Assembly (NCBI GenBank): GCA_030609775.1
Contig: JAUWTD010000003.1
Span: forward strand, 1-52,929
Length of the DNA: 52,929 nucleotides
Origin: Candidatus Altarchaeota archaeon
GTDB lineage: Archaea; Altiarchaeota; Altiarchaeia; IMC4; QMZM01
Direction of reading: 5' to 3'
The notes beneath the pieces were generated by a model that searched no databases, was not told where the DNA came from, and saw only the letters and a program-made list of their open reading frames with translations. Position numbers and translations under genes: made by a program. The first letter of the stretch is position 1; each line of letters starts with the position of its first letter. Of this stretch, positions 1 through 52,929 are shown one piece after another.

Positions 1-930
1 ATAGATAAGGCCTTTAGGCGTGGTTCAAAGCATGCTAAAGCGAAGAGGTCTACCCGGAAAGGGCAGAGGGATGTGCGACTGAAGAAATCTGAACTTGAAA
101 GGGTTAAGGCTGTAAGCTGTGTGATAAAATATGACCTAAAAGCGGTTATAAAGAATTTCCCAAGCTATGATCAGCTCCCTGTTTTCTATCAGAGGCTTCT
201 TGATATAAAGGTAGATAAAGACCGGTATAAACACGCTTTGGGTGCGGTGCAGTGGTGTATTAAGCAGATTGAGCGCATTGAGACTAAAACCCTTGCAGAT
301 ATACGGATAACAAAAGACACATCCTATGTAAAAGGATTTCTAGGTAGGTCCTCCTCTATTGTGCATCAGATATCTGATGAACTTGATGATCTGGTGGATA
401 TAAAGATGAGGTTACGCGAGTTTCCTACATTAGAGGAGCAGCCTACGCTGGTTATTGCAGGCTATCCTAATGTGGGAAAATCCACGTTTATGCGCAATCT
501 TACTGGCTCGGATGTTAAGATAGCAATCTATCCGTTCACGACTAAGGAGATTCTTATAGGGCATTGTATGATACGGTATCAGCGGTATCAGATTATTGAT
601 TCTCCGGGTCTGTTGGATAGGCCTATGGGTGAGCGCAATAAGATTGAACTGCAGGCTATTCTCGCTGTAAGCGAGCTTGCCGATGTTATTTTGTTCATAC
701 TTGATCCCACCCAGGATATTGGTCCGCAGATGAACCTGCTTGAGGAGATACGCAAAAACTTTAATGTTCCGATAAATGTTGCAATAAACAAAAAAGATAT
801 AGTTAAATCCCCTGTTCTGGAGGAGTTAATAAAAGAGTTGAATGTATCCTCTAATTTTATTATCTCTGCTATGGATGTGGGTGACTGCAGGCGTGTTTTT
901 GAGTTGGTTTTCTCTGGTAAAGATGACTGA
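1..930 (+). CDS. NOG1-family GTPase, 5' end truncated by window start
   Basis: Frame is open from base 1 (IDKAFRRGSKHAKAKRSTRKGQRDVRLKKSEL...), upstream of the ORF-track start at 73. G1 motif GYPNVGKST, G3 DSPGL and G4 NKKD are present. Confidence 0.9.
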   Translation: MDKAFRRGSKHAKAKRSTRKGQRDVRLKKSELERVKAVSCVIKYDLKAVIKNFPSYDQLPVFYQRLLDIKVDKDRYKHALGAVQWCIKQIERIETKTLADIRITKDTSYVKGFLGRSSSIVHQISDELDDLVDIKMRLREFPTLEEQPTLVIAGYPNVGKSTFMRNLTGSDVKIAIYPFTTKEILIGHCMIRYQRYQIIDSPGLLDRPMGERNKIELQAILAVSELADVILFILDPTQDIGPQMNLLEEIRKNFNVPINVAINKKDIVKSPVLEELIKELNVSSNFIISAMDVGDCRRVFELVFSGKDD

Positions 931-2170
931 GGTGTGTATTGAGACTTATGGCTGTGCCATGAATAAGGCTGATTCTGAGGTTTTGGCAGGTCTCTTAAAT
1001 GAAGCTGGTTTTGTGTCTGGGGGGGATGGAATACTTGTTGTGAACACCTGTACGGTTAAGACCCCTACTGATATAAAGATTTTAAGGAGGCTTAGGTCTT
1101 TGAAGGGTAGGAAGGTTGTTGTGTCTGGTTGTATGCCTGCTGCAAACCCAAGTGTTGTCGATATGTTTCCTGACTTCTCTTTTATCGGGGTGAATGTTGA
1201 AGACATTGTGGATGCTGTAAAGGCCGTAGAAGAAGGTAGAAGATTTGTTAAGATAACTGGCGGTGGCTGCGTGCTTAGGTTGCCTAAACTGCGGATTAAT
1301 CCCGTGGTTGGGATTGTGCCTATTGCTCAGGGTTGTGTAGGTGACTGCAGTTATTGTATCACGCGGGTTGCGAGGGGTTGTCTTGTATCCTATCCAATGG
1401 ACCTAATTTTTGAGGCTGTAAGGGAGGCTCTATGTGATGGCGTCTCTGAGATATGGCTTACTGCCCAGGATACTGGGGCATATGGTCTTGATTTGGGCGG
1501 GGATCTTCCTTCTCTGCTTAGAGGGATCTGTGGTATACGCGGTGATTTCAGGGTGAGGGTGGGTATGATGAATCCGGTCCATGTCTTGGATTTCCTTGAG
1601 GAGTTAATTGAGGTGTATGATGATGTAAAAATATATAAATTCCTTCATCTGCCGTTGCAGTCAGGTGACAACAATGTTTTAGAGGATATGGGTAGAAAAT
1701 ATTCTGTCCAGGATTTCAAAAAAATTGTTTCCCGGTTCAGGAACCGGTTTCCAAGGTTAACTATCTCAACTGATGTTATTGTTGGTTTTCCTTCTGAGGA
1801 TGATGAAGCGTTTAAAAATACCTTGCAATTTGTTGAGGAGATTAAGCCCGATATCCTTAACATATCCCGGTTCTGGGTTAGGCCTGGTACGCGGGCTGCG
1901 GGAATGAAGCAGCTTCCAGGCAGTGTTATAAAGCAGCGTTCCGGGGTAATGTTTGATCTATTCCAAAGGATTGGTTTAGAAAAAAATAAAAAATGGATTG
2001 GGTGGTTGGGTGATGTGTTGGTTTCGGAGAGGGCGAAGCAAGGGTTTTGTGCAAGGAATTCTTCATATAAGCCCATAATCCTTCATTCTTGTGAGGACCT
2101 CTTCGGCAGGTCTCTTAGAGTAGAGGTCACTGATGCAACATACTATGATCTAAGGGGCATTTTAATCTAA
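923..2170 (+). CDS. MiaB/CDKAL1-like tRNA methylthiotransferase (radical SAM)
   Basis: MTEVCIETYGCAMNKADSEVLAGLL N-terminal UPF0004-type domain, radical SAM CVGDCSYC, TRAM-like C-terminus. ATG at 923 overlaps the NOG1 stop; the ORF-track start at 842 is probably too early. Confidence 0.9.
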   Translation: MTEVCIETYGCAMNKADSEVLAGLLNEAGFVSGGDGILVVNTCTVKTPTDIKILRRLRSLKGRKVVVSGCMPAANPSVVDMFPDFSFIGVNVEDIVDAVKAVEEGRRFVKITGGGCVLRLPKLRINPVVGIVPIAQGCVGDCSYCITRVARGCLVSYPMDLIFEAVREALCDGVSEIWLTAQDTGAYGLDLGGDLPSLLRGICGIRGDFRVRVGMMNPVHVLDFLEELIEVYDDVKIYKFLHLPLQSGDNNVLEDMGRKYSVQDFKKIVSRFRNRFPRLTISTDVIVGFPSEDDEAFKNTLQFVEEIKPDILNISRFWVRPGTRAAGMKQLPGSVIKQRSGVMFDLFQRIGLEKNKKWIGWLGDVLVSERAKQGFCARNSSYKPIILHSCEDLFGRSLRVEVTDATYYDLRGILI

Positions 2171-2180
2171 ATTCTTTGCC

Positions 2181-3101
2181 TTAATCTTTCTTGTGGATCT
2201 TCATGTCTATGATGCCAAATAAATCCACCATGATTGAGTTTATTCTAACAAGAAGCATAAAAGCCACACCGTTTGCAGCCGTAAGGCCAATTGCATTGAA
2301 TAGCAGGGCGGTGCCTCCTTCGGCTAGGCCGAGACCTGAAGGAGATATTGGGACAAACATTACTGTGGAGATCAAAGGCTGAAGCATTAACGTAGTGAGG
2401 TAGCTTATATCTAGGCCTATTGAGGCTGCGAGAAAATACCATTGTGCGCTCATAAACACCCACCCAAATAAGGCAAGGATGATTAATTTCATTATTTTAT
2501 CTGCTTTCACAGCTCTCACCGTCTCCTGCATGCGGTGTATATATTCTATGCTCTTGTTAAGTACGGGTATTTTGCATATTATCCTGTTGGAGATATTTGT
2601 ATATAATGCAAGGATTATTAAAATTACTCCTATTATGGGGAGAACTGATGCGATGAGAAGATATCTTTGGGATCTCTCATCTATTATATATGATGAAAAA
2701 TACACTACCGCAAGAAGACATAATATAACCTTCATCAGGAAGTTTATTCCCTGGAACAGTGTCAGGATCCCGATGTTCCCTGACTTTGATGTTTTTGTTT
2801 TTTTTGCTATTGAAAGAGACGTATAGTAGTAGCCTACCCTGCCGGGTGTTGCGTTGCTGTAGAGCATGCCGCACATATGGGAGATTAGTGCATCCTTGAT
2901 GCTTATTTTTGTTGAAGTGATTATTTTAAGGGAGATTGCGGCGACTACATCGTTTAGGAAATAGAATAATCCTGCTAAAATAAAGTATTCTATTCTTGTG
3001 TTTAGAAGTGCTGCAAATATCTTCTCAGGATCCAGGCTATGGATTATGTATGCGAGAATAATGATTCCGGCTCCGAATGCAAGGATATTCTTTTTTTTCA
3101 T
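2181..3101 (-). CDS. Lysylphosphatidylglycerol synthase-like/UPF0104 integral membrane protein
   Basis: Multiple hydrophobic helices; motifs such as MLYSNATPGRVGYYY and SPSGLGLAEGG typical of the family. Confidence 0.75.
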   Translation of the reverse strand: MKKKNILAFGAGIIILAYIIHSLDPEKIFAALLNTRIEYFILAGLFYFLNDVVAAISLKIITSTKISIKDALISHMCGMLYSNATPGRVGYYYTSLSIAKKTKTSKSGNIGILTLFQGINFLMKVILCLLAVVYFSSYIIDERSQRYLLIASVLPIIGVILIILALYTNISNRIICKIPVLNKSIEYIHRMQETVRAVKADKIMKLIILALFGWVFMSAQWYFLAASIGLDISYLTTLMLQPLISTVMFVPISPSGLGLAEGGTALLFNAIGLTAANGVAFMLLVRINSIMVDLFGIIDMKIHKKD

Positions 3102-3138
3102 TTGTATATGCGGAAAATAAAAAGGGGGTGTAGAAAGT

Positions 3139-3447
3139 TTATCTGGTGGTGTTTTTGGCAGTTGTTGAGTGTATTTTCTGTTTTATGCTGCCTTCCTTAT
3201 CTCTTCTTTCATCTATTTTTAATGAAGTAACTGCTCTTAAGGCTCCTTGTGTGAAGACTGATTCATGTAGGGTTTCATATGCCTGCAGGATTACTGAAAT
3301 ATTTTCTGCCTCAAATACCACTCCCATAGCATTGAGTTCTGGCTTTAATCCTAGTTTATTAAGTTCATCCAATGCCTTTGCAACATATCTGCTCACACTT
3401 GGTGTTTTTGTCCCTATGGGTATGACGGTAATCTCTGCTATTATCAT
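3139..3447 (-). CDS. MTH1187/YkoF-like thiamine-binding family (UPF0045) protein
   Basis: MIIAEITVIPIGTKTPSVSRYVAKALDELNKLGLKPELNAMGVVFEAE matches the family pattern; preferred over the overlapping plus-strand ORF 3146..3460. Confidence 0.8.
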   Translation of the reverse strand: MIIAEITVIPIGTKTPSVSRYVAKALDELNKLGLKPELNAMGVVFEAENISVILQAYETLHESVFTQGALRAVTSLKIDERRDKEGSIKQKIHSTTAKNTTR

Positions 3448-3552
3448 CTTTTTGTCTTAAATATTATCTGCATAGTAGCATATATAACTCTGATGTGCGA
3501 TGTATTATCTTATTCTTGCTAAATTTATTTAAGAGAATACTATTATTCTTCT

Positions 3553-4167
3553 ATGAAGGGGGTTCTATTTTTTATTGTGGTTTCTGTAGTTGTTTTGTGT
3601 GGCTGTGTAAGTGAAGAAATATCATATGATGAATTATCTGAGCAGGTTAAACAGGATAGTTGTTATTTTGGTTCTGCAGTAGAAAAACAGAATTCTTCGA
3701 TATGTGATAGGATTTATGATATCCAGATAAGGAAAGGATGTTATAGCAAGGTTGCTGTGGTGTCAGATAATCTTTCTATATGTATTAATCTATGGGATCA
3801 GGATAGTATAGATTGGTGTTCCCGGGAGTTTGCAGTCTCACGGAGTCATCTTTTGTTATGTGAGGGGATCCAGACATTATATCATAAGGATTCCTGTTAT
3901 CAAGGGATTGCTGTGGCAAAAGGAAATATTTCGTTGTGTGATAAGGTCATAGATCAAGAGATCCGGGGTTGGTGTCATATTGGTGTTGCTAATGTTTTGG
4001 ATGATGTCTCAATCTGTGAGGATATACCGTGTTCTAATGCTGGCAGAGTGCTTCAGAATGCTCAGGATGTGTGTTATTCTTATATTGCTGTATCCCATGG
4101 AAATATTTTGTTGTGTGATAAGGTCACAACTCAGAAGATCAGGGATTGGTGTTATCAAGCGGTTTAG
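3553..4167 (+). CDS. Putative lipoprotein with repeated Cys-containing motifs
   Basis: Signal peptide with lipobox-like LCGC; recurrent D-x-C-Y ... N-x-S-[IL]-C-D ... R-x-[WG]-C units. Confidence 0.7.
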   Translation: MKGVLFFIVVSVVVLCGCVSEEISYDELSEQVKQDSCYFGSAVEKQNSSICDRIYDIQIRKGCYSKVAVVSDNLSICINLWDQDSIDWCSREFAVSRSHLLLCEGIQTLYHKDSCYQGIAVAKGNISLCDKVIDQEIRGWCHIGVANVLDDVSICEDIPCSNAGRVLQNAQDVCYSYIAVSHGNILLCDKVTTQKIRDWCYQAV

Positions 4168-4261
4168 GTGAAGTCTGATCTATTTTATCTGTGTGAAGCG
4201 TGTATGTGTGGGTGCATATTTAACTATATAATGATTAATTATTATAATTAGTTTTTATGAT

Positions 4262-4684
4262 GTGATAGAAATGGATGTTGAAGGATACGATATGCCTGAT
4301 GGTCTTTATTACCATAAAGAATTTATGTGGGCTAAGGTTGATGGCAATGTTGCCAGGATTGGATTTATTGATTATGCGCAGAATGTGTCTGGCGACATAA
4401 GTTATGTTGAGATGCCATTTGATGGTGATTCAGTGGATCAGGATGCGGAAGTAGGTACGATAGAGACTGGTAAGTGGGTTGGCAAGCTTTTTGCCCCTGT
4501 TTCCGGGACAGTGAAGGGCACAAATGAGAAGCTTTATGATGACCCGACCTTCATAAACAAGGATCCGTATGGGGATGGCTGGATATTTGAAGTAGAGATG
4601 AGTAACCCTGATGAATTAAGCAACCTGATGCAGGGAGATGATGCAGCTGAATGGTTGAAAGTTGAAATAGAGAAGAACAAATAA
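4262..4684 (+). CDS. GcvH-like lipoyl-domain protein
   Basis: HKEFMWAKVDGNVARIGFIDYAQ...VGTIETGKWVGKLFAPVSGTVKGTNEKL...PYGDGWIFEVE; the Lys in ETGK aligns with the lipoylated Lys of GcvH. Start may be GTG 4262 or ATG 4271. Confidence 0.85.
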   Translation: MIEMDVEGYDMPDGLYYHKEFMWAKVDGNVARIGFIDYAQNVSGDISYVEMPFDGDSVDQDAEVGTIETGKWVGKLFAPVSGTVKGTNEKLYDDPTFINKDPYGDGWIFEVEMSNPDELSNLMQGDDAAEWLKVEIEKNK

Positions 4685-4694
4685 TAGATCATAG

Positions 4695-4717
4695 GTGACT
4701 GCATTAGTTGCTGTCAC
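4695..4717 (+). terminator. Possible hairpin downstream of the GcvH-like gene
   Basis: GTGAC T GCA TTAGT TGC T GTCAC inverted repeat followed by a pyrimidine-rich stretch. Confidence 0.3.
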
Positions 4718-4814
4718 TTTCCCTTTATTATTCTATAAAATAAGTTGATTTCTAAACTTTAATCCTGAAGGGTAAAAACTACTATATATTATTCCTGAAA
4801 CCAAAAAATATATT

Positions 4815-6236
4815 ATGAGGGTTGTTTTTATAGATCCTGCCTTTGGAGAGAATGCCTTTAACACATTTGGCAAATCCCATTGGTCGAGTGTTATTCAGCA
4901 CGGTCTATGTTTATTGAGTGCGTGCGCCAAAGCCAAGGGTTTTAATGATATTGAATTAATAGATATGCGCACCTTATCTAGCTGGGATGAGTTCAGGAAG
5001 GTTCTTGTAGAAAAGAAGGATCCGGAGGTTTTTGGCATACCTATGCGAAGTTGTGATGTTAATGTTGTCTCTAAACTGGCAGGTTTCATCAAGGAGACCT
5101 ATCCCGACTCTTATGTTGTTGTCGGTGGGGCGCATCCGACGCTTGCTACAGAAGAGGCTGCAGAAAATCCGAATTATGATTATGTAATGACTGGTGAAGC
5201 AGAGATTAGTTTCGTAGAGCTTTTAGAGTCTATACGGGATAATAATCCTCCAAAAGAGAAGGTTATACCTAGTAAGAGACCTAATCTTGATGAGCTTCCC
5301 TACGCAGATCGTGAACTCTATGATTACAAGAATTCGATTTCACTACCTAATTATCCTGGTGTTTTCAAATCGCCAATGGTTACCATGTGCGCTAGCAGAG
5401 GCTGCGTTTACAAGTGTAAGTTCTGTGCTCCTCATTCTGATAAGATGTTTGGCAAAGGCGTTCGGTTTAGGAGCGTTGATCATGTTATGGGTGAATTGAA
5501 GATGCTTTACGAGAAATACCATTTCAAGAGCATTAAGTTCTATGACTATACCTTCACACTTAATAAGGAGTGGGTGCTTGAGTTTTGTGAGAAATTCAAA
5601 GAATCCGGCATTAAGGCGAATTTTCTGATCCAGAGCAGGTCAGATCTCTTCTGCATAAACAAGGAGATTGTACCTAAGTTAAAGGAAATTGGATTGAAGC
5701 TCGCTTTGTTCGGATTTGAAAGCGGCAGCCAGAAGGTACTTGACAGCCTCGACAAGGGAACGACCGTAGAGCAGAATCTTGAAGCGGCAAGGATATGTAA
5801 GGAAAACGGTGTCATGGTGGGTGGTAGTTTTATGATTGGAACCCCGTGGGAGACAATAGAGGATGCAAAGATGACATTGGAGCTTGTAAAGAAGATGAAA
5901 CCGCATTTCACAAGTGTTTCCTTTTTCACGCCAATACCTGGAAATTATTTGTATGATTATTGTATAGAAAATGATCTGTCTTTGATAAAATGCCCTGAAG
6001 AGCTTGCAGATTTCTCTCCGGGTAAGCCGAAGATAAAGGGGGTTGATTACGAGGCGTTAAAGCCGATTGTTGAAGAGATCCTGGGTGTTAAGTTCGGTGG
6101 CAGAGTCAGCGGAAAATTCATAAGGTTTATCTATGTCAGCACAAAGAACATGCTGTGGCTTAGACAATCACTGATCTATGTCTACTCAAAATGGGTTGGA
6201 AGCAGGGTTTATCGGACATTCAGCAGGTGGTTATAG
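4815..6236 (+). CDS. B12-binding domain radical SAM protein
   Basis: N-terminal Rossmann-like B12-binding domain (VVVGGAHPTLATEEA) and radical SAM motif CVYKCKFC. Confidence 0.88.
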   Translation: MRVVFIDPAFGENAFNTFGKSHWSSVIQHGLCLLSACAKAKGFNDIELIDMRTLSSWDEFRKVLVEKKDPEVFGIPMRSCDVNVVSKLAGFIKETYPDSYVVVGGAHPTLATEEAAENPNYDYVMTGEAEISFVELLESIRDNNPPKEKVIPSKRPNLDELPYADRELYDYKNSISLPNYPGVFKSPMVTMCASRGCVYKCKFCAPHSDKMFGKGVRFRSVDHVMGELKMLYEKYHFKSIKFYDYTFTLNKEWVLEFCEKFKESGIKANFLIQSRSDLFCINKEIVPKLKEIGLKLALFGFESGSQKVLDSLDKGTTVEQNLEAARICKENGVMVGGSFMIGTPWETIEDAKMTLELVKKMKPHFTSVSFFTPIPGNYLYDYCIENDLSLIKCPEELADFSPGKPKIKGVDYEALKPIVEEILGVKFGGRVSGKFIRFIYVSTKNMLWLRQSLIYVYSKWVGSRVYRTFSRWL

Positions 6237-7365
6237 CTTTTTCGACTATTTTCGTTGTTTTCTCCCATGTATTATCTAACGCAAATTTTCTTGCATTTTT
6301 ACCTACATTATCCCTTATCTCCTTATTTTTTAGTAAAAACACAATCTTATCTGCAAGATCCTCTATGTTTTCCGGTTTAGATAAGAATCCGGTTTTTCCC
6401 TCAGTTATAATGTCTCTAATCCCGTGTACGTCACTTATGATCACTGCCTTGCCGCATGCCATGAACTCTAATGTGGATATGGGTCTTATTGGTGTTTCTC
6501 TTTTCACGCTCGCGGGTTTTGGAAAGGATGAGACACAGAGTTTTGATCTGTTTATTATCTCTGGAAGATGATCTGTTGGAATCGCTCCAGTAAACGATAT
6601 GTTTGTTTGACTACTCTCTTCTAGGTGTTTTCGTTGAATGCCGTCTCCAACAACCATAAATCTAAGATCTTTATTCTTTTCAAGAAGCTTATTTGCTGCA
6701 TTGACAAAGAATTCTGCGCCACTCCAAGGTGCCAGATTGCCCACAAACAAAGCATCAATGTCCTCTGGGATATTCATTGGTCTAAAAAGCTTGGTGTCCA
6801 CCCCTGTTGGTGCGACAACAATTTTAGTTCGGTTTATTTTTCCTCTCTTTAATAGGATTTCATCTAACTCTTTGCAGGGTACAATTATTTTTTTAGCTCT
6901 CTTAATACAAAATTTCTCCAGGTGTTTACCTATAATATATTCGTGTTTCCTGTAATGGGAGGCGCCCCAGACATCATGTACATTTAGGATTAACGGAGTA
7001 TTTGTGAATTTACTGGCAATCCAGGATGATGTTCCAACCAGATATGGTGGGTTATGTGATAAGATCACATCGATTTTTTCTTTTTTTATAATGTCGACGG
7101 CTTTTTTTGCCATTAAGGGGATGCTCATGCCCCAGTAGAGGGAATTTGGTTTAAAGTACGCAAGCCTGTGAACATAAATTCCGTCGTATTCCTCATAGGG
7201 TAATGCGTTTTGCTCTAGATTGCATTGTTTGACTGATTTTGGGTTGTGGACTAGTAGATGGACTTCGTGTCCGAGTTTCACAAGATTCGTTGCTGTCTGA
7301 TATACTCGGATACTGGCGCCGCCTACGTGGGGGAAGAACCATCTCGCCATTTGTAAGATCTTCAT
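6220..7365 (-). CDS. Glycosyltransferase family 4-type protein (GT-B fold)
   Basis: RWFFPHVGGASIRVYQTATNLVKLGHEVHLLVH; FVGNLAPWSGAEFFVNA; PISTLEFMACGKAVIISDVHG. Confidence 0.88.
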   Translation of the reverse strand: MKILQMARWFFPHVGGASIRVYQTATNLVKLGHEVHLLVHNPKSVKQCNLEQNALPYEEYDGIYVHRLAYFKPNSLYWGMSIPLMAKKAVDIIKKEKIDVILSHNPPYLVGTSSWIASKFTNTPLILNVHDVWGASHYRKHEYIIGKHLEKFCIKRAKKIIVPCKELDEILLKRGKINRTKIVVAPTGVDTKLFRPMNIPEDIDALFVGNLAPWSGAEFFVNAANKLLEKNKDLRFMVVGDGIQRKHLEESSQTNISFTGAIPTDHLPEIINRSKLCVSSFPKPASVKRETPIRPISTLEFMACGKAVIISDVHGIRDIITEGKTGFLSKPENIEDLADKIVFLLKNKEIRDNVGKNARKFALDNTWEKTTKIVEKAITTC

Positions 7366-7531
7366 TTTTTCTTTGCTTTTGATATATTATAACTACTTAG
7401 AATAAATGGAGATAATAGAGATGATGGAGATTAGATGTTTTGGGTGTGGTGCGGTGAATCTGGGCTATATAAATCTAAAATGTATATATTTAATAACTTA
7501 ATTTTAAACAATATATGATATACCTCATATT

Positions 7532-8119
7532 ATGAAAAACACATATATACACCCTACAGCCGAGATCTCAGACAAAACGGAAATAGGTGAGGGAACAAAG
7601 ATATGGCATTGGGTTCAGGTAAGGGAGAATGTCTTGATTGGAAAAGACTGTATCCTTGGAAAATCCGTCTATGTAGATTTCGATGTCAGAATAGGTGATG
7701 GGGTGAAGATACAGAATTTTGTATCTGTCTATCACGGGGTCACAATAGAGGATGATGTATTTGTTGGTCCTGCAACGACCTTTACAAATGACTTGTATCC
7801 TAGGGCGTTTAACCCGGATTTTAGGCTTTATCCTACAAAAGTTAAAAAAGGTGCTTCCATTGGAGCTAATTCAACCATAATCTGTGGAGTAACCATTGGT
7901 AGGTACGCTATGGTAGGGGCAGGTTCCGTGGTTACTGACGACGTTTTAGACCACGCCCTAGTTTACGGAAATCCTGCAAAGCTCGTAGGTTTTGTATGCA
8001 AACGTGGAAGGAAAATGAAAAAAGAAAAAGAGATAGACAACACTATATTAATGAAATGCATCGAATGTGGCGAAGAGATCCAAATTCCAAAAGAGATCTA
8101 TTCTATGATTAAAGAATGA
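7532..8119 (+). CDS. Hexapeptide-repeat N-acetyltransferase (WbpD/WlbB-like)
   Basis: Left-handed beta-helix repeats (IHPTAEISDKTEIGEGTKIWHWVQV...); first gene of a tight four-gene run. Confidence 0.87.
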   Translation: MKNTYIHPTAEISDKTEIGEGTKIWHWVQVRENVLIGKDCILGKSVYVDFDVRIGDGVKIQNFVSVYHGVTIEDDVFVGPATTFTNDLYPRAFNPDFRLYPTKVKKGASIGANSTIICGVTIGRYAMVGAGSVVTDDVLDHALVYGNPAKLVGFVCKRGRKMKKEKEIDNTILMKCIECGEEIQIPKEIYSMIKE

Positions 8120-9186
8120 TACCCATAGCTAAACCCCTTATCGGAGAAGAAGAGAAAAAGGCCGTGATGGATGTATTGGATTCGGGAGTGATTGCTCAAG
8201 GCCCTAAGGTAAAAGAATTCGAAAAGGAGTTTTCTGGATTTGTCAGCGCAAGTCATGGAATAGCGGTAAACTCTGGGACTGCGGCGCTTCATGTGGCGCT
8301 ATTGGCCCATGGGTTAGGTGTAGGTGATGAAGTGATAACCTCTTCTTTTTCTTTTATAGCGACTGCGAATTCGATTCTGTTTACCGGCGCAAGACCTGTT
8401 TTCGCAGATGTGTCTGAGGATACTTTTAACATTGACCCTGATGCAATTAATGAAAAGATATCAGCTAAGACGAAAGCAATCCTTCCCGTGCACCTGTATG
8501 GTCATCTCGCAGATATGAACGCAATCATGGAGTTGGCGCATGACCATAATCTTGCTGTGATAGAGGATGCGTGCCAGGCTCATGGAGCGAAATTCGAAAA
8601 CAAAGCGGCAGGTTCCTTTGGAACTGGATGTTTTTCCTTTTATCCGACAAAGAACATGACCTCATCTGAGGGGGGTATGATCACAACAGATGATGAGAAA
8701 ATAGCCCTAAAGGCAAGGATGATAAGGGAGCACGGTTCAAGGGAAAGGTATGTTCATGAGATCCTTGGATTTAATCTGAGGATGACTGATATTGCTGCAG
8801 CAATTGGTTTATGTCAGCTAAAGAAGCTGCCTGAATTTAATCAAAGGAGAATAGAGAATGCTCAATATCTTACAAATGCGATAAATAATGATAAAATAAT
8901 TACTCCAATTATCAGAGATAATTATAAACATGTTTTTCATCAATACACGATAAGGGTACATGAAAGCCGGGATAAAGTAGTTGAAATCTTAAATAAGAAA
9001 GGCATTGGCGCCGGAATCTATTATCCTCTGTTGATTCATCAGCAGAAGCTCTACAAAGATCTGGGATATGATGCATTGCTCCCTATTTCAGAGAAGTTAA
9101 CCTCAGAAGTTATTTCATTGCCTATTCATCCATCTGTGACCCGGAAGGATCTGGATTATGTAGCGTCGGTACTTAATGATTTATAA
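8116..9186 (+). CDS. DegT/DnrJ/EryC1/StrS aminotransferase (WbpE-like)
   Basis: PLP enzyme motifs: SGTAALHVAL, EDACQAHGA, SFYPTKNMTSSEGGM. Confidence 0.92.
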   Translation: MIPIAKPLIGEEEKKAVMDVLDSGVIAQGPKVKEFEKEFSGFVSASHGIAVNSGTAALHVALLAHGLGVGDEVITSSFSFIATANSILFTGARPVFADVSEDTFNIDPDAINEKISAKTKAILPVHLYGHLADMNAIMELAHDHNLAVIEDACQAHGAKFENKAAGSFGTGCFSFYPTKNMTSSEGGMITTDDEKIALKARMIREHGSRERYVHEILGFNLRMTDIAAAIGLCQLKKLPEFNQRRIENAQYLTNAINNDKIITPIIRDNYKHVFHQYTIRVHESRDKVVEILNKKGIGAGIYYPLLIHQQKLYKDLGYDALLPISEKLTSEVISLPIHPSVTRKDLDYVASVLNDL

Positions 9187-9191
9187 AAAAA

Positions 9192-10193
9192 ATGGAAAAG
9201 CTTAATGCGGCTGTAATTGGGGTCGGATCCATGGGAAGAAATCACGCAAGGATATACTCTGAATTAGATGGCACCCGGTTAGTTGCTGTGGCAGATGCAA
9301 ATTATGATAACGCAGTAAATGTTGCAAAGCATCTGAGATGTAACGTATATAGCGACTACCTGGAGATGATAGATAAGGAGGACATTGATCTTGTGTCAAT
9401 AGCTGTTCCGACAAAATACCATAAAGATGTTGCATTAGGTTGTATTGAGCATAATATTTCCCTGCTTGTTGAAAAACCCATAGCAGACACAGAAGATAAT
9501 GCAAAAGAGATCACAAAGAGGGCAGAGGAGAATGGAGTAAAACTTACTGTAGGTCACATCGAAAGATTTAATCCGGCGGTCATTGAATTAAAAAAGCGGC
9601 TGGACCGGGGTGAGTTAGGGAAGATATTTGAGATGAAGGCGACACGTGTGGGTCCGTTCCCTAATAGAATAAGGGATGTGGGCGTCGTCATAGATCTTGC
9701 AGTGCATGACATAGATCTCATGAGGTATCTTACCAATTCCGAGGTTAAGAGACTATATGCTGAAACCGAGCGTAAGATTCATACAAAACATGAGGATATC
9801 CTATCTGGACTGATAAAATTCCAAAACGGTGCGGTAGGTGTTTTATCTGTTAACTGGCTGACCCCTGAAAAGATCCGGGAGATATCTATTCTTGGTGAGA
9901 AAGGCATGTTTCTTGTGAAATATCTGACCCAGGAACTATATTTCTATGAAAACATCAAGGCAAATGACGGAAACTACAGTTACTCTGACATACTTATGGG
10001 TGTGGCGGAAGGTGACATCACTAATATACGGATCCAGAAAAAAGAGCCTTTGAAAGCAGAGCTTGAGTCGTGGGTTGATTGTGTGAGAACCGATAAAAAG
10101 CCTGTGGTCAGTGGATTAGATGGTATAAGTGCCTTGGTTTTGGCTCAGAAGCTAATAGAGTCAAATGAGGCAGAGCAGGTGATATCTTTATGA
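9192..10193 (+). CDS. Gfo/Idh/MocA-family oxidoreductase (WbpB-like)
   Basis: N-terminal Rossmann GVGSMGRNHARIYSEL; EKPIADT; VGHIERFNPAV. Confidence 0.92.
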   Translation: MEKLNAAVIGVGSMGRNHARIYSELDGTRLVAVADANYDNAVNVAKHLRCNVYSDYLEMIDKEDIDLVSIAVPTKYHKDVALGCIEHNISLLVEKPIADTEDNAKEITKRAEENGVKLTVGHIERFNPAVIELKKRLDRGELGKIFEMKATRVGPFPNRIRDVGVVIDLAVHDIDLMRYLTNSEVKRLYAETERKIHTKHEDILSGLIKFQNGAVGVLSVNWLTPEKIREISILGEKGMFLVKYLTQELYFYENIKANDGNYSYSDILMGVAEGDITNIRIQKKEPLKAELESWVDCVRTDKKPVVSGLDGISALVLAQKLIESNEAEQVISL

Positions 10194-11473
10194 AAATCTG
10201 TGTCATTGGTTTAGGAAAGATCGGGCTTCCTTTAGCTGCCCAGTATGCAAGCAAGGGGTTTCCTGTAATCGGATGCGATATAAATCAGGAGGTTGTGGAC
10301 TCAGTTAACTCCGGGATTTCTCATGTAACAGAAGAACCTGGACTGGATGAGAAGGTAAAGGATGCAGTAAAGAAAGGCCTTTTATCTGCGACAACTGATA
10401 CGGTGTCCGCTGTAAAGGAGTCTAATGTCATAGTTATTATTGTTCCGCTGGTAGTTGACCCTAAAGGGAACATAGATTACAGTATTGTTGATTCAGTAAC
10501 AAAGGTTGTTGCAGAAGGTCTGCAGAAAGGTTCATTGGTTGTTTATGAGACAACCCTCCCGGTAGGTGGTACAAGGAATCGTATGGCGCCTATATTGGAG
10601 AAATCCAATCTTAAGTCCGGAGAAGATTTTTATCTGGTGTTTAGCCCTGAGCGAGTATCATCTGGCGTAATGTTTGAGTATCTAGAGGATATTCCCAAGA
10701 TTGTCGGCGGAGTGAATGAAAAATCAACTAAGCAGGGACTTGAATTCTATGAGCGTGTTCTTGATTCAAAGGTTGTTTCTGTTTCGAGTTCGGAGGCGGC
10801 TGAATCAACTAAGTTGTTTGGCATGGTCTACCGGGACATAAATATTGCAGTAGCTAATGAGTTTGCTAAATTCTGTAATGCAAAAGGTTTTGATGTCAAC
10901 GAAATAATCTCTGCTTCGAATACGAATCCTCATTCGCACATACTTCTCCCGGGTATCGGGGTGGGTGGACATTGTGCTCCGGTATACCCTTATTTTCTGA
11001 TAAAGAATGCTGCAGACGCAGGTGTTGACATGGTTCTTTCGAAGGCATCACGGGAGATAAATGATGGGATGCCCGACTTTGCCGTAGGCTTAGTTGAAAA
11101 AGAGTTAGGTTCGCTTAAAGGAAGAAATATTCTTGTTTTGGGTCTCGCCTACAGAGGTAACGTGAAAGAGACTTTTTTAAGCCCTTCCCTCTCCATAATA
11201 AAACATCTAGATGATAGGGGGGCGAATGTTTATGTGCATGATCCCCTGTTTTCAGATGATGAGATCAGGCGATTTGGGGCAGAGTCAGCAGGTATGGGAA
11301 ATCTGCCCTCTATTGATGCAGTGATCCTGGTAACAAACCATAAAGAATATGGCAGCATGGATCTCAAAGAGCTCAGAGAGAAAGGTGTACAGATTTTTGT
11401 GGATGGTAGAAACGTTTTTTCCAAAAATGAGTTCAAAGAATCTGGCATAATCTACCGCGGCATTGGAACATAG
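10190..11473 (+). CDS. Nucleotide sugar dehydrogenase (WbpA/WecC-like)
   Basis: ICVIGLGKIGLPLAAQYASKGFPVIGCD; GIGVGGHCAPVYPYF active-site Cys; LGLAYRGNVKET. Confidence 0.93.
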   Translation: MKICVIGLGKIGLPLAAQYASKGFPVIGCDINQEVVDSVNSGISHVTEEPGLDEKVKDAVKKGLLSATTDTVSAVKESNVIVIIVPLVVDPKGNIDYSIVDSVTKVVAEGLQKGSLVVYETTLPVGGTRNRMAPILEKSNLKSGEDFYLVFSPERVSSGVMFEYLEDIPKIVGGVNEKSTKQGLEFYERVLDSKVVSVSSSEAAESTKLFGMVYRDINIAVANEFAKFCNAKGFDVNEIISASNTNPHSHILLPGIGVGGHCAPVYPYFLIKNAADAGVDMVLSKASREINDGMPDFAVGLVEKELGSLKGRNILVLGLAYRGNVKETFLSPSLSIIKHLDDRGANVYVHDPLFSDDEIRRFGAESAGMGNLPSIDAVILVTNHKEYGSMDLKELREKGVQIFVDGRNVFSKNEFKESGIIYRGIGT

Positions 11474-11484
11474 TTTCTCTAAGA

Positions 11485-11736
11485 TCATGGGGGCGTGAGC
11501 ATTCCGCTGAGACTGAGTATCAGGAGGCTTCCGACTCCTGCAAGCCCAAAGACTGCAGTAACTCCGATAGTTGCAAGATTTATCGGAATCGGCAGCTGGA
11601 AGGCGAACTTGAACAGGAAGAGTAAAAACAAACCAACAACTGAATTTACTATAACCTTCTTTAGGACCTTCCAGAATATGTACAGGAACAGTATCAATAC
11701 TACTCCTGTCAAAATATAGGTGAATACCTCATGCAT
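11485..11736 (-). CDS. BofA-like (pro-sigmaK processing inhibitor family) small membrane protein
   Basis: Two to three TM segments with NSVVGLFLLFL ... INLATIGVTAVFGLAGV. Confidence 0.65.
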   Translation of the reverse strand: MHEVFTYILTGVVLILFLYIFWKVLKKVIVNSVVGLFLLFLFKFAFQLPIPINLATIGVTAVFGLAGVGSLLILSLSGMLTPP

Positions 11737-11780
11737 TCTATTTAATACTTAACGATTGCGCTATAAATATATAACCATAA

Positions 11781-11904
11781 GCCCGCGTGGGGTAGCATGG
11801 ATATCCTGAGAGCCTGCGGTGAATATTTTTTCATCTTTTTTTCCCATTGAAAAGAAAAAGGTTCGCAGCGAGCTTTTGACCCGAGTTCAAATCTCGGCGC
11901 GGGC
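11781..11904 (+). tRNA. tRNA-Arg(GCG) with a 51-nt intron (11820..11870) between positions 37 and 38
   Basis: Acceptor GCCCGCG/CGCGGGC, T arm CCGAG-TTCAAAT-CTCGG, anticodon GCG at 11816-11818. Bulge-helix-bulge: CTGC/GCAG central helix with 3-nt bulges GG^T and CG^A. Confidence 0.88.
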
Positions 11905-11929
11905 GATTTTTTTTTATATTATTTAAACA

Positions 11930-13126
11930 ATGCTTAAAAAACTATCTAAAAAAGAAGGGATATCCCCTGAGAAGCTTCAGAGAAGGATTGATAATGGCTC
12001 TATTGTTATTCTTAAGAGTTCTGAGCGAGACATATCTCCCCTTGCGATTGGTGAAGGCGTAAAAGTTAAGGTTAATGCAAATCTTGGAACCTCTTCTGAT
12101 GTTGTTGATCTCCGCAAGGAACTAGATAAGGCCTGGGTGGCTGTGAAATCCGGCTCAGATGCCTTAATGGATTTATCTATTGGAGGGGATCTTGATTTAA
12201 TCCGGAGGGAAATAATAAAAAGTACGGATGTTCCTCTTGGAACCGTGCCCATATACCAGGCCTTCATTGAAAAGCAGGTTGACATGACCTCAGATGATAT
12301 ACTTGACGTCATCGAGAAAAACTGCAAAGACGGCGTTGATTTTCTGACACTGCACTGTGGCATCACAAAAAATATTCTCGATGATCTTGGCAGCAGATCT
12401 ATTCCCATAACAAGCCGGGGTGGAAGTTTTATTGCCGCTTGGATGATTAAGAACAAAAAAGAGAATCCATTATATACGCACTTTGACCATATCCTTGAGA
12501 TAATGGGCAGATATAATACTGTAATAAGTTTAGGTGATGCGCTTCGGCCTGCGTGTATCAAGGATTCGACAGATATTGCTCAGATGCAGGAGTTAGTGAA
12601 CTTAGGACGGCTCACAAAAAGAGCAAGGAAAGCCAAGGTGCCTGTGATTGTTGAAGGTCCCGGGCATGTTCCGTTGGATCAGATTCAGGCTAACATGGTT
12701 CTTGAAAAAAAGATTTGTGGTAACGCCCCCTTTTATGTTCTTGGTCCTTTGGTTACTGATATTGCATTAGGCCATGATCACATATCCGGAGCTATCGGCG
12801 GAGCAATCGCAGCAATGCATGGGGCAGATTTTCTCTGTTATGTCACCCCCTCTGAGCATTTGGGTCTTCCAACTGTAGAAGATGTCCGGGAAGGCGTCAT
12901 AGCATCCAAGATTGCAGCCCACGCAGCCGACATAGTCCGATTAAAGGACACTACACGAGATGATATGATGTCTCAGGCGAGAAGCGAACTTGACTGGGAT
13001 AAAATGTTTGATCTATGCATAGACAAAGACATCCGCATAAAATACGATAGGTTAGTAGATAAAGGCACATGTACTATGTGCGGTAAATACTGTGCCTTAA
13101 AGATTGTTAAAGATTATTTGAAATAG
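11930..13126 (+). CDS. thiC: Phosphomethylpyrimidine synthase ThiC
   Basis: NGSIVI..., TVPIYQAF, FLTLHCGIT, SRGGSFIAAWM, EGPGHVPLDQI, GAIGGAIAAMHGADFLCYVTPSEHLGLP, C-terminal Cys cluster. Confidence 0.93.
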   Translation: MLKKLSKKEGISPEKLQRRIDNGSIVILKSSERDISPLAIGEGVKVKVNANLGTSSDVVDLRKELDKAWVAVKSGSDALMDLSIGGDLDLIRREIIKSTDVPLGTVPIYQAFIEKQVDMTSDDILDVIEKNCKDGVDFLTLHCGITKNILDDLGSRSIPITSRGGSFIAAWMIKNKKENPLYTHFDHILEIMGRYNTVISLGDALRPACIKDSTDIAQMQELVNLGRLTKRARKAKVPVIVEGPGHVPLDQIQANMVLEKKICGNAPFYVLGPLVTDIALGHDHISGAIGGAIAAMHGADFLCYVTPSEHLGLPTVEDVREGVIASKIAAHAADIVRLKDTTRDDMMSQARSELDWDKMFDLCIDKDIRIKYDRLVDKGTCTMCGKYCALKIVKDYLK

Positions 13127-13184
13127 GTTTATTATATCATAAAATAAGTTTATTATATCATTTATCTATTAATAAGATTATATA

Positions 13185-13847
13185 ATGGATTTAACATTTA
13201 TCCTTGGATCATTTGGTCCTTTGGATCTTACCTTTGTTGTGAAATCTTTTGTTGCTTTATTTGTTATCATTGATGTCTTCGGTCTTTTGCCGATATTTAT
13301 GTCGCTTCTTGAGGATTACAACGAGGAAGATAAACAGGCCATGATCCGGATGGCTACAAGGACTGCTGCTATTGTGTTGCTTATTTTAACCTTATTTGGT
13401 AACTTCATTTTTATGATTCTTGGCATAAACCTGTATTCTTTCCGGATTGCTGGCGGAATAATTTTGTTAATCATCTCTGTTGAGATGTTGTTTGGCCGGA
13501 AAACGCGGACGGGTTCATCAGAGAGCATTGATTTAGAGAAAGAGGATATTGCGGTGACGCCTATGGCCATTCCCTTACTCACCGGGCCTGGTGCCATCAC
13601 TACTGGAATAATTCTTTTTGAGGAGGCAGCAACGGTGTTAAATAGGGTGTTTCTCTTTGTGAATATACTTCTTGTTTTCTGGGTGGCTTTTAAGATATTC
13701 TCTCGTCTGGATCTTGTTTACAAGGTCTTAGGGCATACTGGAGCAAAGGTTTTGACAAGGGTTATGGGTTTGATGCTTTCTGCAATCTCTGTGCAGTTTA
13801 TCATATCCGGCATATCTGAGGCAATAAAGTCTGGGATCATGGGCTAA
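13185..13847 (+). CDS. MarC-family integral membrane protein
   Basis: FVALFVIIDVFGLLPIFMSL ... AVTPMAIPLLTGPGAITTGIIL; MarC/NAAT signature. Confidence 0.88.
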   Translation: MDLTFILGSFGPLDLTFVVKSFVALFVIIDVFGLLPIFMSLLEDYNEEDKQAMIRMATRTAAIVLLILTLFGNFIFMILGINLYSFRIAGGIILLIISVEMLFGRKTRTGSSESIDLEKEDIAVTPMAIPLLTGPGAITTGIILFEEAATVLNRVFLFVNILLVFWVAFKIFSRLDLVYKVLGHTGAKVLTRVMGLMLSAISVQFIISGISEAIKSGIMG

Positions 13848-13860
13848 ATCCCCAAAATCC

Positions 13861-14334
13861 CTAATATTCTTCTGTTCCTTCTTTCTTGTCTAAGTCTATG
13901 TGGGATATTATTATCCCGGCATTCTTCATGATTTCAAGCCCTTCTTTATCAGTATATTCTCCGCTCACAACAACCCGTGCTATCCCTGCGTTAACGATTA
14001 GTCTAGCGCAGATCTTACATGGGAAGGCGTTAATGTATAGTGTGCACTTTCGGCTTTTCCTCCCTGCCTGGATGAGTGCATTCTGTTCTGCATGTACGCC
14101 CGGGCAGATTTCATGCCCTGTGCCGCTTTCTACGTTGTTTTTATTCTTTATGCATCCCACATCCTGACAGTGCGGTGCGTTTCTGACAACGCCGTTGTAG
14201 CCGGTGGCAACTATTTCATGGTCCTGGGTCACTATCACTGAGCCGAATTGGTGTCTTATGCATGTTGATCTTAAGGAAACATCTAAGGCAATCTTTGAGA
14301 AGTATTCATCCCATGAGGGTCTACATGTTTTCAT
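13861..14334 (-). CDS. Deoxycytidylate (dCMP) deaminase/ComEB-like
   Basis: Zn motifs HAEQNA and PCKICARLI; MKTCRPSWDEYFSKIAL N-terminus. Confidence 0.9.
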   Translation of the reverse strand: MKTCRPSWDEYFSKIALDVSLRSTCIRHQFGSVIVTQDHEIVATGYNGVVRNAPHCQDVGCIKNKNNVESGTGHEICPGVHAEQNALIQAGRKSRKCTLYINAFPCKICARLIVNAGIARVVVSGEYTDKEGLEIMKNAGIIISHIDLDKKEGTEEY

Positions 14335-14416
14335 CTTTAACTATTTATTTTTTATCTAAAAATTAGAATAGTATCTTATTGATAAAAAGATAGAATAAAA
14401 AAGTAGGATAAAAAAA

Positions 14417-14806
14417 ATGGAAAAGAAGATTGGAAACATGAAGGATCTTAAGGCAGGCAAATATGTATTAATTGATAATGAGCCTTGCAGAGTCGTAAGT
14501 GTCACACACTCAAAGCCTGGGAAACACGGTGGGGCGAAGGCAAGGATTGATGCAGTCGGTATTTTTGATGGGCAGAAGAGGAATTTGATGGGGCCAATAA
14601 GTAACAATGTAGATGTTCCGATAATTAACAAAAACAATGCGCAGGTACTCAATGTTATTGGTGATACTGTGCAGTTGATGGATATGTCTTCATATGAAAC
14701 ATTTGAGCTTCCTGTTCCTAATGAGCTAAAGGGGCAGTTATCTGAAGGAATTGAAGTGCTCTATATGGAGTCGATGGGTAAACGGCTTATCTTGAAGCCG
14801 CAGTAA
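14417..14806 (+). CDS. Translation initiation factor 5A (aIF5A)
   Basis: Hypusination loop SKPGKHGGAKARIDAVGIFDG. Confidence 0.96.
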   Translation: MEKKIGNMKDLKAGKYVLIDNEPCRVVSVTHSKPGKHGGAKARIDAVGIFDGQKRNLMGPISNNVDVPIINKNNAQVLNVIGDTVQLMDMSSYETFELPVPNELKGQLSEGIEVLYMESMGKRLILKPQ

Positions 14807-14822
14807 TAAAAAAAAATAGGGT

Positions 14823-16904
14823 ATGATGAAAAATAGGATAATATTTTTTTTTATTTTAGTCCTTGTCGGATGCTGTATTGTCGGATGCTGCATTGTCGGA
14901 TGCTGTAGTGCGCAGGTTTATTCTCCGTTATCTGAGAAATGGTCATATAACCTGAAATCAGATGAACTCTATACGATAGATGCTGATAAGGATGGGCTTC
15001 TTGAGCTTTATGCTGTGTCATACAGTAACCGTGCAGGCTGCATATCTTTTTTTGATTATGATGGAACCTATGTGAGGCGGAACTGCATCTCTGGATACGG
15101 TAAACTCAAGTATCCGCATGCAAGAGAAGAGATTAACTTTATGTATCTGGATGATATAAACCATGACGGTGTTTTGGATGTTTTAGCAGCGTCAAGCATC
15201 ATAGGAGGAAGTGTAAATGTAAAGAAGCTATACATAATCCACAGGGAGTATGTAGCCGGATTAAAACGTTATGAGTATGACTTTAAATGGGATTATACTC
15301 CGGGTAACATAATCACCGATATCAAGTTAGTGGACATTGATGGTGATGAGTGGACTGATATAATTGCTTCTTCTCTGGATTCTAATGTATATGTCCTTGG
15401 TCAGGACAGGAAATTAAAATATTCCTATGATCTTGGTGGGGGGGTCTGGAGCATATTCGCATCAGATATCGACGCCGACGGAAGAATTGAAATAATAGCT
15501 GGAGCATATTCTGGCATCTTTCTTCTGGAAGATGAGAAAATAACCTGGAATTATAGTGTAGGTGAAAGGATAATTGAGGTCTATGCCTCAGACTTAAATG
15601 AAGATAATTTATCTGAAATCTTGGCTCTCTCTGCGAATATGGTGTACTTATTAGATGTTAACGGATCACGCTTATGGATGAAACCTATAGATAATCTTGT
15701 TGATTCCTGGATAGCGGATGTAGACAATGATGGTAATATGGACATACTGTTGTTAACGAAGGATTCATTATGTTCTCTTGACGCTGAAGGAAACATGCGC
15801 TGGCAGTATGGTTTCGATGAGCAGCCTCTCACATTAACTATTGATTTATACAATAACATATTTGTTGGCTCAGCAGATAAGCTCTACAGGCTTGCAGTAG
15901 ATCAAGACTATTTCCTGAACAAGAGGGCGGAGGAATCCTATTTGTTGGCATATAATCTTTATCTGAACGGCGACTATGATGAGGCGCGCGTTTATGCAAC
16001 GAGAGCAAAGCAGATGTTTTTGATGGTAAATAATACCGATGGCACTTTCAAGTGTGATTTCATATTCCTCGTAACTAAGCTGAATTCAAGTACTGTAGAT
16101 AAAAGAGGGGAAGCAGACAAATACTATGCTGAGGCTGTCAGGCTTCTTGATTTGGGGTCATTTGATGAGGCGAGAGATTATGCTGAAATGTCTTTACATA
16201 TCTACTTGGAAATTAATGACCGCAACAGTGCAATAAAATGCGATCTTCTCCGGGCAAATATTGACAAGAAAAGCATAGATTCTAAGGTAAATAAGGCCTC
16301 GTGGCACTATACGAATGCATTAGATTCCTTATCCTCTCTTATGTTTGATGGTGCCTCTGCGCATGCGCAGGATGCATTGGTGATCTATACTGAGTTAAAT
16401 GACTCCTCAGGCATTATGAAATCTAAATCCTTACTTTCCACGATTGCGTTGACTAAGAAAAGACATGATGCCAATCTTTTTTGTAATATCTCCTTTCAGT
16501 TATTTGATTCAGAAGAGTATGATAATGCATCGATACATGCAGAGAAGGCAATAGACTTATATGTTGAATTAGCTGATGGGGAGAAGGCTATAGGGTGCGG
16601 GCGTTTATTTAATTTATCTGTTAAATATGTCGAAGCTGAATCCTATTATGATCTTGCAATGGATAATTATCGTTCTTCTAATCTAGATAATGCATCATTC
16701 TACGTATTAGAGGCAAAGGCCCTCTATGGGGAATTAAATAATTCTAAACGAGTTGATAGCTGTGATTTCTTACTCACTGAAATAGAGAAAGCAAAAATAG
16801 GTGTTTTTATAGATTATGCAATATATGCGACACCCATTGTATTTTTCCTGCTTTTGATACTTTTTTTGAATAGGCGTCGTAGACTCAGGAAACAAGGGCT
16901 TTAA
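14823..16904 (+). CDS. Surface-anchored FG-GAP/beta-propeller plus TPR-like protein with C-terminal TM
   Basis: Signal peptide; repeats DINHDGVLDVLAAS, DIDGDEWTDIIASS, DIDADGRIEIIAG, DVDNDGNMDILLL; then Tyr/Ala helical repeats (YAEAVRLLDLGSFDEARDYAEMSL); TM plus RRRRLRKQ tail. Confidence 0.75.
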   Translation: MMKNRIIFFFILVLVGCCIVGCCIVGCCSAQVYSPLSEKWSYNLKSDELYTIDADKDGLLELYAVSYSNRAGCISFFDYDGTYVRRNCISGYGKLKYPHAREEINFMYLDDINHDGVLDVLAASSIIGGSVNVKKLYIIHREYVAGLKRYEYDFKWDYTPGNIITDIKLVDIDGDEWTDIIASSLDSNVYVLGQDRKLKYSYDLGGGVWSIFASDIDADGRIEIIAGAYSGIFLLEDEKITWNYSVGERIIEVYASDLNEDNLSEILALSANMVYLLDVNGSRLWMKPIDNLVDSWIADVDNDGNMDILLLTKDSLCSLDAEGNMRWQYGFDEQPLTLTIDLYNNIFVGSADKLYRLAVDQDYFLNKRAEESYLLAYNLYLNGDYDEARVYATRAKQMFLMVNNTDGTFKCDFIFLVTKLNSSTVDKRGEADKYYAEAVRLLDLGSFDEARDYAEMSLHIYLEINDRNSAIKCDLLRANIDKKSIDSKVNKASWHYTNALDSLSSLMFDGASAHAQDALVIYTELNDSSGIMKSKSLLSTIALTKKRHDANLFCNISFQLFDSEEYDNASIHAEKAIDLYVELADGEKAIGCGRLFNLSVKYVEAESYYDLAMDNYRSSNLDNASFYVLEAKALYGELNNSKRVDSCDFLLTEIEKAKIGVFIDYAIYATPIVFFLLLILFLNRRRRLRKQGL

Positions 16905-16909
16905 ACGAT

Positions 16910-18139
16910 TTATTCACTGTAGATTGTGTTCCTTACAACCGAACCTGCTTCAACATATGCTCCTGGATAGATGGATCTTCCCGGCATTATGGATACGTTT
17001 ATCCCGGTTTTTACGTTGTCTCCCATAAGGCAGCCGAATTTTCTTCTACCTGATTTTGTTAATTTATCTTTTATCTCTATTCTTATTTCATCATTGTCGA
17101 CTCTGAGATTGGCGACGGTTGTTCCTGCACCGAAGTTGCATTTTTCCCCTATCATAGAGTCTCCTACATATGATAGGTGGCATATGTTAGTATCAGACAT
17201 GATAATCGAGTTTTTGATTTCTACGCCGTTACCTATTCTCGCCCTATCTTGTATGGTTGAGTATGGTCTAATATATGAGTTTGGTCCGATGACACAGTTT
17301 TTGCCGATATAGCATGGGCCTTCAATATATGTTCCTGATTTGATGATTGAACCTTTTCCTATATGTACTGGACCCTTTATCGTCACATATTTTTCTAATA
17401 TAACCTCTTTATCTTGTTTAAGTTTCATCTCCTTCATGACCATCTCATTTGCGTTCAGAAGATCCCATGGTCTGCCTACGTCAATCCATCTACCCTCCCC
17501 CTCGAAGCCGTAAACCTCTTTTTTATCTATCATGATTCTGATAGCGTCTGTTATCTCATATTCTAGTCTAGCTGATTTCTCTATTGATTTAATAGTATCA
17601 AACACCCCCTTATTGAAGATGTATATGCCTGCATTCGCTAGATCTCCTTCTGGATTCTCTGGTTTTTCCTCTATGTCTATAACCTTGTTTCCTGTTAGCT
17701 TGACTATGCCAAACTCTTTTGGATTATTGACCCTTACAAGGCAAAGGCTTGCATTAGCGTTACTTTTTTTGTGGTTTTCGGCGAGGTTTTTAATCAGTTC
17801 CTTTGATGTGATCAAATCGCCGTTCATGACAAGGAAATCCTCGGTTATCTTGTCTTTTACCATAGAGATCGCATGCGCTGTTCCAAGCTGTTCTTTTTGT
17901 ATAATATATTCCAGCCTAAGTCCGTTGAATTGTTCCCCGAAATAATTTTTTATCTCCTCGCTTCTGTAACCTACGATAATGTAGGCTTTCTTAAATCCGT
18001 TTTCTGATAGGGCTTCCAGATCCCATTCAATTATGGGTTTCCCTGCTACGGGCAGCATTGGTTTCGGTCTCGTGCATGTGAGCGGTCGAAGCCGTGTTCC
18101 CTCTCCTGCGGCAAGAATTACTGCATCCATCTTATTCAA
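16910..18139 (-). CDS. GlmU-like bifunctional sugar-1-phosphate nucleotidyltransferase/acetyltransferase
   Basis: MDAVILAAGEGTRLRPLTCTRPKPMLPVAGKPIIEWDL followed by a C-terminal hexapeptide domain. Confidence 0.9.
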   Translation of the reverse strand: MNKMDAVILAAGEGTRLRPLTCTRPKPMLPVAGKPIIEWDLEALSENGFKKAYIIVGYRSEEIKNYFGEQFNGLRLEYIIQKEQLGTAHAISMVKDKITEDFLVMNGDLITSKELIKNLAENHKKSNANASLCLVRVNNPKEFGIVKLTGNKVIDIEEKPENPEGDLANAGIYIFNKGVFDTIKSIEKSARLEYEITDAIRIMIDKKEVYGFEGEGRWIDVGRPWDLLNANEMVMKEMKLKQDKEVILEKYVTIKGPVHIGKGSIIKSGTYIEGPCYIGKNCVIGPNSYIRPYSTIQDRARIGNGVEIKNSIIMSDTNICHLSYVGDSMIGEKCNFGAGTTVANLRVDNDEIRIEIKDKLTKSGRRKFGCLMGDNVKTGINVSIMPGRSIYPGAYVEAGSVVRNTIYSE

Positions 18140-18363
18140 GGGGCCTTTTCGGCGACTACGTATCCTTCACTCCAGTTAGGGGCTAGTTTTTTCATCTTTT
18201 TATGGAAGTCTTTTTTCATCACCGCCTCCCCATCCTCTCTTTTAACATTCTTCAAGTCCACGACATAATGGGTTTCATCGCTCTGAGGTATATTCTCCAG
18301 TATCTCGGAGAAGCTCTCTATTAATTTAATACCTTCTTTCTCTATCTTTTTTTTATCAAGCAT
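18136..18363 (-). CDS. GatC-like small protein (Asp/Glu-tRNA amidotransferase subunit C family)
   Basis: HYVVDLKNVKREDGEA ... LAPNWSEGYVVAEKAP resembles the GatC C-terminal pattern; overlaps the GlmU-like start by 4 nt. Confidence 0.5.
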   Translation of the reverse strand: MLDKKKIEKEGIKLIESFSEILENIPQSDETHYVVDLKNVKREDGEAVMKKDFHKKMKKLAPNWSEGYVVAEKAP

Positions 18364-18424
18364 TTTAGTGGTGTAGTATTAATGTAGTATTAATAGAGAA
18401 TATTGGAATCATAGAATAAAAATT

Positions 18425-18901
18425 TTATTCAACTATTCCAGTTATCCTCCCTCGGTCTGTGTGATTGTAACTATGGCCTGAAATCATTTGGGTGTAGGTT
18501 ATGGTCAGATTAACCTTGAATGCGTCACCCACCATCTTTGAGGTGTCACATATACTGTTGGCATCTGAAACTTTTACGGCCGAACCTGAGTCCATTGTGG
18601 CGCTTTCCGGATCTAATCTACCTACGCAATCTCCTCCTGCCGTGATATTCAGATCGCTTATGAATGTGCCGGCTCCGTTACTAAGTATGAAACTTAACCC
18701 GTTAACGGTGTCGTATTTGATACCTGGTTCGAATGGCTTCATCTTAGCGAATCCGTTTGCCATGTTTATGCCCTCCGGGTTCCCTCCAAAAACACCCATC
18801 TTCCAAAGCATTACCCCCACAATCATAACAACGAGAATAGCCCAGCCATAAGTCATCAGATACTCCATGGCTCCCTGACCTTTTACGTCTGAGATCTGCA
18901 T
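18425..18901 (-). CDS. Class III signal-peptide pilin-like protein
   Basis: MQISDVKG-QGAMEYLMTYGWAILVVMIVGVMLW; paralog of the ORF at 19013. Confidence 0.85.
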   Translation of the reverse strand: MQISDVKGQGAMEYLMTYGWAILVVMIVGVMLWKMGVFGGNPEGINMANGFAKMKPFEPGIKYDTVNGLSFILSNGAGTFISDLNITAGGDCVGRLDPESATMDSGSAVKVSDANSICDTSKMVGDAFKVNLTITYTQMISGHSYNHTDRGRITGIVE

Positions 18902-19012
18902 AAAAAAATTTAGGTAGCCGTTAGATAAAAACTTATCGATATTTTGTCAGAACAAGAGAATATAAAAAAAATATAAAAGAAAAAAAAGAAAAAGGATGAT
19001 GGGTAGTTTATT

Positions 19013-19483
19013 TTACTCTGCTACACCGTTTATCCTTCCTCGGTCTGTGTGGGTTATAACCTGACCTGCTACTGTCTGGCTATATGAGATGTTTATGTTC
19101 ACAGAAAACGAATCACCCACAGCTTTAGGACCGCAGGTAGTACCTGTAACTATTGTCGTAGCACCTGCTGTCAATGTAGTTGCTGCGGCACTTGCAACTG
19201 TGCAATCTCCGCTCGCAGTTACGTTCACACCACTGATAGATGTGCCTGCTCCGTTATTTATAACAAAACTAAGAGTTGATCCAGTATACTTGATACTCGG
19301 CTCAAACGGTTTTATCTTAGCGAATCCTACGGCGGTGTTCACTGCTCCTGGTCCTCCTCCGAAGACTCCGAGCTGCCATAGTACAACTCCAACAATCATC
19401 ACGACGAGTATGGCCCAACCATACGTCATCAAATACTCCATAGCACCTTGTCCTTTATTATTATCCAAACTCATTTTACTCAT
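19013..19483 (-). CDS. Class III signal-peptide pilin-like protein
   Basis: MSKMSLDNNKG-QGAMEYLMTYGWAILVVMIVGVVLW; same conserved Cys pair and HTDRGRI C-terminus as the 18425 paralog. Confidence 0.85.
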   Translation of the reverse strand: MSKMSLDNNKGQGAMEYLMTYGWAILVVMIVGVVLWQLGVFGGGPGAVNTAVGFAKIKPFEPSIKYTGSTLSFVINNGAGTSISGVNVTASGDCTVASAAATTLTAGATTIVTGTTCGPKAVGDSFSVNINISYSQTVAGQVITHTDRGRINGVAE

Positions 19484-19701
19484 TTTATTTTTTTCACCTC
19501 AAAAATCTATTCCACACCAAAAAAGATATACTAGCCCATTAAACCACCTAATGTTAAGTATAATCTCATTATGTTAATTCACGTATAAATACCTTTCGGT
19601 TTACTTGTGGCTTTCCCTGCGCAATAGGTATGTATATTATGCATATGCGCCGGGTTATATATGTGTTTATATAATTTATCCGTTGGAATCATAAATTAAT
19701 T

Positions 19702-20433
19702 ATGCAAATACTAAAGAGGGGTGTTGACAAATATGTTCGCAGCAATATTGAGTTAACCTCAAGCCTCTTATTCCTTTCCCTGTTGATTTTTATCTTAGCT
19801 ATGTCTCTTTTTGTTTTAAATGAGTTTATGTATTCTATGCTGGGTCTCATAATGTTGCCTCTTGCATATGCTCTTGGATTATATGCTTATCAGCGGCATA
19901 TTTTATGGGGTAGTGGCGTAGCAGGAGAAGGTATTGTAACAAGGGAGTTGGAGAAACTCAATGACTCCTATTATCTGATTAATGGGGTGGTCATACCTCC
20001 CAATAGGGGTGATACGGACCATATTATCATTGGATCTAATGGAATATTCATTATAGAGTCAAAAAACTATGGCGGTGAAATAGACTGCGATGGTGATTCA
20101 TGGAGTAGATACAAGACAAGTAGGCGTGGGAAAAAATATGATCTCTCTATAGGCAGCCCCAGCAGACAGGTTAAGAGAAATGCAAAGGTTTTGAAGGATT
20201 TTATCCTAAAACATGAAAAAGAGATATTCAAAAGGAAAACGCCGCATATATGGATTCATAGCCTACTTGTTTTCACTAACAAGAACGTTAAAGTGCACAT
20301 AAAGAACCCTACAGTGGATGTCTTGAAGGTATCTGAAATCATTAACCATATACTGCGTAAGACCTCCAAATTCAGGTTAACTAAGGAAGAATCAAGCAGA
20401 ATGGGTGATGTGATACTGAAATATTCTAAATAA
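19702..20433 (+). CDS. NERD-domain protein with N-terminal TM pair
   Basis: EGIVTRELEKLNDSYYLINGVVIPPNRGDTDHIIIGSNGIFIIESKNYGGEI is the NERD signature. Confidence 0.87.
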   Translation: MQILKRGVDKYVRSNIELTSSLLFLSLLIFILAMSLFVLNEFMYSMLGLIMLPLAYALGLYAYQRHILWGSGVAGEGIVTRELEKLNDSYYLINGVVIPPNRGDTDHIIIGSNGIFIIESKNYGGEIDCDGDSWSRYKTSRRGKKYDLSIGSPSRQVKRNAKVLKDFILKHEKEIFKRKTPHIWIHSLLVFTNKNVKVHIKNPTVDVLKVSEIINHILRKTSKFRLTKEESSRMGDVILKYSK

Positions 20434-20443
20434 AAAAAATAGT

Positions 20444-21613
20444 TTACATTGTTCCCATCATACCGGAGAATAATGATCCAAGTAAAAGTCTTAGTGCAAG
20501 GAAAATACCTACGGAAAGTATCATAGTTACTGGAATAAGGGGTAGTCCCCGGGTCATTTTACCTGAGCGCATAAGGCCCATTAAAAGAGAACCAAAAAAA
20601 GAGCAGACACATAAAACAATAATTGTATACATTACAAAACCCTCTTCTGTGATTGCAAGCGGTTGAAGGGAAACCATGCTGCCTTGATCTTTTATGCTAT
20701 CCAAATCTATCATAGATAATACTTGGGAGAATACGCTTACGAATTGGGATGATGCTGCGAATAATAGTGGTGCGCCAAATATAAGTGAAAACATGATGAA
20801 CATAACCTGTGACGTTGTTTCGCTCTCCATCCGCTTCACCAGATTCTGTTCTGTGCGAATATCTTTTGAAATTTCCTGCAGTACTGTGGGAAGTTCACCT
20901 CCTGATCTCATTCCCTGGACCATCAACTTGACTGTACGTGCCAATTTATCTGATTTAACCCTTTTACTCATGTTTATCAAAGCAGTCTCTAAAGGCACAC
21001 CTGTTAGTGTATCTCTTGCAACCTTTTGCATCTCGTCGGCAAGTGCTCCGAATTCAGGTCTTGCAGCAGACCATAATGCATTATATGGTGTCATACCTGC
21101 TCCCATATTCTGTGATATCATTGACAGAAGATCAGGCAGAACCTTTTCAATGCTTCCTGTACGTTTGTCTACGAGAAAGTTTAGCATCATGTAAAGCAGA
21201 ATCCATACCAATATAAATGATAGTAAGGCACACCCCAGTGCGATAGCATGATCTGTTGTGGCGACTAATGCAATAAGCCCGACTACAATGGGGAACAGTA
21301 TACTATACATCATTGTCATACCAAGCGTTTCCTCGGGGTTTCTCGTAAGCCCTGAATAGAGGAACATCCCCTCAAGCGTCTCTCTTATATGGAATGGAAA
21401 CAATGACCCTACTCTATGGTGCGTTGATTTGACAAATTTTATAAAGAATTCTTTAAGTGGTCTAAGAAAGCTGTTAACTGTTTCATATATTGACGATAAA
21501 ATAGACATAATGGTGTTAGCTGGTTTAGTAATGATGTAGACTATTAATTTTATCAATGATTCCATTATGTGATAGAAAACATTTGATGCCTTCTTTTGTT
21601 TATTTTTTTTCAT
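20444..21613 (-). CDS. TadC/type II secretion F-domain membrane protein
   Basis: LPDLLSMISQNMGAGMTPYNALWSAARPEFG...; VLQEISKDIRTEQNLVKRMESETTSQVMFI; multiple TMs. Confidence 0.88.
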   Translation of the reverse strand: MKKNKQKKASNVFYHIMESLIKLIVYIITKPANTIMSILSSIYETVNSFLRPLKEFFIKFVKSTHHRVGSLFPFHIRETLEGMFLYSGLTRNPEETLGMTMMYSILFPIVVGLIALVATTDHAIALGCALLSFILVWILLYMMLNFLVDKRTGSIEKVLPDLLSMISQNMGAGMTPYNALWSAARPEFGALADEMQKVARDTLTGVPLETALINMSKRVKSDKLARTVKLMVQGMRSGGELPTVLQEISKDIRTEQNLVKRMESETTSQVMFIMFSLIFGAPLLFAASSQFVSVFSQVLSMIDLDSIKDQGSMVSLQPLAITEEGFVMYTIIVLCVCSFFGSLLMGLMRSGKMTRGLPLIPVTMILSVGIFLALRLLLGSLFSGMMGTM

Positions 21614-21615
21614 CG

Positions 21616-22485
21616 TTAGCCTATGTATGGGCGCTTACTCCTTACCATTGATATGAATATTATCTGGAATGCGATGAGGCCTACGAGTATGCCCCAGAAG
21701 ATGTCCATGCTTATTGTTTTCCCACCTATAAAACTTGAAAGCACTACAAGCAAGGTTACTCCCATTGAGGGTGCAACGATTACTGCCATCATGTATATTA
21801 AACCCCACAGACTCAGTTCTTGGCCATATATCTTTATCTTGTTTTCTTTTTCCTGTCTTATATCATTTGAAAGGGCTATGATTGCAAGTTTTATATCTGA
21901 GCCGGTTTGCATTGCGTTTGCGATCTGCCATAAAGCTCTTCTCATGTATTCTGATGGGGAGATGATGCCGTAGTTATTTAACACATCCCTCATGGAGCTT
22001 CCTGATTCAACCTCCTGCACTATTTCAGCTATAAGTGCCGAACATTCGCCGTAACCTCCTGCAGCTATGTTAGCAAGGGCGTTGAATAAAGGCACTCCTG
22101 CAGTCATCTGAATCTGCATATCTTTTAGCATATACTCCAGGTCCTGATCTATTAGTTTACCCTCCTTTAGCACAACCATCTTTGGCATGAAGAGCAGATA
22201 AAAAAATGAGATGATTGCTATAAACACCGGCAGACTTACTGCAATATATGGGTTGAATTCAGTGTTCGTTAAAAAGAAGGGTGTGGTTGTAAGGAGTAAT
22301 GTACCCACAAGCGCAGACATTGAAATGAAAAGCGTTATTGCAAGGTATTCAACAGCCCTCATCTTGTAGCCTGCCCTTTTCAGGTCCCATTCAAGCTCTG
22401 GGAAAACCAATAGAAGCCTTTTTGCCGGTAAGTTTAAAACCTTTGCAGATTCTTGTAATTTTTCTGAATTGAATGGAGATTCCAT
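21616..22485 (-). CDS. TadC/type II secretion F-domain membrane protein (second copy)
   Basis: LEYMLKDMQIQMTAGVPLFNALANIAAGGYG...; ALSNDIRQEKENKIKIYGQELSLW; multiple TMs. Confidence 0.87.
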   Translation of the reverse strand: MESPFNSEKLQESAKVLNLPAKRLLLVFPELEWDLKRAGYKMRAVEYLAITLFISMSALVGTLLLTTTPFFLTNTEFNPYIAVSLPVFIAIISFFYLLFMPKMVVLKEGKLIDQDLEYMLKDMQIQMTAGVPLFNALANIAAGGYGECSALIAEIVQEVESGSSMRDVLNNYGIISPSEYMRRALWQIANAMQTGSDIKLAIIALSNDIRQEKENKIKIYGQELSLWGLIYMMAVIVAPSMGVTLLVVLSSFIGGKTISMDIFWGILVGLIAFQIIFISMVRSKRPYIG

Positions 22486-22522
22486 TTTATATAATAATAA
22501 TCTATTTAGCTTAACCTACCTA

Positions 22523-24115
22523 TTAAATGTCTTTGTCTCCTTCCACAAGGTCGAGGACTGTGTCCTTATCTATGTAATATTCTGTTATTATCTTGCCTAC
22601 GTCATTTACGTTTTTTATGTCATGTTCCTGTAACCACTCCAGAATCTTTCTCTTGCCTTTAAGATCCTCCTCTATGTCTCCGTCGCTCATCCCTGAGAAG
22701 AGTTTGATTTCATCCTTCACTCGGATGCTCTCTGATACTTTTTCTGTTTTATCTGTTTTGTGAGTCCACTGGTAGAGGATGTTGACGTTGGGGGTGTATC
22801 CCTCTCCCGGGCTAAGTTCAGCTATTTCAAGTGTGCGTCTTTGGCCGGTTTTCCTGTTCATATGTTGTATGACTATTAATGGAAGTGAACCTAAGACCAG
22901 CCCGGGGATATTCATTGGAGGTCCCATAATCCTGTCTACTACTTCACGTGCTCTGTTTGCGTGGAATGTTCCATAAACGGAGTGGCCGGTGTGCATGGCC
23001 TCAAATAAGACCTCGGTTTCTCTTTTCTTTCTGACCTCTCCTATAATGATTCTGTCAGGTCTCATCCTGAGAGCATTTTCAACCAGCTGTAGCATAGATA
23101 CCTCACCTTCTCCATGAGGGTTAGGCGGTCTCGTTGTTAAAGGAACCCAATGCAGAAAGTCTGGTAGGTTTAACTCTCTTGTATCTTCCATAGATAGGAT
23201 TCTTTGGTTTGCTGGCATGAAAGGCATCAGTGCGTTTAGCATTGAGGTTTTTCCTGATGCAGTGCCTCCACTTATTAGCATGCTAAGTTCATATTCAACT
23301 GAGAGCCACAGAAACGCTGCCGCCTCAACAGATATCGTGTTAACTGCAGGATCAATCAAGTGGACTATGGTCCAGGGGGTTCTAGAAAATCTCCTGATTG
23401 TCATGGTATTCCCTGCTGTTGAGATAGGGAATAATGTCGCATTTACTCTGTCTCCTGTTGAGAGATGTGCGTCTAGGAGGGGCTCAAGGTGGGTTATCTC
23501 TCTTCCTACCTCTCGTGCTATCCTTGCAGCATAATTCATTATCATAGCCTCTGAGGTTATCTGGATGCTTGTTTTTATCCAGTTATATTTTTTATGATAT
23601 ACCCAGACAACATCTTTGCAGTTGTTAACAACTACCTCCTCAACATAATCATCTGCAAGAAGGTATTCTATTTCTCCGATACCGAGCATATCATTTACTA
23701 TCATCCTGCTCAGTATTGCAATGTCTTGTTCGGATGCTTTCTTTAAGACATTAGATAGTTTTTCTTTGGAACGCTCAAGAAACTTTTTCTTCAGTTCGTG
23801 GAATTTATCAGAGCTTAATGTATTCCGGGTTTCAAACTGTATCCCCCCTACCAGGCTTCTTTTTGTTTCATCGAGGAGGGCGGATGTAACGAAATCTATG
23901 TCTGGGAGCAGTATCTGGTAATGTGGCACATAATCTCCAACATCCAAAATATTTACCTCAAGTGTCAGCCCATCAAGGACTATGTTGTATGACTCTATTT
24001 CAACCTGCTCTACATCATCACTATCTTTTGGTGTGGCTGCATTAGCTCTCTTACCTATTTTATCTTTCTGTTCCTTCCCGGCGCCCTCTACATCATCTAC
24101 TGAGTTAGAACTCAT
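22523..24115 (-). CDS. TadA/VirB11-type secretion ATPase
   Basis: Walker A SGGTASGKTSMLNAL; Walker B RMRPDRIIIGEVR; TGHSVYGTFHA. Confidence 0.93.
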   Translation of the reverse strand: MSSNSVDDVEGAGKEQKDKIGKRANAATPKDSDDVEQVEIESYNIVLDGLTLEVNILDVGDYVPHYQILLPDIDFVTSALLDETKRSLVGGIQFETRNTLSSDKFHELKKKFLERSKEKLSNVLKKASEQDIAILSRMIVNDMLGIGEIEYLLADDYVEEVVVNNCKDVVWVYHKKYNWIKTSIQITSEAMIMNYAARIAREVGREITHLEPLLDAHLSTGDRVNATLFPISTAGNTMTIRRFSRTPWTIVHLIDPAVNTISVEAAAFLWLSVEYELSMLISGGTASGKTSMLNALMPFMPANQRILSMEDTRELNLPDFLHWVPLTTRPPNPHGEGEVSMLQLVENALRMRPDRIIIGEVRKKRETEVLFEAMHTGHSVYGTFHANRAREVVDRIMGPPMNIPGLVLGSLPLIVIQHMNRKTGQRRTLEIAELSPGEGYTPNVNILYQWTHKTDKTEKVSESIRVKDEIKLFSGMSDGDIEEDLKGKRKILEWLQEHDIKNVNDVGKIITEYYIDKDTVLDLVEGDKDI

Positions 24116-24170
24116 CCTGTATTTGTTATAAGAATCACTAATATTAAATATATATTAATCATTGGTTTAA

Positions 24171-25019
24171 ATGCTTTTAAAAACAAAAAAAAGGAGGTGC
24201 AAGCGCAAGAATGGGTTTTGCGTGTTTGCAATGAAAAGATTAATTGTCATTTTCGCAGTCTTTATATGTATCGGGGTTTCATCTGCGTCCTTTATCTCTA
24301 TGACTCCTAGTGTGTCAAGTGAGAAGATAATTCAAGGCAATAACTCAATTATTAACCTAACCCTTGCAAATTTCGGAGATGAGGCTGCATATGATGTATC
24401 TGCTTCCATTGTAATGCCCGGGGGTTTGCATGCAAATGATTTGTTTTTGGGTAGATTGAATCCAAACGAGACATATTCAGGCAAGTTTGAGGCAGATATT
24501 GGCGAGAATATGGTTCCGGGAAAATATACAATCCTTCTGATGGTTGACTACAAGGATGCTAACGGGCATCCGTTCTCTGCAGTTTCGGCTTTTTCTTTGG
24601 TAATAAAAACGGTTTCAGTCTCTAAGCTAACCCCTAAGATCAATGAGCTTGATCTAGCTGTTACAGAAACAAAAGAGTTAAAGATGTCTGTAAGAAACAT
24701 AGATAATATCCCTCATCAGGTTACTGTGTCTATGTTCCTGCCAAGAGAATTGTCATCTGATATAAGTGAAAAAACCATTATTGTTGACAAAAAATCAGAT
24801 AAAGACATCGCATTCACGGTGTCATCATTTGGTGCTCTTCCCGGGAGCAACTATGCAATCTTTGCAGTGGTCTCTTATGAAGAATCCGGGCTATATTATT
24901 CCTCGTTTTCTAGTGGCGTAATTCATGTGATTGAAAAAGAAACCTTGCCCTCATGGATTCCGATAGCGTTGCTTCTGCTTTTGGTGTTCTTTTTTGTTAT
25001 ATATCAATTCAGAAAATGA
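24171..25019 (+). CDS. Secreted COG1361/CARDB-like S-layer-type protein with C-terminal TM
   Basis: Signal peptide MKRLIVIFAVFICIGVSSA (ATG 24231, or 24211 after AAGGAGGTG), Ig-like repeats, TM at the C-terminus. True start uncertain. Confidence 0.7.
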   Translation: MLLKTKKRRCKRKNGFCVFAMKRLIVIFAVFICIGVSSASFISMTPSVSSEKIIQGNNSIINLTLANFGDEAAYDVSASIVMPGGLHANDLFLGRLNPNETYSGKFEADIGENMVPGKYTILLMVDYKDANGHPFSAVSAFSLVIKTVSVSKLTPKINELDLAVTETKELKMSVRNIDNIPHQVTVSMFLPRELSSDISEKTIIVDKKSDKDIAFTVSSFGALPGSNYAIFAVVSYEESGLYYSSFSSGVIHVIEKETLPSWIPIALLLLLVFFFVIYQFRK

Positions 25020-27904
25020 GATTTACGAAGCCTGATTTGAAGTTTGTTGCAAACTGTGTTTCTCTTTTGATGGTTTTTGCATTTATCTCATTATTTTTTA
25101 CACCTAATCTGATGCTATCTGAGACAACAACCACTGGAGGTGACATGGGTTCACATTATGTCCTTGCGCATTATCTCAGAAACCATCTGCTGCCTCAAGG
25201 AAAACTCATAGGCTGGTATCCTAACTGGATGGCGGGAATACCGATGTTTCAGTTCTATTTTGTCCCGCCTTATCTGCTTATGTCTATTCTTTCAATTTAT
25301 TTGCCTCTGGAGGTTGCATTCAAGCTTGTAACCGTTCTTGGAATATTTCTTTTGCCGCTGACAGCATACCTTACAATGTATGCCATGAAATTTGAGTTCC
25401 CTGCCCCTGCCATAGCTGCGGGATTCTCAACTCTTCTTCTTTTCCTAGAAACATATTCTCAATGGGGTGGAAACATTCCTAGCACCCTCGCAGGAGAATT
25501 CTCCTATATGCTAAGTTTTTCTCTTTCGATTCTATTTATAGGATGCCTATATCGGGGGATTGATCAAAACCGGCATATTGTATTAAATTCTGTTTTACTC
25601 TCATGTGTGGTTCTCACACACATATATACTGCGATATTTGTTACTGTTGCCTCAATGTTTTTTCTCTTAGTAAGCGGGAGATCTAAAAATCTTTTATATT
25701 TGGCTAAGATGTTTATGCTAGCAGGCATGATCTCAAGTTTCTGGGCTATTCCCTTGCTTGTGAAGATGGGGTTTTCTGCCGCACCCAAGGATGTGTTCTA
25801 TGGATTCCCTAGTATAGATAAATTCATAAATCCCACATTCTCCCTCTTCTATATGCTGGCGGCTGTAAGCATTGCATCCGGGATAATAAACAAGGATCGG
25901 CGCATAACCTATTGTCTCTGGATGATTTTTTCGCTTGTTGGTCTCATACTTTCTATAAAACACATAAATCTATTATATATCCGATTCATTTCATTTATCT
26001 ATTTTATTCCGCTGCTTATGGCAGCAGACGGTCTAGGTAGGCTGTCACGGGGTCTTAAGGCCAGATGGGCGTTTCCAATAATTGTTGTGTTATTTACACT
26101 TGTTTGGGTCAACTTTGGCGTATCCGGGATTATTTCTGAATCAGGCGATTTGGCAGGTTTAGAGGATAATTCTCATCTTAAATCTGCAGAGTCTTTCTTC
26201 AGTGATAACCCATTCGTAAGTTCTGGAGTAACCTATATCCCTCACTGGATTAAGTGGAACTATGAGGGGCTTGAGGGAAAGGATACCTATGATACATTTA
26301 AGGAGTTGAATGACTATCTCCGGGATGGGAATCTATCCGGTAGGGTTGATTTCGAGTACTCTGGTGAATACAATCGGTTTGGAACGCCGCGGGTTTTTGA
26401 GGTATCGCCGGTTTTCTCTAATAAAAGTGTTATGGAATCTCTTCTCCTTGAGTCTTCACTGACGTTTCCCTTCTTTTATTACATCCAAAAAGAGATGTCT
26501 CAGAGTGCATGGTGGCCTGGTTTTCCCTTGGAGATGCCTGAGTTTGACCCTGATTCTGGAGCAGAGAGTTTGCGCCTTTATAATGTCCAATATTTTATTG
26601 CAAGCTCGGAGAAAACCAAAAACGCGCTTGATGAAAATAAAAGGTATCGTCTGATTAAGGAAATTAATGGATTCAACATATATGCTGTAAATGAGGACTC
26701 ACATTATGTAGAGGCCCTGAAAAGAGAGCCTGTGCTTGTCATTACCGATGAGTGGAAGCAATTCTCATATGACTGGATTTCGATGGGCTATAAAGATGTT
26801 CCCCTTGTTTTTTCCAAAACACTTGATGGCTATGATATAGAGAATTTTCGCCTTATTGTACTCGATAAATCCTTAACCATTCCGGATGGAAGAGAAGTAT
26901 TTTATCCGGAGAATATTGTTGATGCATTAGAGAACGCAAGTGAAGTAGACTCTAATTGTATCATCTCTGAGGAGTTGTTTGCCGATGAGATACGGATTCA
27001 TACGAATTGTGTAGGGAAGCCCCTTATAGTAAAGGTATCCTATTTTCCTAACTGGAAGGTTGATGGGGCAAAGAAGATATATATCGCCTCTCCGTCCCTG
27101 ATGCTGATAATCCCTCAAAGAGAAGACGTACGCATATATTATGGTGAAACACTGGCAGATCAGGTGGGGAACACTTTTTCTATCCTAGGTATTCTTGCGG
27201 TAATCTACTGGATTTTTATAAAGAATAAGGTGTTTAGGAAGAGAATTCATGTAAGGTTTCTTGAGTTTATCAAATATGAAAAGATAAATAAATCCCTTAA
27301 ATCATGGGGTCAGCATATGAGTGAGGAGATAACAAAGATTATCCCTAAACTGAAGAGGAATTGGCGTATCATTCTCTTTGTTGTTTTTGTTTTAATTATC
27401 TTATCTGGTTTTCTATCCTATCTTAGCGAGAAGAAATCCTGTGACGACTTCTGCACCTCCCGAGGTTTTTTTAAGGGGGAAAAACATTTCCGCGGTGAGG
27501 TAATTGATCACTTCGATTTCGGATACTCGCATCAGCAAGATAATCTGGAACATAACCTTGAATGCACGGCAAGCTGCGATAAGTCCCGGGACGACATGGT
27601 TTATGTTTCAGGAGGCTATGTGGAGTTTGACATGTCTGTGTTAGAAGGCATAGATAATTCATTGGTTCTCCGTATGTGGGATAATGTTAACTGTAGGTCT
27701 GGGGACATATATATTGATGGTGTTTTTGCGGCAAGGATTGATGGGAACGGAAAATTTGGTTGGAAGGATTTTGAATTCAGGATAGCAAAAGAGTATCTGA
27801 ATTCTTCAAAGATACGTGTACGCTTAGAGCACGTAAACACGGACTGTCATGGTTGGGATCTCTCTGATGCATATATTCATGCACCTAACTGTGTCTGTTA
27901 TTAG
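25016..27904 (+). CDS. Large polytopic membrane protein with a PTPS-related (GT-C-like) domain and a C-terminal extracytoplasmic domain
   Basis: GGDMGSHYVLAHYLRNHLLPQGKLIGWYPNWMAGIPMFQFYFVPPYLL; ATG 25016 overlaps the upstream stop. Cys-rich ectodomain after the last TM. Confidence 0.7.
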   Translation: MRFTKPDLKFVANCVSLLMVFAFISLFFTPNLMLSETTTTGGDMGSHYVLAHYLRNHLLPQGKLIGWYPNWMAGIPMFQFYFVPPYLLMSILSIYLPLEVAFKLVTVLGIFLLPLTAYLTMYAMKFEFPAPAIAAGFSTLLLFLETYSQWGGNIPSTLAGEFSYMLSFSLSILFIGCLYRGIDQNRHIVLNSVLLSCVVLTHIYTAIFVTVASMFFLLVSGRSKNLLYLAKMFMLAGMISSFWAIPLLVKMGFSAAPKDVFYGFPSIDKFINPTFSLFYMLAAVSIASGIINKDRRITYCLWMIFSLVGLILSIKHINLLYIRFISFIYFIPLLMAADGLGRLSRGLKARWAFPIIVVLFTLVWVNFGVSGIISESGDLAGLEDNSHLKSAESFFSDNPFVSSGVTYIPHWIKWNYEGLEGKDTYDTFKELNDYLRDGNLSGRVDFEYSGEYNRFGTPRVFEVSPVFSNKSVMESLLLESSLTFPFFYYIQKEMSQSAWWPGFPLEMPEFDPDSGAESLRLYNVQYFIASSEKTKNALDENKRYRLIKEINGFNIYAVNEDSHYVEALKREPVLVITDEWKQFSYDWISMGYKDVPLVFSKTLDGYDIENFRLIVLDKSLTIPDGREVFYPENIVDALENASEVDSNCIISEELFADEIRIHTNCVGKPLIVKVSYFPNWKVDGAKKIYIASPSLMLIIPQREDVRIYYGETLADQVGNTFSILGILAVIYWIFIKNKVFRKRIHVRFLEFIKYEKINKSLKSWGQHMSEEITKIIPKLKRNWRIILFVVFVLIILSGFLSYLSEKKSCDDFCTSRGFFKGEKHFRGEVIDHFDFGYSHQQDNLEHNLECTASCDKSRDDMVYVSGGYVEFDMSVLEGIDNSLVLRMWDNVNCRSGDIYIDGVFAARIDGNGKFGWKDFEFRIAKEYLNSSKIRVRLEHVNTDCHGWDLSDAYIHAPNCVCY

Positions 27905-27928
27905 TGCATCCTCTAAATAATACTATTA

Positions 27929-28615
27929 ATGATGATCTCTCTTGTTATCCCTGTACATAATGAGGCGGATGTATTAGAGGGCAACCTTAACCAGCTTGTT
28001 GATCACATGCAGTCTTTTAGCAGTAGTTTTGAGGTTGTTCTCGTAGAGAATGGAAGCTCTGATTCAACATTCCGGATTGCAGAAAACATCTCACAAAGTG
28101 ATCCGAGGGTAAGGGCTTTATCTTTACCTGTAAAGGATCTTGGCGGGTCTCTGAGGAAGGGCATACTTGAAGCGAATGGAAAATATCTGATATGGTATCC
28201 CATAGATCTGTCCGTGAACTTTGACTACATTCAAAAATCCCTTGAGGAGATAAAGGACCACGACATTATTGTGGGATCAAAAGAGCATCCGTTGTCCTCT
28301 GTAACCCGTTCAAGTAAACGAAGGTATCTCTCTTTTGTCTATAATTCCATTGTGAATCTGTTGTTTGGTTTAGGGTTTTCTGATACTCAGTGTGTGAAGA
28401 CGCTTAATGCAGAGTCAGTAAAGCCAATAGCAAAGAAAGCAAAAAGCTCGGGTATCATGTGGGAAGTTGAGCTTCTGTATCTTGCAAAAAAAGCCAACTT
28501 GAGATTAAAGGAGGTTCCGGTCTCTGTTCATGATACGCGGAAGGGTTCTAAGATACGGGTCATGGATATGGTAACTGCCTTCTCTAACCTATTTAAGTTA
28601 AGGCTTAGGGTATAA
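27929..28615 (+). CDS. Family 2 glycosyltransferase (dolichyl-phosphate sugar synthase-like)
   Basis: SLVIPVHNEADVLEGNLNQL ... VLVENGSSDST. Confidence 0.9.
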   Translation: MMISLVIPVHNEADVLEGNLNQLVDHMQSFSSSFEVVLVENGSSDSTFRIAENISQSDPRVRALSLPVKDLGGSLRKGILEANGKYLIWYPIDLSVNFDYIQKSLEEIKDHDIIVGSKEHPLSSVTRSSKRRYLSFVYNSIVNLLFGLGFSDTQCVKTLNAESVKPIAKKAKSSGIMWEVELLYLAKKANLRLKEVPVSVHDTRKGSKIRVMDMVTAFSNLFKLRLRV

Positions 28616-28668
28616 GTTATTTAACTTTATTTAACTGTTTTTCATCTATATTCTTTAAACAACATACG

Positions 28669-29163
28669 TTGAGAATGAAAGTTGACATGAAGCTTGGGTT
28701 AAAGGATGTCCCTGGAAGCCTTCTTTGGGCGTTGGAGCCGATATCTCTCCATGGGGGGAACATAGTAAGTGTGCTCCATTCAAGGAATGGAAAAGATCCG
28801 GTATCTGTGCAAATAGGGTTCCGGGTAAAAGATCAAAAGTCATTAGACCTTATCAAAAAAGACATGAAGAAACATACGATACATTTGACTGAAATTCTTG
28901 TGGAAGGCAGAAAATACTATTCAAAGAAGACCCTCTCGATTATTTTCATAGGGCACATAATAGACAAAGACGTGCTGGAAACCATAGATCGGATAAATGA
29001 AGCCGGGCTGGTTTCAAGTATAGATGTCTTGATGCCTTCTCCTGAGGAAAAATCTTCGGTGATGTTAAACATTGATGTCGACAACGGAAATATTAAGAGG
29101 TTGAATAAGACTATACTTGGTATATGTAAGGAAAAACAGTTTCTATTGATAAGGTCTCTTTAA
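28669..29163 (+). CDS. ACT-domain regulatory protein
   Basis: MKLGLKDVPGSLLWALEPISLHGGNIVSVLHSRN; immediately upstream of homoserine dehydrogenase. Confidence 0.8.
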   Translation: MRMKVDMKLGLKDVPGSLLWALEPISLHGGNIVSVLHSRNGKDPVSVQIGFRVKDQKSLDLIKKDMKKHTIHLTEILVEGRKYYSKKTLSIIFIGHIIDKDVLETIDRINEAGLVSSIDVLMPSPEEKSSVMLNIDVDNGNIKRLNKTILGICKEKQFLLIRSL

Positions 29164-29164
29164 A

Positions 29165-30175
29165 GTGAAAACAAAAGAAATAAATCTTGTAATAATTGGT
29201 TTTGGTGTAATCGGAAAGGGTTTTGCTGAGGTATTGGCAGATAAGCATGATTTCCTCAGGGCAAACTATGGTGTTGACTTAAAGGTTACTGCGATCTGTG
29301 AGCGGGATGGCAGCGTAGTTTGCAAGAAGGGGATAGATCTGGATAATGTAGTTGAGTTATCTTTGAATAATAATCTTAAGGCGCATGAAAACTGGACAAC
29401 CCTGAAGTCTTTGGATGTTATAAACAAGATTAGGTCAGATATTGTTCTTGAGTTGACCCCCTCTAATATAGAAACCGGGCAACCTGGATTAACCCATATA
29501 AAAGAGTCTCTTAAAAGAGGTATGTGTGTTGTGACCTCAAACAAAGCACCTCTGGCTGTTGAGTTCTCTCAACTGCAAAAGCTTGCAAAAAACAGTGGGG
29601 CGGAATTAAGGTATGAGGCAACTGTTGGAGGGGCACTTCCCTTAATAAATCTAAGGAAACACGCTCTGCAGGTAAATAATATAAACTCGGTTCAGGGGAT
29701 ACTGAATGGCACATGCAACTATGTTCTGACGAAGATGGCTGATGAATATGTTTCCATGGATGTTGCTTTAAAGGAGGCGCAGAATCTAGGTATTGCGGAA
29801 GCGGACCCTAGTTATGATATAAACGGTATAGATACGGGAGCAAAGGTTGTGATACTTGCTAACTCTCTTTTGGGGATGGATGTTTCATTTAAGGATGTGG
29901 CTGTGACTGGTATAAGTGATGTAACAACTGAGGCGATTGAGCTTGCAAGAAAACACAATCATGTGATAAAGTTAATTGGGGATGTCGAAAGATTAGATGT
30001 CTCACCTAGGCTTGTTCCAATAAATCATCCATTGAATGTTTCAGGTACACTCAATGCGGTAACAATAAGCACAGATATTGCAAGAGACATAACGGTTATT
30101 GGTCCGGGAGCAGGTGGAAAAGAGACTTCTAGCTCTCTATTTTCTGACATAATAGACATTATCCGATCTAAATAA
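29165..30175 (+). CDS. hom: Homoserine dehydrogenase
   Basis: VIIGFGVIGKGFAEVL; TSNKAPLAVEF; YEATVGGALPLI; GILNGTCNYVLTKM; EADPSYDINGIDTGAK. GTG start. Confidence 0.94.
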   Translation: MKTKEINLVIIGFGVIGKGFAEVLADKHDFLRANYGVDLKVTAICERDGSVVCKKGIDLDNVVELSLNNNLKAHENWTTLKSLDVINKIRSDIVLELTPSNIETGQPGLTHIKESLKRGMCVVTSNKAPLAVEFSQLQKLAKNSGAELRYEATVGGALPLINLRKHALQVNNINSVQGILNGTCNYVLTKMADEYVSMDVALKEAQNLGIAEADPSYDINGIDTGAKVVILANSLLGMDVSFKDVAVTGISDVTTEAIELARKHNHVIKLIGDVERLDVSPRLVPINHPLNVSGTLNAVTISTDIARDITVIGPGAGGKETSSSLFSDIIDIIRSK

Positions 30176-31487
30176 CCCCCTCTTTCCTGAGAACAGACAA
30201 GAGATGTAGTACAGAATATGATGCACGGGTTATGCCCATACTCCTCCTCTCTGTGTCTGTTCCAACAAGATAAAGCCCTTTAACCGGCGTTCTTATGTCT
30301 GCAAACACCGTATCTATTGTCCATGCAGCCTTCTCAGGTACCAGAACCTGGTAATGTTTCATCTCAACATGATCCTCGATTTTGGGCATGATGGAGTATA
30401 TTGAATTTAAAGCATTTTCTTTCTCCTTATTCAGATTGCTGTTTTTATGTAACCTGAAGGCGAAACTAACCAGTTGTTTTCCTTTTGGTGCAAGTAAGGG
30501 ATCATAGTTAGATATTGGGACAACCCATGAATATGGGTCAGAGTCAACCCATATCTCTGATCCTTTCCTATTAAATAGTTTCTTATCCAAACCCAGCCAG
30601 ATTGTCAGAGTGTCAAGCTTATATAGTTTCTTTAGGGAATTTGTATACTCTGTAGGCAGATCATCAACAACCAGGGGCAGATCTGATGCGAAACCTGAAT
30701 ATATTACTGTATCGCTGGTGTAGTCACCCTTTTCTGTTTCAACATTCTTTACAGTGTCTCCGGAAATTTTCGTAACTGCTTCACCTGTTTTGATTTCAAC
30801 CTGGTCTTTAGGTAATGAGGATAATGTGGCGTTTACAAGAGACCTAAGGCCTCCTTTAGGATATACCTGGTCTATGGCACCTTCTTTCATCAGTATGTTA
30901 TACAGTTTATCTAACAGGTTATTTGACTGGTTTTTGTAGTGTTCGGAATCAAGAAACCTTGCGACAGGTGTCTCATCCATTGAGGTGCCTGTCATAAAAT
31001 AAGAAAGACAATTGAGAAATCTCATCGTCGGAGGGCTTAGATTATTTCCTACGAGCTCACCTAACGATCTCCGTGACAGGTCTTCGCCGGAATTGAATAC
31101 ATATGATACGCTAAATAATGTCTTAATTAGGTAAATGCGGTCTATTTGAGGTATGAGATCAAAATTAAACCATCCTTTGAGGTTCCAGGGGAAAGGTTTT
31201 ATTCGGCCATTAAGCCTTACGTAATATTCTCCATGCGGGATAAAATTAGGTACGACATCGAAGTAGTCGTCCATGAGTTGGCGGAGTGGACCATGATCTG
31301 TTCTTGTTATTATATGTGGTCCCGTATCCACTTGGTAACCCTCTACGTTATATGATCTGCAGACTCCACCCACATAATCGTTTCTCTCCAAAACCAAAAC
31401 CTTCTTCCCCTCCTTTGACAAAGCCAGCGCAGACAATAAACCGCTGATCCCTGAACCAACAACTATAACATCATACATCTCATTCAC
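30168..31487 (-). CDS. FAD-dependent amine oxidase/phytoene desaturase-like oxidoreductase
   Basis: YDVIVVGSGISGLLSALALSKEGKKVLVLERNDYVGG; C-terminal GLYLVGTDTERRSMG. Confidence 0.85.
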   Translation of the reverse strand: MNEMYDVIVVGSGISGLLSALALSKEGKKVLVLERNDYVGGVCRSYNVEGYQVDTGPHIITRTDHGPLRQLMDDYFDVVPNFIPHGEYYVRLNGRIKPFPWNLKGWFNFDLIPQIDRIYLIKTLFSVSYVFNSGEDLSRRSLGELVGNNLSPPTMRFLNCLSYFMTGTSMDETPVARFLDSEHYKNQSNNLLDKLYNILMKEGAIDQVYPKGGLRSLVNATLSSLPKDQVEIKTGEAVTKISGDTVKNVETEKGDYTSDTVIYSGFASDLPLVVDDLPTEYTNSLKKLYKLDTLTIWLGLDKKLFNRKGSEIWVDSDPYSWVVPISNYDPLLAPKGKQLVSFAFRLHKNSNLNKEKENALNSIYSIMPKIEDHVEMKHYQVLVPEKAAWTIDTVFADIRTPVKGLYLVGTDTERRSMGITRASYSVLHLLSVLRKEGVI

Positions 31488-32456
31488 TCATTGAAATAAT
31501 ATTATTGCAAAGACACCAAATATTAATTCGATAAAAACCAATATTAATACAATGCCCTTCTCGCTAACCCCGCAGGCAAGCTTCATTATTAACTGACAGA
31601 GGCTTATTGGTTTACCTTTGCATATTAATTTCCCGTTCTCTAATATGCCCCCCCAGTTTTCTGTCGGAAACCTGTTTTTTGCTTTGATAAAGAAATCAAG
31701 GGCATATGGTATGATAAGGATAACGCCGGCTGATTCGAAATCTCCTATAATCACTGCAGATGCGATAACTGTTCCAATAGATAATGCTCCGACATCCCCC
31801 ATAAAAACCTTTGCAGGATACTTGTTGTAGTATAAGAATGCAAGCAGTGCCCCGCACATAGCAAGAAGAAGTATAAGCGCTTCAGTCTCACCTACCCTAA
31901 AAGCTATATAACCTAGGGAGATGCAGGCTACAAAACCCATTCCAGCTTCAAGTCCGTTGAATCCTGCAAGCATGTTTGTTACATTCGATGCTCCTGCAAC
32001 CCCCATAGGTACTAAGAGAAGCACATAGAATATCCCGAAATCCACTGCTCCGATGAATGGAATTGACATTGTTGACGTTCCGGCTTCAACTGCGATAAGG
32101 GGGAGCGCCGCAAACAATGGGAGGGTTGCTTTAATTATTTGACGCATTGCAAATAGGTCATCGAAAATACCTATCAATGACATAAGAAGAATTGTTGATA
32201 ATGCAGCAAGGATAAACTTTAATTCAAGATCGGGGAGAATAGAATTAGAGAATGTAGTGAATGCAACAGCGAGGAGAATCCCAGAGCTCAGACCGAAGAT
32301 AATACTAAAACCCCCCATCTCAGGTATTTCTGGTTTATCCTCTTTATGCACATCCCTTCCAACAAACCCTGATTTTCTGAGTTTGGGTATTATCCACTGG
32401 GTGGACAGGAAGGTCACAAAAAATGACATCAAAAATATTAAGATCAGACCCTGCAT
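31488..32456 (-). CDS. GT4 (MraY/WecA-like) phospho-GlcNAc polyprenyl-P transferase family
   Basis: DVHKEDKPEIPEMGGFSIIFG; NMLAGFNGLEAGMG; KVFMGDVGALSIG. Confidence 0.9.
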   Translation of the reverse strand: MQGLILIFLMSFFVTFLSTQWIIPKLRKSGFVGRDVHKEDKPEIPEMGGFSIIFGLSSGILLAVAFTTFSNSILPDLELKFILAALSTILLMSLIGIFDDLFAMRQIIKATLPLFAALPLIAVEAGTSTMSIPFIGAVDFGIFYVLLLVPMGVAGASNVTNMLAGFNGLEAGMGFVACISLGYIAFRVGETEALILLLAMCGALLAFLYYNKYPAKVFMGDVGALSIGTVIASAVIIGDFESAGVILIIPYALDFFIKAKNRFPTENWGGILENGKLICKGKPISLCQLIMKLACGVSEKGIVLILVFIELIFGVFAIILFQ

Positions 32457-32500
32457 CTTATCTATATTTATTTATTATATCTAAATAAGTACTCATTCAT

Positions 32501-32573
32501 GCGGCCGTAGTGTAGCCTGGTTATCACTCGAGGTTGCCAATCTTGCGACCCGGGTTCAAATCCCGGCGGCCGC
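32501..32573 (+). tRNA. tRNA-Gly(GCC)
   Basis: Acceptor GCGGCCG/CGGCCGC; anticodon loop TTGCCAA; T arm CCGGG-TTCAAAT-CCCGG; no intron. Confidence 0.93.
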
Positions 32574-32594
32574 AATTTATCCATCTCTCTATAG

Positions 32595-33503
32595 GTGAAT
32601 GATTTTATTAATGAAAATATAATGGAAACTATTTGGAAGGTTTTGATAACTCTTGGAGTTTTTGTATTATTTCTGTTTGCAATAGTCGGAACCCTTGCAT
32701 TCATTGGAGGGGTTGATATTCCTTCTATGGGAAATAAGGTAGTAATCATACCTATTAAAGGTGAAATCACATCAGAGGGCTGCGGAGGCAGTATCTTTGG
32801 ATCATATCAGTGTGCGCAGGTTAATGTAATAAAAAAAAGGCTTAAAAGAGCTGATGAGGACCCGACCGTAAAAGCAATAGTTCTTGACATAAACAGTGGA
32901 GGGGGAAGCGTTGTTGCAAGCGGGGAGTTGATGCGCGCAATCAGGGAAACATCAAAGCCCGTTGTTGCATACATAGGTGAATCCGGCGCATCTGGCGCGT
33001 ATTATGCTGCAAGTGCTGCAGACTGTATTATTGCAGACAGAAACTCTATAACTGGAAGCATAGGTGTCATCATGAGTGTTTCTCATTACTATGAACTATA
33101 TGAGAAAATAGGCATCAACGTAACTGTGATAAAAGCCGGTGGAAGCAAGGATGTAGGAAGCCCTTATCGACCTATGTCTGAGGATGAAAAAAGAGAGCTT
33201 ACCGAGATGGTCGACAGCATACACAGAGACTTCATAGAAAATGTGGCAGAGAATAGGAATCTCACATTTGAAGAGGTGGAATCTGTTGCTGATGGAAGCA
33301 TATACCTTGGAATAACAGCAAAAGAAGCAGACCTTATAGATGAGATCGGGAACTTAGATGATGCTATCCAAAGAGCTGCAGAATGGGGCGGTATCGAAGG
33401 CGAACCAATACTAGAAAGAGCTGAACCCGACGAGAAGATAAGTATCTTGGATTTATTTACAAAATACCAAAGAAATAATATAAATATAAAATGGGCAGTA
33501 TAA
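32595..33503 (+). CDS. sppA: SppA-type signal peptide peptidase (S49)
   Basis: LDINSGGGSVVASGELMRAI; GESGASGAYYAASAADCIIADRNSITGSIGV; N-terminal TM. Confidence 0.92.
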   Translation: MNDFINENIMETIWKVLITLGVFVLFLFAIVGTLAFIGGVDIPSMGNKVVIIPIKGEITSEGCGGSIFGSYQCAQVNVIKKRLKRADEDPTVKAIVLDINSGGGSVVASGELMRAIRETSKPVVAYIGESGASGAYYAASAADCIIADRNSITGSIGVIMSVSHYYELYEKIGINVTVIKAGGSKDVGSPYRPMSEDEKRELTEMVDSIHRDFIENVAENRNLTFEEVESVADGSIYLGITAKEADLIDEIGNLDDAIQRAAEWGGIEGEPILERAEPDEKISILDLFTKYQRNNINIKWAV

Positions 33504-33691
33504 AGCACACATATCTGAAGAGGATTGGGGAAAAATTGATGGTAGAATACAAAGACGACTTTACTACAGACTTTGATGAAAACAAAAAAAAGGTTCAGGA
33601 ACTCTGCGACGTTACATCAAAACCCATCCGAAACAAGATTGCGGGATATATCACACGAGCCGTGAAAAAGAATCTATCAGAAGTTGGATAA
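33491..33691 (+). CDS. rps17e: Ribosomal protein eS17 (S17e)
   Basis: MGSIKHTYLKRIGEKLMVEYKDDFTTDFDENKKKVQELCDVTSKPIRNKIAGYITRAVKK matches archaeal S17e. Start lies inside the end of sppA. Confidence 0.9.
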   Translation: MGSIKHTYLKRIGEKLMVEYKDDFTTDFDENKKKVQELCDVTSKPIRNKIAGYITRAVKKNLSEVG

Positions 33692-35747
33692 TTTCATCAA
33701 TAATCCTGGTTAGTTTCTCTGTCAGGCTTTCCTCTTTTGTTTCTACTATTGCTTGGATAGAATGCCGTCTGCCAGATAGGTCCTCATATACTACCCTGAT
33801 TTCCGAGTCTAGGGTAGGCGTGTTAACTTCGAGTGTCTGTTCTCCAATCAATTCAGTAATGTAGCCTGTTTCATTACCACTTTTTATTTCAATATTTTTG
33901 GCAGCATCCCCCAAAACATTTAAGGTAATTACTAGTTTCTCTTTATGCGGATGATAAACTGCAGTAACCTTCATTTCAGGGACACTATATGCCCTAACCT
34001 CTCTTATTGTTTCTATGTCAACATTATTTCCTGTTAACCTGAAAAAAATACGTTTCACACCTGTTTCATCAAATTTTAGCGGTATTTTAACAACGGAGTG
34101 GTTTTGCACAGAAAGACTTTTGATCTGCTCCTTTGAGTCAGTGACCATGTAAAGCTTTATTTCCTGTATGGATGACCTGTTGTTTTTAATCCATATCTCT
34201 GCTTCATTCTCCTCGGTTGTTTTGATTAATTCAGGTAGTTTAATCTGGTCAATATAAATGCCGTCAATCTCTGAGACTACATAATCCAGGGTTGCAACGG
34301 AACCTGTTGAAGTGTAGACTACTACTTCTTGTTTTCCAAGCCTCATAGGTTTAAATGAAACAGAGAAGTGTTCTTTTTTATCTACTATAAACTCTTGAAA
34401 ATAGTCTCCTGAGATCACGCCGATCTTCTCTGGCGTTGATGAAGATATCTCTTTTATGTCTATGAACACCGTCTCGTTTTTGCCATAACCTACCCTGCGG
34501 TCACTTAACTCTGCGCTGAAAACTATTTTTTCTTTTTCTTGTGTTTTTTTCTTTTTAGCATCCACGCTTAATACAACCTCTTTGAGTTCAAGAAGCTTTG
34601 AATTCAAAATCAGGGGACAATTATAATACATGTCTCCTTTCAGATCTTCTGCCACATCAAGTTTCCAGTAGAGAATCTTTTCAGTATCTGGCTCCAGGAT
34701 CATATCTTTTTCAATTTCATCTATTTCAACAAAATGGAAATCACTAACACAGGGTTGTAAGCTTGCTCTCATAAACGCATACTCCCCTGATCTAAACCTG
34801 AGGACAACCACTACGGAATCACCTGGACTAGATTCATCTGAGCTTATCAGCAAGTCATAATCTGGTTTTTTATTTTCTGTATAGTTGATGATCTGTATCT
34901 GGATTTCAGACTTCCACTCCATACTGTCTGTATCTGCTCCATACGCCTTTATTCTGCTGCCTATGACGTTTTTGTTGCTGACGGCAAACTTTATGTGTGC
35001 TGCATCTATTCTGCCGACATCAAGGTTTGTTGGATCTACTGGAACCCACTCACCCAGATACACTTCAGTGAATGCATGTTCCTCCCATCTATCGTTTCCA
35101 TGATAGTAGCCTACAACAAATTTTGCAGGAATCCCAACAGACCTCACAAGTGCAATAAATAGTGTTGAAAATTCATCACATGTGCCAACCCTGTTTTTAA
35201 GAACCCATTTAGCATCCTTTGATTCATTCTTTAAGTGTCTGTTATACGCCACGTTATCATGTACCCATTTTGTAATCAATGCCACCCTATCAAAATCGGT
35301 TCTTGAATTATTTGTTATGGACTCTGCAAGCTTTGCAATTTCCGGGTCATCGGATTGTATGTTATCAGTGGATCTTAGATAAATTCTTACGTCGTCTGGA
35401 ATCGTATACGTCTGAGGTATTTGGACAGTTTTTATAGCAGAAACATTAACAAGAAACTCCTGGGAATAACGATATATTCTTGGCGGATTTCTTTGTCCAA
35501 TGCAAAGCCATGAGTTACCTAAGTCATCTTTCTGTGTGTCTCCATTAAACCAAACAACCTGATTTCTATCTCTCTGCGGCATTAGAAGCTCAAGGGACAC
35601 CCTTTCAAGCCGGAATGTCGGGGTTTCTACAAAACCTTCATGAACTATCTTAAGTTGCATCTCAGACACAAGAAACGGTTGAGTTATCTCAGCTGCACAG
35701 TAACCTGAGAAAAATAAAAGCAGTATCAACGATAGTGGGTATCTCAT
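33651..35747 (-). CDS. Secreted transglutaminase-like domain protein
   Basis: Signal peptide; transglutaminase core RVGTCDEFSTLFIALVRSVGIPAKFVVGYY ... EEHAFTEVYLGEWVPVDPT; C-terminal Ig-like region. Confidence 0.85.
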   Translation of the reverse strand: MRYPLSLILLLFFSGYCAAEITQPFLVSEMQLKIVHEGFVETPTFRLERVSLELLMPQRDRNQVVWFNGDTQKDDLGNSWLCIGQRNPPRIYRYSQEFLVNVSAIKTVQIPQTYTIPDDVRIYLRSTDNIQSDDPEIAKLAESITNNSRTDFDRVALITKWVHDNVAYNRHLKNESKDAKWVLKNRVGTCDEFSTLFIALVRSVGIPAKFVVGYYHGNDRWEEHAFTEVYLGEWVPVDPTNLDVGRIDAAHIKFAVSNKNVIGSRIKAYGADTDSMEWKSEIQIQIINYTENKKPDYDLLISSDESSPGDSVVVVLRFRSGEYAFMRASLQPCVSDFHFVEIDEIEKDMILEPDTEKILYWKLDVAEDLKGDMYYNCPLILNSKLLELKEVVLSVDAKKKKTQEKEKIVFSAELSDRRVGYGKNETVFIDIKEISSSTPEKIGVISGDYFQEFIVDKKEHFSVSFKPMRLGKQEVVVYTSTGSVATLDYVVSEIDGIYIDQIKLPELIKTTEENEAEIWIKNNRSSIQEIKLYMVTDSKEQIKSLSVQNHSVVKIPLKFDETGVKRIFFRLTGNNVDIETIREVRAYSVPEMKVTAVYHPHKEKLVITLNVLGDAAKNIEIKSGNETGYITELIGEQTLEVNTPTLDSEIRVVYEDLSGRRHSIQAIVETKEESLTEKLTRIIDEIIQLLIDSFSRLV

Positions 35748-35753
35748 GATTAA

Positions 35754-36542
35754 TTATTCATAACATTGCTCTTTATAACCGCAACTCATGCATTTTCTTT
35801 CGCTGCCATGAGCGCATGCATCCGGAACAAAACCTTCAAGTATTTCAATTATTTTATCTCTTTTATGTATTACTTCCCCTCTGAGACCCTCGGTTGCCAT
35901 CACTGGCCGTCTTTGCTGGATTTGTGTATACTCAACAAAACCGAATGGTATGTGTTTATTTAATTTGAGCGTGTCTTCTAAAAGCAGTATATATGCACAT
36001 ATCTGTATTCTGTCACCGTTCCATATGCATGAGGGCGCAGACCCTGTCTTTATCTCCACGGGCACATACCCTGGATCTTTCATCACCTTATCGATTCTAC
36101 CTGAAAGCTTCAATGTATCAGACTTTACAGGGTACTCAACCATCCAAGGGGTTATGTGCCTTATAGCCTCTTCTAAACCAATTTCCTCTATCATAGATGT
36201 CAACTTATCCCGCATAATGCGTATCTCTGATAGCAGCTCTAAACGGATTTTCTCAAAAGGAATGTTGTATTCAACATCATCTAACATACCGCGATGCATG
36301 TGGAGAGCATCTGACAATATATTATCTAGCTCGCATTCGAGAATCATATTAATATCATTTACACAAGACATCTTTTCAAGGAGAATAGGCTGCCTGATTG
36401 ACAGCTCTCTTCTCACTGAATGAGAGATCAATCCAATGGATCGCGGAATGCTGAAACCCTGCTTGATTTTCAGCACCTTTGATAGGTAAATCCCTCTCGG
36501 GCAAAAACAGTACGCATTCAGATCAGAAACCCTAATATTCAT
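35754..36542 (-). CDS. Cas4-like PD-(D/E)XK exonuclease, not next to a visible CRISPR locus
   Basis: NAYCFCPRGIYLS; GRIDKVMKDPGYVPVEIKTG; C-terminal CAHGSERKCMSCGYKEQC Fe-S-type Cys cluster. Confidence 0.85.
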   Translation of the reverse strand: MNIRVSDLNAYCFCPRGIYLSKVLKIKQGFSIPRSIGLISHSVRRELSIRQPILLEKMSCVNDINMILECELDNILSDALHMHRGMLDDVEYNIPFEKIRLELLSEIRIMRDKLTSMIEEIGLEEAIRHITPWMVEYPVKSDTLKLSGRIDKVMKDPGYVPVEIKTGSAPSCIWNGDRIQICAYILLLEDTLKLNKHIPFGFVEYTQIQQRRPVMATEGLRGEVIHKRDKIIEILEGFVPDACAHGSERKCMSCGYKEQCYE

Positions 36543-36549
36543 TTTCCCC

Positions 36550-36918
36550 TTACACCCCTATTCCTCCCATATTTTCTATAACAATCTCCAGCTTACCTTT
36601 ATAGACCTCAACTGATCCTATAACCTCCAGTTCTGTTTCCAATTCTGTTGCATTCAACATATCTTTGTAAGAGGCTGCGACATTGTATGGGAGATATACA
36701 TCGATTTCACCTGTTGGGTCCTGTAGGGAAATAAGAATTGAACCACCCTCGAATTCATGAATCTCTGATATGTTTCCGTGGATGCGGACATTTTTTCCAA
36801 GGGTATTGGAGGTCACCTGATCTATTCTAGAAAGAGGAGGCTCCAAATGCTCACTAGCATAGGTCAGCATCAGAAGACCGAAAATTGAGATAACTAAGGC
36901 TATATGAACTAAATCCAC
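36550..36918 (-). CDS. Membrane-anchored OB-fold nucleic-acid-binding-like protein
   Basis: N-terminal TM, then GKNVRIHGNISEIHEFEGGSILISLQDPTGEIDVYLP OB-fold pattern. Confidence 0.65.
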   Translation of the reverse strand: MDLVHIALVISIFGLLMLTYASEHLEPPLSRIDQVTSNTLGKNVRIHGNISEIHEFEGGSILISLQDPTGEIDVYLPYNVAASYKDMLNATELETELEVIGSVEVYKGKLEIVIENMGGIGV

Positions 36919-36987
36919 ATTATCTCTATAGAATTATATAGATAAAACCAGATTAATCCCTCTTGAGAAGAAAAAACCCTGCTGTTT

Positions 36988-37140
36988 TTAAGCCTTCACA
37001 GCCTTCTTCTTGTTCTTTCTGCGTATCTTTAAGACCTTCCCGCACTTACGACATATTGTCGAATCCATGGGATTTCTTGCATTACATTGCATGCATATGC
37101 CCTTAAAAATCCGTGCTTCAGCTTCTTTGAATCTTGCCAT
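36988..37140 (-). CDS. rpl40e: Ribosomal protein eL40 (L40e), 50 aa, not in the ORF track
   Basis: Reverse-complement translation: [50 protein letters not shown], with CxxC...CxxC zinc ribbon. Confidence 0.93.
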
Positions 37141-37276
37141 TTCTCATCTACAATATTGTTCTCATTGTTTATATTACGCCCTGTTTTATCTAACACCCTG
37201 CCTTCAACCGGCCATAACATGGACTCATTCAGGCATTTAAACCATAATTTAAGTCATCAGTCTAAATATATCTGTA

Positions 37277-38680
37277 ATGTATAAGCTAGATAAGGTATTA
37301 ATAATAGGCTCCGGACCCATTCAGATAGGTCAGGCTGCTGAATTCGACTATAGTGGAAGCCAGGCCTGTCTCGCACTCCGGGAGGAAGGCATCACCACAG
37401 TTCTCGTTAACTCTAATCCGGCAACCATTATGACTGAGCCGGATATAGCGGACATAATCTATATTGAACCGTTGACACATGAGATAGTTGCAAAAATAAT
37501 AAAGAAAGAAAAACCTGACGCGATCCTGCCTCCCATGGGCGGTCAGACTGGGTTAAACCTGGCATCAGCCCTTGCGGCGATGGGTGTACTTGAAAAATAT
37601 AATGTACGGGTTCTTGGAACCTCAATTGAAACAATAAAGAATGGAGAGGACCGGGACTCGTTTGCAAAACTTATGAGGGATATAGGTGAACCGGTGCCTG
37701 CAAGCAAGGCAGTGAATTCTGTTGCAGATGCAGTAGATGCCGCTGATGAGATAGGTTATCCTGTAATCATTAGGCCGGCATATACTCTTGGCGGTGGCGG
37801 CGGCGGCATAGCATTCAATAAGGATGAATTGGAGAATATTGCAGGACATGGTCTTCAGCTCTCCATGATTCATCAGATCCTAATAGAGCAATCGGTTGCC
37901 GGATGGTATGAGATAGAATATGAGGTGATGCGGGATTCAAAAGATAATTGTATAATCATCTGCTCTATGGAGAACATAGATTCAATGGGCATACACACCG
38001 GAGAAAGCATAGTTGTGGCTCCAGCGTTAACCCTCAGCGACAAAGATAATCAGATGCTCAAGGATGCATCAATTAAAATCATCAGGGCCTTAGGTGTCGA
38101 AGGCGGATGTAACGTACAATTTGCACTTCACCCCCTAACCCAGGAATACATGGTAATCGAGGTGAATCCAAGGGTTTCAAGATCCTCTGCATTAGCTTCA
38201 AAAGCAACCGGGTACCCCATAGCAAGGGTCGCAGCAAAGGTTGCGATAGGTAAGACCTTAGACGAGATACCTAACTCGGTCACAAAGAAAACCCCTGCAT
38301 CATTTGAGCCTGCAATAGACTATGTTGTCGTGAAAATACCTAGGTGGCCGTTTGATAAATTCAAGAACGCCGACCCCCGGCTTGGAACACAGATGAAGGC
38401 AACCGGGGAAGTTATGGCAATTGGCCGAACCTTTGAAGAAGCCCTGCAAAAAGCAGTCCGTTCCCTAGACATCGGAGCAGACGGATTATGCGGGACAGGA
38501 GAAAAAGACCTAAATAAAATAAAAGACCAATTAATGAACCCCACAGATAAAAGACTATTCTACATAATTGATGCACTGGAAAATAAATTATCTGTCTCAG
38601 AGATAGCCGAACTCACCCAAATTAATCCCTTCTTCATCAAAAAAATCGAAAACATCGTAAAAGAAAAGAATAAGTTTTAA
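37277..38680 (+). CDS. carB: Carbamoyl-phosphate synthase large chain, N-terminal half (split CarB)
   Basis: [33 protein letters not shown]; ends after [37 protein letters not shown]-terminal ATP-grasp half absent downstream. Confidence 0.92.
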
Positions 38681-38720
38681 CGATATATTCGATAATAACT
38701 AAACTCTATTTCTAAAAAAA

Positions 38721-38794
38721 AGCGGGGTTGAGCAGCCAGGAGTGCTCGTCGGGCTCATAACCCGAAGGTCGGTGGTTCAAATCCACCCCCCGCT
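38721..38794 (+). tRNA. Initiator tRNA-Met(CAU)
   Basis: A1:U72 acceptor AGCGGGG/CCCCGCT; anticodon stem GGG:CCC around CTCATAA; T arm GGTGG-TTCAAAT-CCACC. Confidence 0.92.
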
Positions 38795-38806
38795 AAACCT
38801 TTTAAT

Positions 38807-38876
38807 TTAACCTTTAAGAAAGGTTAACCAAAGGACCTATTCTTAACCTTTAAGAAAGGTTAATCAAAGGACCCAT
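38807..38876. repeat. Two near-identical 34-bp direct repeats (period 36), each with an internal palindrome
   Basis: TTAACCTTTAAGAAAGGTTAAcCAAAGGACCtAT at 38807-38840 and TTAACCTTTAAGAAAGGTTAAtCAAAGGACCcAT at 38843-38876; TTAACCTT/AAGGTTAA-type dyad. Confidence 0.9.
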
Positions 38877-38886
38877 CATCGCTTGC

Positions 38887-38926
38887 GTTGCAAGCTCGAT
38901 AGGTCTGTTGCAAGCTCGATAGGTCT
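38887..38926. repeat. Perfect 20-bp tandem duplication
   Basis: GTTGCAAGCTCGATAGGTCT at 38887-38906 and 38907-38926. Confidence 0.95.
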
Positions 38927-39042
38927 GAACAATTACGTAAATGGGTGTTGGTTGTGATTGAAGTATCTTCTATCCCTGTTAATGATCCGGCAAGCTTCTA
39001 CTTGTTAATATCTAACATAAGGGAATTGTCGGGTTGATAAAT

Positions 39043-39123
39043 GTAAGACACCTACTGTATTATCCCTTATATTTTATAAATATAGGGTTCCTATATTCTT
39101 ACAGTATTCTTCAGGGAATACTG
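39043..39123 (+). promoter_or_regulatory. Nested inverted repeats upstream of the RHH/QueDCE cluster
   Basis: CAGTATTC (39102-39109)/GAATACTG (39116-39123); TACTGTA (39053-39059)/TACAGTA (39100-39106); CCCTTATATT..AATATAGGG (39064-39087). Confidence 0.5.
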
Positions 39124-39135
39124 GGGGGATATTTT

Positions 39136-39312
39136 ATGCCTAAGGTTTGTGTTGAGGTTCCGCAGCATATTTTAGATGATTTAGGTAAACATATCGGGGA
39201 TGATAAAAAGTTTTTGAGTCTCTCTGATGCTGTTAGGACGGCGTGTCGGAAGATGCTGGATATGTTAGATGAGATAGATAAACGGCAGGGTCGGATGGAG
39301 GAAAAAATATGA
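39136..39312 (+). CDS. Ribbon-helix-helix (CopG/Arc-like) small regulator
   Basis: MPKVCVEVPQHILDDLGKHIGDDKKFLSLSDAVRTACRKMLDML; ATG 39136 preceded by GGGGGG. ORF-track N-terminus from 39034 looks non-coding. Confidence 0.7.
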   Translation: MPKVCVEVPQHILDDLGKHIGDDKKFLSLSDAVRTACRKMLDMLDEIDKRQGRMEEKI

Positions 39313-39647
39313 AGGTTGGAAGAATATTTTATTTTGATGCAGCGCATTATCTTACCGAGTATAAGGGAAAATGTGAGCGTCTGCATGGGCACACCTACAC
39401 GTTAGAGGTTGTTGTGGAGGACGAGCAGAAAGGGGATGGGATGGTTATTGATTTCAATGAATTAAAAAAGGTTGTTAATGAAGCAATCATCGACAAATTA
39501 GATCACAGCAACATGAATGATTTCTTTGATACACCTACATCCGAGAACATAGCTAAATGGATCTTTGATGAATTAAGTAATCGGTTGCGTATACATTCAG
39601 TTAAGCTTTGGGAAGGCAACGGTAAGTGGGTTAAAATAGAAAAATAA
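39309..39647 (+). CDS. queD: 6-pyruvoyl-/6-carboxy-tetrahydropterin synthase (QueD-like)
   Basis: FDAAHYL ... CERLHGHTYTLEVVVE ... LDHSNMND. Confidence 0.92.
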   Translation: MKVGRIFYFDAAHYLTEYKGKCERLHGHTYTLEVVVEDEQKGDGMVIDFNELKKVVNEAIIDKLDHSNMNDFFDTPTSENIAKWIFDELSNRLRIHSVKLWEGNGKWVKIEK

Positions 39648-39661
39648 GTAAAACGAGTGAA

Positions 39662-40345
39662 ATGAGTAAATCGGTTTGTCTTCTTTCGGGTGGAATGGAT
39701 TCTGCGGTTTCGTTAGCGATTGCGAAATCAGAGGGTTCACAGGTTTATCCTTTGACGTTCCGGTATGGTCAAAAGAATAGCCTGGAGTTAGATTGTGCTA
39801 AGGATCTGGTAAGACGTTTTGGAATCCGGGACCATAAAATCTTTGAGATAGATCTTAGACAGATAGGATGCTCGGCCTTAACCGATGACTTTGATGTTCC
39901 TGTCGATAAAAGCCTTGAAGAGATTACTGGTGGAAAAGAAATCCCTGTGACCTATGTTCCGGCGAGGAATACAATCTTTCTGTCGGTTGCATTAGGTTAT
40001 GCAGAGGTCATGGGTGCAGATAATATTTTTTTGGGGGTGAATCATCTTGACTCCAGCGGCTACCCTGATTGTAGGCCGGAATACATAAAACGGTTTCAGG
40101 CTCTCTGTGATGTGGCGACAAAAAAGACTGTTGAAGGCGAACCCATAAAAATCAGAGCCCCCCTCCTCTATATGACTAAAACAGATATCATCCGGAGGGG
40201 TATGGAGCTTGATGTTCCCTTTGAGTTAACCTGGAGTTGCTATGAATCAAAAGAGAAAGCGTGCGGTAGATGTGATTCATGTATTCTGAGGCTTGCGGGT
40301 TTTGAGGAAGCGGGTTTAAAGGATCCTATACTATATGAAAAATGA
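39662..40345 (+). CDS. queC: 7-cyano-7-deazaguanine synthase QueC
   Basis: CLLSGGMDSAVSLAIA PP-loop; zinc motif CGRCDSC. Confidence 0.95.
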   Translation: MSKSVCLLSGGMDSAVSLAIAKSEGSQVYPLTFRYGQKNSLELDCAKDLVRRFGIRDHKIFEIDLRQIGCSALTDDFDVPVDKSLEEITGGKEIPVTYVPARNTIFLSVALGYAEVMGADNIFLGVNHLDSSGYPDCRPEYIKRFQALCDVATKKTVEGEPIKIRAPLLYMTKTDIIRRGMELDVPFELTWSCYESKEKACGRCDSCILRLAGFEEAGLKDPILYEK

Positions 40346-40971
40346 GTTATAATAATTATGATTATAAGATTAATGAAATCTTTGATAGTGTGCAAGGTGA
40401 AGGCCTGTTAGTTGGGAAACCAATGAATTTTATTCGTTTCTGTGAATGCAACCTGTCTTGTAGCTGGTGTGACACCGACTTTGTGGAAGGGGAAGATAAA
40501 TCCATTGATGAAATCTTGGATGCATTAAATCGTAAATGGTCTTGGGTTTCTTTGACTGGCGGAGAACCGATGCTTGAGGAAAATCTTATGGATTTGATTG
40601 ATGTATTACATGAGAATTCATTCAAGGTTCTCTTGGAGACGAATGCAACCATCTATAACGAAGATGTACTGAATGTATCTGATTTTATTTCAGCGGATTT
40701 GAAACCTAAGTCCAGTGGAAATTCTTCTTGGGATTTGCAGGTTATGGAATATTGTTTCCAAAATCCCCAAAAAAGCCAACTGAAGGTTGTAATCCAAGAC
40801 GAAAGAGATTTAGAGTTTTTCTGTGGGATTTATCGGAAAGAGTATGTGAACTGGATTCTTCAACCTGAGTTTGGCTCCCTTAAGGAACTAGATTATGGGA
40901 AAATAATGGAATCAATATCTGGAAACGTACGAATTATTCCCCAGATTCATAAAATAATTGAGGTGAGGTAA
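40342..40971 (+). CDS. queE: 7-carboxy-7-deazaguanine synthase QueE
   Basis: EIFDSVQGEGLLVGKPMNFIRFCECNLSCSWCDTDF; radical SAM CxxxCxxC. Confidence 0.94.
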   Translation: MSYNNYDYKINEIFDSVQGEGLLVGKPMNFIRFCECNLSCSWCDTDFVEGEDKSIDEILDALNRKWSWVSLTGGEPMLEENLMDLIDVLHENSFKVLLETNATIYNEDVLNVSDFISADLKPKSSGNSSWDLQVMEYCFQNPQKSQLKVVIQDERDLEFFCGIYRKEYVNWILQPEFGSLKELDYGKIMESISGNVRIIPQIHKIIEVR

Positions 40972-41757
40972 TTGCAGGATAATAAACCTGATGTAAAGGA
41001 AAGCTTGGAAAGGGTTGGGGTGGCAGGACTTAAAACGATTGTCATGACTAACTGGAAGGGTAGGAGATACAATTTTGTACCTGAGATAGACTTAACCTTG
41101 GACCTAGACAAGGAACGAAAGGGGGTGCATATGAGTCGTCTTGTTGAATCTATAACTGAATGCATTGAATGTGAAGTAGTGATAAGGCATGGCTCCTTGG
41201 AGGCGGTGGAAAGAGACATTCTTGATATGTTGCGGAAGCGGCATCCCTTCAATAATGCAGAGATTTCTATGAAAACCGATATCGTGATACCCAAAAAGAC
41301 ACCTGTTACAGAAAAGACTACCATGGAGGCTTATGGTGTAGAGGTTAAGCTCATGTTAGATAAAGGGGAGTATAGGAAGAAATTGAAGGTTAGTGTCGTG
41401 GGGAATACTGTTTGTCCGCATGCGATGAATAATTGTGAGGGGAAAACACACGTTCAGAGGGCGGTAGGGATATTGGAGATAGAAACATCTTATGAAAACG
41501 AAATAGATTTAGAAGACATGGTCGACTGTGTGGAGGATGCTTTTCCTTCAAGGGTCTATACCTTACTAAAGTCAGAGGATGAAAAACACATCATCGAAAA
41601 GATGTTTAAGAATCCTAAATTCGTAGAAGATGTTACACGGGGGATATTAAACAACGCAAAAAAGAGATTCGGGAACGCAAAAGTTAGGGCAAAAACAATC
41701 TCGGAGGAATCAATCCACCGGCACAATGTTGTAGCAGAGGGTTCATGTGATGTATAG
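40972..41757 (+). CDS. GTP cyclohydrolase of the FolE2/MptA family (COG1469 type)
   Basis: DLDKERKGVHMSRLVESI; GNTVCPHAMNNCEGKTHVQRAVG; RHNVVAEGSC. TTG start directly after the queE stop. Confidence 0.9.
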   Translation: MQDNKPDVKESLERVGVAGLKTIVMTNWKGRRYNFVPEIDLTLDLDKERKGVHMSRLVESITECIECEVVIRHGSLEAVERDILDMLRKRHPFNNAEISMKTDIVIPKKTPVTEKTTMEAYGVEVKLMLDKGEYRKKLKVSVVGNTVCPHAMNNCEGKTHVQRAVGILEIETSYENEIDLEDMVDCVEDAFPSRVYTLLKSEDEKHIIEKMFKNPKFVEDVTRGILNNAKKRFGNAKVRAKTISEESIHRHNVVAEGSCDV

Positions 41758-41799
41758 GCCGGCATTATTTTAATGTCTGGAATCTAAGTAATTGACGCA

Positions 41800-42558
41800 A
41801 TGATAGGTAAAAAAATTCGGATGGAGCGGATATTTGATCGTAAGTCAAAGAAGACTGTGATTGTTCCAATGGATCATGGTGTTTCGGTGGGTCCGATTTC
41901 TGGTTTAGAGAATATGGTTGAGACCATAGGTGACATTGCCGAAGGTGGAGCAGATGCAGTGCTTATGCATAAAGGTATTGTAGGGGCTGGTCATCGAGGA
42001 TATGGTAAAGATATCGGGTTAATAATTCATTTATCTGGTGGAACGGTGCTTGCGCCAGACCCTAACACGAAGGTTCAGGTAACCTCTGTAAAGGAGGCAA
42101 TAAGGTTGGGGGCAGATGCTGTATCTGTTCACGTAAATGTTGGGGCGGAGAATGAATCAGATATGCTTCAGGATCTAGGGATGCTCTCAGAGGAATGTAA
42201 AGAATATGGTCTTCCCTTGTTGGCTATGATGTATGCAAGAGGGGGTCGGATAAAAAGTGAACACGACGTAAAATATATAAAGCATGTGGCAAGGATAGGG
42301 GCAGAATTAGGTGCAGATATCATAAAAACAGTTTATACTGGGGATAAGAAAAGCTTCAAGGAAGTAATAGACGGCTGTCCGGTGCCTGTTGTTATTGCAG
42401 GTGGACCAAAAATAAAGAATGATGCCGACCTATTCAAGATGATAGAAGATGCAATGGATTGCGGTGCAGCCGGTGTATCCATAGGGCGGAATATATTTCA
42501 GGCAGATGATAGGGTTGCGGTGACACAGAAGATTCGCAAGATCGTTCACGGAAACTGA
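41800..42558 (+). CDS. DhnA-type class I aldolase / 2-amino-3,7-dideoxy-D-threo-hept-6-ulosonate synthase
   Basis: [39 protein letters not shown] ... [11 protein letters not shown] ... GGPK ... [13 protein letters not shown]. Confidence 0.9.
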
Positions 42559-42609
42559 TGTAATTTAATCATTGAATTCTTAGATATAGTATCTATTCAT
42601 AAAAGCAAG

Positions 42610-43542
42610 ATGACTATTGGAAAATCTGATATAGGGAAATCCGGAGACAGGGGTCCACGAGAGTTTAAATCACATCATGTGGAAAAGGATGGGAATGTGA
42701 TGCTTTTCGCAGAAAAAAACGTGATTACCACACATGCGTTGAATTCAATAAAGAATGTTGCAAAGCTTATGAAGGAAAATGACTTTAGGCGAATCCCTGT
42801 CACTGATGCTGGAACAAACCGGCTTGACGGAATGGCAATAGCAATAGACATACTTGACTTCCTAGGTGGGGGGGAAAAATATAATATAATAACAAAAGAT
42901 TATGGTGGGAATTTTTTATCAGCGATAAACTGTCCGATAACCAAGATAATGAATCCTGATCCTTGTTTTGTAGACAAGAAGGCATCAATTGATGATGTTA
43001 TAGATGTAATGATTAAGAAAAAGACCTCTGCTATACCTATACTCGAAGACAAAGATACGCGGGAGGTCATTGGGATAGTCACAGAAAGAGATGTTCTACC
43101 TGCTGCGGGTAACCTAGGTATTCCTGTAAGGGATGCGATGAGTAAGAAATGCATAACCTCCAGTCTTGGCATGATGATTTCAGATGTCTCCAAGATAATG
43201 GTAAGGAACAGGCTTAGGAGGCTGCCTGTAATACTGGATGATGAGTTAAAGGGTATTGTAACTGTATTTGATGTCTTAAGATTTCTTGGTCACGGGGAAT
43301 TCAGGGGCATAAATGCAGAGGAGGTTTTAAGCAAAACCCGGGTAGAAGACATAATGGAGGAAAAAGTGATTACATTAAAGCCAGAAGACGATCTTGCAAT
43401 TATACCAAAAATGGTTAAAGAAACAGGGGTCGGAGGCTTTCTTGTTGTCGATGAAGGGAGAATAGAGGGTATAGTGACAACAAGTGATGTGATAAAATGT
43501 GTCTATCATGAAAAAAAGCAGGGAGGTTTAAGGATAAAATAA
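42610..43542 (+). CDS. CBS-domain protein (four CBS repeats)
   Basis: Repeated pattern such as RRIPVTDAGTNRLDGMAIAIDIL, SAIPILEDKDTREVIGIVTERDVL, RRLPVILDDELKGIVTVFDVL, GGFLVVDEGRIEGIVTTSDVI. Confidence 0.87.
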   Translation: MTIGKSDIGKSGDRGPREFKSHHVEKDGNVMLFAEKNVITTHALNSIKNVAKLMKENDFRRIPVTDAGTNRLDGMAIAIDILDFLGGGEKYNIITKDYGGNFLSAINCPITKIMNPDPCFVDKKASIDDVIDVMIKKKTSAIPILEDKDTREVIGIVTERDVLPAAGNLGIPVRDAMSKKCITSSLGMMISDVSKIMVRNRLRRLPVILDDELKGIVTVFDVLRFLGHGEFRGINAEEVLSKTRVEDIMEEKVITLKPEDDLAIIPKMVKETGVGGFLVVDEGRIEGIVTTSDVIKCVYHEKKQGGLRIK

Positions 43543-43598
43543 CCTTATTTTTAAAGAAAAACATCGATATATTTAGTCACAGTAAGTTACTGCTTTCT

Positions 43599-43832
43599 TT
43601 GGAGTTGAAATTGAATAATAAGCTTGTACCAAAACATGAGATCATGGATGAAAAAGATGTTGAAAAGATGCTTGGGTTATATAATATTACCTGTAATGAG
43701 TTGCCAAGGATCAAAAAAGACGACCCCGCTCTAAAGGAACATGATCCTGCTGGGGGGGATGTGATAAAGATAACAAGAAAAAGTCAGTCCGCAGGGACTT
43801 CTTTTTATTATAGGATTGTAATTGATGGGTGA
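43599..43832 (+). CDS. rpoH: RNA polymerase subunit H (RpoH/Rpo5)
   Basis: LVPKHEIMDEKDVEKMLGLYNITCNELPRIKKDDPAL. TTG start; overlaps rpoB. Confidence 0.95.
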   Translation: MELKLNNKLVPKHEIMDEKDVEKMLGLYNITCNELPRIKKDDPALKEHDPAGGDVIKITRKSQSAGTSFYYRIVIDG

Positions 43833-46800
43833 TATCTTGATTCGTATAAAAGATTTTATCAAAACAGAGGACTTAATTAACTTCCAGATAGATTCTTTCA
43901 ACCGGCTAATTGAAGGTGGCCTCCAGGAAGTGATTGATGAAAGAGGCGAAATAGAGGTTGATATAGATGACTACACACTTGAGTTGGATAAGATAAAGTT
44001 GGGTGTGCCTGTGGTTAATGAATCCGGGCAGAGTCCGGAAAGCCGGCTTCCCTTTGAGTGTTCGCTGAGGAATCTGACATATTCTTCGCCAATACTTTTA
44101 ACATTTATTGAAAACGGCGAGCCTGTTGAAGTAGAGATTGGTCACCTGCCGATAATGCTTAGGTCTACTGGTTGCGTGCTTCACGGTCTCTCTGATGAAG
44201 AACTCATCAAAAACAGGGAAGATCCGTTGGATCTGGGGGGCTATTTTATTATAAACGGAACCGAAAGATCATTGATAATTGTAGAAGATCTTGCTCCGAA
44301 CAGGATAGTTACAACAAAGGAAACTCTCGTAGGGAAAGAGGTGATAGTCGGGAAAGTGTTCTCGGTGAGGCAGGGTTTCAGGTCTAGGGTAACTGTTGAG
44401 AGGGTGGAGACTGGAAGCACAGGGACACTGTTTGTTACGTTTCCGGGTATACCTAACAAGATCCAGTTAACAATACTTATGAAGGCTCTTGGATTAAACG
44501 ATGATGAAATCCTTGATCTCTTTGATGATGCGGAATCAAAACTTGAGATTCTACTCAACCTAGAGATGAAGAGTATGTCCGGGGAGGAGGCCTTTGAATA
44601 TCTCGGTAAGAGGGCTGGTGCAGGGCACGCCAAACAATATCAGGCTACAAGGGCTAATCAGGTCATAAATAATTTCCTTTTACCTCATATAGGGAACACT
44701 GAGGATGACCGAAAGACAAAGAGTATCTATCTTGGCATTATGGCAAGAAAGGTTTTGGAACTTGCTTTCGGGAGAAGAGAGCAGGAAGACAAAGACCACT
44801 ACTCGAACAAAAGGTTAAGGCTTTCTGGTGACCTAATGCAGGAACTGTTCAGGGTTAGTTTCAATAAAATTGCAAGGGATATAAAATATCAGCTTGAAAA
44901 ACAAAATGCAAGGCATCGGCAGGTTAACATCAAGACTGCTGTAAGAAGTAATAATCTGACAGAGAGTATCTGTTATGCACTTGCCACTGGAAACTGGACT
45001 GGTGGAAGAAGTGGTGTGAGTCAAGTTCTAGACCGAACAAATTATCTAAGTTCAATTGCTCACAGGAGGAGGGTTTCATCTCTTCTAAGCCGGAGTCATC
45101 CTCACTTTGAGGCAAGGGATCTCCATGCAACACAATGGTCAAGGATATGTCCCAATGAGACACCTGAGGGGCAGAACTGTGGTCTCGTAAAAAACCTTGC
45201 GGTGGGTGCGCGGATATCATATGATGTAGATGAAAAACATATTCTTGAATATCTCTATGAATTCGGTGTCTCAGATATGAAGGGTAAAAATGAGGTCTAT
45301 GTCAACTTAAACGGTAGGTTGGTTGGGAGACATACTCAGCCTGAGCTTCTCGTACAGAGGTTGAGGAAGCTCAGACGTGAAGGACATATAGATTTGACTA
45401 TATCCATAAACTATAGAGAAGAAAACAACGAAATACAAATGTACACTGACAAGGGCAGGGTTCTTAGGCCTGTAATTGTTATTGATCAAGGAAAATCAAA
45501 ACTAACAAAAAATCATATTGAAGATCTATCCGAAGGGAAAATCTCATGGGATGACATAATCGGAGAAGGTATTGTGGAGTATATTGATGCAGAAGAAGAG
45601 GAAAATGCAGTAATTGCAATACGTCCAGAACTCATAGAAGAATATCATACTCACTGTGAGGTTACGCCTGCACTTATATTGGGTGTTGCTGCAAGTTTTG
45701 CTCCCTTTCCCGAGCACAATTCATCACCTAGGGTTACAATGGCAGCTGCCATGGCAAAACAGTCGCTTGGGACATATGCATCAAATTATAAGGTTAGGTT
45801 TGATAGCCGGAGTAATATACTGCATTATCCCCAGGGTCCTATGGTGAGAACAGATATAACTGACAGCATTAGTTATGGGGATAGGCCTGCAGGCCAGAAT
45901 TTTATCGTAGCCATAATGAGTTTTGAAGGCTACAATATGGAGGATGCGCTTGTCATAAACAAGAGTTCGATTGAGAGGGGTCTTGGAAGATCAACGTTTT
46001 ATCGAACCTATGTTGCAGAGGAGAGAGGTTATCCTTCTGGGCAGAAGGATCAGTTCGAGAAACCTGATGAGGGTGTGGAAGGTTATCAATCAGAGGAAAC
46101 ATATGTGCAGATAGGTGATGATGGGTTGATATTCCCTGAAACCTATGTCGATACAGATGAAGTATTGATTGGGAAGACCTCTCCTCCACGGTTTCTGGAG
46201 GAGATTGGACCATATGGAATAGTTGAAGAGAAGAGAAGAGAAAGTTCAACGACAGTTCGGCACATGGAATCTGGTACAGTTGACTGTGTTATCTTATCAG
46301 AGACACTGGAAAAGAATAAGCTGGTTAAGGTCAGGGTGAGAAGCCAAAGGATTCCTGAGTTAGGTGATAAATTTTCGTCCAGACACGGGCAGAAGGGTGT
46401 TTTAGGGTTGCTGGTTTCCCATGAGAATATGCCGTTCACCAAGGATGGTGTAGTTCCGGATCTTATTATAAATCCGCATGCGATTCCGTCCAGGATGACT
46501 ATAGGACACGTTCTGGAGATGATAGGTGGGAAAGCAACCGCTTTAACTGGAAAGATAACAAATGCAACAGCATTTGACAACGATGATGAAGAAGACCTTA
46601 GGTCTGCACTAGAGAAATCTGGTTTCGATAATACTGGAAAAGAGGTTATGTATGATGGTACGTCGGGCAAAAGATATGATGCAGAAATCTTTATTGGGGC
46701 AATCTTCTATCAGAAATTGCATCATATGGTGTCAAATAAAATACATGCAAGAAGCCGCGGTCCGGTGCAGATGCTGACGAGGCAGCCTACGGAAGGCAGG

Positions 46801-47097
46801 GCAAGGGAAGGAGGTCTCAGGTTCGGTGAGATGGAGAGAGATTGTTTGATAGCTCATGGTGCTTCAATGATGCTAAAAGACCGGTTGCTTGATGAATCCG
46901 ATAAAGTGGTTGTTCCAGTGTGTGCAAAATGCGGTCTCGTTGCGATAAGGGATCTGGAAAAAGAACAGACGTATTGTCCAATATGCGGTGAAGTGGAAAT
47001 ACATCGAGTAGAGATGGCATACGCGTTTAAGCTGTTGTTGAATGAACTTATGGGTATGTGTATTTATCCAAAACTACGGCTCACTGACCGGGCTTAA
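43822..47097 (+). CDS. rpoB: RNA polymerase subunit B (unsplit B''+B')
   Basis: 1091-aa contiguous ORF with conserved blocks (ATQWSRICPNETPEGQNCGLVKNLA; GYNMEDALVINKSS; MTIGHVLEM) and C-terminal zinc ribbon. Confidence 0.98.
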   Translation: MMGDILIRIKDFIKTEDLINFQIDSFNRLIEGGLQEVIDERGEIEVDIDDYTLELDKIKLGVPVVNESGQSPESRLPFECSLRNLTYSSPILLTFIENGEPVEVEIGHLPIMLRSTGCVLHGLSDEELIKNREDPLDLGGYFIINGTERSLIIVEDLAPNRIVTTKETLVGKEVIVGKVFSVRQGFRSRVTVERVETGSTGTLFVTFPGIPNKIQLTILMKALGLNDDEILDLFDDAESKLEILLNLEMKSMSGEEAFEYLGKRAGAGHAKQYQATRANQVINNFLLPHIGNTEDDRKTKSIYLGIMARKVLELAFGRREQEDKDHYSNKRLRLSGDLMQELFRVSFNKIARDIKYQLEKQNARHRQVNIKTAVRSNNLTESICYALATGNWTGGRSGVSQVLDRTNYLSSIAHRRRVSSLLSRSHPHFEARDLHATQWSRICPNETPEGQNCGLVKNLAVGARISYDVDEKHILEYLYEFGVSDMKGKNEVYVNLNGRLVGRHTQPELLVQRLRKLRREGHIDLTISINYREENNEIQMYTDKGRVLRPVIVIDQGKSKLTKNHIEDLSEGKISWDDIIGEGIVEYIDAEEEENAVIAIRPELIEEYHTHCEVTPALILGVAASFAPFPEHNSSPRVTMAAAMAKQSLGTYASNYKVRFDSRSNILHYPQGPMVRTDITDSISYGDRPAGQNFIVAIMSFEGYNMEDALVINKSSIERGLGRSTFYRTYVAEERGYPSGQKDQFEKPDEGVEGYQSEETYVQIGDDGLIFPETYVDTDEVLIGKTSPPRFLEEIGPYGIVEEKRRESSTTVRHMESGTVDCVILSETLEKNKLVKVRVRSQRIPELGDKFSSRHGQKGVLGLLVSHENMPFTKDGVVPDLIINPHAIPSRMTIGHVLEMIGGKATALTGKITNATAFDNDDEEDLRSALEKSGFDNTGKEVMYDGTSGKRYDAEIFIGAIFYQKLHHMVSNKIHARSRGPVQMLTRQPTEGRAREGGLRFGEMERDCLIAHGASMMLKDRLLDESDKVVVPVCAKCGLVAIRDLEKEQTYCPICGEVEIHRVEMAYAFKLLLNELMGMCIYPKLRLTDRA

Positions 47098-47119
47098 AAA
47101 TAACGTTAATTGATATAAA

Positions 47120-50958
<3,839 letters not shown>

Positions 50959-50959
50959 A

Positions 50960-51391
50960 ATGGGAAAAATAAGGCTTGGAATAGAAGAAATAAAGTATAT
51001 GAATCTTTTTGAAACATTAACTGGTGCCCGGATTAAAGATTGTGTACAGATTCAGAATGCTATGGGCTTCCTGGTGACTGAGGGGGATATGGGACTTGCT
51101 ATTGGAAAAAATGGTTCCAACATAGAAAAAGTTCGTCAGGTTATCGGAAAAAGCGTTTTTGTAATGGAGTTTTCAGAAAGTCCAAACAATTTCATCAAGA
51201 ATCTGTTCCATCCTGTAAGAGTGAGACAGGTAAGGATTCACGAACTCCGCAATGAAAAGGTAGCAGACATAGACGTAGATAAAAGGGACCGGAAAAGAGC
51301 TATTGGGCAGGAAGGTACCCGGATAAAAATCGCAAAAGAGATGTCGAAGAGACACTATGATATCCACAATATAAACATCAAAGTTGTATAG
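50960..51391 (+). CDS. nusA: NusA-like KH-domain transcription factor
   Basis: [23 protein letters not shown] and [20 protein letters not shown] motifs. ATG 50960 preferred over 50918. Confidence 0.93.
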
Positions 51392-51405
51392 TATATAATC
51401 TAAAA

Positions 51406-51834
51406 ATGGGAAGAGGAGAATTTGCAGGTAAAAAACTTAGTGATAAGCGGCGTAAGTTTAAATGGAAGAAGATAGATTATGCTAGAAGAGTTCTTAGACT
51501 GAAGCAGAAGCACGATCCCCTGGAGGGTGCCCCTCAAGCAAAAGGGATAGTGTTGGAGAAAGTAGGTATAGAGGCAAAACAGCCCAATTCTGCAATAAGG
51601 AAATGTGTAAGAGTTCAATTACTCAAGAATGGTCGGCAGATTACTGCATTCTGTCCTGGAGACAAGGCAGTAACCTTCATTGATGAACATGATGAAGTGA
51701 CTATTGAGGGTATAGGTGGAAGAAAAGGCAGATCTATGGGTGACATCGGCGGTGTACGGTATAAGGTTATAGCAGTCAATGATCTATCCTTGAATGAATT
51801 ATGGCACCATAGGAAAGAGAAACCGCAGAGATAA
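51406..51834 (+). CDS. rps12: Ribosomal protein uS12
   Basis: [49 protein letters not shown]. Confidence 0.97.
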
Positions 51835-51914
51835 ATCAAGAAGAGTCTTTATTAATATTTCTCTTTTTCCATATTATTACTCTCTATGTTTTTGATTATT
51901 AACAAAAAAATAAA

Positions 51915-52304
51915 ATGATGCATGACTTAATAAATGATGCGATAGTAAACATAAAGAATTATGAGAGAATTGGGAAGTCCGAATGCACGGTCAGACCAAA
52001 ATCTAAACTATTGATTGAGATTTTGAAGGTATTTCAAAAAGGGGGGTATATCGGGGAATTTGAGGTATCAGACGACGGGCGTGGAGGCAGCATCAAGATA
52101 AAACTGATGAAACAGATAAATGACTGTGGCATCATCAAACCAAGAAATGCGATAAAAAAAGATGAATTTCAGCAATGGGAGCAACAATTTCTCCCGGCAC
52201 GAGACTTCGGAACGCTTATCATAAGCACACCTAAGGGGGTTATGACTCACAAAGAGGCCAAGGAGAAAGATCTTGGAGGGCGGCTGCTTGCATATGTATA
52301 CTAA
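51915..52304 (+). CDS. rps8: Ribosomal protein uS8
   Basis: MHDLINDAIVNIKNYERIGKSECTVRPKSKLLIEILKVFQKGGYIGEFE ... LPARDFGTLIISTPKGVMTHKEAKEKDLGGRLLAYVY. Confidence 0.96.
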   Translation: MMHDLINDAIVNIKNYERIGKSECTVRPKSKLLIEILKVFQKGGYIGEFEVSDDGRGGSIKIKLMKQINDCGIIKPRNAIKKDEFQQWEQQFLPARDFGTLIISTPKGVMTHKEAKEKDLGGRLLAYVY

Positions 52305-52309
52305 AGAAA

Positions 52310-52852
52310 ATGGCGGAAATAAAAGCAGAGATAGAAATAATCGACGGAGTCGACATCGAAATCAAAGACAATAAAATAACCGCTAAAGGCAAGCTTGGTG
52401 AACTAATCCGGGAATTCCCTGCCGAAAAGTTAAAGATTACTAAAAACGATAACACAATCATTTTAATTGTTTCTTCAGATAAGAGAAAACAAAGAGCACT
52501 TCTCGGAACATGGAGAGGTCACATACAAAATATGGTCAACGGTGTTTTTGAAGGATTCACATACAAACTAAAAATAGTGTACTCTCATTTTCCAATGACT
52601 GTTAAGACTCAAGGAGATATAATATTGATAGAAAATTTTTTAGGTGAACGATTCCCAAGGAAGACAAAAATAATTAAAAACGTTTCCGTAGACATAAATG
52701 GTCAAGAGATTACGGTGAGCGGAGTCGATAAAGAAAGTGTATCCCAGACTGCTGCTAATATGGAGCAGGTTACGCGTATACGCCGACTTGATCCGCGGGT
52801 ATTCCAAGACGGAATCTATATAATAGAGAAAGATGGCAAAGAAATCAACTGA
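52310..52852 (+). CDS. rpl6: Ribosomal protein uL6
   Basis: IDGVDIEIKDNKITAKGKLGELIREF ... GVFEGFTYKLKIVYSHFPMTVK ... RRLDPRVFQDGIYI. Confidence 0.96.
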   Translation: MAEIKAEIEIIDGVDIEIKDNKITAKGKLGELIREFPAEKLKITKNDNTIILIVSSDKRKQRALLGTWRGHIQNMVNGVFEGFTYKLKIVYSHFPMTVKTQGDIILIENFLGERFPRKTKIIKNVSVDINGQEITVSGVDKESVSQTAANMEQVTRIRRLDPRVFQDGIYIIEKDGKEIN

Positions 52853-52929
52853 AACCTCTGATGCAAAAAAGAAAACAAAAGAGGTAAAAAAACCTGTTGC
52901 AGAGAAGACTGTCACAGGAAAAGAAAAGG
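52833..52929 (+). CDS. Probable ribosomal protein eL32 (L32e), 3' end truncated by window
   Basis: Open frame MAKKSTETSDAKKKTKEVKKPVAEKTVTGKEK; Lys-rich N-terminal extension. Identity rests on synteny after uL6. Confidence 0.5.
   Translation, partial: MAKKSTETSDAKKKTKEVKKPVAEKTVTGKEK

Follow-up and report, generated by a model that had tools for sequence, protein, structure and literature searches.

What controls the supply of preQ0 in an altiarchaeal genome, and does an inverted repeat in front of the genes concerned act in RNA or in DNA? The question is raised by the window, the whole 52,929-nt stretch of DNA analysed (genome G000, 1.36 Mb, 74% complete), in which a 58-aa RHH-like regulator, the proposed repressor (39136..39312, + strand; orthologues 58-81% identical; weak CdrS, ORF56, and RHH_1 profile matches), is encoded ahead of queD (39309..39647, +; PF01242, TIGR03367), queC (39662..40345, +; PF06508, TIGR00364), the radical SAM gene queE (40342..40971, +), and a GTP cyclohydrolase of the FolE2/MptA type (40972..41757, +; PF02649). 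The assignment of queE is based on QueE profiles (E 1e-27 to 1e-26), which score below their NCBIfam cut-offs, and on Radical_SAM, which scores above its own. Judged by these profiles, queD-queC-queE-cyclohydrolase is an operon for preQ0 synthesis from GTP, and as an archaeal TGT is also encoded in the genome, the pathway probably ends in archaeosine, a signature modification of archaeal tRNA.

The initial annotation had described mutually exclusive hairpins in front of this cluster, and all of the strings that it quoted are present in the letters of the window: the arms of a perfect 8-bp dyad (CAGTATTC at 39102 and GAATACTG at 39116) followed by GGGGGG at 39123 and the ATG at 39136, the alternative pairings TACTGTA (39053)/TACAGTA (39100) and GTAAGA (39043)/TCTTAC (39097), and a further dyad enclosed by them (CCCTTATATT at 39064 and AATATAGGG at 39079). 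Taken alone, the 8-bp dyad is unremarkable within the window, which holds 14 perfect 8-bp dyads (spacer 3-12 nt) versus 6-23 in ten shuffles. Such a dyad arose in 41 of 500 shuffles of the 340-nt intergenic region and is thus somewhat unusual there.

Far beyond chance is a feature that the initial annotation did not mention, an array of four boxes in exact 11-bp steps at 39092-39133. The box is a 9-bp pseudopalindrome with the consensus AGTAWTACT, and the array is the best-scoring one of the 52.9-kb window, with a three-box score of 25.8 as compared to 12.0 for the next unrelated site. Scored with a matrix learned on Poseidoniales only, boxes 1 (TATATTCTT, 39092..39100) and 2 (AGTATTCTT, 39103..39111) lie on the + strand, and boxes 3 (GGGAATACT, 39114..39122) and 4 (GGGGATATT, 39125..39133) on the - strand. 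Box 2, the best conserved of the boxes among the nearest Altiarchaeota, forms the left half of the dyad and box 3 the right half; read in this way, the reported dyad is boxes 2 and 3 facing each other by happenstance. Box 4, which overlaps the ribosome-binding stretch, is weak in the window (3.5 bits) and strong in L038 (AGGAATATC, 9.6 bits). A TATA box is predicted at 39073..39080 (+; TTTATAAA), which would place the transcription start near 39100. Similarly, a TATA-like sequence lies 4-27 bp 5′ of the array in most Altiarchaeota and at most Methanosarcinaceae-like queC promoters, and the Poseidoniales array stops at a TATA-like sequence, approximately 27 nt short of the start codon. The orientation of the boxes varies among relatives (they are direct repeats in L040, AGAATACC-TGG, and in L162, AGAATACC-AGG) while the 11-bp phase stays constant, a pattern that fits protein bound along one DNA face and does not fit a stem.

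Several other features were observed near the locus and at the equivalent position in relatives. The intergenic sequence after the tRNA-Met gene of the window (38807-38926) contains two copies of a 34-nt sequence, TTAACCTTTAAGAAAGGTTAAcCAAAGGACCtAT, 36 nt apart, followed by a tandem pair of the 20-nt sequence GTTGCAAGCTCGATAGGTCT, identical in both copies. A tRNA-Met-like sequence with an apparent intron in the anticodon loop is found at L038:2382-2558 and in the same place in L032; the L038 sequence has a second insert near the T-arm, and ARAGORN does not call the sequence in either relative. In L034 and L038, the RHH gene and queD are separated by an insert with GCAAACACTTT and AAAGGGTTTGCTG at its two ends, after which the 3′ end of the RHH gene is repeated over ca. 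50 bp; the arrangement resembles the insertion of a small mobile element that left a long duplication of its target.

The array is not confined to the Altiarchaeota. When the regions upstream of RHH genes were matched against themselves, lag 11 was the dominant signal in 13 Altiarchaeota (z 6.3) and 61 Poseidoniales (z 14.1), and it was also present in six Asgard (Heimdall/Hod) regions (z 3.9). A box matrix trained on the 61 Poseidoniales promoters only and then applied to the other groups detected a three-box array in every one of the 13 Altiarchaeota (P<=0.007 for each), where the mean best score was 22.2 at a period of 11 and no higher than -2.3 at periods of 8-10 and 12-15. The tandem boxes of constant register that would be expected of an RHH operator in its target promoter were therefore found in the 11-bp register only. 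The three-box pattern occurs at a single locus, always the RHH promoter, in nine of 11 Poseidoniales genomes. Among 297 other archaeal genomes, it was seen in two, both RHH-positive, and in each case it lay at the queC promoter; this last count reflects specificity and not sensitivity, because the altiarchaeal arrays have diverged and escape the strict pattern. Asgard promoters have a different 11-bp repeat, AATCCTCCT, and since the Poseidoniales matrix is mostly not significant there, these repeats are suggestive at most. They could reflect an operator sequence that has diverged while its phase was kept. An Asgard 11-bp repeat of the form AATCCTCCTTC was seen upstream of the RHH gene in L048, L053, L064, L065, and L067.

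The RHH protein is unusually conserved: it is 68-81% identical in nine relatives, a level generally above that of QueD or QueC. A scan of GTDB genomes yielded 246 RHH relatives, the closest named ones of which are from Candidatus Altiarchaeota/Altiarchaeales MAGs; the best 80 of these 246 belong to Altiarchaeota, Poseidoniales/Thalassarchaea, and Heimdall/Hodarchaea, together with two records labelled bacterial. Both of the latter, L059 (a Phycisphaerae MAG) and L111 (a Neomarinimicrobiota record), contain RHH-que operons with the typical Poseidoniales gene order and are likely to be misbinned Poseidoniales contigs. In the set of 297 archaeal genomes, orthologues (E < 1e-28) were clear of generic RHH matches (E > 1e-6) and were also found in families f8, f33, f85, f89, and f104.

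Comparison of the gene neighbourhoods points to a common theme. The RHH gene is mostly upstream of queD-queC-queE-folE2 in Altiarchaeota, precedes folE-queE-queC-(msrB)-queD in Poseidoniales, and is upstream of que genes in f85, f8, and f104 too. In Asgard genomes, in one Altiarchaeon (L035), and in f89, the gene directly 3′ of it encodes a membrane protein of the Vut_1 family (PF02592; three were scanned, with E 1e-33 to 1e-36, and the others were identified by tblastn). To the same family belongs YhhQ, on which preQ0 uptake in E. coli depends (PMC5372724). What the RHH neighbourhoods appear to share is preQ0 supply, via either synthesis or uptake, and the fact that the Asgard Vut_1/YhhQ-like proteins occupy the place taken by the synthesis genes in other groups supports a role for them as preQ0 transporters.

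The tie between array and protein can also be followed where the two are apart. In the f33 genomes, which are Methanosarcinaceae-like (their gene content suggests Methanosarcinaceae) and 99% complete, the RHH gene is distant from the que genes, and four of these genomes have arrays directly 5′ of queC that score 38.2, 34.2, 24.4, and 36.2 bits with the Poseidoniales matrix. An array was present at 13 of 13 queC loci in RHH-positive genomes (12.9-38.2) versus none of 19 in RHH-negative genomes (<=4.4). Several of these 19 genomes are draft MAGs that are incomplete and share a family or order, and two of the loci, L009 and L018, have little upstream sequence. These loci are not phylogenetically independent; the contrast persists within f1, f5, and f33. 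G057, an f33 genome that is 99% complete, is among the 19; no RHH gene was detected in it, and its queC has no array. In f33, the RHH regulator would act in trans on the que genes. Its own promoter lacks an AGTAWTACT array there (L158, L160, L161, L164, and L165), thus indicating that self-control is not universal; the RHH promoter of L160 instead features the repeat TGATATTACAT(GCC), approximately 22 bp apart. No array accompanies arcTGT in the window's genome. The distribution of arrays makes the protein look like a dedicated, nearly single-target regulator. One further candidate site in this genome, L128, which comes nearest to a second dyad and has one mismatch, was dismissed as it falls inside a long coding frame resembling a glucan hydrolase.

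The assignment of the regulator to the RHH fold was approached with profiles and a structural model. Pfam RHH_1 matches seven of 41 members, with a best hit (E 0.0017, 18.6 bits) below the cut-off of 20.5, and ORF56 (2k9i) aligns weakly over residues 3-46 (E 0.096), a stretch that is also covered by the NikR and CdrS profiles. An AlphaFold2 monomer (pLDDT 80) has helices at 10-20 and 29-50 and an unstructured N-terminus where a strand is expected; the modelled helix pattern is as expected for an RHH protein. A Foldseek search with the monomer model returned no RHH match. The candidate would work like an RHH repressor, but by profile its place in the RHH family, whose beta-alpha-alpha fold forms an intertwined dimer, is weak.

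These data make it highly probable that a dedicated RHH repressor and a tandem operator control preQ0/archaeosine supply. A mechanism is proposed in which 39092-39133 is a tandem operator over the transcription start, with boxes one helical turn apart to which RHH dimers would bind side by side on one DNA face, blocking the core promoter. Bound RHH protein would repress its own gene as well as queD, queC, queE, and the GTP cyclohydrolase gene, and with them the synthesis of preQ0, from which the archaeosine of tRNA is made. The initial annotation had offered the dyad as the operator of the RHH protein; the operator is strongly supported, but as a four-box array with 11-bp steps in place of a single 8-bp dyad. 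Its broader proposal of an archaeal control element for preQ0/archaeosine synthesis is, in the form of this RHH operator, strongly supported by the array comparisons.

How the putative repressor would respond to preQ0 or archaeosine status is a separate matter. Where the RHH gene is linked, control could be achieved by protein level alone, via self-repression. The protein has no sensor domain, so the RHH domain would be the only place for a direct effector such as preQ0 to bind, as it is for S-adenosylmethionine in MetJ. Nine residues are invariant over 41 sequences (D15, H19, G21, R34, R38, K39, D42, D48, and R53); they lie outside the expected DNA-contact strand and would fit a ligand site. 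We tentatively suggest that this RHH protein of approximately 58 aa could sense preQ0 or another 7-deazaguanine as a co-repressor and control both synthesis and uptake in several archaeal phyla. If this is true, a preQ0-sensing RHH protein would do in archaea, as a protein, what the preQ1 riboswitch does in bacteria.

The direction of control is read from the position of the array only, and the same protein on the same DNA could activate the operon instead of repressing it, although we regard this as unlikely. Activation would suit the Poseidoniales, in which the boxes abut the TATA-like sequence or precede it; CdrS, a small RHH protein related to the candidate, binds mostly 41-110 nt 5′ of starts (PMC8406309). 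In Altiarchaeota and f33, however, the expected start, and in places also the ribosome-binding site, lies under the array, as is typical of repression. It is considerably less likely that the array is the operator of another regulator, such as an HTH protein of the TrmB/Lrp or another type, with the RHH gene as a mere passenger in the operon. RHH tandem operators in other families do have different spacing, but the array goes with the RHH gene from group to group, also where the two are unlinked, and G057, with no RHH gene detected, lacks the array at queC.

The third alternative is the attenuator or riboswitch of the initial annotation, in which the 39102-39123 stem and the upstream pairings would compete in a leader RNA, and preQ0 would act through them on translation or termination. 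The pairings do exist in the letters, the stem is present in the predicted fold (the leader region folds only slightly better than shuffles, z -2.1), and the preQ1 riboswitches of bacteria control similar genes. The upstream arms, however, are missing in all eight relatives that were checked, and in L032 and L038 the tRNA-like sequence ends, by inspection, approximately 20-35 nt 5′ of the array, leaving no space for them; in the window itself, a start near 39100 would place them outside the transcript. Covariation among relatives, the check that had been proposed, was absent from the dyad columns of 13 Altiarchaeota (66% of cells paired; two-sided changes no more frequent than the shuffled level), and an Rfam scan matched two tRNAs alone, with no riboswitch family at the leader. 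With direct-repeat boxes in L040 and L162 that do not form the stem and a Poseidoniales array that, at or upstream of the TATA-like sequence, would stay untranscribed, an RNA switch is very improbable and can be set aside.

In the open-licence literature, we found neither a described archaeal regulator of archaeosine precursor supply nor a prior report of an RHH-operator system for preQ0/archaeosine. The closest parallels to the proposed RHH repressor and its operator are MetJ, Arc, and CopG, with which it shares a small RHH-type protein (55-65 aa), near-palindromic boxes in register over a promoter, and targeting of its own operon. It differs from these in its archaeal host, in its target, preQ0 supply, in the very weak similarity of the candidate to solved RHH proteins, and in the period of the array, which is 11 bp here, whereas MetJ boxes are 8 bp. 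CdrS, an RHH protein that in haloarchaea regulates ftsZ2 and with it cell division (PMC7439475, PMC8406309), is likewise archaeal and approximately 60 aa in length, and its profile is the best match in NCBIfam (E 9e-5, reached by a Poseidoniales member). Membership of the CdrS family was nevertheless rejected, as the candidates score 17.9-22.4 bits against an NF058555 cut-off of 100 and neighbour que or Vut_1 genes, not ftsZ2. Our comparison yields a candidate regulator together with an operator code, AGTAWTACT per 11 bp, and their relation is testable in methanogens in which the RHH gene and its target are apart. Bacterial preQ1 riboswitches (classes I-III) exert analogous control over 7-deazaguanine synthesis and YhhQ-type transporters, but do so through an RNA element, whereas the archaeal candidate, which has no Rfam match, would combine a DNA operator with a protein.
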